DNA of 64,000 nucleotides from Thermococcus pacificus. Its GTDB lineage: Archaea > Methanobacteriota_B > Thermococci > Thermococcales > Thermococcaceae. A model generated the notes under the pieces. The model did not search any database. It had not been told where the DNA came from and saw nothing but the letters and a program-made list of their open reading frames with translations. The DNA is taken from the NCBI RefSeq assembly GCF_002214485.1, contig NZ_CP015102.1, forward strand, positions 124,001 through 188,000, given 5' to 3'. The position numbers were made by a program, and so were the translations under genes. Shown piece after piece: positions 1 to 64,000 of this stretch (within the stretch, counting starts at the first letter, position 1; each line of letters starts with the position of its first letter).

Positions 1-32
1 TCCTTGATGAGCTTGGGCCTCTTCCTCACCAT
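1..32 (-). CDS. Start of NfnL/sulfide dehydrogenase large subunit (partial)
   Basis: Only the first ten codons lie in the window, running off the left edge on the minus strand. The ATG (bases 30-32) follows the TGA of nfnS with no gap, so the two are co-translated. The peptide reads MVRKRPKLIK. From memory this resembles the N-terminus of the Pyrococcus SudA/NfnL flavoprotein, which carries Fe-S clusters and FAD and binds NADPH. The gene order, small subunit then large subunit, is the known order for nfn/sud operons. Identity is inferred mainly from context because so little of the protein is visible. Confidence 0.55.
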   Translation of the reverse strand, partial: MVRKRPKLIK

Positions 33-881
33 TCAGATCACCCCCTTCTCCCTGAGCTTCTGAAGATACCTCTCCCTGGCCAGGTTCTGCTGTTCGACGA
101 AGCGGGCGTCCCTCTTTATCACGTCGTCCCAGTCCACCTTATGAGCGTCGAACATCGGGCCGTCCCTGCAGGCGAACTTTATCTGGCCGTCGTAGAGTAT
201 CCTGCACGAGCCGCACATGCCGGTTCCGTCGACCATTATCTGCCTGACGGTAACGATGGTCGGGATTCCGTAGGGCCTCGTCAGCTCTGCAAGCTTCTTG
301 AGGGAGCCGAGCTTTCCGCCGGCGAATACGATGTCCACCTTGTCCTTCTCTATGAGCTCCTTGAGGACGTCGAGGTAGTGGCCCTTTATGCCGACACTGC
401 CGTCGTCGGTGGTGAGGTAGTGCTCGTCGGCGACGGGCTTCGCGAGGAACTTCTCGGGGTAGACGTTGTCCTTGTTCTCGAAGCTCTGTATGGCTATGGT
501 GTAGTTGCCCGCTTCCTTCATCGCCTTCAGAGTTGCGTAGCTCTCCGCCTGGGCACAGACGGCATCCGAGGCGAAGACGACGTTGCCGTAGTACTTCACC
601 TCAATCGGCTTGCCGAGGGGCCCGGCAACGCTGAGGAGCTCGTCTCCCACCTGCTTCTCGTACCAGAGCTTGAAGGTCGTGACCCCGTGGCGCCTTATGA
701 ACATGCCTATCTTTCCGTCCTCGGCGTAGTAGACGGACATCGGAACTCTTTCGCCCTTCTCGTCAACAATCAAAACGACGAACTGGCCTGGTTTCCAGGA
801 ACGGGCCACGTGGGGTGCCTCAACCTCCATGAAAAAGTCGATGGCGCTCAGGTTTTCCTTCTTTGTTATCTTATATCCCAT
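33..881 (-). CDS. nfnS: NfnS / sulfide dehydrogenase small subunit (ferredoxin-NADP reductase type)
   Basis: This 282-residue protein is a ferredoxin-NADP reductase-like subunit of the cytoplasmic electron-bifurcating NfnSL (formerly sulfide dehydrogenase) family, which exchanges electrons between NADH, NADPH and ferredoxin. The N-terminal half is an FAD-binding barrel (KPGQFVVL, then ERVPMSVYY, near residues 31-50) followed by a Rossmann-like NAD domain (IVFAGGKLGS near 180). The C-terminal part has the cysteine set GTGMCGSCRI...FACRDGP expected for a [2Fe-2S] cluster. The start has a GGTGAT ribosome site. The large subunit follows immediately. The promoter carries SurR-type sites and a palindrome, described separately, which suggests redox or sulfur control. 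Which Nfn paralogue it is cannot be told from one subunit. Confidence 0.88.
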   Translation of the reverse strand: MGYKITKKENLSAIDFFMEVEAPHVARSWKPGQFVVLIVDEKGERVPMSVYYAEDGKIGMFIRRHGVTTFKLWYEKQVGDELLSVAGPLGKPIEVKYYGNVVFASDAVCAQAESYATLKAMKEAGNYTIAIQSFENKDNVYPEKFLAKPVADEHYLTTDDGSVGIKGHYLDVLKELIEKDKVDIVFAGGKLGSLKKLAELTRPYGIPTIVTVRQIMVDGTGMCGSCRILYDGQIKFACRDGPMFDAHKVDWDDVIKRDARFVEQQNLARERYLQKLREKGVI

Positions 882-900
882 GGTGCATCACCCTGTGCAC

Positions 901-918
901 GTGAACAATCTTGTTCAC
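901..918. promoter_or_regulatory. Perfect 18-base palindrome at the nfnS transcription start
   Basis: GTGAACAATCTTGTTCAC is an inverted repeat with 8-base arms and a 2-base centre. It ends 20 bases before the nfnS ATG. The TATA-like element CATATAAA lies around 939-947 on the minus strand, so transcription should begin near 915, inside the palindrome. That position suits a repressor operator. The protein that binds it is unknown. Confidence 0.6.
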
Positions 919-923
919 CATGA

Positions 924-972
924 GTTTTGAACTTAAGGTTTATATGGGTTTTTTAAACCAAAGGTTTAGAAC
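924..972 (-). promoter_or_regulatory. nfnS promoter with two SurR-type sites
   Basis: The published SurR consensus of Pyrococcus/Thermococcus is GTTn3AACn5GTT. It is matched exactly at 924-940 on the plus strand (GTT TTG AAC TTAAG GTT) and again at 956-972 in the opposite orientation (AAC CAAAG GTT TAG AAC). The two sites bracket the TATA-like sequence CATATAAA at about 939-947; the downstream one touches it. SurR is the redox-sensitive regulator of the sulfur/hydrogen switch, and control of an nfn/sulfide dehydrogenase operon fits that role. Binding is inferred from sequence alone. Confidence 0.65.
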
Positions 973-1083
973 CGCACTCACGCTAAAAAGGCGGGAAATT
1001 GCTCCTTTGGGGAGCAGTCCCCCCTCCAAAAGCGTTTAGGAAGCTTTTTAGGATGTGGACCCAAAGTATTGGCGGTGGTGTGG

Positions 1084-1872
1084 ATGGTGAAGATACCCAA
1101 GAGTCACCCGCGTTACTGGAGCCTCTACTACCGGGAGAAGATCATCGAGGGCATGGAGAAGGGAATGACCGCCAAGGCAGGCCTCATCGCCCACGGCCGC
1201 GGAGAGGCCTTCGACTACATAATCGGGGAGAAGACGATAGAGCCGGCCGAGAGGGCGATGAAGGCCGCTGTGGCGAAGCTCCTCTTAGCGGAGCACCCGG
1301 TTATATCCGTTAACGGAAATGTTGCCGCCTTAGTTCCGAAGGAGACCATAGAGCTCGCTAAAGCCCTCAACGCCAAGCTCGAGATAAACCTTTTCTACCG
1401 CACGGAGGAGCGCGTTAAAGCAATAGCAGAGGAGCTGAGGAAGTATGACCCAGAGATAGAGCTCCTTGGAATAAACCCGACCAAGAGGATTCCGGGTTTG
1501 GAGCACGAGCGCGGGAAGGTGGACGAGAACGGGATATGGAAAGCCGATGTCGTTGTCGTTCCGCTGGAAGACGGGGACAGAACCGAGGCTTTGGTCGCTA
1601 TGGGCAAGTTCGTGATAACGATAGACCTCAACCCGCTCTCCCGCTCGGCGAGGATGGCCGACATAACCATAGTGGACAACATAGTCAGGGCATACCCGAG
1701 GATGACGGAACTGGCGAGGGAGATGAAGGACTACAGCAGGGAAGAGCTGCTGAAGATAATCGAGGAGTACGACAACGGGAAGACGCTGAGCGACGTTCTG
1801 ATTCACATGAGGGACAGGCTCACCCGGCTGGCGGAAGGTGGGATCTGGAGGAAGAAGGAACTTGGAAGCTAA
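1084..1872 (+). CDS. 4-phosphopantoate--beta-alanine ligase
   Basis: The 262-residue protein is the archaeal phosphopantothenate synthetase (DUF137 family), which joins 4-phosphopantoate and beta-alanine with ATP in the archaeal route to coenzyme A. Recognisable stretches are [17 protein letters not shown] at the N-terminus, [23 protein letters not shown] and the nucleotide-site region [20 protein letters not shown] chose ATG 1084, which has a GGTGG site just before it and a TATA-like GCTTTTTA at 1042-1050; an in-frame TTG at 1069 would add five residues. The stop overlaps the stop of the convergent HTH gene by four bases. It stands alone as a transcription unit. Confidence 0.9.
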
Positions 1873-2600
1873 AACTCCCTCTCCGTTTTTTCTACAAGCT
1901 TTCTGAGGTTGGTTATAAGGTCGGACTCGCTTGGGAGCTTCGAGACAACGAGGGGAACCCTCTCACGCTCGGCAAGCTTGACCGCGAGCTCGTCCAGCTT
2001 CTTGACGCCGTGGAGCACCACGACCGCTGGCTTAAGTCCCTGGACGCGCACGGCAATCATCGGGCTCCTGCCTGTGGTAACCTTGGTGAAGACCAGCGCC
2101 CTCTCGGTTGTCCAGCCGTAGAGCTTGAGGAACTCCTCACTGCTCATCTCAAGGATGGCCCTTATGCTGTCCACTACGGTGTAGCCGTAGATGCGCCTGT
2201 CTATGAGGTGTATGTTAGCTACTACTTCACCAGACACTGCATCAACGAGGTCTTTGACGGTCACGGGGAGGGCGAACTCCCTGATGTCGAGGATTGCGCT
2301 CGTCGGAAGCTCGCTTCCGAGGGTCTTGCTGAAGGCCCGTATGACGTTCCCTCCCCTCTTCTCGTCTATGTCTAGTAGAGCCTCGACGAACTTTCTAATC
2401 GTCGATGCACCTGGGCTCTTCCTCCTTCCACCTTCGTAGTCACTGATAACGGAGGAGGAGACACCCAGGTACTCCGCAAGCTCGGTCTGGCTGATGCCGA
2501 ATATCTCGCGCCACTTGCGCATGGTCTTGCCCGGGTCGGAGGAGAGGGTTATTTCACCCGCTATCCTCTTTGCCAGAGCTTCTTTCTCCTTTTCAAGCAT
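1869..2600 (-). CDS. HTH (Xre-type) transcriptional regulator, COG1709-like
   Basis: This 243-residue protein has a cro/C1-type helix-turn-helix near residues 27-65 ([19 protein letters not shown], then [17 protein letters not shown]). The rest is an alpha/beta region of unknown fold that resembles the archaeal COG1709 predicted regulators. It is likely a DNA-binding protein with a C-terminal sensing or oligomerising domain; no ligand can be read from the sequence. It is convergent with the CoA-pathway ligase and overlaps it by four bases, and it is divergent from dph5, so it has its own promoter. Confidence 0.75.
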
Positions 2601-2702
2601 GATGGGGGATATTCGTCAATCATTATAAGCTTTTCGGCAATCGCCTAACACGGGCGCCCTCAAGCTTAAAAACGCCCACGCCTACGCCCTTTGGTGAGAG
2701 AA

Positions 2703-3497
2703 ATGGCGATTTATTTCATAGGTCTTGGCCTCTACGACGAGAGGGACATAACGCTTAAGGGGCTCGAAATTGCCAGAAAGTGCGACACGGTCTTTGCGGA
2801 GTTCTACACCTCCCTGCTTGCAGGAACCACGATGGATAAGATAGAGGAGCTGATAGGAAAGCCCATCAGGAGGCTCAGCAGGGAAGACGTGGAGCTCAAC
2901 TTTGAGAAAATAGTCCTCAGCGAGGCGAAGGACAAGGACGTGGCTTTCCTCACCGCTGGAGACCCCATGGTCGCAACGACCCACTCGGATCTGCGCATAA
3001 GGGCCAAGCAAAATGGAATCGAGAGCTACGTCATCCACGCGCCCAGCATATACTCGGCCATAGCGATAACCGGGCTGCACATCTACAAGTTCGGCAAGAG
3101 CGCGACGGTGGCTTACCCTGAGAAGAACTGGTTCCCCACGAGCCACTACGACGTGATAAGGGAGAACATGGAGAGGGGCCTTCACACCATGCTCTTCCTC
3201 GACATAAAGGCGGACCAGAACCGCTACATGACGGCCAACGAGGCCATGGAGATACTCCTTCAGGTCGAGGAGATGAAGGGGCAGGGAGTTTTTACGCCGG
3301 ACACACTCGTGGTCGTCCTCGCGAGGGCCGGCTCACTGAACCCGACGCTTAGGGCGGGCTACGTTAAGGATATGATAAACGAGGACTTCGGGAAACAGCC
3401 GCACGTCATGGTGGTTCCGGGAAGACTCCACATCGTCGAGGCGGAGTATCTGGTGGAATTCGCCGGTGCGCCCAGGGAGATACTGGAGGAAACTTAA
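2703..3497 (+). CDS. dph5: Diphthine synthase
   Basis: The 264-residue SAM-dependent methyltransferase trimethylates the histidine-derived residue of translation elongation factor 2 during diphthamide synthesis. It has the tetrapyrrole-methylase-like fold: IYFIGLGLYDERDIT at the N-terminus, the GDPM loop (LTAGDPMVATTHSDL), and the family stretch SIYSAIAITGLHIYKFGKSATV. I chose ATG 2703, preceded by GGTGAGAGAA; TTG 2691 and GTG 2694 lie upstream in frame but inside the ribosome site. The length matches the archaeal family. A tRNA-Val gene follows 46 bases after the stop. Confidence 0.93.
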   Translation: MAIYFIGLGLYDERDITLKGLEIARKCDTVFAEFYTSLLAGTTMDKIEELIGKPIRRLSREDVELNFEKIVLSEAKDKDVAFLTAGDPMVATTHSDLRIRAKQNGIESYVIHAPSIYSAIAITGLHIYKFGKSATVAYPEKNWFPTSHYDVIRENMERGLHTMLFLDIKADQNRYMTANEAMEILLQVEEMKGQGVFTPDTLVVVLARAGSLNPTLRAGYVKDMINEDFGKQPHVMVVPGRLHIVEAEYLVEFAGAPREILEET

Positions 3498-3543
3498 CCA
3501 GCGAAAGCTTTATATTTCTCCCCTCACCCACTATTCCCGGGAC

Positions 3544-3621
3544 GGGCCCGTGGTCTAGACTGGTTATGACGTCGCCCTCACACGGCGAAGGTCCGGGGTT
3601 CGAATCCCCGCGGGCCCACCA
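3544..3621 (+). tRNA. tRNA-Val(CAC)
   Basis: The acceptor stem pairs GGGCCCG with CGGGCCC, followed by ACCA with an encoded CCA end. The anticodon stem TCGCC/GGCGA encloses the loop CTCACAC, giving anticodon CAC for GUG valine codons. The T arm contains GGTTCGAATCC. There is no intron. A TATA-like GCTTTATATTT lies at 3508-3518, in keeping with its own promoter. A short inverted repeat at 3643-3663 lies just downstream. Confidence 0.96.
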
Positions 3622-4465
3622 ACACAAACTTCGCCTGCGCGACGTTGGAGTGAAGCTCCAACGCACGGGACGACAGCCCCGTTGAGTTTGATCAAGGTTG
3701 GTGGTTCTTTTTGACAGCGCTAACCGCAAGGGGATTCCTTTTTACGAGCTGTTTTAGATTTGAATTCCCTAATTATAGCCCTTTCTCAGGGAGTTCTCCT
3801 CCCTTGACGCCCTTTGGGCGTCGGTTATAATTGAACTCATAACAAGCATTAGGTTAACAGGTGGAATTCAAGATTCACTCTAGTTCCTCTCAATGGAATC
3901 CTTCTCAAACCGACTCTCAAACCGACAATTTAAGAAGAACCACGAACTTTTGGTGAAGCTTCTTCCAAAAGCTTCAGCGTTGACGGAAAGATTGCGTGCT
4001 ATCATGGAAATGCTAATTTCAAAAGGAATTTACTCATTAATCACTATTTCTCGAGTGTTTGCTCTTCCCAAGGGAGTCTGGAGAATGCTAGAATTAATTG
4101 CAAACCTGTTTAAAGGTTTCTTTTAGATAACAAACCCTCGTCCAGTAGAAAACTTGCCCGTTAACACGATCTCTCAATATGAGCAAGGAACTAATCCTGT
4201 TGAGTTTTGATTAAACTAGGTGGAGAATCTCTATTTAATCGCCTTGGAGTAGTTCGTACGTGTTTCATTATTTGGGGGACTTTTAGTTGGGCTTTCTTGG
4301 GTAGAATAGCCGATATCCGTTGGGTTTATCTCCTTTGCGCCCTTTGGGCGCCACTAAAAGTAAACCCCTCTAAAAACGCCAGTCTGAGCTTGAAAGCTAC
4401 TGGAAGCAAAGCGCATGAAAAGCACGTACAAACTTTGATGAAACTTTGCGAAGGCAAAGTTTCTG
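3622..4465. other. AT-rich stretch between two tRNA genes with no recognised gene
   Basis: About 840 bases hold no gene I recognise and look richer in A and T than their surroundings. The longest plausible frame is 3893-4126 (+), 77 codons, starting MESFSNRLSNRQFKK; it has no good ribosome site and no family I know. Visible structures are hairpins at 3643-3663 (CGTTGGAG/CTCCAACG), 3806-3822 (GACGCCC-TTT-GGGCGTC), 4337-4351 (GCGCCC-TTT-GGGCGC) and 4440-4463, and a diverged direct repeat of about 25 bases beginning GTTGAGTTT at 3681 and 4199. It may be a decayed insertion between tRNA genes, but no integrase or tRNA-fragment duplication is present. Confidence 0.5.
4440..4463 (-). terminator. 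Perfect hairpin just after tRNA-Arg
   Basis: GAAACTTTGC and GCAAAGTTTC form ten perfect base pairs around a four-base loop. On the minus strand it begins three bases after the CCA end of tRNA-Arg. It could end transcription or set the 3' processing point of the precursor. It has no long T run after it, so terminator function is uncertain. Confidence 0.4.
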
Positions 4466-4543
4466 TGGCGGGCCGGGCGGGATTTGAACCCGCGACCTTC
4501 GGCTCCGGAGGCCGACGCCCCGTCCTGACTAGGCCACCGGCCC
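4466..4543 (-). tRNA. tRNA-Arg(CCG)
   Basis: The acceptor stem GGGCCGG pairs with CCGGCCC, followed by GCCA with an encoded CCA. The anticodon stem TCGGC/GCCGA encloses loop CTCCGGA, giving anticodon CCG for CGG arginine codons. The T arm has GGTTCAAATCC. No intron. A TATA-like TTTTTAAAT lies at about 4570-4578 on the minus strand, at normal promoter distance. Confidence 0.95.
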
Positions 4544-4692
4544 ATGCCCATAGGTATTCAGAGTCAGGATTTAAAAATCTAATTCTTAGCTTTTGAGGAA
4601 AATCGTAACATATGCACGCGAATATCAACCGCACAAAAACTTTTTAGCTTCGGCACCATACAATAGTAGCGAGAGGGAAGGAAGGTGATATC

Positions 4693-5058
4693 ATGGAGCC
4701 ACACGAGTTCAAGCTCACCGAAGAGGGCATAAAGGCCGTCCTCCCCCCGCTCGAGGCCGAGATAATGGAGCACATGTGGAAAGTAAAAGTCGCCACCGCC
4801 GGCCAGGTCTACGAGTACATGAAGGAAAAGCACCCGGACATAAGGCGCTCCACCATAAGCATACTCATGAACAGGCTCTGCGAGAGGGGCCTGCTGAAGA
4901 GGAGCGTCGACAGGGGAAGGGGCGGCATGAGGTACGTATACAGCATAACATCCACGAGGGAGGAGTTCGAGGAGAAGGTCGTCCAGAGCATCCTCGATGC
5001 CCTGATGTCGAACTTTAAGGAGGCCACCTACGCCTATCTGTCCAAGATCAAGAAGTGA
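4693..5058 (+). CDS. BlaI/MecI-like winged-helix repressor
   Basis: The 121-residue protein has the BlaI/MecI/CopY winged-helix pattern: LPPLEAEIMEHMWKVKVATAGQVYEYMKE, then the recognition-helix region RRSTISILMNRLCERGLLKRS and a wing (RGRGGMRYVYS), ending in a helical dimer region. In bacteria such repressors are inactivated by a partner membrane metalloprotease. Here the next gene, overlapping by one base, is an M48 membrane protease. A TATA-like ACTTTTTAG at about 4639-4647 and a partial dyad TACAATAGTA at 4659-4668 near the expected start site suggest self-regulation. The target genes are unknown. Confidence 0.82.
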   Translation: MEPHEFKLTEEGIKAVLPPLEAEIMEHMWKVKVATAGQVYEYMKEKHPDIRRSTISILMNRLCERGLLKRSVDRGRGGMRYVYSITSTREEFEEKVVQSILDALMSNFKEATYAYLSKIKK

Positions 5059-5846
5059 TGGCGATGCTGTTCATCATCGCGTGCCTTGAGGTCCTGTTGG
5101 CAGTTATAGCGCTCGCCGAGCTGGGCCTCAAAATCTCGCTGGCGGCCCTTGGAGCGATAGCGCTGCTCTACCTGTGGGCCTCCACCCGCGACGTTGGGGG
5201 CAACTACACCCCCCTCCAGAGGATTGAGATGCCGTGGCTCTACGATGGGATAGCGGAGATGGCGAGAAAGGCAGGGCTGCCAATGCCCAGAGTTTACCTC
5301 CTCGACGACTACATACCCACAGCATTCTCTTTCAAGAACACGATAGTTCTCTCCCTCGGCCTCTTTGAGGTTCTCGACCCAGACGAGATACTGGCCGTTG
5401 CAGCCCACGAGCTAGGCCACATAAAGAGCGGCGACACCAAGACGTTTCCGATCCTGGCCTGTGGAAGGTATCTCATGATGGGGCTCACCGCGGTGCTCAT
5501 AGTTCTGACAAGGAACGCCCCGATGAGTATGGCTGCACTCGGCCTCATGGGGCTCTACGAGGTCACCAGGGCAAACTTCCACAAGGAGAGGGAGTTCCGG
5601 GCTGATGAGACGGCCCTCAGGCTTCTTGAAACCCCCTTGAGCCTCAAACGCGCGCTGGAAGAGCTCAAGTACTACGAAGACCTCCGCGCGGGCATAAAGC
5701 ATCGTGCACTGCCGAGCATTGAACCCACCATAGAGAGGAAGCAGAGAACCCAGATTATCGAAACGCACCCGAGCTACGATGAGAGGGTATTGAGGATACT
5801 CATAGAGATAAATAGGGGCAACATGCTCAACCACCGCATGGAGTGA
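5058..5846 (+). CDS. M48 family membrane metalloprotease (HtpX-like)
   Basis: This 262-residue zinc protease has N-terminal membrane helices (about residues 1-42), the zinc motif HELGH at about 117-121, another hydrophobic stretch (about 136-165) and the third-ligand region EREFRADE near 179-184, as in HtpX/STE24-type M48 peptidases. The catalytic domain should lie at the membrane, on the cytoplasmic side by family analogy. ATG 5058 overlaps the TGA of the BlaI-like gene (TGATG); GTG 5055 and ATG 5064 are alternatives. The dCMP deaminase gene follows within six bases. The pairing with a BlaI-like repressor recalls bacterial BlaR/BlaI circuits but with a different protease family. Confidence 0.85.
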   Translation: MAMLFIIACLEVLLAVIALAELGLKISLAALGAIALLYLWASTRDVGGNYTPLQRIEMPWLYDGIAEMARKAGLPMPRVYLLDDYIPTAFSFKNTIVLSLGLFEVLDPDEILAVAAHELGHIKSGDTKTFPILACGRYLMMGLTAVLIVLTRNAPMSMAALGLMGLYEVTRANFHKEREFRADETALRLLETPLSLKRALEELKYYEDLRAGIKHRALPSIEPTIERKQRTQIIETHPSYDERVLRILIEINRGNMLNHRME

Positions 5847-5851
5847 GGCTC

Positions 5852-6388
5852 ATGAACGTTGAGATTTTCCTGGACAGAGAAAAGGCGGAGAGAATAAAGA
5901 GAATACGCCCCACCAAGGACGAGTACTTCATGCTGATAGCGAAGCTCGTGTCGCTGAGAGCAACCTGTCCGCGTCTGAGAGTTGGGGCCGTTGCAGTCAA
6001 GGACGGCTACATACTCGCCACCGGCTACAATGGCGCACCGAGGGGGATGGAGCACTGCATTGACGTCGGTTGCCTCATAGTTGACGGCCACTGCCACAGG
6101 GCAGTTCACGCAGAGCAGAACGTAATAGCGATGGCCGCAAGAAAGGGCATAAGCCTCGAAGGTGCGACGCTCTACGTTACCCACTTCCCCTGCGACACGT
6201 GTTTCAAGATAGTGCTCAACGCGGGAATAAAAGAGATAGTCTACGAGGAGATGTATCCAAACGAGGCGACAGAGATACTCCTGGAAGAGGCCCAGAAAAA
6301 GGGGATAGTAAAGATAAGGCAGTTCAAGCTCTCAAAGGAGCGCGTCAGGCTTTTCCTGGAGGAGCTGTTCGGAGAGTTCGTTGATTAA
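5852..6388 (+). CDS. dCMP deaminase
   Basis: The 178-residue protein belongs to the zinc-dependent deoxycytidylate deaminases, converting dCMP to dUMP for thymidylate synthesis. It shows the catalytic HAEQN motif (RAVHAEQNVIAMA) and the zinc cysteines in PCDTCFK, with the extra zinc-binding cysteine/histidine region HCIDVGC...HCHR typical of this family. ATG 5852 is preceded by GTGAGG; a GTG at 5843 overlaps the previous stop. It is the third gene of the blaI-like/M48 transcription unit and its stop overlaps the convergent DUF2304 gene by four bases. Confidence 0.9.
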   Translation: MNVEIFLDREKAERIKRIRPTKDEYFMLIAKLVSLRATCPRLRVGAVAVKDGYILATGYNGAPRGMEHCIDVGCLIVDGHCHRAVHAEQNVIAMAARKGISLEGATLYVTHFPCDTCFKIVLNAGIKEIVYEEMYPNEATEILLEEAQKKGIVKIRQFKLSKERVRLFLEELFGEFVD

Positions 6389-6789
6389 TCCTCTTTCTTT
6401 CCGGTTTTCTCATTCGTTTCCAGCCCCTTCTGAAGTTCATCCAGTTTTCTGGTCAGCTCCTCAAGCTCTATAGCCACCTTTCTGGTCAGCTCGGTTATCT
6501 CGCGCTCGGTCCTGTCAACGGCGAGGTAGACTTTGAAGACCATGAGGTAGGCGATGCCGATGGCTATGACAAAGAGGGCATCGAGACCCCTTCCCAGACC
6601 CAGGAGCTTCCTTATCTCGTTGGCTATCTGAACGGGGAATACCGAGACCACCAGCATACCGAGGAGTATCGACTCCCAGAACAGAAAATCGCCCCACTCG
6701 AACTCCTTCTTGCCGTATTTACCCAGGACGTAGAGCATGAGGGCGGCAACAACAACTATAGCGATGTACTGAACGGCGTACATGCCCAT
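6385..6789 (-). CDS. DUF2304 small membrane protein
   Basis: The 134-residue protein has three predicted membrane helices (about residues 5-24, 36-55 and 70-92) followed by a charged helical tail (EREITELTRKVAIELEELTRKLDELQKGL) that may form a coiled coil. DUF2304 proteins are usually encoded beside dolichol-phosphate-mannose-synthase-like GT2 enzymes. Here the ATG overlaps the TGA of such an enzyme (TGATG), so the two are probably co-translated and may form one membrane-bound enzyme complex. ATG 6783 is an alternative start. Confidence 0.75.
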   Translation of the reverse strand: MGMYAVQYIAIVVVAALMLYVLGKYGKKEFEWGDFLFWESILLGMLVVSVFPVQIANEIRKLLGLGRGLDALFVIAIGIAYLMVFKVYLAVDRTEREITELTRKVAIELEELTRKLDELQKGLETNEKTGKKED

Positions 6790-8111
6790 CACCTCAGTTT
6801 ATCAAGCAGCAGGTTGAGTGCGATTTTAACACCCTCCAGGACGTTTGTGCCCTTTTTCATGGAGTATTCCGTGTAAACCGCCTTGATTGGAACCTCGACG
6901 ATTCTGCACCCACTCTTGGCGACCTCGATGATTATCTCGCTTGAAACCGCGTAGCGGTCGCAGGTTATCCTTATCCTCGAGGCGCACTCCCTGTTGAAGC
7001 ACCTCAGCCCACTCTGGCTGTCGCTCACGTATTTCCCCGCGAACAACGCCGTTATCGAGTCGAGGATGAAGTTTCCAAAGCGTTTGATGAAGGGCATCTC
7101 ACTGATGTCACCCTTGAGACGGGAGCCAACCGCGAAGTCGGCCCTTCCCTCTGCAACGGGCCTCATAACACGTAGGGCATCGCTGACGAGGTGCTGGCCG
7201 TCTGCGTCGAAGGTAATTATCAGCCGTGCATTCCTCCTGAGTGCATAGGCTATGCCTGTTCCGAGGGCTCCACCAAGTCCCCTGTTGACTAGGTGCGTGA
7301 GGACGTGGACACCCTTTGATCTGGCTATCTCACCCGTCCTGTCTCTGGAGCCGTCATTGACGACCACTATCTCGTCCATTCTGAAGTAGCGGAGCAGGTC
7401 GTCGAGGACTGCCCCTATCGTGAGCTCCTCGTTGTAGGCCGGAACCACGACGTAGGTGTCCAGCAGGTTCTCAATAAGCCCCTTGAACTCCACCATTGTT
7501 GGAACCTCAAAGTCGGGCTCGACGTCGACGGAGAAGCTCATCCTGCCTGACTCGTGAGATGTTATCATTACGGACAGCGCGCCGAGCTCCTTCGCGGGGA
7601 GGATGTCGTAGCCGTGGTCACCCACAACAAGGGTTTTCGTCGGTTCAACTTTGAGGCTCTCGATTATCGCCCTGAGCTGACCGGGGTTCGGCTTGAGCTC
7701 CTCCGGAGCAACGTCGTCCCTCGTCGAGATGAGGTCGAAGTATCTCGCTATTCCGTGCATCTCCAGGGCCCTCAGGGCGGCCTTACGGGAGCTCCGGGTC
7801 ATAACCGCCAGCTTGACTCCCCTCCCCCGGAGGAGTTCAAGGACTTCCCTGACGCCCTCGAAGAGAAAGCTCTCCTCCATACGCTCCGTCTCAAGCTCCA
7901 CCAAGTGGGAGTACAGCTCCTCAAAGCTCAGGCCGAGTTCCCTCGAAACCCTCTGGAGGGTCTCGTACATTGGGGTGAGGTCGCCGAGGGCCTCCTCCGG
8001 TATTCCCATGGCAAGGAGCCTGGATCTCAGCTCTTCCTTAAGCTGGGTGAAGGGCTTCGGGGCCCCCACGAGGGTTCCGTCGAGGTCGAAGATGACGAGC
8101 CTGATGTCCAT
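6789..8111 (-). CDS. Fused HAD phosphatase and GT2 glycosyltransferase (DPM1-like)
   Basis: This 440-residue protein joins two enzymes. Residues 1 to about 215 are a HAD hydrolase of the phosphoglycolate phosphatase type: DLDGT nucleophile motif at residues 9-13, AVMTRSSRK motif II, and VVGDHGYDILPAK motif IV. From about 220 to the end it is a GT2 enzyme like dolichol-phosphate mannose/glucose synthases: VVVPAYNEELTIG, DGSRDRTGEIA, the metal site DADGQH and the acceptor-loop QSGLRCF. It probably moves a sugar from a nucleotide to a polyprenyl phosphate. The role of the phosphatase half is unknown. ATG 8111 has GGTGG before it; GTG 8120 is an alternative. It is followed by DUF2304 and is divergent from an AglH-like gene. 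Confidence 0.85.
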   Translation of the reverse strand: MDIRLVIFDLDGTLVGAPKPFTQLKEELRSRLLAMGIPEEALGDLTPMYETLQRVSRELGLSFEELYSHLVELETERMEESFLFEGVREVLELLRGRGVKLAVMTRSSRKAALRALEMHGIARYFDLISTRDDVAPEELKPNPGQLRAIIESLKVEPTKTLVVGDHGYDILPAKELGALSVMITSHESGRMSFSVDVEPDFEVPTMVEFKGLIENLLDTYVVVPAYNEELTIGAVLDDLLRYFRMDEIVVVNDGSRDRTGEIARSKGVHVLTHLVNRGLGGALGTGIAYALRRNARLIITFDADGQHLVSDALRVMRPVAEGRADFAVGSRLKGDISEMPFIKRFGNFILDSITALFAGKYVSDSQSGLRCFNRECASRIRITCDRYAVSSEIIIEVAKSGCRIVEVPIKAVYTEYSMKKGTNVLEGVKIALNLLLDKLR

Positions 8112-8167
8112 AGCGTCCACCGAAGGGTTTATTTTTTGAGATTCCCACTGGCAAAGGGTGCCTGAAT

Positions 8168-9076
8168 ATGATAGCTGTCGCTCCGCTTATAGGTTTAACC
8201 CTGACGCTCATCCTGACCCCGTACCTGGCGAGAATGCTGAAGGAGAGGGGTATAATAGGGAAGGACATCCACAAGCCCGAAAAGCCCGAAGTGGCCGAGA
8301 TGGGGGGCCTCTCCATTCTGATTGGGGTTTCCGTGGCACTCCTGCCTTTCGCGGGCCAGGAGACTGCGAGGGCGCTCGCCGTTTTTCTGCTCTTCGGGCT
8401 CGTCGGGATAATTGACGATCTGGTGGCACTAAGACAGTCCCATAAGGTAGTCCTCTCGCTCCTCGTGGCGGTTCCTGTGGCTTTCCTTGATGTTTCACAG
8501 GAGGTTGACGTCTTCGGCTACTCGCTGAACCTCTGGTTTCTCTATCCCCTCTTTGCCCTCCTCTTCGTCGTTGGCTCAGCTAATCTCGTCAACCTCTTAG
8601 CCGGCTTCAACGGCCTTGAGATAGGCACCTCAGCAATAGCTCTGGGCTTCTTAGCGGCGATAACTGAGGGACCGACCAGAATGGTAGCGCTGACCGGGCT
8701 GGGTGCAGCCCTCGGCTTCCTTTGGTGGAACAAATACCCGGCGAGAGTCTTTCCGGGAGACACGGGGACGCTGAGCATGGGGGCGCTGATAGGCCTCGTG
8801 GGGATAATCGGGAAGGTAGAGGTCTACGCGGCGATACTCCTGATACCCCACTTCCTCGACTTCACGATAAAGGCCATTGGAGTGCGCTTTGGGGTGAGAA
8901 AGCACGGAAGAACCACTGTTCTTCCTGACGGAACGCTCCAGGCTCCACCATATCCGAGCTTCTTGGGACTTATAATGAGAAAAGTACGTGTGAACGAGCC
9001 GAAGCTCGTCGCAATAGTGTGGGGCGTAGAGTTCATTCTGGGGCTTCTCGTTCTTGCTCTTCGTCTATCACTTTGA
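8168..9076 (+). CDS. Polyprenyl-phosphate HexNAc-1-phosphate transferase (AglH/MraY-like)
   Basis: The 302-residue multi-pass membrane enzyme belongs to the MraY/WecA/Alg7 family (GT4-type phosphoglycosyltransferases), which load a sugar phosphate onto dolichyl phosphate as the first step of N-glycan assembly. The family signatures are visible: KPEKPEVAEMGGLSI, GLVGIIDDLVAL with the DD pair, SANLVNLLAGFNGLEIG, and FPGDTGTLSMGAL. About ten hydrophobic segments span the chain. It faces the HAD-GT2 gene across a 56-base divergent promoter, which supports a shared glycosylation role. Its 3' end overlaps the convergent cas6 gene by 44 bases. Confidence 0.88.
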   Translation: MIAVAPLIGLTLTLILTPYLARMLKERGIIGKDIHKPEKPEVAEMGGLSILIGVSVALLPFAGQETARALAVFLLFGLVGIIDDLVALRQSHKVVLSLLVAVPVAFLDVSQEVDVFGYSLNLWFLYPLFALLFVVGSANLVNLLAGFNGLEIGTSAIALGFLAAITEGPTRMVALTGLGAALGFLWWNKYPARVFPGDTGTLSMGALIGLVGIIGKVEVYAAILLIPHFLDFTIKAIGVRFGVRKHGRTTVLPDGTLQAPPYPSFLGLIMRKVRVNEPKLVAIVWGVEFILGLLVLALRLSL

Positions 9077-9782
9077 CCATTCCAAATCCATACCTCGTCT
9101 TTTCTCCAAAGCCGTTCTCGTAGCCAAAGCGGGCTATCTCCTCCGAGCCCGTGTAGCGGAATATCATGAGCGAGCCGCGGTAGTAGGTGTCCTTGACGAG
9201 TATCCTGACTGGCTTGAACTTGACGACGTCTATTGAAAAGTCCTTCTCTTCGGGCATAGAGCCCATTATAGCCGAGTAGCGCATGAGCATTACCTTGCGG
9301 AGCTTGTCAAAGAAGGCCTCCTCGCTCGGGTAGAGGTCCCAAATCTTCATCCTGTCGCCACTGAGCTTGACCGTTCGGACCATTATCGGGCTGAGAGTGG
9401 AGAAGAGGACATCTCTACCTATCTTGGGCTCCTTGAGAACCTTTACGTCCTCAGCTATGAACGTGGCTTCTCCGAGCTGGAGAACCGGGCTGTCGATGAA
9501 GCCCTCAACAACGGCCTTTATAAGCTCGTTCGAGGAGGAAGAGACGTAGAGAGAAACGTCGTCCGAGAGGACACGTATTCCCCTATCCGGGATTAACTCG
9601 CGCTTCCTAACCATTATGCGGGAAAAAGTGAAGTAATCGACGTGACTGACTTCAGCCTCCCTTGCGATCTCGGGAGAAACTATGGCAATCTTCTCTATGA
9701 GCTGGGCATAAACGTCATGATTATAGTTGAAAGGCAAAATCGTGCCCTCCTCCGCGGGCCTGAACTTTATCTCAACCCTCAT
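9033..9782 (-). CDS. cas6: Cas6-family CRISPR RNA endonuclease, orphan copy
   Basis: The 249-residue protein has the two ferredoxin-like halves of Cas6 and the glycine-rich C-terminal loop (GYENGFGEKTRYGFGMVKV), plus VLKEPKIGRDVLFSTLSPIMV in the middle, close to Pyrococcus furiosus Cas6. In that enzyme Tyr31, His46 and Lys52 are catalytic. Here a Glu lies at the Tyr position and the only nearby histidine (H47, in EVSHVDYFTFS) is just a few residues before FTFS, so the catalytic site is altered or shifted. ATG 9782 follows GGGGGTGGGTTAGA; a TATA-like TATAAAAGG lies just upstream. There is no CRISPR array or other cas gene in the window. Confidence 0.85.
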   Translation of the reverse strand: MRVEIKFRPAEEGTILPFNYNHDVYAQLIEKIAIVSPEIAREAEVSHVDYFTFSRIMVRKRELIPDRGIRVLSDDVSLYVSSSSNELIKAVVEGFIDSPVLQLGEATFIAEDVKVLKEPKIGRDVLFSTLSPIMVRTVKLSGDRMKIWDLYPSEEAFFDKLRKVMLMRYSAIMGSMPEEKDFSIDVVKFKPVRILVKDTYYRGSLMIFRYTGSEEIARFGYENGFGEKTRYGFGMVKVIDEEQEREAPE

Positions 9783-9994
9783 TCTAACCCACCCCCAGTA
9801 TGAACCTTTTATATTTTCGATTTTGAAGTTAATAAGAATTTCGCAGATCAAACTCCCAGGTCATTACCTCAAAGGGAGGGTCTCAGAAATCCGCACATCT
9901 ACCCAAAGTATATAAAGACTCCAGCCAAATGAAGTATAATGGATAGAGTTAAAAAGACAGTTCTGCAGATAACCTTACGTGAGAGGTGAAAGCT

Positions 9995-11191
9995 ATGAGT
10001 GTTGAAAACATTGATGTAAAACCCTCAGACGAGTACGATGATTACATCACATACCTCAAGAGGCGTATAAGACAGCTGGAGCTCCAGGTGAGGACGTTAG
10101 AGGCTGATAAGGAGAGGTTGGAGAGGGAGCTCTCCCGCCTCAGGATGGAGATGTCGCGGCTCAGGCAGCCGCCGGCGTTTGCGGGAACTCTCCTGGAGAT
10201 ACTCGACGAGGACAGGGCCATAGTCCAGAACTTCAACGGGCCGCGCTTCGTCGTCAGGATAGCGCCGTGGATAGAGCGCGACAAGCTCAAGCCCGGCTCA
10301 AGGGTTGCCCTCGACCAGAGGACGATGGCGGTCGTTGAGCTCCTCCCAAGCGAGAAGGACCCGAGCGTTCTCGGCTTTGAGGTCATTGAAAGGCCCCAGG
10401 TTACTTACACCGACGTCGGAGGCCTTGAGAAACAGCTCCAAGAACTCAGAGAGGCCATTGAACTTCCCCTCAAGCATCCAGAGCTCTTTGAGAAGGTCGG
10501 AATAGAACCGCCGAAGGGAGTCCTCCTCTACGGCCCGCCGGGCTGTGGAAAGACTCTCATGGCCAAAGCAGTGGCAAACCACGTCAACGCCACCTTTATC
10601 CGCGTCGTCGGGAGCGAGCTCGTCAGGAAGTTCATAGGCGAGGGTGCAAGGCTCGTCCATGAACTTTTTGAGCTGGCGAAGGAGAAGGCCCCGACCATCG
10701 TATTCATCGACGAGATAGACGCTGTTGGGGCAAAGAGGATGGACGAAACCACCGGCGGCGAGAGGGAAGTCAACAGAACGCTGATGCAACTCTTAGCGGA
10801 GATGGACGGCTTTGACCCGCGCGGAAACGTCAAGGTCATAGCGGCAACCAACAGGCCGGACATACTTGACCCGGCTTTACTCAGGCCCGGCAGGTTTGAC
10901 AGGCTGATAGAAGTCCCACTCCCCGACTTCCGCGGAAGGCTTGAGATACTCAAGGTCCACACGAGGAAGATGAACCTCAAGGACGTAGACCTGCGCATTA
11001 TAGCTGAGCTTACTGAAGGGGCGAGCGGTGCCGACCTGAAGGCAATAGCGACAGAGGCGGGAATGTTCGCAATCAGGGACAGGAGAACCTACGTTACGCA
11101 GGACGACTTCCTCAAGGCTGTAGAGAAGGTTCTCGGCTCGGAGAAGAGGCTCGCACAGGCAATAGCGATGCACGAGGTTATGTACGGCTGA
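9995..11191 (+). CDS. pan: Proteasome-activating nucleotidase (PAN)
   Basis: The 398-residue AAA+ ATPase unfolds substrates and opens the 20S proteasome in the cytoplasm. It has an N-terminal coiled coil (about residues 16-58), an OB domain ([24 protein letters not shown]), Walker A GPPGCGKT, Walker [10 protein letters not shown], the second-region-of-homology arginines (RPGRFDR) and a C-terminal M-Y-G that fits the HbYX motif used to dock on the proteasome. ATG 9995 is preceded by GAGAGGTGAAAGCT; GTG 9986 is part of that ribosome site. The beta subunit psmB is in the same window at 45.4 kb. The 3' end overlaps a convergent MFS gene by 14 bases. Confidence 0.96.
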
Positions 11192-12314
11192 TGCCGCTCT
11201 TCTCTTTCCTCCCTTCTGCCAAGTCTTCCAGCTTTATGAGAACCCACGCGAGCAGATACATAGCGGACACCGACAGGAACGCCTTCTCGTAGCCGAATCT
11301 GTCAATAAGCAGGCCGAGGAGGTACGGCCCCACTGTCGCTCCGAAGAAGCCCACCATGTTGACGAAGCCCATCACGGAGCCAAGGTTCTCCGGGGTGGCC
11401 TTCTCTGAGGTGTAAGCGGTCACTATGGCGCCGACGGAGTAGAACGTCAGGCCCAGGGGAATAACGACCCATGGAGATGCAGTTATTGCAAGAATGAACG
11501 TGAGAACGGCGTTGAGACCGAAGACCGCCGGGATGCTCCCCCGTCCCATTCTGTCGTAGAGGCCACCGCCGAGCAGGGAGCCAGCTATGCCTATCGCTGA
11601 GAGCAGGGAGAAGAGGGCGGAAGCACTCTCGATCGAGACCCCCGAATCCACGAGGAATGACACCAGAAACGTCAGCAGACCGAAGAAAGCGGCAAGAACA
11701 ACGAAATTAGCCGCGCTGAGGAGGAAAACGTTCCCGGGTATTGAGAAGGAAGCCCTCTGTGGCTTTGAGACTTCTCCGCGCACGGTAAAGATGAGGGCGA
11801 GACCGACGAGAAGGCTCATAGCGGAGAGAACTGCGAAGGCGTAACGCCACTGAAGGGATAGGGCTATTGGGACGACGATGAGGGGCGCTATTCCGGTTCC
11901 GACCGGTGGGCCAATCATAAAGACCCCGAGAGCGGAGCCCTTCCTCTCGCGGTAGACCTCGCTTATTAATGCTGTTGCAGGGGCATAGTAGAAGCCGGAG
12001 AAGACACCATAGAGGGCCCTGACGGCGAGGAGCTCCCAGTACTGCCTTGCAAATACGATGAGGGCCGAAGAAAGTGAGTAGCCTATGATACTCATCACGA
12101 GGAGGCGCTTCCTTCCAAGCCTGTCTCCGAGGTAGCCAGCCGGGACCTGGACAAGGGCATAGGGCAGGAGGAGCGCTGTCATCAGCAGGCCGGCTTCCGC
12201 GTTGTTTATTCCGAGCTCTGCCTTTATCATGGGTATCAGCGGTGGAATAGCCATTCTGTGGGCGTAGTTGAATATCCAGCCCAAGCTGAGCAGTGCAAGG
12301 AGCCTCTTCCGCAT
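11178..12314 (-). CDS. MFS transporter
   Basis: The 378-residue protein has about twelve hydrophobic segments and the major facilitator loop motif [13 protein letters not shown] between helices 2 and 3, with a related [12 protein letters not shown] loop in the second half. It should sit in the cytoplasmic membrane as a secondary transporter. No substrate can be read from the sequence or from its neighbours, PAN (convergent, 14-base overlap) and RIO2 (divergent). One of three unrelated-looking MFS genes in the 11-19 kb region. Confidence 0.85.
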
Positions 12315-12402
12315 AGTTTCGATTGATAACTGAGCGTTTAAAAACTTGTTGCGAGGTAACTACCTTTATAAATCCCGGCGAATAGGACACTCTGGGAGAG
12401 AA

Positions 12403-13341
12403 ATGGTCAGCAAACTGTTAGCCCTCGACGCCTATCCGAACCTCCGCGACCTCGACTTCAGGATACTGAGGGGAGTAGAGCTCAACATGCGCCGCTATAA
12501 ATGGGTGCCCCTAGAGGATATAGCGCGCTTCGCCAAGGTTGACATTGAGACCGCATCGTTCCGGCTGGGCAAGCTCGATAACTGGGGCCTCGTGGTCAGA
12601 AGGAGCGACATAGGGTACATAGGATACCAGCTCACGATACACGGCTACGATACTCTGGCCATAAGGGCGCTCTCGAAGAAGGGCATCATTGAGGCAATAA
12701 GCACAACTCAAATCGGAGTTGGGAAGGACGCAGACGTCTACGTTGGGGTAACCCCCTCCGGCGGGAAAGTCGCCGTCAAGTTCAACCGCATAGGCGGGAG
12801 AACAGCATCAAGGAAAGCCGGCTACCACGGCCACGTATTTCAGGACAAGAGGCACACGAGCTGGCTCTACGTGTCGAGGCTGATAGCGAGGAAGGAGTAC
12901 GAAGCGCTAACGCTGCTCAGTCCCATAGCAAGGGTTCCGAGGCCGATAGCGTGGAACAGGCATGTCGTCGTCATGGAGTTCATAAACGGGACAGAGCTCG
13001 CCGAGCTGAGGGACACTGACCTGACGAGGGAAGAGGCTGGCGAGATACTCTCGAAGATCCTCGACGAGTACCTCAAGATAGTCCGCTTCGGGATAGTCCA
13101 CTCAGACCTCAGTCAGTTCAACGTGGTTCTAACCGACGACGGGAGCATTCTTATAATCGACTGGGCCCAGTACATCACGACGGACAGGCCCGAGAGCTAC
13201 GAGCTCCTGAAAAGGGATTTAACTGTCCTCCTCAACGCCTTCAAGAGGAGATGGGGCGTGAAGAGGGAGCTTGAGGATGTATGGCCCGCCTTTGAGGAGG
13301 CGTGGCACGAGAGCAGGGGGGAGAGCCATGAGCGGGGTTAG
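12403..13341 (+). CDS. rio2: RIO2-type atypical serine kinase/ATPase
   Basis: The 312-residue protein has the N-terminal winged helix specific to RIO2 (about residues 1-90, LDFRILRGVELNMRRYKWVPLEDIARFAKV) and a RIO kinase domain with the ATP loop GVGKDADVYVG, lysine in KVAVKFNR, catalytic loop IVHSDLSQFNVVL and metal-binding IIDWAQ. RIO2 acts in late maturation of the small ribosomal subunit. ATG 12403 follows GGGAGAGAA and lies after TATA-like CTTTATAAA at 12364-12372. The next gene starts inside its last codons (14-base overlap). Confidence 0.94.
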   Translation: MVSKLLALDAYPNLRDLDFRILRGVELNMRRYKWVPLEDIARFAKVDIETASFRLGKLDNWGLVVRRSDIGYIGYQLTIHGYDTLAIRALSKKGIIEAISTTQIGVGKDADVYVGVTPSGGKVAVKFNRIGGRTASRKAGYHGHVFQDKRHTSWLYVSRLIARKEYEALTLLSPIARVPRPIAWNRHVVVMEFINGTELAELRDTDLTREEAGEILSKILDEYLKIVRFGIVHSDLSQFNVVLTDDGSILIIDWAQYITTDRPESYELLKRDLTVLLNAFKRRWGVKRELEDVWPAFEEAWHESRGESHERG

Positions 13342-13801
13342 GGAAAGGGCCCTTTCGCTCTTCAGAGAGGCCCTTGAGGCGGAGAACGCCCGGAACCTCG
13401 AGGAAGCCAAGAGGAAGCTCGACGATATAATGAGGCTAACGCGAAAAGACGAGCCGGAGCTTTACTTTGAGGCCTGCTTCAGGATGGCGGACGTCTTCAT
13501 ACAGGAGGACAACTACCGGGGTGCTGTGAAGTTCGCCATCAGGGGGATCTACCTCGCGCCGAGCGAGGAGCTCAGGAAGTTCGGAATAAGGAGGTTGGGC
13601 GACATACTGACTATATTAAAGAGCGAGAACCGCCTCCAGGAGCTGGCGGAGAACATGGAGCCGATACTGACCCTTGTGAGGGACGATGAAGAACTCCATG
13701 CCTTTGTCACGGCCCTCGTGAAGCTCGCTAGGGGGGAAGAAGTTAAGACGGAAATATTCTCCGACGAGTTTGAGAGGATCCTAGAGGAGCTCAAAGGATA
13801 G
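13328..13801 (+). CDS. Uncharacterised helical repeat protein after RIO2
   Basis: This 157-residue protein is almost entirely helical, with paired helices resembling tetratricopeptide repeats (RALSLFREALEAENARNLEEAKRKLDDIM, then AVKFAIRGIYLAPSEELRKFGIRRLGDIL). I do not recognise a named family. The ATG lies 14 bases inside the end of rio2 after GGGGAGAGCC, so it is co-translated with it; a link to ribosome assembly or to RIO2 is possible but only inferred from that overlap. Its stop overlaps the convergent radical SAM gene by 11 bases. Confidence 0.75.
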   Translation: MSGVRERALSLFREALEAENARNLEEAKRKLDDIMRLTRKDEPELYFEACFRMADVFIQEDNYRGAVKFAIRGIYLAPSEELRKFGIRRLGDILTILKSENRLQELAENMEPILTLVRDDEELHAFVTALVKLARGEEVKTEIFSDEFERILEELKG

Positions 13802-14744
13802 ACTCTAAAACCCTCTCAACATAGCTTTTTTCAGGCTTTACAGGAAAGTTGTAGGGCTCTCTTTTCGGCCTCTCGTTGTAGTAGGGCCTGTTGCAGCCCG
13901 GACAGCCGTGTGTGGTGAAGACCTCGAGTGGAATTAGCTCCACCAGCTTCTCTTTTGGGACTCCAAGACCAATGAGGTTGCCGTTTTCATCGAATTCAAA
14001 GTCTTCGGGGGAAGAAAGGCCCTTTTCAAGGAGGTATCTTGCCAGCTGTATCCTGCGGTAGCGCTCGAGGGACGGAGGCCTGGCGTTCTCAAGGCGCGTT
14101 CCCTTAACGGGCGTGAATGCGAAGAGAGAAACCTCGGCGTCCATCCCGTAAGCTCTCGCTATGGTCTCGATCATCTCCATATCGGTCTCACCGAGCCCCA
14201 CTATGAGGTGGACGAAGGCACTCTTGGGACCGAAGACATCGATGATGTCCCGGGTGAATTCCCACATATCATCCCAGGAATAAATGGCGTCCTTGACCCC
14301 CCTGTAAACCCGCTCGCTCGCGGCGTCGAGGCCCACCCCGACGTAGTCAACGCCCCGCCTTTTGAACTCCCTCAGCGTTTCCTTTCCAACGGGCGTTATG
14401 GAGACCGAAACCGGGAGGTTCATGGGAGCAAAGGCCTCAAGGAGATCCAAGACGTCCTCCACCATTCCCGGGTAGTCTATCGTCTGGAGGCAGATCCGGG
14501 AGAAGTTCCCCTTTGGCAGAGCATCCAAAACCTCCTCCAGCTCAAAGGCCGGCCAGGTGACGCGGGAAAGCTTCTCAAGGTCGGCTCTGCTCTCCCTCGC
14601 CTGAACGCAGAAGGCGCAGTTGTTCCTGCAGTGGCCAGGCCAGTAGGTCATGAGGTAAGCGGTAGTCGGTCTGGCGAGCATCTTTCCCCTTCTGAGGCCC
14701 ATCGCAACCGCCGTTCCGTATGAAACCCTGATCATTTCAACCAT
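13791..14744 (-). CDS. Radical SAM protein, LipS-type archaeal lipoate synthase component (BioB-like)
   Basis: The 317-residue radical SAM enzyme carries the cluster motif CRNNCAFC (Cx3Cx2C) near residue 39, the BioB-like stretch FSRICLQTIDYPGMVEDVLDLL, and a C-terminal CPGC before RPYYNERP, probably a second Fe-S site. Thermococcus kodakarensis makes lipoate with two such proteins, LipS1 and LipS2; from memory the one encoded close to PAN (TK2248) is LipS2, and this gene has the same neighbourhood. Biotin-synthase-like annotation is the common alternative. It overlaps the preceding MFS gene by 8 bases, in an operon with an isoaspartyl peptidase. Confidence 0.72.
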   Translation of the reverse strand: MVEMIRVSYGTAVAMGLRRGKMLARPTTAYLMTYWPGHCRNNCAFCVQARESRADLEKLSRVTWPAFELEEVLDALPKGNFSRICLQTIDYPGMVEDVLDLLEAFAPMNLPVSVSITPVGKETLREFKRRGVDYVGVGLDAASERVYRGVKDAIYSWDDMWEFTRDIIDVFGPKSAFVHLIVGLGETDMEMIETIARAYGMDAEVSLFAFTPVKGTRLENARPPSLERYRRIQLARYLLEKGLSSPEDFEFDENGNLIGLGVPKEKLVELIPLEVFTTHGCPGCNRPYYNERPKREPYNFPVKPEKSYVERVLESIL

Positions 14745-15909
14745 TTTTATCCCCCACGAAGTAGGACACGGCCAGTATTAAAAGGGCTACCCCCGCCAAA
14801 GCGGGTAGGAACCTAAGGATTCCAGCGTAGCCGAGGCCTCCCGCGGCGTAGCCGAGGGCGAACTGGCCGCCCATGGTCCCGAGGTCGAAGAACATCGTGT
14901 AGACGCTCGAACCCATCGTCCTTATCCTCTGGGGCAGGTTTCCGAGAGCCATGAGCTGCATCGCCGGAATTGCCAGCCCAAAGCCAGCCCCTATGAGAAC
15001 CGCGCTCGCATAGGAAGCCGGGGGAGTGGTGAACCTGATGAGGAGCATGTAGCCGGTTATAACCGTGAGGAGGCCCGCCGCGGAGACGGGTATCGGCCCC
15101 ATCCTGTCGGCGCTCCTGCCTCCAATCAATCGGGTGACAAAGCTCGCTATCCCGATGACCATCATGTACGTCCCGAAGACCCTCTGGGGGTAGGAGAGCT
15201 CCTTGTAGAGGGCAGGAAGGAAGGTGGTCACGCCAGAATAGGAGGCCGCAAAGAAGAGAAGGGCTACAGACGCCGCCACGAAGTAGGGCCTGAGAAGTTC
15301 GGAGTAGTCAGCTTCCTCGCTCTTCTCCACAGGTACGAGAGTTCTCCCAACGTCTCTCCTCACTGGAACCACAAAGAGCGCCCCAACCGCCGAGAAAATG
15401 ACCACAAGGAAGAACGCACCGGCGAAGCCAAGGTAGTCGGAGGCATAGCCGCCGAGGGCGGGGCCGATGATGTTGCCAAGGGAGAACATCATGCCGCGCC
15501 AGCCGAGGGTCTCACCGACCCTTCCTACGGGGGCGAGGTCAACCGCCGTCGAGAGACTCGAGGGGAAGAATATTCCCATCGAGAAGCCGTGCAAAGCCCT
15601 CGTAAAGGCGAAGAGCCAGATACTACCCGTCAAAGCTGAAACAACGTAAAGGACCCCTGAAACGAGGCTGAGGAGGTTTCCGAGGATCATTGCCTCAAGG
15701 CGATAACCCCTGTCCCCAACTAGACCTCCAACCGGCTTTGAGATCAGAGAGACCACCGAGGTTATGCCCGCAAGCGTTCCGACGAGGAAGGGGCTTGCGC
15801 CGAGAGTCATCGAGAATGGAGATACTATGGGATTGACTGAGCTTATGCCCAGGAAGAAAAAGAAGGTCGACAGGTTGAGGAGCCAGATGTTCCTGACGGT
15901 TCTGTCCAC
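14737..15909 (-). CDS. MFS transporter upstream of the LipS-like gene
   Basis: The 390-residue protein has twelve predicted membrane helices and the MFS loop GGLVGDRGYRLE after helix 2, with GGRSADRMGPIP at the matching place in the second half. It starts with GTG at 15909, whose first base is the last base of the isoaspartyl peptidase stop codon (TAGTG), and its end overlaps the LipS-like gene by 8 bases. The three genes are therefore one translationally coupled operon. A substrate related to lipoate or amino acids is conceivable but not shown by sequence. Confidence 0.85.
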   Translation of the reverse strand: MDRTVRNIWLLNLSTFFFFLGISSVNPIVSPFSMTLGASPFLVGTLAGITSVVSLISKPVGGLVGDRGYRLEAMILGNLLSLVSGVLYVVSALTGSIWLFAFTRALHGFSMGIFFPSSLSTAVDLAPVGRVGETLGWRGMMFSLGNIIGPALGGYASDYLGFAGAFFLVVIFSAVGALFVVPVRRDVGRTLVPVEKSEEADYSELLRPYFVAASVALLFFAASYSGVTTFLPALYKELSYPQRVFGTYMMVIGIASFVTRLIGGRSADRMGPIPVSAAGLLTVITGYMLLIRFTTPPASYASAVLIGAGFGLAIPAMQLMALGNLPQRIRTMGSSVYTMFFDLGTMGGQFALGYAAGGLGYAGILRFLPALAGVALLILAVSYFVGDKNG

Positions 15910-16829
15910 TAAACACCAGCCTCCGGTTCGTTCATGCCGTCTTTCATGAATGCGTAGCTCATGTGCTTGGTGTTCTTGGCGAAGCCGACGTTGCCTCTTG
16001 AGTCAACCATGATGATGCCCATAGTGTCCGGGCCAAAGTATCTGGTGGCGAGGCTTATCGCCGCTTCGCTCGCGGCCCCGGCGTCCATGCCGAGCCTGAC
16101 AAAGTCGGTTGCGCTCTTTGCCAAGGCGAGCTTTATTGCCACTTCACCGAGACCAGTACAGGAAGCCCCAGCCACCTCGTTGGCGTAGGTTCCACCGCCG
16201 ATTATCGGCGTGTCTCCGACCCTGCCGAACATCTTGAGGAAAACGCCACCGGTTGAAGTGCCTGCAACGACTTCTTCACCGTCGAAGGCCACCGCCCCGA
16301 CCGTGCTCCTCAGAACCTCTGGGTACTCCTTTATCAGCTCGTTGAGCTTTTTCCAGTGCCTGGTTTCACCCTTCTCGACCAGCTTCTTCCGGAGCTCTTC
16401 CCACTGCTTCAGCCTCTCTTCAGTTCTTGGATCGTACTCCTCAAAGCCGAGCAGACGGGCGAACTTTACGGCACCTTCACCAATTAAGAGCACATGGTCT
16501 GTCTTCTCCATGACCTTCCTAGCGACGCTTATCGGGTTCTTAACCCCCCAGATTCCGGCAACGGCACCGGCTTCCAGCGTTTTCCCGCGCATTATGGCAG
16601 CGTCCATCTCAACCTTTCCGTCAAGGGTTAGAACGCTCCCGGTCCCGGCGTTGAAGAGGGGGTTGTCTTCGAGGGCTTTCACCGCTTCCTCAACGGCATC
16701 TAAGGCAGAACCGCGCTTCAGCTCGCGCCAGCCCGCTAAAACGGCCTCTCTAACACCTTCAATGACTTTCGGAATCCTCTCCTCTTTTCTTATTGTGCCG
16801 GCACCGCCGTGGACTATGATAGCGACCAT
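15909..16829 (-). CDS. Isoaspartyl peptidase / plant-type L-asparaginase
   Basis: The 306-residue Ntn hydrolase is made as a precursor that cleaves itself before a threonine to give two chains. The family marks are IIVHGGAGTI at the N-terminus, LEDNPLFNAGTGSVLT, and the cleavage site STVGAVAFD with the nucleophile Thr near residue 180, followed by TSTGGVFLKMFGRVGDTPIIGGGTYA. It removes beta-aspartyl (isoaspartyl) residues from peptides and can hydrolyse asparagine, useful where heat damages proteins. ATG 16829 has GGTGG six bases upstream; GTG 16838 is an alternative. It heads the operon with an MFS gene and the LipS-like gene. Confidence 0.92.
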   Translation of the reverse strand: MVAIIVHGGAGTIRKEERIPKVIEGVREAVLAGWRELKRGSALDAVEEAVKALEDNPLFNAGTGSVLTLDGKVEMDAAIMRGKTLEAGAVAGIWGVKNPISVARKVMEKTDHVLLIGEGAVKFARLLGFEEYDPRTEERLKQWEELRKKLVEKGETRHWKKLNELIKEYPEVLRSTVGAVAFDGEEVVAGTSTGGVFLKMFGRVGDTPIIGGGTYANEVAGASCTGLGEVAIKLALAKSATDFVRLGMDAGAASEAAISLATRYFGPDTMGIIMVDSRGNVGFAKNTKHMSYAFMKDGMNEPEAGV

Positions 16830-16900
16830 GAGGACCACCGGAGAAAAGAATGCTCGAATGGTTAAAAGGATTATGGAAACGGAAAGATATGCACAAAACC

Positions 16901-17815
16901 TCAGCTCAGGGCCATGTTGATTATCGTCTCACCTATGTTCTCAAGGTACTCAAGAACCCTGCGGTAGCTCTCGAGGGCTATTGACTGGCGGTAGTCGATG
17001 GAGCGTATCTCCTCCTTGAGTTCAAGCATCAGCCTGTCGATCTTGCTAAGATCCCTCTCCTCGATCTGGGCCATCATCTCGCCGAACTTTTCCTTCAGGT
17101 AGGGGACGTTTATCTCGCTCGGGTTCTCCGCTATGCGCGTTATGTGATCGCCTATCCTCTCGATATTCCGGACGATGAAGAGTATGCCGAGCAGGTCGAA
17201 GGTTCTCCTGATTATACCGCTCTCCTCGGTCACACCGCGTTTGCTCAAAAGCCTATTGACGGCGCGGATTATGAGGAAGTAAAAGCGGTCGAGCTCGTTT
17301 TCCAGGTCGTTTATGTCCCTAAGGATTTCCCTATCGTCCGGTGAGGCTATGAGGAGCTCGAGGTCGCCGAGCATGGACATAACAAGGGAGCGTATCCTGC
17401 TGAGCAGCTCGGCGAGGTTTATCTCCTCTTCATCGAGGAGACTCTTGGCAACTATTCTCTGGGGCTCGTCGAGGATTATCTCAACGCCGGGGAGGCTCTG
17501 GAGGACCTTCCTTATCTTGACCTTGTAGAGGGGCATCTCCTCGGAGAGGTTGATCTCAAGGACGTCGTACCCCTGAATGTAGGCAGATATGACGAGCCTG
17601 ACGGCCATATCAGGGGAGTACTCGCGCGATATGGAGAGGATTTTCTTCTCGCTTACTTCTCTCGGCTCCTTAGGGAAGATGGTTATGCTCCCGTCCGGGT
17701 TTATGGATAACGGGACCACGTCACCCTGACTCAGGTTGTGCTCGCGAACCCACTTCTTGGGAAGGGAGATTATGTATGAGCTTCGTCCGGTAAATTGGAT
17801 TTTCCTGAACTCCAT
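16901..17815 (-). CDS. PhoU domain protein with N-terminal AbrB/SpoVT domain
   Basis: The 304-residue protein begins with a swapped-hairpin AbrB-type DNA-binding domain (MEFRKIQFTGRSSYIISLPKKWVREHNLSQGDVVPL) and continues with two PhoU-like helical segments (about 110-304, with RNIERIGDHITRIAENPSE as the metal-binding signature). Such archaeal proteins are predicted phosphate-uptake regulators. ATG 17815 follows GGTGGTGACATCT; an in-frame GTG 15 bases upstream lies in the ribosome site. No Pst transporter is nearby. TATA-like CTATATATTGG lies directly before the ribosome site, so the leader must be short. Confidence 0.85.
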   Translation of the reverse strand: MEFRKIQFTGRSSYIISLPKKWVREHNLSQGDVVPLSINPDGSITIFPKEPREVSEKKILSISREYSPDMAVRLVISAYIQGYDVLEINLSEEMPLYKVKIRKVLQSLPGVEIILDEPQRIVAKSLLDEEEINLAELLSRIRSLVMSMLGDLELLIASPDDREILRDINDLENELDRFYFLIIRAVNRLLSKRGVTEESGIIRRTFDLLGILFIVRNIERIGDHITRIAENPSEINVPYLKEKFGEMMAQIEERDLSKIDRLMLELKEEIRSIDYRQSIALESYRRVLEYLENIGETIINMALS

Positions 17816-17902
17816 AGATGTCACCACCAATATATAGAACGTTTCCCGGCATAAAAGGATTCACTTCGATAAACTTATAAACGCTAAGATTCAGGTTAGG
17901 AC

Positions 17903-19069
17903 ATGCTCGCCGGATACGGAAGGGACGCCAAAATACTCATAGCGGCCAACGCAGCGGGCCAGCTGTTCCTCCAGTTCTCTGTGTTCATAATGCCGTTTTA
18001 CCTCAGGGCCCTCGGCTACGATATGTCTGCGATGGGGACGTTCTTCTCGATCCAGACCTTCACGGGCGGCCTTTTCTTCCTCCTCGCAGGACAGATATCG
18101 CTCAGGATGGGCTATAAAAAGACCCTCCTCCTGAGCGCGGTCCTCGGCCTCACCGGGAGGCTCCTGCAGGTGGCGGCTATTAACACCTACGTCCTCGCCC
18201 TCGGCTTCTTCCTCGTCGGGGCGAATATGGGACTGAGGCAGCCGAACTTTACCGCCCTCCTGAGCGAGGAGGTCGGGGAGGAAAGGAGGCATCACGCGTT
18301 CTCGATAAGCTTCGGGCTGGGAACGATATTCAACGCCGCCGGGGTTCTCGTTGCCGGCTTCGCACCCGGTTTCCTCACCGGGCTCGGCATATCTGAGGGG
18401 ACAGCCTACAGGCTCGTTATCTCGCTTGCCCTCCTGCAGTTCGTCTTCGTAATCCCAGCCCTGCTCATGATAAGCGACGTTCCGGTTAAGAACCCGCGCA
18501 TAAACTGGAATCGCGAGCTGGTCATCAAGATACTCAAGTTCTCGTTCCCGAGCGCGCTCATAGGCTTCGGAGCCGGAATAACGATACCCTACATGAGCCT
18601 CTACTTCAACATAAGGTTCGGGCAGACCCTCGCCGCGATAAGCGGGATATTCTTCTTCCAGCAGCTGGCGATGGGGCTCGGCTCTTTTGCCCTCCCAAGA
18701 CTGGTGAACAGAATAGGCCCGGTCAAGGTCATAACCTCCTTCCAGAGCACCGCAGCGTTTCTCTTCGCGATATTCCCGTCGGTGGAGACCTTCCTGCTGG
18801 CGGCCTTCCTCTACGTGCTCCGCTCGATACTGATGAACATAGTCTGGCCCATAAACGACTCCTTCATGATGGGCTTCTTCTCCACCGAGGAGAAGGCAAC
18901 CGCCGCCGGAATAAGGAGGGCGTTCTCAACTTTTATGAGAGGGGGCGGGAACTACGTGGGTGGGCTGCTCTTCGCCACCTCGCTGAGCTACCCGTTCTAC
19001 GCGACAGCGTTACTCTACGTCGTCGCGACGGCGATATTCTACGCCTTCTTCATCAAGCACAACAGGTGA
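17903..19069 (+). CDS. MFS transporter
   Basis: The 388-residue protein has about twelve membrane helices, with LAGQISLRMGYKKTLLLSAV at the first cytoplasmic loop, a weaker version of the MFS signature, and PRLVNRIGPVKVI in the second half. It starts with ATG at 17903, just downstream of TATA-like ACTTATAAACG, giving a very short leader. It is divergent from the PhoU-AbrB gene with 87 bases between starts. Substrate unknown. It is convergent with iorB. Confidence 0.82.
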   Translation: MLAGYGRDAKILIAANAAGQLFLQFSVFIMPFYLRALGYDMSAMGTFFSIQTFTGGLFFLLAGQISLRMGYKKTLLLSAVLGLTGRLLQVAAINTYVLALGFFLVGANMGLRQPNFTALLSEEVGEERRHHAFSISFGLGTIFNAAGVLVAGFAPGFLTGLGISEGTAYRLVISLALLQFVFVIPALLMISDVPVKNPRINWNRELVIKILKFSFPSALIGFGAGITIPYMSLYFNIRFGQTLAAISGIFFFQQLAMGLGSFALPRLVNRIGPVKVITSFQSTAAFLFAIFPSVETFLLAAFLYVLRSILMNIVWPINDSFMMGFFSTEEKATAAGIRRAFSTFMRGGGNYVGGLLFATSLSYPFYATALLYVVATAIFYAFFIKHNR

Positions 19070-19081
19070 GAAAAGAAAAAC

Positions 19082-19666
19082 TCACTCCCCCGCGAGCTCT
19101 ATACCGCGCTCGAAGGCCCTGAAGTTGACCTCCCATAGCTTCTCGCGGAGTGTTTCCTTAATTCCCTCGTAGATGCTCTCCTTCCTAAGCGGAATCAAGC
19201 CTTTGCCAAAGGCGTAGCCGAGCATCAGAACACCGAGCGTTCTGGGGTTTATCTTGTCCGCTTCCTCCTGAAAGTTGGCCATGTGGACGGGGCAGATTTT
19301 TCCTATCGCTTCTTTTATCTCTTCTAGTTCAGGATAGCGCTCTTTACCGACGAGGGTTGTGGCAGTGTGTATTGGATAGGCGTTGATGACCGCTACGCTC
19401 TTCTTCGAGAGGAAGCGCGCGTTCCTCAAAGCCTCTGCTGGTTCGAGGGCGAGCATTAAATCGGCTTCCCCTTCCTCTATGAGGGGCGAATAAACCTCCT
19501 CACCAAAGCGGAGGTAGCTGAGGACGCTTCCGTAGCGCTGGCTCATCCCAAGGGTTTCGCCGATCCTTACGTTATAACCCTCGTGCATGGCCGCGTTGCC
19601 CACTATCCTCGATAGGGTCAAACCTCCCTGGCCGCCGACACCGGTTATTATGAGGTTGAACTCCAT
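19082..19666 (-). CDS. iorB: Indolepyruvate:ferredoxin oxidoreductase beta-type subunit
   Basis: The 194-residue protein belongs to the gamma domain family of 2-oxoacid:ferredoxin oxidoreductases, as IorB: FNLIITGVGGQGGLTLSRIVGNAA at the N-terminus, IGETLGMSQRYGSVLSYLRFG, and LALEPAEALRNARFL. With IorA it oxidises aryl pyruvates from aromatic amino acids to acyl-CoA while reducing ferredoxin. ATG 19666 is preceded by GGTGATGGAG; ATG 19672 is also possible. The usual iorA partner is not adjacent here, so it either pairs with a distant iorA or serves another oxidoreductase. Confidence 0.88.
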   Translation of the reverse strand: MEFNLIITGVGGQGGLTLSRIVGNAAMHEGYNVRIGETLGMSQRYGSVLSYLRFGEEVYSPLIEEGEADLMLALEPAEALRNARFLSKKSVAVINAYPIHTATTLVGKERYPELEEIKEAIGKICPVHMANFQEEADKINPRTLGVLMLGYAFGKGLIPLRKESIYEGIKETLREKLWEVNFRAFERGIELAGE

Positions 19667-19749
19667 CTCCATCACCGCATATTGTTGGAACTGGGCAATA
19701 AAAACCTAAGCCCGGGAAAATATTTAAACTCCGGAACCAACTCAGTAAC

Positions 19750-20441
19750 ATGTCCTTCGAGAAGTACTATGAGGCGTTCAAGGCATAGCATACAGTGACA
19801 TTTGCTCGGACGAGTACAGGAAGAGGATCGAGACACTCGAACCCCTTCTGATGAAGCACATGCCCTCCAGGGGAAAGGCCCTAGACCTTGACTGCGGGGC
19901 CGGCGGCTTCTCGTTTCTCCTTGAGGATCTCGGCTTTCAGGTCGTGGGATTGGACTCAAGCGAGGCTATGCTCGAGAGAGCCCGGGAGTTCGCCAGGGAC
20001 AAACGCTCGAAAGTCGAGTTCGTCAAGGGGGACGCAAGGGAGCTTCCCTTTGAGGACAACAGCTTCGACTACGTGCTCTTCATAGACAGTCTCGTTCACT
20101 TCAAGCCGCAGGAACTGAACCAGGTCTTCAAAGAGATCGCACGGGTTTTAAAGCCCGGTGGGAGGTTTATACTCCAGTTCACTGACCTCAGGGAACTCCT
20201 CCCGGTCCTGATTAACGGAACCGTCGTTGGGGCCGAGTACTGGATCAGCAGGGTTTTAACGGACGAAGAGGAGAAGACGGCGGTAATAGAATTCCAGAGC
20301 GAGAAGGAGAGCTTCAGGGTGCGCTTCAACGTCTGGGGGAAGACGGCGGTTGAGCTTCTCGCAAAGCTCTACTTCAGGCAGATCCACAGCGAGAACCTCA
20401 ACGAGCATACCTATTTCCAGGTCTACGTGCCGAAAAAATGA
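19750..20441 (+). pseudogene. SAM-dependent methyltransferase gene broken by a 5-base tandem duplication
   Basis: The gene opens at ATG 19750 (MSFEKYYEAFKA) and hits a TAG at 19786-19788. The stop is made by the sequence GCATAGCATA: GCATA at 19783-19787 is repeated at 19788-19792. Removing one copy restores one frame from 19750 to 20441, about 228 residues, reading on as AYSDICSDEYRKRIETLEPLL. The rest is an intact class I methyltransferase: motif I ALDLDCGAGGFSFLL, acidic LDSSEAM, motif post I VKGDARELPFEDNSFDYVLF. Translation could restart at ATG 19851, but that lacks the N-terminal helix. The substrate is unknown. Confidence 0.8.
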
Positions 20442-20446
20442 ATAGA

Positions 20447-22027
20447 TCAGGCCTCCATGCGGAGGCGTCCTATAACAAATTCTCTCTTCAGGGAAGCGAG
20501 GAAAGGCGCAAGCCTCGGGCCGCGGTCCTTGCCGATGAAGACGTTGTAGAGAGCTTTGAACCACTTCTTGCTCGGGATTCCGCGCTTCTTGGCGGCGTCG
20601 AAGATAACGTTGTTGAGTTCATCGACGGTGAACCTCTCGTTCTTCTCGAGCCATTCTGCCACTTCGAGCATCGCCTCCCTGATTTCCGGCTCAAGCTCAA
20701 TCTCTGGTGGCCTTTCGAGCAGGCTGAATTTCACATCCTCGGGAGCGTACTTCTCGACCCAGTTTTTAGCTAAGCGAATGCGGAGCTTAATTCTCTCGAT
20801 GTCTTCCTTGCTAAGCTCCTCCGGAACGTGTCCCTGCTCCTGGAGGATTCTGATTATGCCCTCCTCGTCGAGGTGAGGCATCTGAACGAGCGTTACAAGG
20901 AAGCGGAAGGGTGCCTGAGCGGTCAGTTTCTCGGGAACCTTCGGCATGGAAAGCTCATATGTTCTCTTGAGTTCCTCTTCCTCTTCGGAGTTTTTAGCCT
21001 TCTCAAGGCCGAAGTAGATGCGCTCAACCTTGTCGAACTCGTCGTAGAGGTTGAGAAGACCTAAACCGAGGTCAATCTTAAGCTCCTTGTTCGGCCTCGC
21101 CTTCGCGTAGATGAAGCGGATTATTCCCGGCTCGAGAACCTCGTAGAGGTCACTGAGGAGGATAACGTTGCCCTTTGAGCCACTCATCTTGCCCTTCTGC
21201 CCCTTGATTCCAACGAACTCGTACATGAGGTCTATCGGGGCCTTCCAGCCGAAGACCTTCTCCACTATCTCCCTGCCGGTGTCGTAGGAGCCTCCAGCCG
21301 CCAAATGGTCCTTTCCTGCGGGCTCGAAATCAACTTTGAAGTGCGCCCACCTCATCGGCCAGTCAACGCGCCACCTAAGTTTAACGTTGCCCTCGCGGAT
21401 GTCGGTCTCGCCTTCCCTACCGCAGTGGGGGCACCTGTAGGAGACCTTCCACTCACCGTCCCAGCTTACGAAGTCAGCCTCTTTCCTGCAGTGAGGACAG
21501 TAGACCATAACCGGCTGCCAGCTATCCTCCAACGGGGGCTGCTTGGCTCTCTCGCGGTACTTGTCGAGGATGGCCTTTATCTCATCACGCTTTTGAAGGG
21601 CGAGCTTCACCTCCTCCGCGTACTCGCCGCTCTTGTACAGCTCATAGGCGTGGAGGAAGTCAGCCTCGATGCCGAGCCTGGAGATCTCTTCCTCAAAGAG
21701 GGCCATGAAGTGCTCGGCGTAGCTGTCGTGGCATCCCCAGGGATCCGGAACCTCGCGGACTGGCTTTGTGAGGTGTTCCTTCCACTCCGCTGGAACGTTC
21801 TTCGGGACCTTCCTGAAGCGGTCGTAGTCATCCCACATGTGGATGTGGCGAACCTTCTTGCCCCTGTCCCTGAGGGCGTGGCCGACTATGTAAGCGGTAA
21901 AGAACTCCCTAAAATTGCCTATGTGAACGTAACCGCTCGGAGTAATGCCACTCTCGACGACATACTCCTCCTTGTCGCCCCTTTCCCGGATTATCCTCTC
22001 TGCCATATAGTCTGCCCAGTGAACCAT
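20447..22027 (-). CDS. lysS: Lysyl-tRNA synthetase, class I
   Basis: The 526-residue enzyme is the archaeal class I LysRS, which charges tRNA-Lys. It shows the HIGH-equivalent [17 protein letters not shown], zinc-type pairs [10 protein letters not shown] and [17 protein letters not shown] as the KMSKS loop, and a helical anticodon-binding C-terminus. I chose ATG 22027 ([13 protein letters not shown]), which has GGTGGTGAGA in front; in-frame starts further upstream exist at 22078 and beyond but lack a ribosome site. It is convergent with the broken methyltransferase gene and divergent from an uncharacterised gene. Confidence 0.95.
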
Positions 22028-22157
22028 TCTCACCACCGCGCTTAGCTCTGTCCAGGTCCTTTTAAGCTTAAGCTCGGCCATTGGTAACGATTCGTGGAGG
22101 GAAAATTTTATAAGCACAGATGGTAAAAACTACTTCAGAAAGTAAGGAGGCATCCCT

Positions 22158-23030
22158 ATGGAGGTTGAACTAGAGAGGATGCAAACCTTCTTTCCGGCGT
22201 CGCTCGAAATACAGGAAGAGCTTCTGAAGGCAGGCTTTAAGGTCCCCTACGACAAGGAAACGGGGAGGAAAACGCCAGTTCCGGTCGTGGTGAGCTCGAG
22301 GGAAGAGAGAAAGCTAAGAAGGAACAGACTGCTAAAGGCGAAGGACTTTAAGAGCGATGGAAAGTTTGCTCTGGTGCCCGGAGAGAGGACAATTATGGAG
22401 ATGGAGCTTACAGAGAAGGGATTCCTGATACTGAGGCCGAAGCCCCTCGAATACCATCTTGAAGAGATGGGATTCGTCTCGGTCCCGCCGAGGATATGGG
22501 GGACGTGGGCGAGCTTCTCGATACCGTTCTCGTTCTACGAAACGCTGACAGACTTTTTGAGCGAGTTCAGAAGGGAGGAGACCAACGGCCTCTACCTCGC
22601 CTCCCGCGGGGCAGGGAGGAGGATAGAGGTCTACGCCTACAAGGGGAGGACCAGAAAAGATCTTGGAATTCCCGTCTTCGGCTACGCCCTCGGCCTGCAC
22701 GGCCTTACACTTGCGAACGAATACCTCCGCGAGAAAGCTGAGGAGAACGGCGTTCCGGAGGAGAGGCTCCGCTACCTCAAGCTGGGTCTCAGAAAGAAGA
22801 AGGAGACCAAAGCGGGTCTGAAGGTTGGAGTAGTTTGGGAGAACGGGAAGCCGAGCGAGATAACGCTGAAGCTCTCAACTACAGAGCCGAGGGTTAAGAT
22901 CCAGGGGCTTTATGGGGAGCTCATAGGGAAGTCGCGCGGAGAACTGACGAGAACCGACGACTGGTATGTTGTAGTCCATGCGGAGGACTTTGCGGGTGCA
23001 CTCCACAAGGTGATGACGGCTTTCGGGTAA
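22158..23030 (+). CDS. Conserved-looking protein of unknown function
   Basis: I do not recognise this 290-residue soluble protein. It begins MEVELERMQTFFPASLEIQEELLKAG with GGAGGCATCCCT before the ATG, and has a basic stretch (REERKLRRNRLLKAKDFKSDGK), a mixed beta region (GFVSVPPRIWGTWASFSIPFSFYE), and a later region FGYALGLHGLTLANEYLREKAEENG. There are no transmembrane segments or cysteines that suggest a metal site. Normal codon use and a clear ribosome site support a real gene. It is divergent from lysS and precedes a membrane kinase-like gene by 46 bases. Confidence 0.7.
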   Translation: MEVELERMQTFFPASLEIQEELLKAGFKVPYDKETGRKTPVPVVVSSREERKLRRNRLLKAKDFKSDGKFALVPGERTIMEMELTEKGFLILRPKPLEYHLEEMGFVSVPPRIWGTWASFSIPFSFYETLTDFLSEFRREETNGLYLASRGAGRRIEVYAYKGRTRKDLGIPVFGYALGLHGLTLANEYLREKAEENGVPEERLRYLKLGLRKKKETKAGLKVGVVWENGKPSEITLKLSTTEPRVKIQGLYGELIGKSRGELTRTDDWYVVVHAEDFAGALHKVMTAFG

Positions 23031-23076
23031 AGATATATAACTCCCAACCCCCTCTTTTATTTTTGGTGAAATCGAT

Positions 23077-23685
23077 ATGATCAACACTTCCTGGGCAGTT
23101 ACAATAGGCGTGCTCTTTATCATCGGCACCATCGCCTTCACGAAAAAGATCGGGCCGGAATGGGCATGGATCAACAGGAAGCTGATACATCTCAGCGTCG
23201 TGCCCGCGATACTGATGTTCTACTGGGGGTTTATCCCCAGGTGGGTTTTCAGTGGGGCAGCATTCCTCATTGGTTTAATCCAGCTGTGGCCTCACCTGAG
23301 GAAAAGGGAACTGAGCTGGTACCAGATAGGGCACAACTACGGTGAGGTCTTCTTTGCTCTCTCGGCATCTGTTATTTCAGCCACACTCCCGATTGAATAC
23401 GCTACCGCTCTGCTGCTTGCGATGGCGATAAGCGACGGGGTTACAGGAATAATAAGGCACTACTACTTCAGAAAGAACGGGTTCAATGTGAAGCTCAAGA
23501 AACACTGGACCGGAAGCTTGGGCTACTTTGTCACGGCGGTTATAATAGCGTTCATTTTCCTCAACGCGGGGACAGTTGAAAAAATAGGATGGGCAGCTAT
23601 GCTGACCCTCGCAGAGTACCAGCGCTTGCTCGACGACAACTTGGCCGTTCCCATCGTCGGAGGTTTGCTTTTCCTCCTTTATTGA
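23077..23685 (+). CDS. Dolichol kinase / CDP-diglyceride synthetase-like membrane protein (COG0170)
   Basis: The 202-residue protein has six or seven membrane helices and the conserved pieces of the polyprenol kinase/phosphatidate cytidylyltransferase-like COG0170 family: [34 protein letters not shown] with the catalytic Asp, KKHWTGSLGYF, and the C-terminal LLDDNLAVPIVGGL. Members use CTP to phosphorylate long-chain alcohols or activate lipids. Given the dolichol-linked glycosylation genes elsewhere in the window, dolichol kinase is a fair guess; the exact substrate is not determined. Its stop overlaps the convergent DUF366 gene by seven bases. Confidence 0.75.
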   Translation: MINTSWAVTIGVLFIIGTIAFTKKIGPEWAWINRKLIHLSVVPAILMFYWGFIPRWVFSGAAFLIGLIQLWPHLRKRELSWYQIGHNYGEVFFALSASVISATLPIEYATALLLAMAISDGVTGIIRHYYFRKNGFNVKLKKHWTGSLGYFVTAVIIAFIFLNAGTVEKIGWAAMLTLAEYQRLLDDNLAVPIVGGLLFLLY

Positions 23686-24245
23686 GCCCACCTGACCTTG
23701 AGGCTGTCCTTTTTCACCTTCTCAAACTCGGCAACGAGAGCTTTTCCTGTCCTCTCCATAAAGTCCTCGACGTCGGTGATGCCGAGCTCTTTGAGGCCGA
23801 TGGCATCGACGCCCTCTGGAATTCCTTTAGCCTCGACGTTTATCCCTATGTGAATCTTGACACTCACGGGTGAAACAGTAGCTATAGAGATGCTGAGCTT
23901 CTTGCCGTTCACGTAGATGTCATCGCCCTTTCTGCTTGTTTTCACGCCGTATTCCTCAAGAACCTCGCAGAGTTTCGCTATGAAGAGCTTCTGGAGCGTC
24001 GAGGCAAAGAGCGTGTTTACAAGGTCGAAGACCTCGATTATGTAGTGCACCATGTCGTCGCTCTTGATCTCCTTGCTCTGGCGGAGATCCTCTATGTCTA
24101 TCATCTCCTCGACTTTGACGTCACACTTGCCGCGAAAGACGACAAGAGAGTTGCCAAGGATTCCGAAGTTCCTATAGACCCAGTGGCTCTGGATGGCCGA
24201 GCCGTCGTAGTCGATGCGCTTATCCTTAACGACCAGTAGTTCCAT
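23679..24245 (-). CDS. DUF366 family protein
   Basis: The 188-residue protein resembles archaeal DUF366 proteins: VVKDKRIDYDGSAIQSHWVYRNFGILGNSLVVFRG near the N-terminus, then EEMIDIEDLRQSKEIKSDDMVHYI and KKLSISIATVSPVSVKIHIGINV. Its biochemical role is not known to me. ATG 24245 follows GGTGATCGTA, six bases after the stop of the HAD phosphatase gene, so the two are one operon. An in-frame GTG at 24254 overlaps the upstream gene. Confidence 0.75.
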   Translation of the reverse strand: MELLVVKDKRIDYDGSAIQSHWVYRNFGILGNSLVVFRGKCDVKVEEMIDIEDLRQSKEIKSDDMVHYIIEVFDLVNTLFASTLQKLFIAKLCEVLEEYGVKTSRKGDDIYVNGKKLSISIATVSPVSVKIHIGINVEAKGIPEGVDAIGLKELGITDVEDFMERTGKALVAEFEKVKKDSLKVRWAQ

Positions 24246-24250
24246 TACGA

Positions 24251-24727
24251 TCACCCCATCTTTTCAAGAAGTTCCCGGAGTTCTTCAAAAGACTTTACAT
24301 CAACCCACATGTGGATAAAGTCGACCTCTGGAAGAGTCATCTTAATCTCGTCCACGTGAAGCTCCCTGTCGTCCACGTAGATAACGTCCTCAACAGTATA
24401 GCCAATTGAAGTCAGTTCCTCAAGGGTTCTCCGTATCATGTCGGCCTTGTTGGGATGGCCCTCAATTTTGGGGAAGGTGAAGTAGTCCCAGAGACCAAAA
24501 CCTTCGAGAATAGGTCTCACTTTCTCCTCGACGTTCCAGCTGGCTATCGTCAGAATAAAGCGCCAGCTGGCCCACTCAAGGAACTCGCGGACGCCGGGGA
24601 ACAGGCGGAGCTCTTCCCCGTAAGCGTCGGTCAGATAATCGCCGTGGAACTCATAGGGTGGAGTGAGTCTAGAGGCATCCCCATGATCCCACAACGTTCC
24701 GTCGAGGTCGAGGACAAGAAGACGCAT
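24251..24727 (-). CDS. HAD phosphatase of the magnesium-dependent phosphatase-1 type
   Basis: The 158-residue protein carries LLVLDLDGTLWDH (HAD motif I, the nucleophile Asp and general acid Asp), LTIASWNVEEKV (motif II position) and VIYVDDRELHVDEI (motif IV), the pattern of MDP-1-like phosphatases, which hydrolyse small phosphate esters or glycated amino acids. ATG 24727 is preceded by GTGATGCCT; ATG 24733 is an alternative. It is followed by DUF366 in the same unit. It begins about 150 bases downstream of the 23S processing stem and has its own upstream region. Confidence 0.82.
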   Translation of the reverse strand: MRLLVLDLDGTLWDHGDASRLTPPYEFHGDYLTDAYGEELRLFPGVREFLEWASWRFILTIASWNVEEKVRPILEGFGLWDYFTFPKIEGHPNKADMIRRTLEELTSIGYTVEDVIYVDDRELHVDEIKMTLPEVDFIHMWVDVKSFEELRELLEKMG

Positions 24728-24856
24728 AGGCATCACAAGAAAAGCTCCGCTGGCAGGGTTTTAACGGTTATGGCACGAAAACATCATGATTATCATGTTT
24801 GACTGTTTTAGAAGATGCAAGCACAATGAGACAGAACAGGTAGGATTCAAGGGCCA

Positions 24857-24899
24857 GGACCGTGCACAGGCCGATTGACCTATCAAATGCCCAGCCCCC
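24857..24899 (-). other. 3' arm of the 23S processing stem with bulge-helix-bulge
   Basis: Bases 24857-24880 pair perfectly with 27961-27984 (24 pairs) and 24888-24899 with 27942-27953 (12 pairs). Between them lie a three-base bulge (24881-24883) and a four-pair helix (24884-24887 with 27957-27960), with a second three-base bulge (27954-27956) on the other strand. This is the exact geometry of the bulge-helix-bulge cut by archaeal splicing endonuclease. It would release pre-23S RNA. Confidence 0.9.
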
Positions 24900-24904
24900 C
24901 TTTC

Positions 24905-27935
<3,031 letters not shown>

Positions 27936-27941
27936 TACTCA

Positions 27942-27984
27942 GGGGGCTGGGCATTTTTTGGGTCAATCGGCCTGTGCACGGTCC
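27942..27984 (-). other. 5' arm of the 23S processing stem with bulge-helix-bulge
   Basis: This is the partner of 24857-24899. On the transcript the four-base helix CAAA is followed by the bulge AAA, and on the other arm TTTG is followed by ATA, each bulge on the 3' side of the shared helix, as in tRNA introns cut by EndA. Confidence 0.9.
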
Positions 27985-28054
27985 TCATCGTGACCCCTGT
28001 TCGGGGTCTCGGACCCTTCCACCCCGAGCGGTGCTCGGGATGTGCATCTGTTCG

Positions 28055-28131
28055 TGGTGGACCGGCCGGGATTCGAACCCGGGGCCTTCGGCTTGCAAAG
28101 CCGACGCTCTCCCAGGCTGAGCTACCGGCCC
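28055..28131 (-). tRNA. tRNA-Ala(TGC) in the rRNA spacer
   Basis: The acceptor arm GGGCCGG pairs with CCGGTCC (one G-U pair), followed by ACCA. The anticodon stem CGGCT/AGCCG encloses TTTGCAA's central TGC, which reads alanine GCA codons. It lies between 16S and 23S on the same strand, the standard euryarchaeal arrangement, and sits between the two BHB stems. Confidence 0.96.
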
Positions 28132-28136
28132 ACGAT

Positions 28137-28171
28137 GGCAGGCCCGGCACCTCTTAAACCCCCCGGACGGA
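28137..28171 (-). other. 3' arm of the 16S processing stem with bulge-helix-bulge
   Basis: Bases 28137-28153 pair with 29740-29756 (17 pairs) and 28161-28171 with 29722-29732 (11 pairs). Between are the bulge 28154-28156 and a four-pair helix 28157-28160 with 29736-29739 (one G-U). It is the same BHB geometry as the 23S stem and would release pre-16S RNA. Confidence 0.9.
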
Positions 28172-28182
28172 TTTTCCGGCGA

Positions 28183-29670
<1,488 letters not shown>

Positions 29671-29721
29671 TGAGCAAGGAGTACGGCCGGTGGGACTTCC
29701 CTCAAGGGGAAGTACCAAATA

Positions 29722-29756
29722 TCCGTCCGGGGTTTGGTCGAGGTGCCGGGCCTGCC
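29722..29756 (-). other. 5' arm of the 16S processing stem with bulge-helix-bulge
   Basis: Partner of 28137-28171. On the transcript the helix GACC is followed by bulge AAA, and the opposite arm has GGTT followed by TAA. The arm lies about 52 bases before the mature 16S 5' end. Confidence 0.9.
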
Positions 29757-30050
29757 TTACCCCCGAGGGGTCCGCCTTTCGGCGTTTCCTCGGGAGCGCA
29801 CATTGCTGTGACCCGAGCTGGAGGGCGGGGTTCATCGTGGGTGCTTTGCACCCTGTCCCCCCGACGCCGCCGTCTTGGCGCTCGGGTTTTGTCGCGCCCT
29901 GTTCGGGCGCTCCACCCAATAGGGACGAACCCTACTGATACAAAATTTTTGCAAAACCTCCCCTAGGGGAGGTTTTTAGAAAAGAAGCTGTCAAAGTCCT
30001 CCAGCAAAATGCACAATTTTAGACATAAAAACGGCAAAAATTTTTGCAAT
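29757..30050 (-). promoter_or_regulatory. rRNA operon leader and promoter region
   Basis: No gene is seen. Bases 29757-29935 are GC-rich leader with several short inverted repeats. Upstream, AAAATTTTTGCAA occurs twice as a direct repeat, at 29942-29954 and 30037-30049, 95 bases apart; on the minus strand both read TTGCAAAAATTTT and could mark tandem promoters. A perfect 24-base palindrome lies at 29953-29976 between them. I could not pick a clear TATA box, so the start site is not assigned. Confidence 0.45.
29953..29976 (-). terminator. Perfect palindrome before the rRNA promoter, possible prs terminator
   Basis: The 24 bases, with core CCTCCCCTAGGGGAGG flanked by AAAA and TTTT, are fully self-complementary. 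On the minus strand the stem ends in TTTT and lies between prs (upstream, same strand) and the rRNA operon, so it could stop readthrough from prs. It also touches one of the promoter-region repeats, so a regulatory role is possible. Confidence 0.4.
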
Positions 30051-30186
30051 TCAGAGAAACGTAAACATGGAAACAATGAGGGCAACCATCGAGACCACAA
30101 CACCCGCCGCAGGTGATTCCTCCCACTGAACACATAAACAGGAGAAAAACGATCGCCACCATGTCAACGTATGTGATGACAGCCAA
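30051..30186 (-). pseudogene. Possible decayed small membrane protein after prs
   Basis: On the minus strand TTG 30186 opens a frame reading LAVITYVDMVAIVFLLFMCSVGGI, a clear membrane helix, which then turns into an implausible Cys/His-rich run. The adjacent frame from the same point reads PAAGVVVSMVALIVSMFTFL and stops at 30051. A single small frameshift would give a two-helix protein of about 45 residues. The evidence is hydrophobic pattern only; no family is recognised and no ribosome site is convincing. Confidence 0.25.
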
Positions 30187-30263
30187 CCCACGTCAGTCAG
30201 AATGGCAGAGATGTACCTCCATCCCAACGAAGAAAAAAGAACAAGATCGCCCAGGTACCATCG

Positions 30264-31103
30264 CTAAAGCCCCAGTATATCGGGCACTATGCTTATCCTC
30301 GAGACGGGTGTTGGAATGGTGTTCGTGACGGCCAGCTCATCGACAGCTCTGCCCACCCTCTCTATGGCACCCTCTGCGAAGACACCGTGCGTAGCCGCAA
30401 CGAAGACCTTCCCGGCCCCCATCTCCCTCAGCAGGTTTGCGGCCTTTACCATCGTGCCACCGGTGCTTATGATGTCGTCGACTATGAGGACGTTCTTGCC
30501 CCTCACGTCCACGTCGACCGGCGTCATCCTAACTTCGGTCGGCGAAATCCTTTCCTTCTCGAAGTGGCTGAACTCAAGGCCGAGCTTTTCCGCAACTGCC
30601 TTTGCCCTCTCGCGGGCACCCTTGTCGGGGGCCAAAACGATGCCATCGCCGAGCTTCTCCCTGAAGTAATCCGCTATCGCCCTGGCAGGGGACACGTTGA
30701 CGGCCTTGCTCGGGAAGAACTTCAGCGTCTCTGGGTTATGCAGGTCGAAGACGTAGAGCTCGTCGTAATAAACCGCGAGAGCCCTCATTATCGCCCTCAC
30801 GCTTACCGGCTCGCCCTCCTTGGTTACCCTGTCCTGCCTGGAGTATGCGAAGTACGGAACAACAGCCTTCAGAGTCTCAACCCCCCTCTCGCGGAGGGCA
30901 TCGGCAAGGAGGATAAGCTCTACAAGGCGCTCGTCCTGAGGACGGAAGGTCGACTGCACGACGGTCACTTCATCCGCCGAGCCGAGAACGCGGACGTACT
31001 TCTCCCCGTCCGGGAACTTCCTTATCTCCGCCTCGATGAGTCCTGCACCAAGGGCTTTGAGCTCGTCTTCCAGGTGTTTAGCACCGCTTCCCACAACGAA
31101 CAT
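30264..31103 (-). CDS. prs: Ribose-phosphate pyrophosphokinase
   Basis: The 279-residue enzyme makes PRPP from ribose 5-phosphate and ATP for purine, pyrimidine and histidine synthesis. It shows [12 protein letters not shown], the flexible ATP loop region, [22 protein letters not shown], and the PRPP-binding loop [17 protein letters not shown] 31103 is preceded by GGGGTGATGCTC; ATG 31109 and GTG 31112 are alternatives. It is monocistronic or co-transcribed with the DUF1614 gene's downstream region; 54 bases separate them. Confidence 0.95.
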
Positions 31104-31157
31104 GAGCATCACCCCTTAGACAGGGAAGTGTTCATTTTCCAGCTTATAAACCCAACG

Positions 31158-31862
31158 TCATACCAGAAGAACGGCAATTATTCCAGCCAGGAAGATGCCG
31201 TCGAAGGTTCCGGCGCCACCTATGCTAACCATCGGCGCCCCGAGGTTCTTGATCTTGTTCCAGTTCATAAGGTCCGCACCGATGAGGACCCCAAGCGTCC
31301 CGCTGATGTAGGCAACGACGTTCGGGTTTCCGTCCCCGAAGACCCAGCCGAGGAGAACCGCCATTAGGGGTGGCAGGAACACCGGCATCGCTATTCCAAG
31401 GCCCCTCACAGGTCTCGCGACCGCGTGGCTGAAGAGGGCCGCTATGGTAACGGCAAGAACCGTGTTGAAAAGGAGCCCGAACCTGCCGAAGTACAGCATC
31501 CTGAGTATCTCGTAGAGGGTGATGCTGAGGGGGACGAGGGCACCGCCGACGTTCACTGCTATTATGACCTTCCTCTCGGCCCAGTCAAAGAAGGGCACTG
31601 GGTAGGGGATGCCGAGGAACCTGACTTCCCTGACCCTGAGGACGGGCTCGTAAGATGTCTCCTCCGCTATGGGGATGTTTATGAAGCTCCCCACGAGGGC
31701 GAAGACGAACAGCGCGTAGGCAACTCCCGGCGGCATGCCGAGCTTTCCAAACGCGGCCATCACGATGCTCGAGAACAGCATGAACACCAGGAGAAAAAGA
31801 ACCGAAATAATCACGAGCACCGGGAGGGAAACTGGCGGGATTATCAGGCGACGGTTGTTCAT
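31158..31862 (-). CDS. DUF1614 integral membrane protein
   Basis: The 234-residue protein has about seven membrane helices and the DUF1614 marks PIAEETSYEPVLRVREVRFLGIPYPVPFF, NVGGALVPLSITLYEI and the C-terminal GGAGTFDGIFLAGIIAVLL. Function is unknown. ATG 31862 follows GGTGGGGG; an in-frame start 13 codons upstream would place tryptophan-rich sequence in the leader and is less likely. It precedes prs on the same strand. Confidence 0.78.
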   Translation of the reverse strand: MNNRRLIIPPVSLPVLVIISVLFLLVFMLFSSIVMAAFGKLGMPPGVAYALFVFALVGSFINIPIAEETSYEPVLRVREVRFLGIPYPVPFFDWAERKVIIAVNVGGALVPLSITLYEILRMLYFGRFGLLFNTVLAVTIAALFSHAVARPVRGLGIAMPVFLPPLMAVLLGWVFGDGNPNVVAYISGTLGVLIGADLMNWNKIKNLGAPMVSIGGAGTFDGIFLAGIIAVLLV

Positions 31863-32079
31863 CCCCCACCACCACTTTTGAGCACGCTCGGAACCCCGCA
31901 CCGAGAGCCGCCGCTTTGGCGGTCCGAACGCTCAGGCAGCACCAATTAAATGGCGGATTGGGAGTTTATAAAACCTGCGTCGAACAGAGGACAACCGAGG
32001 ACTCAAAGACCCAGAGACAGAGACAAACCGGGAAAACTTTAAGTTAACATCACCGAAAGTTGTGAAGGTGGTGAGAGAA

Positions 32080-32715
32080 ATGAGGATTATCTGGTATGGA
32101 CACTCGTGCTTCTGGATCGAGACCAAGGGCGTGAGGCTGCTCATTGACCCGTATCCGGAGGTTGACGACGACAGGATAGGCGAGGTAGACTATATACTGC
32201 TAACCCACGAGCATGTGGACCACTACGGCAAGGTGGAGCTTCTCTCCCGCCTCAGAGATGCCACCGTGATAGGCCCGCCGACGGTATACATGATGGCGAT
32301 AAGCGACGGTGTCACGAAGGCCAGGGAGATACGCGAGGGACAGACAATAGAGCTTGAGAACGGGGTCAAGGTCACCGCATTCTACATGGAGCACCCCTCT
32401 AGCCAGTACCCCCTCGGCTACCTCATAGAGGGCGACAAGAGGCTCTTCCACGCGGGAGACACTTACTCCACACCAAACCTCCAGAAGCTCCGCGGAAAGG
32501 TTGACGTCCTGCTCGTGCCGATAAGCGGCCGCTCGACGGCAAACGAGCGCGAGGCGGCGCAAATAGTCGAGGATATAAGGCCCCGCGTGGTCATCCCGAT
32601 GCACTATGGAGTCTACAGTGACGGGGATCCCGAGAAGCTCCGTGAGGAACTTCAGAAGAGGCGCATCTGGGCCCTCGTCAAACCCCTGGAACTCTACGAG
32701 GAGCTGACCCTTTAG
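32080..32715 (+). CDS. UPF0173-type metallo-beta-lactamase-fold hydrolase
   Basis: The 211-residue protein is a metal-dependent hydrolase of the UlaG-like MBL group: [26 protein letters not shown] (the HxHxDH zinc motif), [11 protein letters not shown] and [10 protein letters not shown]. Substrate unknown. ATG 32080 is preceded by GGTGGTGAGAGAA; the earlier in-frame GTG at 32062 lies before that ribosome site. radB begins 12 bases after its stop, so they are likely one transcription unit. Confidence 0.87.
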
Positions 32716-32726
32716 CGGTGAAGGGG

Positions 32727-33431
32727 ATGCTCTCAACCGGGGTCAAATCACTCGACGAGCTTCTCGGCGGGGGGATTGCTGGGGGAGTTCTGACCCAGGT
32801 GTACGGGAGCTTTGCGACCGGGAAGACGACTTTAGCGGTTCAAATCGGCCTCCTAAGCGGGAAAAAAGTGGCCTACGTCGACACCGAAGGCGGCTTCTCC
32901 CCTGAGAGGCTCTCCCAGATGGCAGGGGCGAGGGGTTTTAATCCAGAAGAGGCCCTCCAGCGCTTCATCCTCTTCACTCCGGGGGACTTCAAGGAGCAGA
33001 GACGCGTTATAGGCTCGCTCAAGAAGGTCGTTGATAAAACGTTCTCCCTCGTCGTTGTGGATTCCCTGACGGCCCACTATCGCGCTGAGGAGCCGAGAAA
33101 AAACCTGACGAACGAGCTTGCTAAACAGCTCCAGGTTCTCCTCTGGATAGCGAGGAAGAACGAGGTTCCCGTTTTGGTTATCAACCAGGTGCACTTCGAC
33201 AGCAGGGCTGGAAAGATAAAGCCCGTCGCGGAGCACACGCTCAACTACCGGACGAAGGACATCCTGCGATTAGACAAGCTCTCGACGCCCGGACTAAGGG
33301 TTGCGGTCTTAGAAAGGCACCGCTTCAAGCCCGAGGGCGGAATGGTCTTCTTCAGGATAACTGAGAGGGGAATTGAGGAAGCGCTTGGGGTCGGGGAAGC
33401 CGGAGATATTACCAGTGACGGATATTACTAA
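32727..33431 (+). CDS. radB: DNA repair and recombination protein RadB
   Basis: The 234-residue RecA-family paralogue lacks the N-terminal DNA-binding domain of RadA. It begins LSTGVKSLDELLGGG, has Walker A GSFATGKTT, Walker B LVVVDSLTAHYRAE, and loop 2 region INQVHFDSRAGKIKPVAEHTLNYR. RadB modulates RadA-mediated recombination. ATG 32727 has GGTGAAGGGG just before; GTG 32718 falls in that site. The last dozen residues (GVGEAGDITSDGYY) extend slightly past the usual end of the family. Confidence 0.93.
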   Translation: MLSTGVKSLDELLGGGIAGGVLTQVYGSFATGKTTLAVQIGLLSGKKVAYVDTEGGFSPERLSQMAGARGFNPEEALQRFILFTPGDFKEQRRVIGSLKKVVDKTFSLVVVDSLTAHYRAEEPRKNLTNELAKQLQVLLWIARKNEVPVLVINQVHFDSRAGKIKPVAEHTLNYRTKDILRLDKLSTPGLRVAVLERHRFKPEGGMVFFRITERGIEEALGVGEAGDITSDGYY

Positions 33432-33497
33432 TTCGGTAATATCCCAGCCCCAAAAAATGGGTCCCAAAAAAGAACAGGAGTTTAAGAGGCAAAATAA

Positions 33498-34922
33498 TCA
33501 AATTCTATCGTAGACCTCCTGCACTATTCTCAGGACGGCCCTGTAGAGCTTCTCGCTTATCGTTCCCTCCTCATAGTGCTCGGTGAGCTTCTCCTTGTCG
33601 ATTATCTCTTTCTTACCGTCCGGCCACTTCACGATGTCCACTTCGAGGTCTATGTATCTGGCCCTGTCCGGGTATATCTCGACCGGCGTGTTGATGTTGT
33701 AGTACTCGCCCTTGAGGTTGCCGTTCTTGTCGTAGTAGCGGTGCACGAACCACCACTTTCCTGCCTCAATCTCCGTGATGACGTAGTCCCCAAACTCTAT
33801 CGGGATGTCGAGGCCGTCGTAGAACTTGCCTGGCTTGAGGTGGCGCCTGAAGGTGACCTTCAGCGGGTTCGTCGAGACCTCCTGGATCTCGCCGGGGCCT
33901 ATCTTTATGAGCTGCCCGTCCGGCTTGTGGTGCTCCAGCCTGAAGAGCCAGCCCTTCCTCGGTCCTTTATTCTCTATCAGCGCTTCCCAGAAGCCCTGGT
34001 TGACCTTGGCCCTCTGACCCGGCACCTTGGCCAGTATGCCCTCGGCTATCTCGACGGCAAAGCTGAACTCAAGGTCATAGGCCTTGAGCTGGTGGTGGCC
34101 CTCGACGGTCGGAACGGCTTTGTTCCTTATCTCGTCGAGCTTCCTCTTCGCGCCCCCTCCAAACTCGACCTCGTATATGTTCCGGCCCTCGATTATGAGT
34201 GATGGGGCCGTGTAAGAGTTCGCTTTGGCGAGCCTGTCGGAGAGCTTCGATAGCTTTATTATCTCGTCCCTCAGGATGTTCCAGTCCTTGTAAGCTGCAG
34301 CGGTTCTCCAGAGGATGCCCCACTCGCCGAGGTCTATGCTGAGGCCGAGTATCCTGAGCCTCTCGCGCTCCTGGCTGTCCCTTATTTTGCGCGATATCTT
34401 CACGTGCCTCTGAGCACCGACAGGCTTCGGAATCAGGACGGCGTAATCTCCTGGGACGGTGATCATGACGCTGAGCTGGGGCAGGAGGTTGTGCTTCTTG
34501 ACCTGGACGAGCAGTTCATCCCCCTCCTTCGCGCGCGGGAGGTCCCTTACGGGTATAGTACCTATAGCACTCCCGATGTCAACATAAACGTACTTCTCGT
34601 CCCTCTGGACGACGATGCCCTTGTATACCCCGTAGAGCTGATAGGGAAGCTTCCGGAAGAAGACGTCGATGAACTCCTCCTCGAGAACTTCCTTAACTTC
34701 CTCAACCTTTGTTCCAACGAGGACCACACCGTGGTGGTCCTTCTTGTCGTAGATGTCAACGTCGAACTCGTCGTAGGTCTTCTCCAGTCCGAGCCTCTCG
34801 ACGATCTTGTTGCTCGGCTGCGCAATGCCGAAGCCCCTGTCGAGGAAAAGCTTCGTCAGGGCCGTGCTGTATATGCCCCTAATCCGGACTGTAACTCCTG
34901 TGTCTGTAGACACCTTCACCAC
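33498..34922 (-). CDS. FAU-1 family RNA-binding ribonuclease (RNase E/G-like, DUF402)
   Basis: The 474-residue protein matches archaeal FAU-1, first described in Pyrococcus furiosus as an AU-rich RNA-binding protein and linked to 5S rRNA processing. The first half contains an S1/RNase E-G-like region ([32 protein letters not shown], then [15 protein letters not shown]). The C-terminal third is DUF402 ([18 protein letters not shown]...[25 protein letters not shown]). The start is one of several GTG codons, 34922, 34919 or 34913, after GAGGGGTG; I list the longest. It overlaps the upstream helical-protein gene by 44 bases. Confidence 0.88.
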
Positions 34923-35619
34923 CCCTCATCTTCTTTTCCACCACTCCTATGAGCGCGAGTCCTTCGAGTATCTCCTCTGCATTTCTCACTCCGCTCAGCT
35001 TCTCAACGTTTCTCGCCTCGACCCAGAGCAGACCTCTGGAGTGCCAGTCTCTCAGAGCCTCTTCAACCTTGTGAACGTCACCGGGGTGAGCGTAAAGCCT
35101 GAACAGGAACCTCTTAAGGGCTTCAAGCTCGGCCTCAAGCGTCTTGATTTTCCGGAGTTCTTCCAGTATACCAACCGGTACCTTTTTCTGGTTTTCGCCT
35201 CCGGCCAAAAGCTCCAGCCCCTCAACCTCCCTCGCAAGCTCGCTCAACGCTTTCCTGACGGCGTAGTCGTAGACCCTGTGGAACTGCGCCAGCCTGTCCA
35301 TCGCCGTCGAGAGCTTCAGCTTCGCATCGTAGTCCTCCTTCGCGAGGAGGGATAGAAGCTCCTCGATGCGGAACTTCATCTGGTGCTCGTTGCGGTAGAG
35401 TTCCTTCGCCTGGTTCTCAGCGTAGGTAGAACCGACCATCTCACGATAGAGGGCCGATGAAAGCTCGAGCTTTTCGCGCGATATGGTGTGAAGCCCCCTC
35501 AAAATTTCAACAAACCTCTCCCTGTCGTTCTCACCGTAGAGAAGGGGAAACTTCTCCTCAAAAGCCGAGTGGAGCGATTCCAAGCGGGAAAGTCGAGCCT
35601 TAATGTCCTCAACGTTCAT
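34879..35619 (-). CDS. Uncharacterised coiled-coil protein upstream of FAU-1
   Basis: I do not recognise this 246-residue protein. It is helical and charged throughout ([22 protein letters not shown] at the start, [32 protein letters not shown] later), followed by a compact C-terminal region ([23 protein letters not shown]...[16 protein letters not shown]) that could be a winged helix. ATG 35619 follows GGGGTGCCC; upstream in-frame codons would add low-complexity leader. Its 3' end overlaps the FAU-1 start, so the two are probably co-translated and possibly work together. Confidence 0.7.
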
Positions 35620-35741
35620 GGGCACCCCTAGGGGTAATTTTGGCCGTCCCCCTACTTGTAGTTTTCGATTGGGAGTGTTAAACAAAAGAGCTTACCCAAA
35701 ACGTTTTTTTAAGTCAATGAATTAATGAACCTGGTGTTCCC

Positions 35742-36668
35742 ATGGTGCTCTACGACCGCTTCGGAAGGCCGGTGACTAACCTTAGAATCTCGCTCACGCA
35801 GGACTGCAACTTCCGCTGCTTCTTCTGCCATAGGGAAGGTCAGAGGTTTAACGTTGGGAATGAGATGACACCAGAGGAGATAGAGAGGCTCGTTAGAATA
35901 GCATCGCACCTTGGTATTAAGAAGGTCAAGCTGACCGGCGGAGAGCCCACCGTTCGGGATGACATACTGGAGATTGTGGAGCGCATAAAGCCCTACGTGG
36001 TCGATTTAAGCATGACAACTAACGGGAGCAGGCTTAAAGAGCTTGCCAAACCCCTTGCAAAGGCCGGCCTCGACCGCGTTAACGTTTCCCTCCACAGTCT
36101 CAAACCGGACGTTTACAAGCGCATAACGGGTGTTGACATGCTGGAAACGGTTCTCGAGGGAATCGAGGAGGCGGTAAAATACCTCAGCCCGGTTAAGCTC
36201 AACATGACAGTCATGAAGGGTCTGAACGAGGGCGAGATATGGGACATGGTGGACTTCGCGGCTAAAACTGGAACGATACTCCAGCTCATCGAGCTTGAAG
36301 CCCCGAGGGAGATGACCAAGACCACTTTCTTCAGGAAGTACTTCTACCCCCTCAAGCACGTTGAGAGGGAGCTTGAGAAGAGGGCCGTGGAGACGCGCGA
36401 GAGGAGGATGCACAGGCGGAAGAAGTACTTCGTTCCGACTGACTATGGCATTGCCGAGGTCGAGGTGGTCAGGGCCATGCACAACACGGTATTCTGTGCA
36501 AACTGCACGCGCTTGAGGGTTACGTCCAACGGCATGTTCAAGACATGTCTCCTCAGAAACGACGATCTGATAAATTTTCTGAGCGCCATGAGGAACGGTG
36601 CGAGCGATGCGGAGATAGCTGAGATTTTCAAGAAGGCCGTTCTCATGCGCGAGCCGTACTGGAAGTGA
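35742..36668 (+). CDS. moaA: GTP 3',8-cyclase MoaA
   Basis: The 308-residue radical SAM enzyme carries out the first step of molybdopterin synthesis. The N-terminal cluster motif is CNFRCFFC near residue 24, followed by [13 protein letters not shown]; the C-terminal cluster cysteines are in [21 protein letters not shown]. In this order of organisms the cofactor serves tungsten enzymes such as aldehyde:ferredoxin oxidoreductases. It is divergent from the helical-protein/FAU-1 unit. No other moa gene is adjacent. Confidence 0.94.
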
Positions 36669-36719
36669 AGAAGAAAGGTTTTTGAGGAAAAACTCCTTAA
36701 CTTTTCTCCAGGTGGGGTT

Positions 36720-38628
<1,909 letters not shown>

Positions 38629-38632
38629 GGGA

Positions 38633-40150
38633 TCACCTCTTCAAAAAGTCAAACAGCGTCGCCTGCTTGCCCTTCTTCTTTGGCCTGTCTATCTTCTCTG
38701 ACTCTTCCTTTCTGACCGGCTCTATTTCCTCTTCCGCCTTCTCAAGCTCCTCCTCGTTTATTTCTTCCTCGGTCTCTTCCCCGGCTTCTTCGGTCTCCCC
38801 TTCGGCTTTCTCTGCCTCTTCTTCCTCCGCGGCCTCCTTGGCCTCTTCGAGTTCTTTCCCGGCTTCCCTGGCCCTGGCCTCAAGCTCGCCCTCCCTCTTG
38901 AGCTTCTTCTCGATGTTCATGCTCTTGGCCCATATCGTCTTGGCCTTCTCCTTGTCACCGGCTATGAACTCGACTTCCTTCAGATCGAGGTCAAGGTAGA
39001 CGACGAAGTGGGCTGCCATGTCGGGATTGTTCTCAAAGATGGCTTTGAGGTAGTTGAGGGTCTCCAGCGCTTCGAGCTTGGCCATGTGCATCTCTTTCAT
39101 TATCTTCTTGACCACCGAGTCCCTCAAAGTCCGCTCGGTCTTGCTCTCGGTGAGGAGCTTTATCGTCTTCGGCGGGTAGATCCTGACGAAGCCCTTCTTC
39201 TTGACGCCGGCAACGGCAACGCCTGCCGTCATCATGTCGGTCGCGTACTTCCAGAGGGAATACGCTCCGGTCCTCTGCGCCCTCCCGAGGTATATATCTG
39301 CCCTGCTTATCGCTTCATAAGCGCGCGCTATGTCTTCCGGCCGGTAATAGACGTAGGGGACGTTCTCGTCTATCCACTGAAGAAGCTCGTGGGGAAACAT
39401 GTCGACACCGAGAATTGCTATCTTCGCCTTTTTGGCGTTGTCGGTGGCGAAGACCTGCGCCAGCGCCTGAAAGACGCTCTTCTCCGTGTCGCGGTAAGCC
39501 AAGACCTCGTGGGCGTCTTCCACTCCTCCGGTCACGACGGTCTGGAGGTCGTTTACTGCAGCTCTCAGGTCGCCGTTGGCGTGCTTCGCAATGTCGTAGA
39601 GAACCTCCTTGGGGACGGTAATTCCCTCGCGCTTGAGAATCCTTATCAGTGCCTTGATTATGTCCCTCTGAGTGAGGCGCTTGTATTCCACTATCTGAGC
39701 TTTGGCCCTTATCTCCTTCGGGACCTCCCAGTAGTGGTTGGCGGCCATTATTATGGGATTTCTGGCTTTGTCGATGAGCTTGGCTATCTCTTTAGCCCCA
39801 CTCGGCTCTATGTTGTCGGCCTCGTCGAGGAAGATGAGCTTCCTGTGCTTTCCGAGGATGTCCATCGTGTAGGCCGCTTGAACGTAGCGCTCTATCTTCT
39901 CATAGGTTCTCTCGTCGCTCGCGTTCAGCTCGATTACTTCGAAGCCATATTCATGAGCGAGAGCGTAGACTGTGGTTGTCTTCCCGCTCCCGGGCGGACC
40001 GGCGAGGATCAAAGCTTTCTTCTTTGGAGGGTTGCCGTGAAGCCATGCCTCGACCCATGCCCTAACCTGTTCTATTGCCTTTTCCTGATTGACTATTTCG
40101 CTGAGCTTTCTCGGGCGATACTTCTCGACCCAGGGGGCTTCCCTCGGCAT
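38633..40150 (-). CDS. rfcL: Replication factor C large subunit
   Basis: The 505-residue clamp-loader subunit has [16 protein letters not shown], Walker [12 protein letters not shown], Walker [10 protein letters not shown], and a long acidic Glu/Ala/Lys linker before the C-terminal PCNA-interacting peptide [10 protein letters not shown]. It loads PCNA on primed DNA. No intein interrupts it. ATG 40150 is six bases after the rfcS stop; GTG 40159 overlaps it. The order rfcS-rfcL is normal for Thermococcales. Confidence 0.96.
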
Positions 40151-40155
40151 AGCTA

Positions 40156-41136
40156 TCACTTGCCCATTATGGTGAACTGAGCGAGCAGGGCCTCAAGCTG
40201 TATCATCTCGTTGGCCCCTTCAACGAGGCGGAAGTTGTACTCGCCTATCTTGTCGGCCAAAGCGACCTTTTTATCCTCTGGAATCGGCAGGTTGAAGACC
40301 TCCTTGTGCATCTGGATGAGCACATCCTCCCCGCTGAGGCCCTGCTTTAGGAGTATTTCCCTCAGCTTGTCCCTCGCCTTGAGGAAGTTGCCTTCCAGGG
40401 CCAGCTCCATCATCTCACGGACATCTTCGGGCCTGGCCCTGCTGGCGACGAGGAAGACGTTTTCGTCGGTTATCTTGGTGTCGAGAGCAGCAGCAGCTTG
40501 AAGGACGTTTATCGCGCGCCTCATGTCACCCTCTGCGACATAGAGGATGGCTTGAAGCCCTTCCTCCGTCAGCTCAAGGCCTTCGTTCTCGGCGATGTAT
40601 CTTATACGCTCCGCTATGGCGTCGTCATTGAGAGGCCTGAAGCGGAAAATGGCACATCTTGACTGAATTGGCTCGATGATCTTTGAGGAGTAGTTGCAGC
40701 TGAGGATGAAGCGCACGTTGTTCGAGAACATCTCCATGGTTCTCCTGAGGGCCTGCTGGGCGTCTTGCGTTAGGGCGTCCGCTTCATCAAGGAAGATTAT
40801 CTTGAAGCTCGCCCCTCCTATCGGCTTCGTCCTGGCGAACTCCTTCACCTTCTCGCGGATGACGTTTATGCCGCGCTCATCGCTCGCGTTCAACTCAAGG
40901 AAGTTGTGGCGCCAGTTTTCACCAAATAACTCTCTCGCGAGGGCCAGAGCGGCAGTCGTTTTCCCGACGCCCGGCGGCCCTGCGAATAAAAGGTGCGGCA
41001 TCGAACCGGTTTTAGCGTAGTGCTTGAGCCTCTTAACTATGTGAGCCTGACCGACTATATCGTCGAGCCGCTCTGGGCGGTATTTCTCAACCCAGGGCTT
41101 TTCTAGAATCTTAACCTCCTGAACTTCAGCTGACAT
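40156..41136 (-). CDS. rfcS: Replication factor C small subunit
   Basis: The 326-residue AAA+ protein has [18 protein letters not shown], Walker [13 protein letters not shown], Walker [11 protein letters not shown], the SRC motif (QSRCAIFRF) and a C-terminal collar domain. Four copies and one large subunit make the archaeal clamp loader. It is intein-free, unlike some Thermococcales homologues. ATG 41136 follows GGGTGATAACC. It heads the rfcS-rfcL operon. Confidence 0.96.
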
Positions 41137-41259
41137 GGTTATCACCCTACTAAAGGGGCATATGAGTTTCTGGAGTATTAAGCCTTTTGCCTACCATGTA
41201 TCGAACGGAACAGTGCAAAACTTTTATACCTCCATGGCCAATAAGCACCGGTGGTTCTC

Positions 41260-42447
41260 ATGGCGAAACTAGACTGGATTAGGGAAGAGCTCCAGGAGCT
41301 TAAGGATAAGGGGCTCTACGTGACCATAAGGAAGCTTGAAAGCGCCCAGGGCCCGTGGGTGGTCGTCGACGGCAAGAAGGTTCTTAACATGTGCTCGAAC
41401 AACTACCTCGGCCTTGCCGCGGCCCCCGAGATTAGATACGCGGCAATAAGGGCCATCCTCGACTACGGCGTTGGAGCTGGAGCGGTCAGAACCATAGCGG
41501 GAACCATGGAGCTCCACGTTGAGCTTGAGGAGAAGCTCGCCAAGTTCAAGAAGAGGGAAGCTGCCATACTCCTCCAGAGCGGCTACAACGCCAACCTCGG
41601 AGCGATAAGCGCCCTCCTTAAGAAGGGCGAGGATGGAGTATTCATAAGTGAAGAGCTGAACCACGCGAGCATCATCGACGGAATGCGCCTCAGCGGCGCG
41701 CCGAAGGTCATCTACAAGCACCTCGATATGGAAGACCTTGAGGCGAGACTTAAAGAGAACAAGGATAAGAAGAAGAAAATCATCGTAAGCGATGGTGTCT
41801 TCTCGATGGACGGTGACCTCGCCCCCCTCCCGGAGATGGCGGAGCTGGCCGAGCAGTACGATGCCATACTCTACATAGACGACGCCCACGGTGAGGGTGT
41901 CCTTGGCGACAGCGGAAGGGGTATAGTCGACCACTTCAAGCTCCACGACAGGGTTGACTTCGAGATGGGAACGCTGAGCAAGGCCTTCGGCGTCATAGGT
42001 GGCTACGTCGCCGGACCGGAGGAGGCGATAGAATACCTCCGCCAGAGGGCCAGGCCGTTCCTCTTCTCGAGCGCACCGAACCCGCCTGACGTTGCCGCGG
42101 CCATAGCGGCAGTGGAGATACTCCAGAGGAGCGACGAGCTTGTTAAGAAGCTCTGGGACAACACCCACTTCCTCCAGAACGGATTACGCGAGTTAGGCTA
42201 CGACCTCGGCAACACCAAGCACCCGATCACGCCGGTCATGCTCTACGACGAGAAGCTCGCCCAGGAGTTCTCAAGGAGATTATACGACGAATACAACATC
42301 TTCGCCCAGGCGATAGTCTATCCGACCGTCCCGCTCGGAACAGCTAGAATAAGGCTCGAGCCTTCGGCGGCCCACAGCAAGGAGGACCTCCAGTACGTCA
42401 TCGACGCCTTCGAAGACCTCGGAAAGAAGACCGGTTTCCTGAAGTGA
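41260..42447 (+). CDS. kbl: Glycine C-acetyltransferase (2-amino-3-ketobutyrate CoA ligase)
   Basis: The 395-residue PLP enzyme of the alpha-oxoamine synthase family splits 2-amino-3-ketobutyrate with CoA into glycine and acetyl-CoA, the second step of threonine breakdown. It has [26 protein letters not shown] and the PLP lysine in [12 protein letters not shown]. Related 8-amino-7-oxononanoate synthase is the main alternative, but the start [18 protein letters not shown] fits Kbl. ATG 41260 follows GGTGGTTCTC, with TATA-like CTTTTATACC at 41221-41230. Threonine dehydrogenase is not adjacent. Confidence 0.88.
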
Positions 42448-42534
42448 TGCCTTTTCTTTACTTTTGTTTGCCTGAATCCCTTTGCTTTCTTACCAAACTC
42501 GAGGGTTAAAGAGCTCAAAAACATCTGGTGGCTA

Positions 42535-43050
42535 CTAAAACTTCACCCACTCAATCTTATAATACACCACGTCGTTGTCCTCATCGACGACGGCCATGAC
42601 CATGTTCTTCCTGACGCCGTGGGCCACCCTAACCCGCGCAGTTATGTCGTTCGGAGAAAAGCGCAGGTTCTCGGGAACCACCCAGACGAGCCACTGCGAG
42701 TGCTCGTCCATTCCCCGCCTGTAAACCCTAAAATGGGAGCCGAACTTGAGGGCCGATTTCACGGTGTATCCCCTGTCGCGCAGGTCGGTGTAGACGAGGA
42801 GCTTTATATCGAACTGGTCATCGCGCTTCCGCCCGAGTTCTACCAAATCCTGGAAGGACAGCTCTCTATCACCATCGAAGACCCTTATCTTGCCCTTCTC
42901 CATCAGGTAGGCCGCCTCAATAAGCGAGAGGAAGAGCTTCCCGTTCACAACCTCGCCGAAGTAGCGCTTGTTGTAGAACTGGTTGATAGCTTTCTCGCGC
43001 TCGCTGAAGACCCTGTCTCCACTTAGCTGGAAGACTATCGGTTCCTTCAA
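42535..43050 (-). CDS. endA: tRNA-splicing endonuclease
   Basis: The 171-residue homodimer-type endonuclease cuts bulge-helix-bulge motifs in tRNA introns and pre-rRNA. It shows the N-terminal region GDRVFSEREKAINQFYNKRYFG and the catalytic core GYTVKSALKFGSHFRVYRRG, DEHSQWLVWVV and ARVRVAHGVRKNMVMAVV, holding the Tyr, His and Lys of the triad. TTG 43050 overlaps the TGA of the acetyltransferase gene and sits six bases after GGGGTGG; GTG 43065 would add five residues. The rRNA operon in this window carries two of its likely targets. Confidence 0.92.
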   Translation of the reverse strand: MKEPIVFQLSGDRVFSEREKAINQFYNKRYFGEVVNGKLFLSLIEAAYLMEKGKIRVFDGDRELSFQDLVELGRKRDDQFDIKLLVYTDLRDRGYTVKSALKFGSHFRVYRRGMDEHSQWLVWVVPENLRFSPNDITARVRVAHGVRKNMVMAVVDEDNDVVYYKIEWVKF

Positions 43051-43550
43051 TTCCGTCCACCCCACTCTTCAGCAGGCAGGAGCATGTAGTAAGCGTCCTC
43101 ACCATCGGAATAGTAGCCGATTATCCTCTTGATTTTCCTGAACCCAAAGCTCTCGTAGAGCCTTATTGCGGTCTCGTTGCTCACGCGAACCTCCAGCCCG
43201 ATATAGCGGGCGCCCTCGTTTATGAGTCTTTCTATAACCTCGGTCAGGAGGGCCGAGCCTATGCCGTTGCCCCGGTATTCCGGATCGACGGCTATGCTCA
43301 TTATGTGGCCCTCGAGATCGGGCCGCAGGTAGCCCATGACGTAGCCGATTACCCTGCCGCCATACTCAGCCACGAGAAACGTGCTGGGGTTGTTCTCAAG
43401 GAACGCCAAGAACACGCCGCGCGGGTACTCCTCGTTGAAGGATGCACGCTCTATCCTGACTACCTCGGGGATATCGAAGAGTTTGGCAGGCCTTATGGAA
43501 ACCATGGCCAGGGGGATCCTCCTACCAGCCCGTCTGATGGAAACGCTCAT
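43047..43550 (-). CDS. RimI/Ard1-type N-acetyltransferase
   Basis: The 167-residue GNAT protein has the acetyl-CoA loop RGNGIGSALL, GHIMSIAVDPEYRG and the C-terminal NETAIRLYESFGFRKIKRIIGYYSDGEDAYYM, close to archaeal N-terminal acetyltransferases. It probably acetylates protein N-termini in the cytoplasm. ATG 43550 gives a nearly leaderless transcript given the TATA-like CTTAAAAAG at about 43574-43582; ATG 43505 would give a shorter protein beginning at the conserved SIRPAKLFDIPEV. Translation is coupled to endA. Confidence 0.86.
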   Translation of the reverse strand: MSVSIRRAGRRIPLAMVSIRPAKLFDIPEVVRIERASFNEEYPRGVFLAFLENNPSTFLVAEYGGRVIGYVMGYLRPDLEGHIMSIAVDPEYRGNGIGSALLTEVIERLINEGARYIGLEVRVSNETAIRLYESFGFRKIKRIIGYYSDGEDAYYMLLPAEEWGGRN

Positions 43551-43625
43551 GGTGTCATTTTAGGCACCGGACTTTTTAAGCTTAGGCCCGAAACCTTTAA
43601 ACGACTGGACAAATAATCCGGTGCC

Positions 43626-44642
43626 ATGAGAAAGTGGCTACCTGCGCTCATCACACTCTCAATCACATCCCTGTTCCTCGGGGTTTACATAGGCTCGGTG
43701 AGCATCAGCCCATCCGATATAACCTCCTCAATTGCCTACGGGATAAAAGAAGCCTTCCACGGCCTATTCCCATCAATAGACCCCGGTGAGAAGCCGAGTT
43801 ACTTCGTGATCGTCTGGGAGATCCGTCTTCCACGGGTTCTATTAGCTTACCTCGTTGGACTCAGTCTGGCTGGAGCCGGAACCGCGAGCCAGGCGCTCTT
43901 CCGCAACCCCCTGGCGGATCCGTACATAATGGGCATAAGCGCCGGGGCCGGGCTGGGGGCGGCGCTGGCCTCCGTATATTGGCATGGTCACCTGGGGTTG
44001 GCGGCCCTCGTTTCGGCGATACTGTCGGTCTTCATTGTTTACTCCGTCTCGAGGGTTGACGGAAAAGTGCCCGTGGACACCCTCCTGCTGGCCGGAATAG
44101 CCTTCGGCTTCCTCGCGAGTGCAGCCACCTGGTACATCCTCCTAAGCCATCAGGACAGGGCAACGCTCACGTGGATGTGGCTCATGGGGAGCTTCAACGG
44201 GGCAACGTGGGGCGATGTGGGAAAGATGGTGCTCGTCTCCGCCCTCGGACTCGGCTTCCTCGTATGGAAGTGGCGCGAGCTGAACCTCGTCCTCCTTGGA
44301 GAGGAGAGCATAGCCCTCGGCCTGGACCTCCACCTCTACAGAAGGCTGTTCATTGGCGCTATAACCTTACTCACGGCCTTTTCGGTCTCGACCTCTGGTA
44401 TAATCGGCTTCGTCGGGCTTATGGGGCCGCACATAATGCGGCTCATCCTCGGACCGAACCACAGGGAGCTAACACCAGCAAGCGCGCTCTTCGGAGGAGT
44501 TCTCCTCGTCACGGCAGACCTCATAGCCAGGGTCCTATCGAGGCCGACGGAGATTCCTGTAGGCATAGTGACGGCTATGATGGGCGCGCCCTTCTTCCTC
44601 TACCTCCTGATGAAGCACAAGAGGGGGGAGCTTTACTCATGA
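43626..44642 (+). CDS. BtuC/FecD-family ABC transporter permease
   Basis: The 338-residue integral membrane protein has about ten helices and family marks EIRLPRVLLAYLVGLSLAGAGTASQALFRNPLADPYIMGISAGAGLGAA and GIIGFVGLMGPHIMRLILGPNHRELTPAS. It forms the channel of an importer for cobalamin, haem or an iron chelate. The ATPase gene follows with an ATGA overlap. The substrate-binding protein gene is not nearby, so the cargo cannot be assigned. Its promoter has a TATA-like CCTTTAAACG at about 43590-43600. Confidence 0.92.
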   Translation: MRKWLPALITLSITSLFLGVYIGSVSISPSDITSSIAYGIKEAFHGLFPSIDPGEKPSYFVIVWEIRLPRVLLAYLVGLSLAGAGTASQALFRNPLADPYIMGISAGAGLGAALASVYWHGHLGLAALVSAILSVFIVYSVSRVDGKVPVDTLLLAGIAFGFLASAATWYILLSHQDRATLTWMWLMGSFNGATWGDVGKMVLVSALGLGFLVWKWRELNLVLLGEESIALGLDLHLYRRLFIGAITLLTAFSVSTSGIIGFVGLMGPHIMRLILGPNHRELTPASALFGGVLLVTADLIARVLSRPTEIPVGIVTAMMGAPFFLYLLMKHKRGELYS

Positions 44643-45367
44643 AGCTGGAAGTGGACGTTTCTTTCTCCTACGGGGAGAGGGAGGTTTTGAAAAACATCAG
44701 GTTCACGGCGGAGAGAGGAGAACTCCTTGCTATAATCGGGCCGAACGGGGCCGGAAAGAGCACCCTCCTGAAGGCCATGGTGGGTATCCTGACACCGAGG
44801 GGAACCGTTAAGCTCGATGGAAGAGACTTAATCCGGATGAAGCCCCGCGAGAGGGCCAAACTGATAACCTACGTGCCACAGAGTTCCTTCCCGGAGTTCG
44901 CATTCACGATAGAGGAGTTCGCTGAGATGGGGACCTATGCAACGAGAGGCGACGTTGAGAGCGCGTTAAAGCGCGTCGGCCTCTGGGAGAGGCGGAGAGA
45001 GCCCGTTACAAACCTCTCCGGCGGGGAGTACCAGCTCGTCCTCATAGCGAGAGCCTTAGCCCAGGGAAGCCATGTGATCCTCTTGGACGAGCCGACAAGC
45101 CACCTCGACATAAACCACGCTCTGGAGGTCATGGAACTCCTAAAAGAGCTCAAAGAGGAAAAGATAGTCATAGCCGTCCTTCACGACCTTAATTTAGCCC
45201 TCCGCTACGCCGACAGGCTGATTCTGCTCCACAGGGGCGGCAAATACTGGGAGGGACACCCCGAAGAACTGGGATCGAAGGTTCTTGAGAAAGTTTACGG
45301 GGTAAGGGCGAGGATAGCAGAGGTAGATGGTCACAGGGTTATCGTTCCTGAACTCACAAAGGTTTAA
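44639..45367 (+). CDS. ABC transporter ATP-binding protein (BtuD/FepC type)
   Basis: The 242-residue ATPase partners the BtuC-like permease. Walker A is GPNGAGKST, the signature LSGGEYQ, Walker B VILLDEPTSHLD and the switch histidine lies in AVLHDLNLAL. ATG 44639 overlaps the permease stop as ATGA. A longer in-frame reading back to 44171 is only the antiphase of the permease and is not used. With the permease it should take up a metal chelate or vitamin B12. Confidence 0.93.
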   Translation: MKLEVDVSFSYGEREVLKNIRFTAERGELLAIIGPNGAGKSTLLKAMVGILTPRGTVKLDGRDLIRMKPRERAKLITYVPQSSFPEFAFTIEEFAEMGTYATRGDVESALKRVGLWERRREPVTNLSGGEYQLVLIARALAQGSHVILLDEPTSHLDINHALEVMELLKELKEEKIVIAVLHDLNLALRYADRLILLHRGGKYWEGHPEELGSKVLEKVYGVRARIAEVDGHRVIVPELTKV

Positions 45368-45404
45368 AACGGGGCGTGAGAACTAGTCTCAGGGGTGAGA
45401 GAGA

Positions 45405-46007
45405 ATGGAGACCAAGAAGACCGGTACCACCACCGTGGGAATAAAGGCCAGGGACGGCGTCGTTCTGGCCGCCGATACACAGGCTTCCCTCGACCACATG
45501 GTCGAGACCCTCAACATAAGGAAGATAGTCCCGATCACAGACAGGATAGCGATAACCACAGCAGGGAGCGTCGGTGACGTCCAGGCGCTGGCGAGAATGC
45601 TCGAAGCAGAGGCGAGGTATTATCAGTTCACCTGGGGCAGGCCCATGAGCACCAAGGCCATGGCCAACCTGCTCAGCAACATCCTCAATGAGAACAAGTG
45701 GTTCCCGTACATGGTTCAGATAATCATAGGCGGCTACGTTGATGAACCGACCTTGGCGAATCTCGACCCGCTTGGTGGTCTAATCTTCGACGATTACACT
45801 GCCACGGGCTCCGGCAGTCCCTTCGCCATAGCTGTCCTTGAAGACGGCTTTAGGAAGGACATGAGCATTGATGAGGCAAAGGAGCTAGCAATTAGGGCCG
45901 TCAGAACCGCAGGAAAGCGCGACGTCTATACCGGCAGCAGGAAGGTGCAGGTCGTCGTCATAACCAGGGACGGCATGAAGGAAGAGTTCGTCGAGTTCGG
46001 TGAGTGA
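45405..46007 (+). CDS. psmB: 20S proteasome beta subunit
   Basis: The 200-residue Ntn hydrolase has a short propeptide METKKTG and a catalytic Thr at residue 8 ([21 protein letters not shown]). Further marks are Asp and Lys of the active site in this stretch and RKIVPITDR, and the SGS near residue 136 ([15 protein letters not shown]). It makes the proteolytic rings of the proteasome that PAN, also in this window, feeds. The start has GGGGTGAGAGA. Thermococcales carry two beta genes; which one this is was not resolved. Confidence 0.95.
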
Positions 46008-46056
46008 TGGAGGATTGCACCAAAGCCCTTTTTAACTTCCCCTCCAAGATTTTTCC

Positions 46057-47148
46057 ATGCGAAAGCCTCACGATAGGATTCTGGCCCTGGTCCTCCTTGG
46101 GGTTCTGCTCCTTTCCCTCTACTCAGCGGTCAGGCTGAACACCCACCCGAACGCCGTTCTCGACCAGGTAAACCTAATTCTGAGCCAAGTCCAAGAGATA
46201 AGGGGTTTAAACTTCAAGGAGCCCCCCCAAATAGTCGTTATAACCAGGGCGAAGGCCCTCGAGATGTGGAAGCCGGGGAAGCCCGACCTCGAGAGGCTCC
46301 ACAGGGAGGAGCTGGTCTACAAGATGACGCTCCTCCTTCCGCCAGATTACGATTACATCAAGGAGGAGCACGAGAGGAGCGCAGGCTGGATAGCGGCGAC
46401 AGTCGGGAACACAATATACATTATCAGGGAGAACTTCATGGGCGACCTCGACACGGCCAGGAGGACTGTGGCCCACGAGAGCGTCCACGTGCTCCAGAAG
46501 CAGTGGTTCGACGCGAAGTACGGTGCCGACACATTCGACGGAACCCTCGCGGTTCAGGCTTTGGTGGAAGGCGACGCCGACCTCGTGGCCGACATCTACT
46601 GCAAGAGGAACGGAATTCCAATCCACAAGATACGCTCCCTCAGCGGCGACCCGCTCACCGACGTCCACATATTCCCCTACGTCTTCGGGGACAGCTTCGT
46701 CCGCTACCTCTACGAGAGGGGGAACTGGACGCTCGTGAACGGGGCATACACCCGCTACCCCAGGACAACCCTAGAGGTCATGGAGCCGGAACTCTATCTC
46801 AAAAACTTCACGCCGGTCAACGTGGCTCTATCGCCGCCAAACGGCTCTCAGGTTCTAAGGGATGACAGGATGGGAGCTTTCTATGTCTACGTCCTCCTCA
46901 AGGACGTTGCAAAGCTCGACAACGAGACCGCGTGGAACGTCTCAACCGCATGGCTTGGAGACAGGCTCATCCTCGCAAGGACGAGCGACGGATACGTCCT
47001 GCTCTGGGGGATCACCTTCTCGAACGAGGGGGCCGCAGAGGAGTTCACGGAAACCCTCAAAAAGCTGGCCCAGGATAACTCCTACGCCAGCAGGGAGATA
47101 TATGTTGATGGAAAAACAGTTCTTCTGAAGGCAGTCAGGAGGGAGTGA
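46057..47148 (+). CDS. Membrane-anchored zincin-like metallopeptidase, uncharacterised
   Basis: The 363-residue protein has one N-terminal signal-anchor helix (about residues 8-25, ILALVLLGVLLLSLYSAV), so the rest should be outside the cell. A zinc-peptidase motif HESVH is at 140-144, with EGDAD at 171-175 supplying a likely third ligand Glu, the gluzincin arrangement. Several N-x-T/S sites (NWT, NFT, NGS, NET, NVS) suit glycosylation. I do not know a named family. It lies 49 bases after psmB and one base before thrC, which links it by position but not obviously by function. Confidence 0.75.
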   Translation: MRKPHDRILALVLLGVLLLSLYSAVRLNTHPNAVLDQVNLILSQVQEIRGLNFKEPPQIVVITRAKALEMWKPGKPDLERLHREELVYKMTLLLPPDYDYIKEEHERSAGWIAATVGNTIYIIRENFMGDLDTARRTVAHESVHVLQKQWFDAKYGADTFDGTLAVQALVEGDADLVADIYCKRNGIPIHKIRSLSGDPLTDVHIFPYVFGDSFVRYLYERGNWTLVNGAYTRYPRTTLEVMEPELYLKNFTPVNVALSPPNGSQVLRDDRMGAFYVYVLLKDVAKLDNETAWNVSTAWLGDRLILARTSDGYVLLWGITFSNEGAAEEFTETLKKLAQDNSYASREIYVDGKTVLLKAVRRE

Positions 47149-47149
47149 G

Positions 47150-48301
47150 ATGAAGCTTAAATGCCCCGTCTGCGGAAGGGAGTACGAGGAACCCGTCCAG
47201 AGGTGTGAATGCGGAGAGCCAGTTGAGTTCGAACTCTTAAAGGGCGAACCGTACATAGGGAAAAGCGTCTGGGAACGCTTCTGGGACTTCTGGCCCGTTG
47301 AGCCTGAACTTGAGCTTTCACTCGGAGAGGGAGACACTCCTCTGATTAGATCAAAGCTCGGAAAGGAGCTCGACGTAAAGCTCTACCTCAAGAACGAGAC
47401 TGTAAATCCAACCTGGAGCTTCAAAGACAGGGGGACGTTTTTGGCAATGAGCTATGCCCTCAAAGCGGGCTATAAGGCTGTTGGAACGGTCTCGACCGGC
47501 AACATGGCGGCGAGCGTTGCGGCTTATGCATCGCGCTTCGGCCTTGATGCCAAAATCCTCGTTTCCGAGAGTGCGAGCGACGAGAAGCTGAAAGCCGTTT
47601 CGGTTTACGGCGGGGACGTGATAAGGGTCAAAGGCGACTACGGAAGGCTTTACTTCGAGAGCCTGAAGCTGGGAGAAAGGCTCGGCGTCTACTTCATCAA
47701 CTCGGACAACCCCTTCAGAATCGAGGGCTACAAGGGGATAACATTCGAGATAGCCGAAGAGTTAAGCCCGGACTACGTTCTAGTCCCAACGAGTTCGGGA
47801 GGCCTCTTCAGGGGAATTGCGAAGGGCTTTATCGAACTGAAGGAAAGCGGGCTGATTGACGATCTCCCAACGCTCGTTGCGGTACAGGCCGAAGGCTGTT
47901 CGCCGATATGCAGGGCGTTCAAAGAGGGAAGGGAGAGAATAGAGCGCTTTGAAAAGCCGAAGACGATAGCCAAGGCCATAGCGAACCCTTACCCGCCGAG
48001 CGGGAATGCGGTTCTAAAGCTCCTCCGCGAGTTCGGCTGGCTCTGCGTTTCCGTGAACGACGAGGAGATAGCCACAGCCCAGAGGAAGCTGGCCGGTGAG
48101 GGCTTCTTCGTCCAGCCCGCTAGCGCAACCGGAGTAGCGGCACTGGAGAAGCTCACCGAGAGTGGTGTTATTTCCGAGGGGTCGAAGGTTGTCTCCATTC
48201 TCACCGGCTCCGGGCTGAAGACGCTTTTCCAGGTAGAAGGGGATGAGATTAGGGAGTGTCCGCTTGAAGGACTAGAAAGCTGCATCAGAAGCGGTTCATA
48301 A
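47150..48301 (+). CDS. thrC: Threonine synthase
   Basis: The 383-residue PLP enzyme converts O-phosphohomoserine to threonine. An N-terminal zinc ribbon (CPVCGREYEEPVQRCECG) precedes the PLP domain with GEGDTPLIRS, the PLP lysine in NPTWSFKDRG and the phosphate loop VSTGNMAASVAAYA, and the C-terminal SILTGSGLKT. ATG 47150 is next to the stop of the metallopeptidase gene (TGAGATGA), with GGAGTGAG as ribosome site. The stop overlaps the convergent small membrane protein by 17 bases. Confidence 0.92.
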   Translation: MKLKCPVCGREYEEPVQRCECGEPVEFELLKGEPYIGKSVWERFWDFWPVEPELELSLGEGDTPLIRSKLGKELDVKLYLKNETVNPTWSFKDRGTFLAMSYALKAGYKAVGTVSTGNMAASVAAYASRFGLDAKILVSESASDEKLKAVSVYGGDVIRVKGDYGRLYFESLKLGERLGVYFINSDNPFRIEGYKGITFEIAEELSPDYVLVPTSSGGLFRGIAKGFIELKESGLIDDLPTLVAVQAEGCSPICRAFKEGRERIERFEKPKTIAKAIANPYPPSGNAVLKLLREFGWLCVSVNDEEIATAQRKLAGEGFFVQPASATGVAALEKLTESGVISEGSKVVSILTGSGLKTLFQVEGDEIRECPLEGLESCIRSGS

Positions 48302-48557
48302 AGAAGGACCTTGCCCGTTCCCTGTCTACCTCGGTTTTCTCGGATATAGCATTGGGATCTTCACCAAATAGGAACTCATAAAGGCGTTTGAGAAGGATCA
48401 TGATCCCAGCATAAAGCAACCCAAAGATCACAGCGATGCCGTTGGTAAAGTAACCCCAGAAGAGCAGCGTTCCGACCATAACACCGAACGACAGGATAAC
48501 CATGAGCCTGAGCAGGAGCGCATAACCGTAGCGCTCCATAAACAGGCCAAAATCCAT
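48285..48557 (-). CDS. Small two-helix membrane protein, unknown
   Basis: The 90-residue protein has membrane helices at about 14-34 (LLRLMVILSFGVMVGTLLFW) and 40-60 (IAVIFGLLYAGIMILLKRLYEF), then a charged tail (NAISEKTEVDRERARSFF). It matches no family I know. ATG 48557 follows GGTGGGTGGT. A dyad TTTACA-N4-TGTAAA lies 16 bases upstream of the start, between a TATA-like CATTTAAACG and the gene, suggesting tight control. It is convergent with thrC. Confidence 0.65.
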   Translation of the reverse strand: MDFGLFMERYGYALLLRLMVILSFGVMVGTLLFWGYFTNGIAVIFGLLYAGIMILLKRLYEFLFGEDPNAISEKTEVDRERARSFFMNRF

Positions 48558-48572
48558 ACCACCCACCATACA

Positions 48573-48588
48573 TTTACAACGGTGTAAA
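48573..48588. promoter_or_regulatory. Dyad TTTACA-N4-TGTAAA in a promoter
   Basis: Perfect 6-base arms with spacer ACGG lie between the TATA-like sequence (about 48588-48598, minus strand) and the start of the small membrane protein gene. The position suits a repressor. The divergent LigB-like gene is 104 bases away with its own TATA-like ACGTATAAATGG at 48651-48662. Confidence 0.5.
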
Positions 48589-48691
48589 CGTTTAAATGTT
48601 TTACTCCAGCCTAAAATCCAGAAGAAAACAGCAAAGGGGTAGAACCAAAAAAACGTATAAATGGGAAAGATGTAACAACACCGGTGATACC

Positions 48692-49477
48692 ATGCTGATC
48701 GGAGTCGCGATTATGCCCCATGGAAATCCCGTCCTGGAACCGGAAGACGATGAGACACGGAGGCTCACGGAAGTCCTCAGAAAGATAGGCGAGGAGTTCA
48801 AAGAAGCTGACTCCTACGTCCTCATCAGCCCCCACAACGTCAGGATGAGTGACCACCTTGGCATTGTCATGGCGGAGCATCTAATCTCGTGGCTCGGCTT
48901 TGACGGCGTAGAGCTTCCAGGGGAGTGGGAGACCGATAGAGAGCTTGCGGAGGGGATATATGAGGCGACGAAAGACCGCTTCCCGGTCGTTGACCTGCAC
49001 TTCGCCTCACTTCGCGGGGAATACTCCCGCTGGCCACTGAGTTGGGGGGAGCTGATACCGCTCCAGTTCCTTGAGAAGAAGCCACTCGTCCTTCTGACGC
49101 CTGCGAGAAGTTTAAGCAGGGAGACCCTCATCGAATTCGGGGAGGCTCTAGGGGAAGTGATGGAGAAGAGCAAAAAGAGAATCGCGCTGATTGTAAGTGC
49201 AGACCACGGGCACGCGCACGACGAGAACGGGCCCTATGGATACAGGAAGGAGAGCGAGGAGTACGACAGGCTTATTATGAGGCTGATAAACGAGAACCGC
49301 CTCGAGGAGCTCCCGAAGATTTCAGAGGAGCTGGTGAACAAGGCTTTAGTCGATAGCTACTGGCAGATGCTAATAATGCTCGGTGCGATGGGAGTAGGGA
49401 ATTTCGAGTTAAAGGAGAGCGCCTACGCCTGTCCGACATACTTCGGCATGGCGGGGGCGCTGTGGGTGAGGGGCTGA
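48692..49477 (+). CDS. LigB-like class III extradiol dioxygenase family protein (COG3885)
   Basis: The 261-residue protein resembles the archaeal LigB-type branch of class III extradiol dioxygenases: GVAIMPHGNPVLEPEDDE with a first metal histidine, SYVLISPHNVRMSDH with further histidines, and ALIVSADHGHAHDENGPYGYRKES near residue 163. True substrates of archaeal members are unknown, and some may have lost dioxygenase activity. ATG 48692 follows CCGGTGATACC, about 30 bases after a TATA box. The following gene is convergent and ends two bases away. Confidence 0.8.
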   Translation: MLIGVAIMPHGNPVLEPEDDETRRLTEVLRKIGEEFKEADSYVLISPHNVRMSDHLGIVMAEHLISWLGFDGVELPGEWETDRELAEGIYEATKDRFPVVDLHFASLRGEYSRWPLSWGELIPLQFLEKKPLVLLTPARSLSRETLIEFGEALGEVMEKSKKRIALIVSADHGHAHDENGPYGYRKESEEYDRLIMRLINENRLEELPKISEELVNKALVDSYWQMLIMLGAMGVGNFELKESAYACPTYFGMAGALWVRG

Positions 49478-49478
49478 A

Positions 49479-51059
49479 TCAGCCCCTCTCGATGTCAACG
49501 ACCCTTCCCTCGCTCACCTTCAAAGTCACGGTGTCGCCTTCCCTGAGGCTCACCAGCTTGAGGATTAGCTCCTCGCTCAGGTCGGCCGCGCTTATATAGA
49601 GCGTCCTGTTGCCCACCACGAGTATCCAGTGGGTGTTACCATCCTTTATGTAGGAGTAGAGGGCCTTCACCTGGCCGGTTATCTCCTCCGCCTGGACGAC
49701 CTCGCCCTTGAGGAGGAACTCCCTGACCTCACGCTCGTTCTCGAATATTTTAACCTCCTTGCTCTCGGCGTTGACGAAGGCTATCTTCGCCACACCCGAG
49801 CCGCTCCTCGGGATTATGGCGACCCTCCACCAGAGCGTCCCCTCGAGGAATACTGGAATGGGCTCGACCGCCATGAACTGGCTCCAGTCGAAGGTCGGCA
49901 GGGCCTTCTTTACATAGTCAATGGCTTTAACGGGGCCGGTTAGGGGCACTTCAAACTTCACCTGACTCATCTCACCCGTGCGCGCGTCCATGAGGTATAT
50001 CGCCGCCAGGCCGTGGGCTTTCCCGTAAGGCTCCACTGCGGTCATCCAGTACTTCCTCCCATCGTTTGCCACGACGAGGAAGGGCTGCCTGTTCCCCTGG
50101 CCACTTACATCAATGAGCTCTATCTGGTTCTCGTGGTGGAGCCATAGGTTCTTTATGTTCGAGAACGGGTTCTCCTTCCAGTAGTTCTGGGCCTCCACGA
50201 CCTCCCTCACGAGGGCCTCGGGAAAGAGTGGAAAGTCCCTGAGGCGCTCGTCCCTGAGGGCTTCCTCCGGGCTCAAGTCCTCGACGTTGCCCTCCTCGTC
50301 CACTATGAAAACGCCTCCCCACCTCGGAACAGTGTAGAAGACGCGGAAGCTGTAGGAGATGTAGGGCACCACGATGTAGAGCCTGCCGTTGTGGTAGAGG
50401 GCCCTCGGAAGGTCGAGGTCAACGAGGTAGTGCTTCTTGTAGAGGGCCCATTCGAGGTTGTCGAAGACCTGCATTGCCGGTCCCACCTGGAGCTCCTCCT
50501 CAATGCGATGCATCTTTGCCTGCGTCGTCCCCATGTCAACGAAGAGCACTCCCCTGTCCTTGAGCCGTATCGCGTTCCACGCCCCATCGGGGACAATGTA
50601 AAAGCCCCACACCGGCGTGCCGTTAAGCATCGTGAGGTGGCCGGAACTCAGGGTGTAGCGGGCGTACTCAATGGTGTCTATTGCGTAGCGGTAGGCGGTG
50701 AACTTGGGAAGTATCCTTATGTAGCCCGTGGACAGGTTGAGCTCTCCCGTGACCTCCGAGGGGTGATAGGCTTTGTAGAGGGCGGTGTTGGAAAATGGCG
50801 ATGCCAGGGCGGATGCGAATATTGAGATGACCACGATCAGCCCGAGGACGGCCGGGAAGAGGGCCTTCCTCCCTGCTGCCCCAGGTCTTCGGACCTGTAT
50901 CACGATTACCGCTGCAAGTGCCGCGAACATGTAAAAAGACGCTGGGTTCCTGTAAAACCCCATCACCAGCCCGTGAAACCACGGCCTGAAGAACCACCCT
51001 ATCAGCAGAATGAACGCAAGGAACACTCCCAATGCATATACTTTGAGACCCGGCTTCAT
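49479..51059 (-). CDS. Large membrane-anchored protein of unknown function
   Basis: This 526-residue protein has three N-terminal membrane helices (about 7-25, 40-56, 68-88) and then a long extracytoplasmic domain of about 430 residues rich in beta-strand patterns (LYIVVPYISYSFRVFYTVPRWGGVFIVDEEGNVEDLSPEEALRDE, PFLVVANDGRKYWMTAVEPYGKAHGLAAIYLMDARTGEM), ending in an OB-like strand series. I know no named family. ATG 51059 has GGGTGGGGAT before it. It is monocistronic, convergent with the LigB-like gene. Confidence 0.72.
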   Translation of the reverse strand: MKPGLKVYALGVFLAFILLIGWFFRPWFHGLVMGFYRNPASFYMFAALAAVIVIQVRRPGAAGRKALFPAVLGLIVVISIFASALASPFSNTALYKAYHPSEVTGELNLSTGYIRILPKFTAYRYAIDTIEYARYTLSSGHLTMLNGTPVWGFYIVPDGAWNAIRLKDRGVLFVDMGTTQAKMHRIEEELQVGPAMQVFDNLEWALYKKHYLVDLDLPRALYHNGRLYIVVPYISYSFRVFYTVPRWGGVFIVDEEGNVEDLSPEEALRDERLRDFPLFPEALVREVVEAQNYWKENPFSNIKNLWLHHENQIELIDVSGQGNRQPFLVVANDGRKYWMTAVEPYGKAHGLAAIYLMDARTGEMSQVKFEVPLTGPVKAIDYVKKALPTFDWSQFMAVEPIPVFLEGTLWWRVAIIPRSGSGVAKIAFVNAESKEVKIFENEREVREFLLKGEVVQAEEITGQVKALYSYIKDGNTHWILVVGNRTLYISAADLSEELILKLVSLREGDTVTLKVSEGRVVDIERG

Positions 51060-51121
51060 ATCCCCACCCAATTTTACTACGCATTATAGTTTATTAACGT
51101 TTTGGCTCCGCGGACGAAGGC

Positions 51122-51583
51122 TTAAACCCCCACAACATCAAAACTTATCTCAAGCAGCTCCTTGCTCCGCCTGAAGCGGACTTTCCGGATTTTTATCTCC
51201 CCCATCTCCCCGGTCGTTCGCGTGTGCTCTTCCTTGCACGCGTTAACGTTCCAGCCCTCAATGACAACGACTTTGAGCGTCTTTACCTCGGGTGGGATCG
51301 GGAAGAGGTCGTACACATCCTCGCCGAAGTGCTCCTCGGCCTCCTCCCTGGGCAGCTCGTAAACCCGAATCGGGACGTCTTCCTTTACCTTTTCATTGGC
51401 GAGGCGCTCTATCTCGGCTATCTCCTCTGGCGTAGGTTTTCGATCGAACTTGACCGTCAGGACTCCCCTGCTGCCTTTGACATAGGTCGACGCCGTCCAC
51501 TTTGCACCTTCGCCGAGAACCTTAACGACAGCACCCTTGACCACGTGCAGAGCAGTGTGTGTTCTGACCTCGATCGGAAACAT
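51122..51583 (-). CDS. AlaX-type alanyl-tRNA editing protein
   Basis: The 153-residue protein corresponds to the stand-alone editing domain of AlaRS, which clears Ser (or Gly) from mischarged tRNA-Ala. It has the zinc motifs HTALHVVKG and [13 protein letters not shown], with the [12 protein letters not shown] and [27 protein letters not shown] regions of the short AlaX class. ATG 51583 is preceded by GGGATGACG; ATG 51589 is an alternative. It faces a second editing enzyme across a divergent promoter. Confidence 0.88.
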
Positions 51584-51655
51584 CGTCATCCCATTTCCAG
51601 TATTTGCGGAGAACTTATTAACGGTTGCGCCCTAAAAGCGACCGGAGGAATGACG

Positions 51656-52093
51656 ATGGGAAAGCTTGAGGAGATAGCCAAAGAACTGGGCGCTGAGATT
51701 CTCGAGGTAGGCAGGCCGGTGAAGACCGTTGAGCAGGCCACGAGGGAAACCGGGACCTCTCCGAAGCAGGTTATAAAGTCGCTCGTGATAATAAGCGAGA
51801 GGGAGCCGTTGCTCGTCATAGTGGACGGCGAGTCCAGGGTGGACATGGGAAAGCTGGAGAGGCTCTTCGGGAAGTGCCGCTTCGCGAAGCCGGAAGAGGT
51901 AAAGGAGCTCACCGGGTACGAGGTCGGGGGAGTCCCGCCGGTTGGTGTTCCGCTCAGGACAATAGTTGATCCCAAGGTTCTCGAAAACGAGTACGTCATA
52001 GGCGGGGGAGGGGCCATCGACAGGCTGCTCAGGATAGAGCCGCAAAAAATCGTCGAGTACCAGGGTGCGGAGGTTGTAGACGTCAGGAGATAG
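51656..52093 (+). CDS. YbaK/ProX-type aminoacyl-tRNA deacylase
   Basis: The 145-residue protein belongs to the YbaK/EbsC/ProX family that hydrolyses wrongly charged tRNAs such as Ala- or Cys-tRNA-Pro. Family marks are TSPKQVIKSLVIISER with the conserved Lys, GESRVDMGKLERLFG, the VGGVPPVGVP loop and the terminal YVIGGGGAIDRLLRIEP. ATG 51656 has GGAGGAATGACG before it; ATG 51650 is too close to that site. It is divergent from the AlaX gene, with 72 bases between the starts. Confidence 0.88.
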   Translation: MGKLEEIAKELGAEILEVGRPVKTVEQATRETGTSPKQVIKSLVIISEREPLLVIVDGESRVDMGKLERLFGKCRFAKPEEVKELTGYEVGGVPPVGVPLRTIVDPKVLENEYVIGGGGAIDRLLRIEPQKIVEYQGAEVVDVRR

Positions 52094-52285
52094 AAGTATC
52101 TAGGGGTTATCAACGCCCCGGGTAAATCGGGACGGAGATCATCCACCCCTGCTTGAATGTTTTTCAGTTCATCCGTTTTTGGGCCGAATAAACCGCGACA
52201 GAACCTTGCATTATTAAACAAAAACCGTTATAAATGCCAAAAACCATGCATTAATGCCGAATTACAAACTTTTGAGGTGGTCAAA

Positions 52286-53632
52286 ATGGCCGAGAAGAGG
52301 AGAAAGAGGGTTGTTATTCTCGGGGCCGCAGGAAGGGACTTCCACAACTTCAACGTGTTCTTCAGGGACAACCCCGAGTACGAGGTCGTTGCCTTCACCG
52401 CGACTCAGATTCCGGATATCGAGGGAAGGGTTTACCCGCCCGAGCTCGCCGGAGAGCTCTACCCGAACGGAATCCCGATCTGGAGCGAGGACGACCTTGA
52501 GAAGATAATCAAGGAGCACAACATCGACATCGTTGTTTTCGCTTACTCCGACGTCTCACACGAGCACGTCATGCACCTCGCGAGCAGGGCCCACTCAGCT
52601 GGAGCCGACTTCTGGCTCCTCGGACCGAAGAGCACGATGATAAAGAGCACCAAGCCGGTAGTAGCGGTCACCGCCGTCAGAACCGGCTGCGGAAAGAGCC
52701 AGACCTCAAGGAAGGTCGCCCAGCTCCTCCAGGAGATGGGCTACAAGGTCGTCGCCATAAGGCACCCGATGCCCTATGGAGACCTCAGAAAGCAGGTCGT
52801 CCAGAGGTTTGCCACCTACGAGGACCTCGACAGGCACGAGTGCACCATCGAGGAGCGCGAGGAGTACGAGCCCTACATCGACAGGGGCATGGTCGTCTAC
52901 GCCGGCGTTGACTACGAGAAGATCCTCCGCGAGGCCGAGAAAGAGGCCGACATAATCCTCTGGGACGGCGGAAACAACGACTTCCCGTTCTACGAGCCCG
53001 ACCTCTGGATAGTCGTCACCGACCCGCACAGGCCGGGACACGAGCTCAAGTACCACCCCGGTGAGACCAACTTCCGCGCCGCGGACGTTATCATAATCAA
53101 CAAGATCGACACCGCCAACAGGGACGACATCCAGAAGGTCCGCGAGAGCATCGAGAAGATCAACCCGAACGCCATCGTCATCGACGGTGCCTCACCGCTC
53201 TACGTCGACAAGCCGGAGCTCATTAAGGGCAAGCGCGTTCTGGTTGTGGAGGACGGCCCGACCCTCACCCACGGCGGCATGAAGTACGGTGCTGGATACG
53301 TCGCCGCCAAGAAGTACGGCGCTGCCGAGATAATCGACCCGAGGCCCTACGCTGTCGGCTCAATCGTCGAGACCTACAAGAAGTACCCGCACCTCGACGT
53401 CATTCTGCCGGCCATGGGCTACGGCAAGAAGCAGATCAAGGAGCTTGAGGAAACCATCAACAGGGCCGATGCCGACGTTGTCGTCATGGGCACCCCCGTC
53501 GACCTCCGCAGGTTCATGAACCTCAACAAGCCTGCCGTTCGCGTCCGCTACGAGCTTGAGGAGATCGGAGAGCCGAAGCTCAAGGACGTCCTCAAGGACT
53601 GGGTCGAGAAGTGCGAGAAGCTCAAGAAGTGA
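52286..53632 (+). CDS. COG2403 P-loop protein, cyclic 2,3-diphosphoglycerate synthetase-like
   Basis: The 448-residue protein has an N-terminal Rossmann-like region (RVVILGAAGRDFHNFNVFFRDNPEYEVVAFTATQIP), a central P-loop VTAVRTGCGKSQTSRKVAQLL, switch-like WDGGNNDFPFYEPDL and a nucleotide-base motif INKIDTAN. It matches the COG2403 predicted GTPases, which include the cyclic 2,3-diphosphoglycerate synthetase of Methanothermus; that activity is possible but not proven for Thermococcales members. Codon use is strongly biased to C/G-ending codons, a sign of high expression. ATG 52286 follows GAGGTGGTCAAA; TATA-like CGTTATAAATGCC is at 52227-52239. Confidence 0.8.
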   Translation: MAEKRRKRVVILGAAGRDFHNFNVFFRDNPEYEVVAFTATQIPDIEGRVYPPELAGELYPNGIPIWSEDDLEKIIKEHNIDIVVFAYSDVSHEHVMHLASRAHSAGADFWLLGPKSTMIKSTKPVVAVTAVRTGCGKSQTSRKVAQLLQEMGYKVVAIRHPMPYGDLRKQVVQRFATYEDLDRHECTIEEREEYEPYIDRGMVVYAGVDYEKILREAEKEADIILWDGGNNDFPFYEPDLWIVVTDPHRPGHELKYHPGETNFRAADVIIINKIDTANRDDIQKVRESIEKINPNAIVIDGASPLYVDKPELIKGKRVLVVEDGPTLTHGGMKYGAGYVAAKKYGAAEIIDPRPYAVGSIVETYKKYPHLDVILPAMGYGKKQIKELEETINRADADVVVMGTPVDLRRFMNLNKPAVRVRYELEEIGEPKLKDVLKDWVEKCEKLKK

Positions 53633-53705
53633 GCCTCTCTCTTTTTCACATATTCTGCACTGAAAGCTTTTTATTCTATTACGTTGTTCCCCCTGTGGTG
53701 GTGGC

Positions 53706-53975
53706 ATGGGGGAGATGGCGTTTTTCGAGATTGTCTGGATTCTCGGTCTCACGCTGATGGTGGCCCAGCTGATCGCACTGGTGTGGGTCATCTACGACGT
53801 TATGACAAAGCAGAAGAAGATGCCGGACGTTGAGAAGGTCATCTGGGTTCTGGTGGCGTTTTTCACAACGATACTCGGGGCTATCATCTACTACATCCTC
53901 GTCAAGAGGACAGGCAAATACGAGGAAGGGCCAGGTGAACATATGGAAAACCCCGACGGACCCATAGTGTATTGA
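53706..53975 (+). CDS. Small membrane protein with PLDc_N (cardiolipin-synthase N-terminal-like) domain
   Basis: The 89-residue protein has two membrane helices (about 8-30 and 43-65) joined by YDVMTKQKKMPDVEKVIWVLVAFFTTILGAIIYYILVKR, the pattern of the PLDc_N domain found before phospholipase D-like enzymes, here standing alone. ATG 53706 follows GTGGTGGTGGC. The C-terminal tail is short and acidic. Function unknown. Confidence 0.75.
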   Translation: MGEMAFFEIVWILGLTLMVAQLIALVWVIYDVMTKQKKMPDVEKVIWVLVAFFTTILGAIIYYILVKRTGKYEEGPGEHMENPDGPIVY

Positions 53976-54009
53976 CCGGAAGCCTTTTAGGGAAAAATTC
54001 TCAACTTTC

Positions 54010-54057
54010 CCTGCCCGGGGAGTGCCGCCGAAGGCGGGGCCGATGAACTTGGGCGGG
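54010..54057 (+). ncRNA. GC-rich structured leader of the EamA gene, K-turn-like
   Basis: CCTGCCC (54010-54016) can pair with GGGCGGG (54051-54057), and CCGCC (54025-54029) with GGCGG (54033-54037) around a GAA loop. The unpaired strands between, GGGGAGTG and GGCCGATGAAC, resemble the two strands of a kink-turn. The element lies where the 5' leader of the next gene should be. It may be a riboswitch-like leader or an L7Ae-binding small RNA (H/ACA type), but no ACA box is found. Confidence 0.35.
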
Positions 54058-54082
54058 TTATTACCCCCTTTAGGTGACCGGA

Positions 54083-54499
54083 ATGAGGGAGTATATAATC
54101 TACGCCGTTCTGGCCGCTTTCTTCGCCTCGCTCGTCCCGATATTCGGGAAGCTCGGCCTTAAGGATGTCGACCCCACTTTAGCAACAGCGGTGAGGGCAG
54201 TTATAATGGCGGTCTTCCTGGTGGGTGTCGCGTTTCTTAGCGGCTCGACAAATGTGAGCGAAATTGACGGCAGGGCTCTCCTCCTGATAACCCTCTCCGG
54301 GCTTGCCGGGGCGCTCTCGTGGCTGTTCTACTTCATGGCCATAAAGAACGGAAGGGTCCCCTCGGTTATCGCGATAGACAAGACCAGCGTTGCCCTAGCG
54401 ATATTCCTATCGTGGCTCGTCCTCGGGAGTAAGATGGACTTGAAAACGGCACTCGGGGCACTCCTAATAGTCATCGGGGCGATTTTGGTGTCGCTATGA
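54083..54499 (+). CDS. EamA/DMT-family transporter, single four-to-five-helix unit
   Basis: The 138-residue membrane protein is one half of the usual ten-helix drug/metabolite transporter: YIIYAVLAAFFASLVPIFGKLGLKDVDPTLATAVRAVIMAV, a loop, then LLLITLSGLAGALSWLFYFMAIKNGRVPSVIAIDKTSVALAIFLSWLVLG and a last helix. Small EamA proteins act as dimers. ATG 54083 follows GGTGACCG; GTG 54074 is in the ribosome site. A structured GC-rich sequence precedes it. Substrate unknown. Confidence 0.82.
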   Translation: MREYIIYAVLAAFFASLVPIFGKLGLKDVDPTLATAVRAVIMAVFLVGVAFLSGSTNVSEIDGRALLLITLSGLAGALSWLFYFMAIKNGRVPSVIAIDKTSVALAIFLSWLVLGSKMDLKTALGALLIVIGAILVSL

Positions 54500-54502
54500 A
54501 GG

Positions 54503-54569
54503 GGTTTATAAATGGTGAGAACCTACACTTCTCAAGGTTTATAAAAGGGTTGAGAAGTCTAACTTCTCA
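54503..54569. repeat. Tandem copies of GGTTTATAAA plus inverted repeat
   Basis: Copy 1 (54503-54534) and copy 2 (54536-54569) each begin GGTTTATAAA and end in an inverted repeat: TGAGAA/TTCTCA in the first, TGAGAAGT-CTA-ACTTCTCA in the second. They fill the gap between the convergent EamA and yjbQ genes, and the second runs into the yjbQ stop codon. They could be back-to-back terminators or a small regulated transcript. Confidence 0.6.
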
Positions 54570-54980
54570 CTCCCCCATAACCTGCACTATAACGCGCCTG
54601 TGCCTCGGCCTGACGTCGAGCTCAACGAAGAATATCTGCTGCCACGTGCCCCTAACAAGACGACCGTCGATGACGGGGAAGCACTCGCTTGCCCCGAGGA
54701 GTGTAGCTCTTAGGTGGCTGTGGGCGTTGTCGTCTATCCTGTCGTGGAGGTATCCCTTTCCCTTAGGAACAAGCTCTCTCAGAGCTCTCTTGAAGTCCTC
54801 CAGGAGGCCGGACTCGTGCTCTATCGTGACTATCGCACCCGTCGCTCCGGGCACGAATACCAAAACCTGCCCGTTCTTTATCCCAGACTCCTTGACGACC
54901 CCCTCGACCTCATGGGTTATGTCCACCAGGTCAATCTCTCCCTCTGTCGAGAAGCGAAGCTCCTCCACGTGAACCTTCAT
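54567..54980 (-). CDS. YjbQ (UPF0047) family protein, possible thiamine-phosphate synthase activity
   Basis: The 137-residue protein is a UPF0047 member: VDITHEVEGVVKESGIKNGQVLVFVPGATGAIVTIEHESGLLEDF, RIDDNAHSHLRATLLGAS with the metal-binding histidines, and LVRGTWQQIFFVELDVRPRHRRVIVQV. Bacterial YjbQ was reported to complement loss of thiamine-phosphate synthase. Here the gene overlaps a VanZ-like gene, which overlaps thiR, so a thiamine connection is supported by context. ATG 54980 follows GGTGGT. Confidence 0.85.
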   Translation of the reverse strand: MKVHVEELRFSTEGEIDLVDITHEVEGVVKESGIKNGQVLVFVPGATGAIVTIEHESGLLEDFKRALRELVPKGKGYLHDRIDDNAHSHLRATLLGASECFPVIDGRLVRGTWQQIFFVELDVRPRHRRVIVQVMGE

Positions 54981-55269
54981 ACCACCACCCGATTACAACC
55001 CCCGCTGAAAAGCCTATTAGGTTTGCGGCCATGTCCCAGAGGGAAAACGTCCTTCCGGGGATGAAAAGCTGGAGGGGCTCGGTGAGGAAGGGGACCGGGA
55101 GGAGGCAGGGCCAGCGGGCAAAGCCGATGAATCCCAAGAGAAGGAACATCAAGAAGTGGGCCAGCTTATCGCCGTTCTCCACAGGAGATGTGGGAACCGC
55201 CGGGAAAAGGTTCAAAAACAGCAGAAGGGCCAGATAAGCCAGTAAAAGACCATCACCCGACCTCTTCAA
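54931..55269 (-). CDS. VanZ-like small membrane protein
   Basis: The 112-residue protein has four predicted helices and the VanZ-like marks ENGDKLAHFLMFLLLGFIGF and RTFSLWDMAANLIGFSAGVVIGW. The start is most likely TTG 55269, seven bases after GGTGG; a TTG at 55323 would add 18 residues. It begins inside the last codons of thiR and ends inside yjbQ (50-base overlap), so it is translated from the same message. VanZ-like proteins have no settled function. Confidence 0.72.
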   Translation of the reverse strand: MKRSGDGLLLAYLALLLFLNLFPAVPTSPVENGDKLAHFLMFLLLGFIGFARWPCLLPVPFLTEPLQLFIPGRTFSLWDMAANLIGFSAGVVIGWWYEGSRGGASLLDRGRD

Positions 55270-56155
55270 GGCTCTCCACCAGCTTCTTGACTTTATCCAC
55301 GACCTCAAACGGGTCCTCCCCAAAGATGTACACTACCGGCTCAACGCCGGGTCCACCCTCGTCGACAACGGCGTCGTAGGTTTCGGACTCGAAGACCTCT
55401 GCGATAGACTTCACGGCCTCTTTCTCTGACAGACCGCCAGTTTTCACCCTGGCTGCCCTGAAGCCCGCCATCTCCATGGCCTCTTCCACATCGTCACCGT
55501 AGCGGATGTTGAGGACGCTCCTTATCCCCGGAGCGAGCTTCCCGAGCTCGACCAGTACGCCTGCGGTAAAACGGCTCGCCCCGAACTCCGGCGGGAGGGC
55601 GAATATCCGGCCCCTGGCGGTGGTTATCCTCCCCGGAACGGCAGCGACGTCCTCCGGGCCCCGTGGTGATGGCAGGGCGTAGGCGAAGTTGCTCCTAACC
55701 TCTGGGATGAGCGAAGGGAACCCCTCAAGCTTCGCGAGCTCCGCCAGGGCAAGGTTGAGCACCTCAAGGACTTCACCCCTGTCCCTCTGGACCGAGAACA
55801 TCGAGCGGCAGAGCTCCTCACTCACACCGGAATAGGCGGAGTAGAACCGGCAGAGGAAGCCGCTCTGAAAGAGATCAAACAGACGCCTCGTGGTGATGAC
55901 CACAACTTCTGCCCGGCTACCCCCAAAGAGAATTACCCTGACAACCTCGTCCGCTATCGAATCGAGCTTTCTCGCAACTTCCTCTGGGGGCCTCTTGTAT
56001 TTTCCGGAAAGGTACTTGCTGACCATCGCCTGGGTTATGCCGAGGTACTCTGCTATCTGGGACTGCGTCATCCCCTCCATGTACAGCTTCTTGGAAACCT
56101 GTGCACGGAGGTAGGGCATCAGCTCCTCGGCGATGTAAACGCTCGGCGTCCTCAT
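55253..56155 (-). CDS. thiR: ThiR, HTH-ThiN thiamine regulator
   Basis: The 300-residue protein has an N-terminal helix-turn-helix (about 28-60, MEGMTQSQIAEYLGITQAMVSKYLSGKYKRPP) and a C-terminal ThiN domain (about 125-295, including FPSLIPEVRSNFAYALPSPRGPEDVAAVPGRI and the phosphate-binding RFTAGVLVELGKLAPGIRSVLNIRY). This is the layout of archaeal ThiR, which senses thiamine phosphate and represses thiamine genes. ATG 56155 follows GGTGGTAAC. It heads an operon with vanZ-like and yjbQ genes. Confidence 0.88.
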   Translation of the reverse strand: MRTPSVYIAEELMPYLRAQVSKKLYMEGMTQSQIAEYLGITQAMVSKYLSGKYKRPPEEVARKLDSIADEVVRVILFGGSRAEVVVITTRRLFDLFQSGFLCRFYSAYSGVSEELCRSMFSVQRDRGEVLEVLNLALAELAKLEGFPSLIPEVRSNFAYALPSPRGPEDVAAVPGRITTARGRIFALPPEFGASRFTAGVLVELGKLAPGIRSVLNIRYGDDVEEAMEMAGFRAARVKTGGLSEKEAVKSIAEVFESETYDAVVDEGGPGVEPVVYIFGEDPFEVVDKVKKLVESLEEVG

Positions 56156-56249
56156 GTTACCACCCTAAAACCAGGTTATTGAAATTTTGAACCAGTGCTT
56201 AAAGGGCTACCGCCCTGATATCAACAGTTTTATGTCAAAAAACGTTTAA

Positions 56250-57664
<1,415 letters not shown>

Positions 57665-57720
57665 CGTTTCTCTTTTCTTCGTTTCGAGGCGAATAGAAAG
57701 TAACGGATAACCGAGAAAAA

Positions 57721-58314
57721 TCACTCGAGAAGATGCGGCACGCGCCTTAGGACCGGGAGCGTCGCCAGCAGACCGATGAAAACGTCTATGGCACTCTGAA
57801 TCGCGTTCGGAAGGCCGATAGCGACCCAGAAAGGAACGCCGGTCCACGCCTCAACCGTCTCCACGACCTTCTCCTGCGGGATGCCGAGCCATATCTCGAG
57901 GGCCACGTAGTAGTTCAGTGCAACCATCAGCGGGATCCTGAGGGCGACTCCAATCAGATAAGCCAGGACCGCGAAGCGGATCAGCTGTCCCCTGGTAGGG
58001 TTCTCAAGGCTGAATTTTGTCATCCTTCTTGCAGTCTCAAGCCCAACCAGGACTGTAAACGTGGCGGTGGCCTTCATCATGCCCCCAAGCCAGCTTGCCG
58101 ACGATACTATGCTCAAACCTGCAAAGAGCAGTAGAACCGCCGTCAAACCGCCGATGAACCCCGTCAAGAGGTAGGCCATGATTATTGGGACCGCAACGAA
58201 GTCTATCTTCATGCCCCAGATGGTAGGCATCTCTATTGGGATGACCTCGAACATGAGCGAGAGGCCGAGCATTATTCCAATGACTGCTATTTCCCTCGAA
58301 CTCATCTTCCTCAT
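57721..58314 (-). CDS. ECF transporter S-component (substrate-binding), RibU-like
   Basis: The 197-residue membrane protein has six hydrophobic segments and resembles S-components of energy-coupling-factor vitamin transporters: IAVIGIMLGLSLMFEVIPIEMPTIWGMKIDFVAVPIIMAYLLTG, then a long hydrophobic middle and LPNAIQSAIDVFIGLLATLPV. Riboflavin is a fair guess; thiamine or another vitamin cannot be excluded. The ATPase and T subunits are not in the window. ATG 58314 follows GGTGATGGGA; ATG 58320 and 58329 lie upstream. A strong dyad sits in its promoter. Confidence 0.78.
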   Translation of the reverse strand: MRKMSSREIAVIGIMLGLSLMFEVIPIEMPTIWGMKIDFVAVPIIMAYLLTGFIGGLTAVLLLFAGLSIVSSASWLGGMMKATATFTVLVGLETARRMTKFSLENPTRGQLIRFAVLAYLIGVALRIPLMVALNYYVALEIWLGIPQEKVVETVEAWTGVPFWVAIGLPNAIQSAIDVFIGLLATLPVLRRVPHLLE

Positions 58315-58333
58315 TCCCATCACCGGCATCGAA

Positions 58334-58384
58334 TTTGTTCCGCAATTTATAAAATTTTGTTCCCAATATGGAACAAAATTGCGG
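58334..58384. promoter_or_regulatory. Nested dyads in the divergent ECF/unknown-gene promoter
   Basis: AATTTTGTTCC (58353-58363) and GGAACAAAATT (58370-58380) are perfect 11-base arms around CAATAT. TTTGTTCC occurs again at 58334-58341, 22 bases from the matching octamer at 58356. CCGCAATTT (58340-58348) and AAATTGCGG (58376-58384) form a wider inverted repeat. The minus-strand TATA TTTTATAAA (58346-58354) lies within the group, so a bound protein would cover the S-component promoter. Confidence 0.65.
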
Positions 58385-58422
58385 CGAGAACCTTAAAAGC
58401 CCGCCTGCGAAGTGGGGTTGCC

Positions 58423-59229
58423 ATGTTCACCGTCGACGAGATTTCGGAACTGGTGAGGGAGATAAGGCGTGAGAACGGCTTTCCGGACAGTCCGTTCAGG
58501 ATAGACGAGGTTCGCTATGACCCGGAGGGGGACAAGCTCTTCATAATAGCCCACGACAGAACTGACAAGAGCGTCCTCATTGGTAACAGCTTCGTCATCG
58601 GAAAGCTCCGCGAGAGGCTTGGAGTTAAACAGCTCACGGTTTATTCCAACCTCGACCTCGAAATAAAAAGGAGAAAGCTTGAGAAAGCCGAGAGGCTGGT
58701 AGAAGACACCGAGCTGGAGTTTCTGCTTCCAATAATCGAGGCGGAAAAGCGCTTCCCTCCTCGGAAGTGGCCAGAGGTGAAAGGGGACGTTAAAACGCTC
58801 GTCTTCCTCAGCTTCAACGCTAAGGCCCTAATAGGCTTCGCCCAGAGGTTAAACCTGCCCCACGAAGCGGTTGGACTAAAGTATACCTTCCCCAAGCTCC
58901 AATACGAGCCCGTGGAAGGAGAGCCGAGAGAGCTCCTCTCCCCGAACGAGGAAAAGCTCGTGGAGCTTGCAAAGGAAAGGGGGGCGAAGCTCGTTCTCGC
59001 GGACTTCCCCTTCGGGCTGAGGTGGAGCGAGGGAATAGCTCTCCTCAACCCGTTCCGCTTCCTACACATCGGCTTCTTTGAACTGAAATACCTCTTCGGC
59101 TTTGAGTTTCCCACAATGATTGATTACGACGCCCTCATCCGTTTTGTAGCTGAGCTAACGTACGAGGGCCTTATGGAATCAACGGATGGGGCAAACGTAA
59201 TATGGCGCTACTGGAGGCGTAGGAAATGA
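58423..59229 (+). CDS. Uncharacterised protein upstream of a small kinase-like gene
   Basis: I do not recognise this 268-residue soluble protein. It begins MFTVDEISELVREIRRENGF, with a beta-rich first third (GDKLFIIAHDRTDKSVLIGNSFVIGKLRERLG) followed by a helical charged segment (LEIKRRKLEKAERLVEDTELEFLLPIIEAEKRF) and a hydrophobic core LVFLSFNAKALIGFAQRLNLPHEAVGLKYTFPKL. ATG 58423 follows GTGGGGTTGCC with TATA-like CCTTAAAAGC at 58391-58400. The next gene starts on its stop codon (ATGATAA), so the two are coupled. Confidence 0.72.
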   Translation: MFTVDEISELVREIRRENGFPDSPFRIDEVRYDPEGDKLFIIAHDRTDKSVLIGNSFVIGKLRERLGVKQLTVYSNLDLEIKRRKLEKAERLVEDTELEFLLPIIEAEKRFPPRKWPEVKGDVKTLVFLSFNAKALIGFAQRLNLPHEAVGLKYTFPKLQYEPVEGEPRELLSPNEEKLVELAKERGAKLVLADFPFGLRWSEGIALLNPFRFLHIGFFELKYLFGFEFPTMIDYDALIRFVAELTYEGLMESTDGANVIWRYWRRRK

Positions 59230-59804
59230 TAATTGGTGTTGTTGGAAAGATTGCCGCCGGAAAAACAACCGTCGCGAAGTTCTTCGAGGAGAAAGGCTTC
59301 TGCAGGGTCTCCTGCAGCGACCCGCTGATAGACCTGCTGACCCACAACGTTTCCGACTACTCGTGGATCCCGGAGCTACCGGAGAAGGCCGAGCCGACGC
59401 GCGACAGGCTTATCGAGTTCGGGAAGTACCTGAAGGACAAGTACGGCGGGGACATCCTGATAAAACTCGCCGTTGACAAGAAGAGGCACTGCAGGAACAT
59501 CGTCATCGACGGAGTCCGCTCAAAGGAGGAGATAGAGGCCATAAAGAGAATGGGCGGAAAGGTCATCTATGTCGAGGCGAGGCCAGAGATAAGGTTCGAG
59601 CGCCTCATGAGGAGAAAGGCGAGCAAGGATAAGACTATCAAGAGCTTTGAGGACTTCAAAGCGATGGACGACGCCGAGGAAAGGCTCTACCACACGAGCG
59701 AGCTGAAGGACCTCGCGGACTATATCATTGTGAACGAGGGCACTCTGGAGGAGCTGCGGAAGAAAGTTAAAGGAATAATAGACGACATCGCGGGGAAGGT
59801 TTAA
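59226..59804 (+). CDS. P-loop kinase of the dephospho-CoA kinase/UPF0200-like group
   Basis: The 192-residue protein has Walker A GVVGKIAAGKTTVAKFF, a base- and substrate-binding region around RLIEFGKYLKDKYGGDILIK, and the strand IVIDGVRSKEEIEAIKRMGGKVIYVEARPEIRFERLMRRK typical of small nucleotide or CoA-type kinases in archaea. The exact substrate is not assigned. Its ATG overlaps the stop of the previous gene. A DUF104 antitoxin gene follows 15 bases later. Confidence 0.78.
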   Translation: MIIGVVGKIAAGKTTVAKFFEEKGFCRVSCSDPLIDLLTHNVSDYSWIPELPEKAEPTRDRLIEFGKYLKDKYGGDILIKLAVDKKRHCRNIVIDGVRSKEEIEAIKRMGGKVIYVEARPEIRFERLMRRKASKDKTIKSFEDFKAMDDAEERLYHTSELKDLADYIIVNEGTLEELRKKVKGIIDDIAGKV

Positions 59805-59819
59805 AGGGAGTTCGGTGAA

Positions 59820-60032
59820 ATGAGAGACGGTGGTGGTAGGGAGATCATTGAGGCCATCTATGAGGACGGCGTTTTAAAGCCGTTAAAAAAGCCCAAGCTT
59901 AGAGAGCACTCTAAGGTGAGGATAAAGATAATCCCCGAGGACGTGGACGATCTTCTGGATTCACTCGTGATTGAGAAAGTTGGGAGCATAGACTACAAGC
60001 GCCTTAAGGAGGCCTATTATGAGTCGCTCTGA
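59820..60032 (+). CDS. DUF104/AF2212-type antitoxin
   Basis: The 70-residue protein matches the DUF104 antitoxins usually paired with VapC-type PIN toxins: [34 protein letters not shown] is the family core, followed by a toxin-binding tail ([27 protein letters not shown]). ATG 59820 lies after GGAGTTCGGTGAA. The toxin frame that overlaps its end is cut short after 13 codons, so the antitoxin looks orphaned. Confidence 0.82.
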
Positions 60033-60060
60033 GGTATTCGTTGACAAGTCCCATTCTTAA
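60019..60060 (+). pseudogene. Remnant of a VapC PIN-domain toxin
   Basis: ATG 60019, preceded by AAGGAGG and overlapping the antitoxin stop by 14 bases, encodes [13 protein letters not shown] before TAA. VapC toxins start with a short strand ending in the catalytic Asp, as in VFVDTS; the match up to VFVD is clear and then the frame ends. The rest of a roughly 130-residue toxin is missing, since the next gene starts 21 bases later. Confidence 0.7.
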
Positions 60061-60081
60061 AAATCTTCGGAGTTGAGTAAC

Positions 60082-60678
60082 ATGAACATCCTCGTCATCG
60101 CCCCCTGCCTGCTAAGCCCGTTCTACGTCTACCGAGGGCCAAAGGAGAAGGAGTACGAAACGGCCAAGAGGCTCCGTGAGCTTCTCGGGAAGCTCGACGA
60201 TGAGTGGCAGGTTTTAGTATATCCATGCCCGGAGTTCGAGCTGATCGGCTGGCCCCGCGCCCCAGCGAGCAGGGAAGTCTACGAGAAGTTGGGCATGCGA
60301 GAAAGGGCAAAGGTAATAGCGGACTTCGTTGGAAGGGTTCTTACCGAAGAGAAGCCCGAAAAGGTAGTGTTCGTCGGCGTCAAAGGCTCACCAACCTGCG
60401 GCGTCTTCCACACCAGCTCAAGCGACCCCGAAAAATACCCATACATGGCTATGCAGGAGTTTTTCTACCTGGGCAAGGAGGAAAGGTTAAAGCGCTCGAA
60501 GGAGCTTGTGGGGGAGCAGGGCTTCAGGCTCGTAGAGATACCGGGGATACTCTTCGAGATACTTATGGCGAGGTTCCCGGAGGGGGTTTACGTAGAATTT
60601 GACAAGGGGGATATCGAAGAGAGCCTTAACAGGCTCGCAAACATCCTTGAACATCATGGCTCACAGCAGGTGCGATAA
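60082..60678 (+). CDS. TudS-like (DUF523-related) Fe-S protein
   Basis: The 198-residue protein has the three conserved regions of DUF523/TudS thiouracil desulfurases in order: a first cysteine in VIAPCLLSPFYVYRGP, then YPCPEFELIGWPRAPASREVY, then GVKGSPTCGVFHTSSSD. The three cysteines could bind a [4Fe-4S] cluster with one open site. It may remove sulfur from modified bases, or do something related; sequence differs enough from bacterial TudS that function is not certain. ATG 60082 has a weak GGAG upstream; TTG 60073 is possible. Confidence 0.65.
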   Translation: MNILVIAPCLLSPFYVYRGPKEKEYETAKRLRELLGKLDDEWQVLVYPCPEFELIGWPRAPASREVYEKLGMRERAKVIADFVGRVLTEEKPEKVVFVGVKGSPTCGVFHTSSSDPEKYPYMAMQEFFYLGKEERLKRSKELVGEQGFRLVEIPGILFEILMARFPEGVYVEFDKGDIEESLNRLANILEHHGSQQVR

Positions 60679-60731
60679 TCGCACAAAGTTTATTAGGTAG
60701 TTTTCCCCATAACAACAAGCTGGGAGGCCAA

Positions 60732-61790
60732 ATGAATGTGATATTACTTCACACCGGACAGACCCTAAGCTTCGGTGCAAAGCTCTTCGCCGCGATTTAT
60801 CTTTGGTACTCTTATCGGAGATCATTTAGAAAGTCCGCCCTGATTTTCTCCGTTGCGTTCCTGACGGCCTCCCTGCAGGTTCTCGGTGATCTCATTGAAA
60901 TCGAAACGGCCACCATCACCATGGAAGCCCTCTTCGCTTCACTCCTCTTCTATGGGAGTCTCAAACTCCTCGATGAGGAGGGACTTTCATTTACGGTCAG
61001 CCGTGGCTACTACGTCTCCCTAACCCCACTCATCCTCACTCTCTACATGCTTACCGCGGAGCGCTCAAGTCCCCCCAACTGGCTCGCCACGGTTGGCGTC
61101 GCATACGTGGTTTCTGGCCTCTTTATCCTCCTTTCAGGTTTTCTGCTCTTGGGTCTGAGGAACCTCTACGGCAACACTCTGAAGTACCTTGGGATTCTAC
61201 TGATTGTTTATGGGGCACACGAGATGGACTACCCCCTGCTCCGGCCAGTTGACTGGTTCGCACCCTTTGGATTCTCGCTGAGCGCTGCGCTGACCCTGCT
61301 TATCGCATACTTCTTTGTGAGGTTCGCGGGACAGGAAGAGTTCCTAAAGCTCCCTCCAGAACGTTCAAAGCCACTCAAAGAAATCAAGCCTGGACTTACT
61401 CTGCTGTCTCCAGAGGAGTACAAAAAGCTCTTACCCCCGATCAAGGAACTTCCTCTCTTGGCATTCACAAGGAACCCACGAGAGGCCCCAGAGAACTGGA
61501 CTGTTTACACCATAAGCCAGATAGAGCGCGAACGCACGGTATCCCCCACAAACCTCCCCAAGATCACAGAAACCGTGAGCAGGTATTTAAAAACAGCTGG
61601 AAACGGGGGCATAGCCCTCATCGACGGCATTGAGTACCTCAATATGTACAACGGATTTGAAGCAACTGCCAAGTGGCTAAGCGCACTCGGGGACATCGCC
61701 TATGTTAACAACGGAAGCGTGATCGTGGTGACCGAGAGGGAGGCCTGGAATGAGAGGGAGTGGAACCTTCTCATGAGGTTAGTAGCCTGA
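60732..61790 (+). CDS. Membrane protein with C-terminal DUF835 domain
   Basis: The 352-residue protein has six or seven membrane helices (about residues 10-200), then a soluble DUF835 domain (GLTLLSPEEYKKLLPPIKELPLLAFTRNPREAPENWTVYTISQ, TAGNGGIALIDGIEYLNMYNGFEATAKWLSALGDIAYVNNGSVIVVTE). It is the second protein of this kind in the window; the other, at 36.7 kb, has fewer helices. A TATA-like GTTTATTAGG lies at 60688-60697 and GGGAGG precedes the ATG. Function unknown. Confidence 0.78.
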   Translation: MNVILLHTGQTLSFGAKLFAAIYLWYSYRRSFRKSALIFSVAFLTASLQVLGDLIEIETATITMEALFASLLFYGSLKLLDEEGLSFTVSRGYYVSLTPLILTLYMLTAERSSPPNWLATVGVAYVVSGLFILLSGFLLLGLRNLYGNTLKYLGILLIVYGAHEMDYPLLRPVDWFAPFGFSLSAALTLLIAYFFVRFAGQEEFLKLPPERSKPLKEIKPGLTLLSPEEYKKLLPPIKELPLLAFTRNPREAPENWTVYTISQIERERTVSPTNLPKITETVSRYLKTAGNGGIALIDGIEYLNMYNGFEATAKWLSALGDIAYVNNGSVIVVTEREAWNEREWNLLMRLVA

Positions 61791-61822
61791 CCCTCCGCCC
61801 CGAAAGAGGATTTAGAAAAAAG

Positions 61823-63178
61823 CTAAATTTGGATGTCCCCAATAGCCTTCTTCACCAGCCTTTTCGCCCTTTCCATCAGCTCTCTGGCTTTCTCCTCCGT
61901 GTGTGCCTCAAGGGTTATCCTCATTATCGGCTCTGTCCCGCTCGGACGGAAGAGAATCCACCACTCGTCGTTCTCTATTCTGACACCGTCGATGTCTATC
62001 AATCGCTTGTAGTCGAAGGTCTTGAGTGCCTCCCTAGCTATGATTTCCATTGCCTTAGCCTTCTTTTCGTTGGGGCAGGGGATTTTTGCCCTCAAAGTTA
62101 CGTAGCGCGGGACTTCTCTGGCAAGCTCGCTGAGCGGGCCGAGTTTATCAACCATCTCCATAACAAGAGCGCCGGCGAAAATTCCGTCCGGAGTGAGGTT
62201 CCACTGGGGGATTATCCACGTCCCGCTCGGCTCGCCGCCGAAGACGCCGCCGTGTCTGGCAAGTTCATCCGCAACCGCAACGTCCCCGACGCGCGTCCTG
62301 ATGACTTCACCGCCGAGGGGCCTTACGTAGTCATCCAGCGCAAAGCCAGCATCAACCGTGGTGACGACTTTTCCCTTCCCGAACTTCCTCAGCATGTAGC
62401 CCGCTATAAGAGAGAGCATCACCTCGTACTCGACGAAGTTGCCCCTGTCATCAACTACCCCAATCCTGTCAGCATCGCCGTCGTGGGCTATTCCAACGTC
62501 AGCGTTCATCGCCTTCACTGTCTTCGCCAGAGCGGAAAGGCTTTTGGCGTTCGGCTCAAGCTCGCGAACGAAGAAGCCGCTTGGGTGGGAGTTGAGCGAG
62601 ATGACTTTATTCCCAAGCTCGCGCTGGAGGTACGGGCTTATAATTGAACCAGCTCCATTGCCGGCGTCGAGGACGACGGTGTAGGAGCCGTCGAGGTGAA
62701 CCATCTCAAGGGCCCTTTTGATGTACTCCTTTCTCGGGTCTGCCTTCCTAACCCTTCCGATTTCGTTCCAAGGAGCTTTTTTGAAGTTTCCGGAGTCGAT
62801 TATCGCCTCAAGCTGAGCCTCCATCTCCGGCGTGTAGGCCATCCCGTTCGGCTGCCAGACCTTTATGCCGTTGTATTCCGGGGGATTGTGGGAGGCAGTT
62901 ATCGTTACGCCCGCATCCGCCCCGTAGAGCCTTATCGCAAAGCCGGTTAGGGGAGTCGGAGCCAAACCGATGTCTATGACCTCTACTCCGACCGAGAGAA
63001 GCCCGCTTATTAGAGCGTTCTTCAGCATCTCACCGCTCGTTCTCGTGTCCTTTCCGACGACGACCGTTCCCCCGCCGAGGTAAGTTCCAAGGGCCTTTCC
63101 GACCCTCAAAGCCAGCTCAGGTGTGAGCTTTTCGTTTACGACCTCCCTGATGCCGCTGGTTCCGAAGTACTTTCCCAT
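61823..63178 (-). CDS. Phosphohexomutase (phosphoglucosamine/phosphomannomutase)
   Basis: The 451-residue enzyme interconverts 1- and 6-phosphates of hexoses or hexosamines. It begins [12 protein letters not shown], holds the phosphoserine loop [15 protein letters not shown], the metal loop [15 protein letters not shown], the sugar loop FGGEPSGTW and the phosphate loop [12 protein letters not shown]. Archaeal family members cover phosphoglucosamine and phosphomannose substrates, so the exact one is open; either would feed the glycosylation genes in this window. ATG 63178 follows GGTGGTTATC; GTG 63187 is an alternative. Confidence 0.9.
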
Positions 63179-63257
63179 GATAACCACCCGTGAGAATTAT
63201 GTTTGGTGGTGAGACGGGAGAAATATAATCTTTTCCCAAACACAAAAAGGGAAAAAC

Positions 63258-63716
63258 TCAGAGGAGGCTGAAGCGCGGGGCCTTGACCTTTATGCCGAGG
63301 CCTTCAAGGGTCTTCTTCAGTTCCCTGATGTGAATCGTGGCGTCCCCTTCGTAGAACTTGTAGTTATTTCCCCCTTTGACCTCAATCTCACCCCTCTTCC
63401 CCGACTCAGAGTCGCCGCTCTTTATCTTGACTTCCTTGACTTCGCGAAGCGGTATCTCGAAGTTCTCCGGGCTCTCCTTCAGGATTTCCTCAGGCGACAT
63501 CTCGTAGTACTTGTTCCAGTGGCCGTAGGCACCGGCAACACCCTTGAGGAAGCCCTTAATGCCCCCTCCGGCCTCTTTCTTAATCTCCTTGGCGAGTTCC
63601 TTAGTCAGAAAGACCACTATCATCCTCTCGTTCGTTATGACGAGGCTCGCCCTGCTTTCCCTCATGAAGCCCCTCTTGTAGTCAAGATTGCCGACAACGT
63701 GGAGGACTTTCTCCAT
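63258..63716 (-). CDS. Uncharacterised small protein, possibly a PH-like domain
   Basis: The 152-residue protein starts with beta strands (VLHVVGNLDYKRGFMRESRASLVITNERMIVVFLT) in a pattern like bacterial PH-type domains, where the phrase LVITNERMIV is common, then a glycine-rich helix (KKEAGGGIKGFLKGVAGAYGHW) and strands ending in a helix (IHIRELKKTLEGLGI). No catalytic residues are evident. The start is ten bases after the end of the partial gene at the right edge, so they share an operon. Confidence 0.65.
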   Translation of the reverse strand: MEKVLHVVGNLDYKRGFMRESRASLVITNERMIVVFLTKELAKEIKKEAGGGIKGFLKGVAGAYGHWNKYYEMSPEEILKESPENFEIPLREVKEVKIKSGDSESGKRGEIEVKGGNNYKFYEGDATIHIRELKKTLEGLGIKVKAPRFSLL

Positions 63717-63726
63717 TTCCCTCGCC

Positions 63727-64000
63727 TCAGCTGGTGAACCTCGCTATCTCCTCCCCGCTCGGGTTCAGAACCCTGAGGACGAGGTTTCCGCCGAGCCTCT
63801 CGGAGAGGTCCGCAGCCATCTCCTGGTATATGCTCTCAGCGTCGCCTATCTCATCGGCACTGTTGAACGAACTCATGGCACCTATCGTGTATGGGTTGCT
63901 CCCGTCGATGAATATGTCCCACGGGCCGCTTCCCGCGACGGAAACCGCGTAGTCGAGAACCTTCTGAGCGTCGTCTTCACTAACACCTGCGTACCAGACG
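63727..64000 (-). CDS. C-terminal end of an uncharacterised gene (partial)
   Basis: The minus strand is open from the right edge to TGA 63727-63729, giving the last 90 residues of a protein that starts outside the window: VWYAGVSEDDAQKVLDYA, VAGSGPWDIFIDGSNPYTI, MSSFNSADEIGDAESIY, LSERLGGNLVLRVLNPSG. The pattern is strand-helix-strand with normal codon use. No family is recognised from this fragment. It lies upstream of the PH-like gene in the same unit. Confidence 0.7.
   Translation of the reverse strand, partial: VWYAGVSEDDAQKVLDYAVSVAGSGPWDIFIDGSNPYTIGAMSSFNSADEIGDAESIYQEMAADLSERLGGNLVLRVLNPSGEEIARFTS

Follow-up and report, generated by a model that had tools for sequence, protein, structure and literature searches.

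Results

The methyltransferase locus and its broken reading frame

The locus lies in a 64-kb stretch of the Thermococcus pacificus genome, bases 124001-188000 of its contig (hereafter the window, meaning the whole stretch of DNA that was analysed), between two uninterrupted genes on the minus strand. One is iorB (19082..19675), which encodes the beta subunit of indolepyruvate oxidoreductase (NCBIfam NF004915 above its cut-off; Pfam POR), and the other is lysS (20447..22117), which encodes a class I lysyl-tRNA synthetase (Pfam tRNA-synt_1f, 1.7e-140). Upstream of lysS, at 22158-23030, there is also an uninterrupted ORF of 290 aa that has no Pfam or NCBIfam match. Between iorB and lysS, the plus strand carries two pieces of a methyltransferase gene. 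The first is a leftover 5' reading frame at 19750..19788, consisting of the ATG at 19750-19752 and 11 further sense codons (12 codons in all) followed by a TAG at 19786-19788; the N-terminus that it encodes fits M[STG]F[EV][EK]YY, the start motif by which the ORFs of the orthologues were located and which all 28 of them share (see below). The second is an ORF at 19851..20441 (196 codons), assigned by its Pfam match and its similarity to PDB 1ve3 to the class I SAM methyltransferases of the PH0226 type, whose frame differs from that of the ATG at 19750. The methyltransferase frame is free of stops from 19773, has its first ATG at 19851 and ends at 20441.

At positions 19783-19792 of the plus strand lies GCATAGCATA, a tandem duplication GCATA-GCATA that amounts to a 5-nt insertion relative to the orthologues. 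It occurs once in the window, where 0.04 occurrences would be expected by chance according to dinucleotide shuffles. The window contains 45 perfect doubled 5-mers, and a doubling by itself would be no signal; it is the comparison with relatives that makes this one a finding. The earlier note had claimed that the duplication breaks a methyltransferase gene, which is borne out by the TAG and by the intact frame of the orthologues. Readthrough of the TAG was rejected as a rescue, since reading on past it leads into a frame other than that of the methyltransferase and would not by itself give back the protein.

Judged from its sequence, the encoded protein is a class I SAM methyltransferase of the PH0226 type. 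The product of 19851-20441 matches Pfam Methyltransf_11 with an E value of 1.6e-27 (96.4 bits against a cut-off of 21.2) as well as families related to it, and its nearest solved protein is PDB 1ve3 (E 3.6e-84, 284 bits), residues 1-195 of the query being aligned to residues 33-227 of the chain. Among the best 25 of 53 NCBIfam matches, no family reached its cut-off for the methyltransferase, and no restriction-modification DNA methyltransferase family was found among the Pfam and NCBIfam matches listed. PH0226, from Pyrococcus horikoshii, is a class I SAM-dependent methyltransferase listed as a hypothetical protein, and the likeness to it extends over the whole 196-residue piece. The two differ, however, in that PH0226 has its own first 32 residues in frame, whereas the duplication separates those of the window gene from the rest, and in the SAM loop, which reads LDLACG in 1ve3 and LDLDCG in the window. 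In the 28 orthologues the first 32 residues are all in the same frame as the rest of the protein, with 13 of these 32 columns invariant, compared with 71 of the 196 columns that follow. By descent, the window gene thus looks like a broken member of the PH0226 type rather than a working one.

Orthologues and presence or absence of the gene in the genus

We searched 61 genomes of the genus, that of the window included, and counted the gene as present where a match reached an E value of 2.1e-95 or better. The methyltransferase is present in 29 of these genomes; in the other 32 the best match is 1.4e-27 or weaker, and these matches were taken as members of other families. An intact, uninterrupted ORF of 228, 229 or 244 aa was found in all 28 orthologues from other species, some of which are almost identical to others, so that they do not count as 28 independent witnesses. 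Three further Thermococcus loci, probably the same records as G055, G038 and G043, were left out of the count. None of the 28 full-length orthologues carries the duplication, and the frame is open through the site in every one of them. The earlier note had suggested checking the orthologue for one unit, and a single copy of the stretch is indeed what the orthologues have; it was counted as a single GCATA unit in eight of the 28, and most spell the site otherwise. Furthermore, a pattern for the duplicated site matched only the window genome among 94 genomes of the family (one genome per species) and none of the 93 others; the pattern fixes the nearby codons, and other spellings would escape it.

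The gene lysS adjoins the orthologue in 27 of the 28 loci, the exception (L095) being a locus that showed no neighbour match at all. From the 32 genomes without the methyltransferase we took 23 that were at least 90% complete, and lysS was found in 22 of them. In 17 of these 22 genomes, iorB is matched in full immediately past the 3' end of lysS; in three the locus ends before the whole of iorB is reached, and in two iorB was not matched, and no trace of a methyltransferase was found at an E value of 0.05 in any of the 22 loci. As 29 of the 61 genomes have the gene, and 17 of the 22 examined without it have iorB directly beside lysS, its absence is tolerated and the gene is dispensable in the genus. 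It is an accessory gene, the loss or late gain of which is common. Across the genus, the slot between iorB and lysS (window 19672-20447; loci L167-L188) is a site of presence or absence. The window genome holds no close paralogue of the methyltransferase, the next best match being 34% identical, and on this ground functional replacement by a paralogue was ruled out.

The start of the gene

In all 28 orthologues the start codon is the one that corresponds to the ATG at 19750. The case allowed for in the earlier note, in which the orthologues would all start at the ATG at 19851, is thereby excluded, and 19851 was rejected as the start of the gene. A TATA-like box, TATTTAA, lies at 19721..19727 on the plus strand, 29 nt before this ATG, and TATTTAA or TATATAA begins 29-31 nt before the start codon in all 28 orthologues as well as in the window, which argues that 19750 is the true start. 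In T. onnurineus, the centre of the TATA box lies ~27 nt upstream of the transcription start, and 117 genes have been identified as leaderless, their messages being without the GGDGRD motif (PMC5316973). The spacing between box and ATG in the window, which matches the position of the TATA box in T. onnurineus, suggests a leaderless message, and the mRNA would then probably begin at or next to the ATG at 19750. A scan for promoters of the sigma-70 type was set aside, as such promoters do not apply to archaea.

Substitutions and selection

Apart from the lesion, the frame of the window gene is open, and it is 92% identical to that of its nearest orthologue. Parsimony places 17 synonymous and five nonsynonymous changes on the branch leading to the window gene, and 15 synonymous and 11 nonsynonymous changes on the sister branch. 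A codon model of 13 sequences gave an omega of 0.100 on the window branch, versus about 0.044 elsewhere; on the window branch neutrality was not rejected (2dlnL 2.71), nor was the background rate (2dlnL 1.12), while neutrality was rejected on the sister branch (2dlnL 25.4). A run with five sequences agrees with that of 13, and neither dates the lesion. Of the readings offered in the earlier note, that of a recent lesion fits best, but the codon test does not fix its age.

Three replacements in the window gene fall in conserved columns. V42A, in a SAM-binding motif, departs from a column that is V in 28/28 orthologues, and A46D, in the SAM loop, from one that is A or G in 28/28, so that the small residue (A or G) which the family has before the CG.GG of the loop is replaced by D at column 46; E118K departs from a column that is E in 26/28. 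V42A and A46D lie close together in the SAM-loop stretch (window 19878-19892), beside the frameshift. The window gene has no unusual number of departures from near-invariant columns: two, against two in its sister and up to 13 elsewhere. V42A and A46D fit a gene that is no longer needed, and it could be that the gene had lost its use before the frameshift. The lesion itself may thus have arisen very recently, or the gene may have fallen out of use a little before it.

Lesions elsewhere in the genome

A sample of 424,000 bases of the genome was compared with the nearest relative, and 191,062 of these bases could be aligned. Over the aligned bases, neither genome shows, besides the GCATA duplication, an exact tandem insertion of at least 4 nt whose length is not a multiple of three. 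In the scans for split genes, the window was set against 200 kb from the nearest relative (G060), and 424 kb were set against 547 kb. Judged from the printed stretches, the flags that they raised mostly lay upstream of true starts or concerned fused neighbours, rRNA or antisense frames. The split-gene scan by itself missed the GCATA lesion, as the piece of 12 codons is too short, and it is a weak test near the ends of genes. In the 424-kb sample one clear further split gene was found, a presumed alpha-amylase-like gene, so called from its sequence, with two frame changes relative to the nearest relative. It lies outside the window (L137, about 8301-9450; G000:C1 356301-357450), and one of the changes is at a 1-nt gap. 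Either decay of another gene or another error in the sequence could account for it.

Discussion

The best explanation of these observations is that the window carries a recent loss-of-function (null) allele of a dispensable methyltransferase gene, to which we assign a probability of roughly 0.73; that the lesion is real we put at about three in four. A single misalignment during DNA synthesis would have doubled the GCATA at codon 12. Ribosomes would then start at the ATG at 19750, read 12 codons and stop at the TAG at 19786, and little or no enzyme would be made, since what follows in the gene is read in a different frame. In Sulfolobus, also a hyperthermophilic archaeon, tandem duplications have been described among spontaneous mutations (PMC7785828). 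With a frame disrupted here and intact in the orthologues, the gene shows one of the features of a pseudogene in the sense of a null allele by frameshift. It resembles the known frameshift pseudogenes of accessory genes in having one short indel, a largely intact frame and intact orthologues in relatives, and differs from them in the nature of the indel, here an exact tandem duplication of 5 nt and not a change in a homopolymer. A literature search on pseudogenes and frameshifts in laboratory strains of Thermococcus turned up no paper that was, by its title, on Thermococcus.

The alternative to be taken most seriously is that the second unit is an error of sequencing or assembly, and that the strain itself has one unit and an intact gene. 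The absence of the duplication from every orthologue would be expected in this case, as would the mostly intact look of selection on the rest of the gene, and the two frame changes in the alpha-amylase-like gene, whether from decay or error, also lend it some weight. On the other hand, the usual error concerns a homopolymer and not the exact doubling of 5 nt, no second event of this kind was found in the aligned 191 kb, and the genome is a single contig of 1,785,673 bases that is 99.98% complete. Moreover, the replacements V42A and A46D likewise suggest that the gene is not needed. We judge such an error unlikely, and the duplication is probably a feature of the cells themselves rather than of the sequence file alone.

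It is quite improbable that translation restarts at the ATG at 19851 and yields a shortened working methyltransferase, as the earlier note had proposed to examine. The 196-residue piece does retain the SAM-binding core, and its best model is predicted to fold (mean pLDDT 87). However, the five models of this piece range from 87 to 43, compared with 92 to 88 for those of the whole orthologue L084, in whose best model (mean pLDDT 92) the N-terminal stretch forms two helices (3-9 and 19-35). Both predicted helices would be lost together with the 32 residues that all 28 orthologues retain, and no ribosome site of the GGDGRD type is present in the 20 nt before 19851.

Less probable still is that the two-unit allele is a polymorphism of living populations, retained because it can at times be of use to switch off this methyltransferase, and accompanied by rare one-unit revertants. 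A reversible slippage switch between one and two units (phase variation), which the earlier note had also entertained, finds no support and seems even more remote. The mod genes of Bacteria are slipped-strand phase-variable methyltransferase genes, and the window gene is like them in that its reading frame depends on a repeat near the beginning of the gene; it is unlike them in having two units only and in showing no variation. While the site could in principle gain or lose a unit, two 5-nt units do not form a tract long enough for frequent slippage, the open state is found in every orthologue (as a single GCATA unit in the eight already mentioned), and the site pattern is confined to the window genome among the 94 of the family. 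Programmed -1 frameshifting before the TAG, which by frame arithmetic would join both frames and give a full-length enzyme with two extra residues, is the least probable of these readings and was rejected, as the site reads CAAGGCA, without an X-XXY-YYZ slippery run, and no orthologue needs such a shift. A further conceivable source of the duplication is the excision of a mobile element, which could leave a target duplication of 5 nt behind.

We thus regard the window gene as an accessory methyltransferase gene with a frameshift allele of an ordinary kind. For annotation, its start should be set at 19750, and the gene should be marked as frameshifted instead of being recorded as a 196-aa protein from 19851. 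Elsewhere in the genus the locus is either intact (28 genomes) or without a trace of the gene (22 examined), and that of the window has a single frame lesion; it may therefore be a case in which the loss of an accessory archaeal gene is caught while under way.
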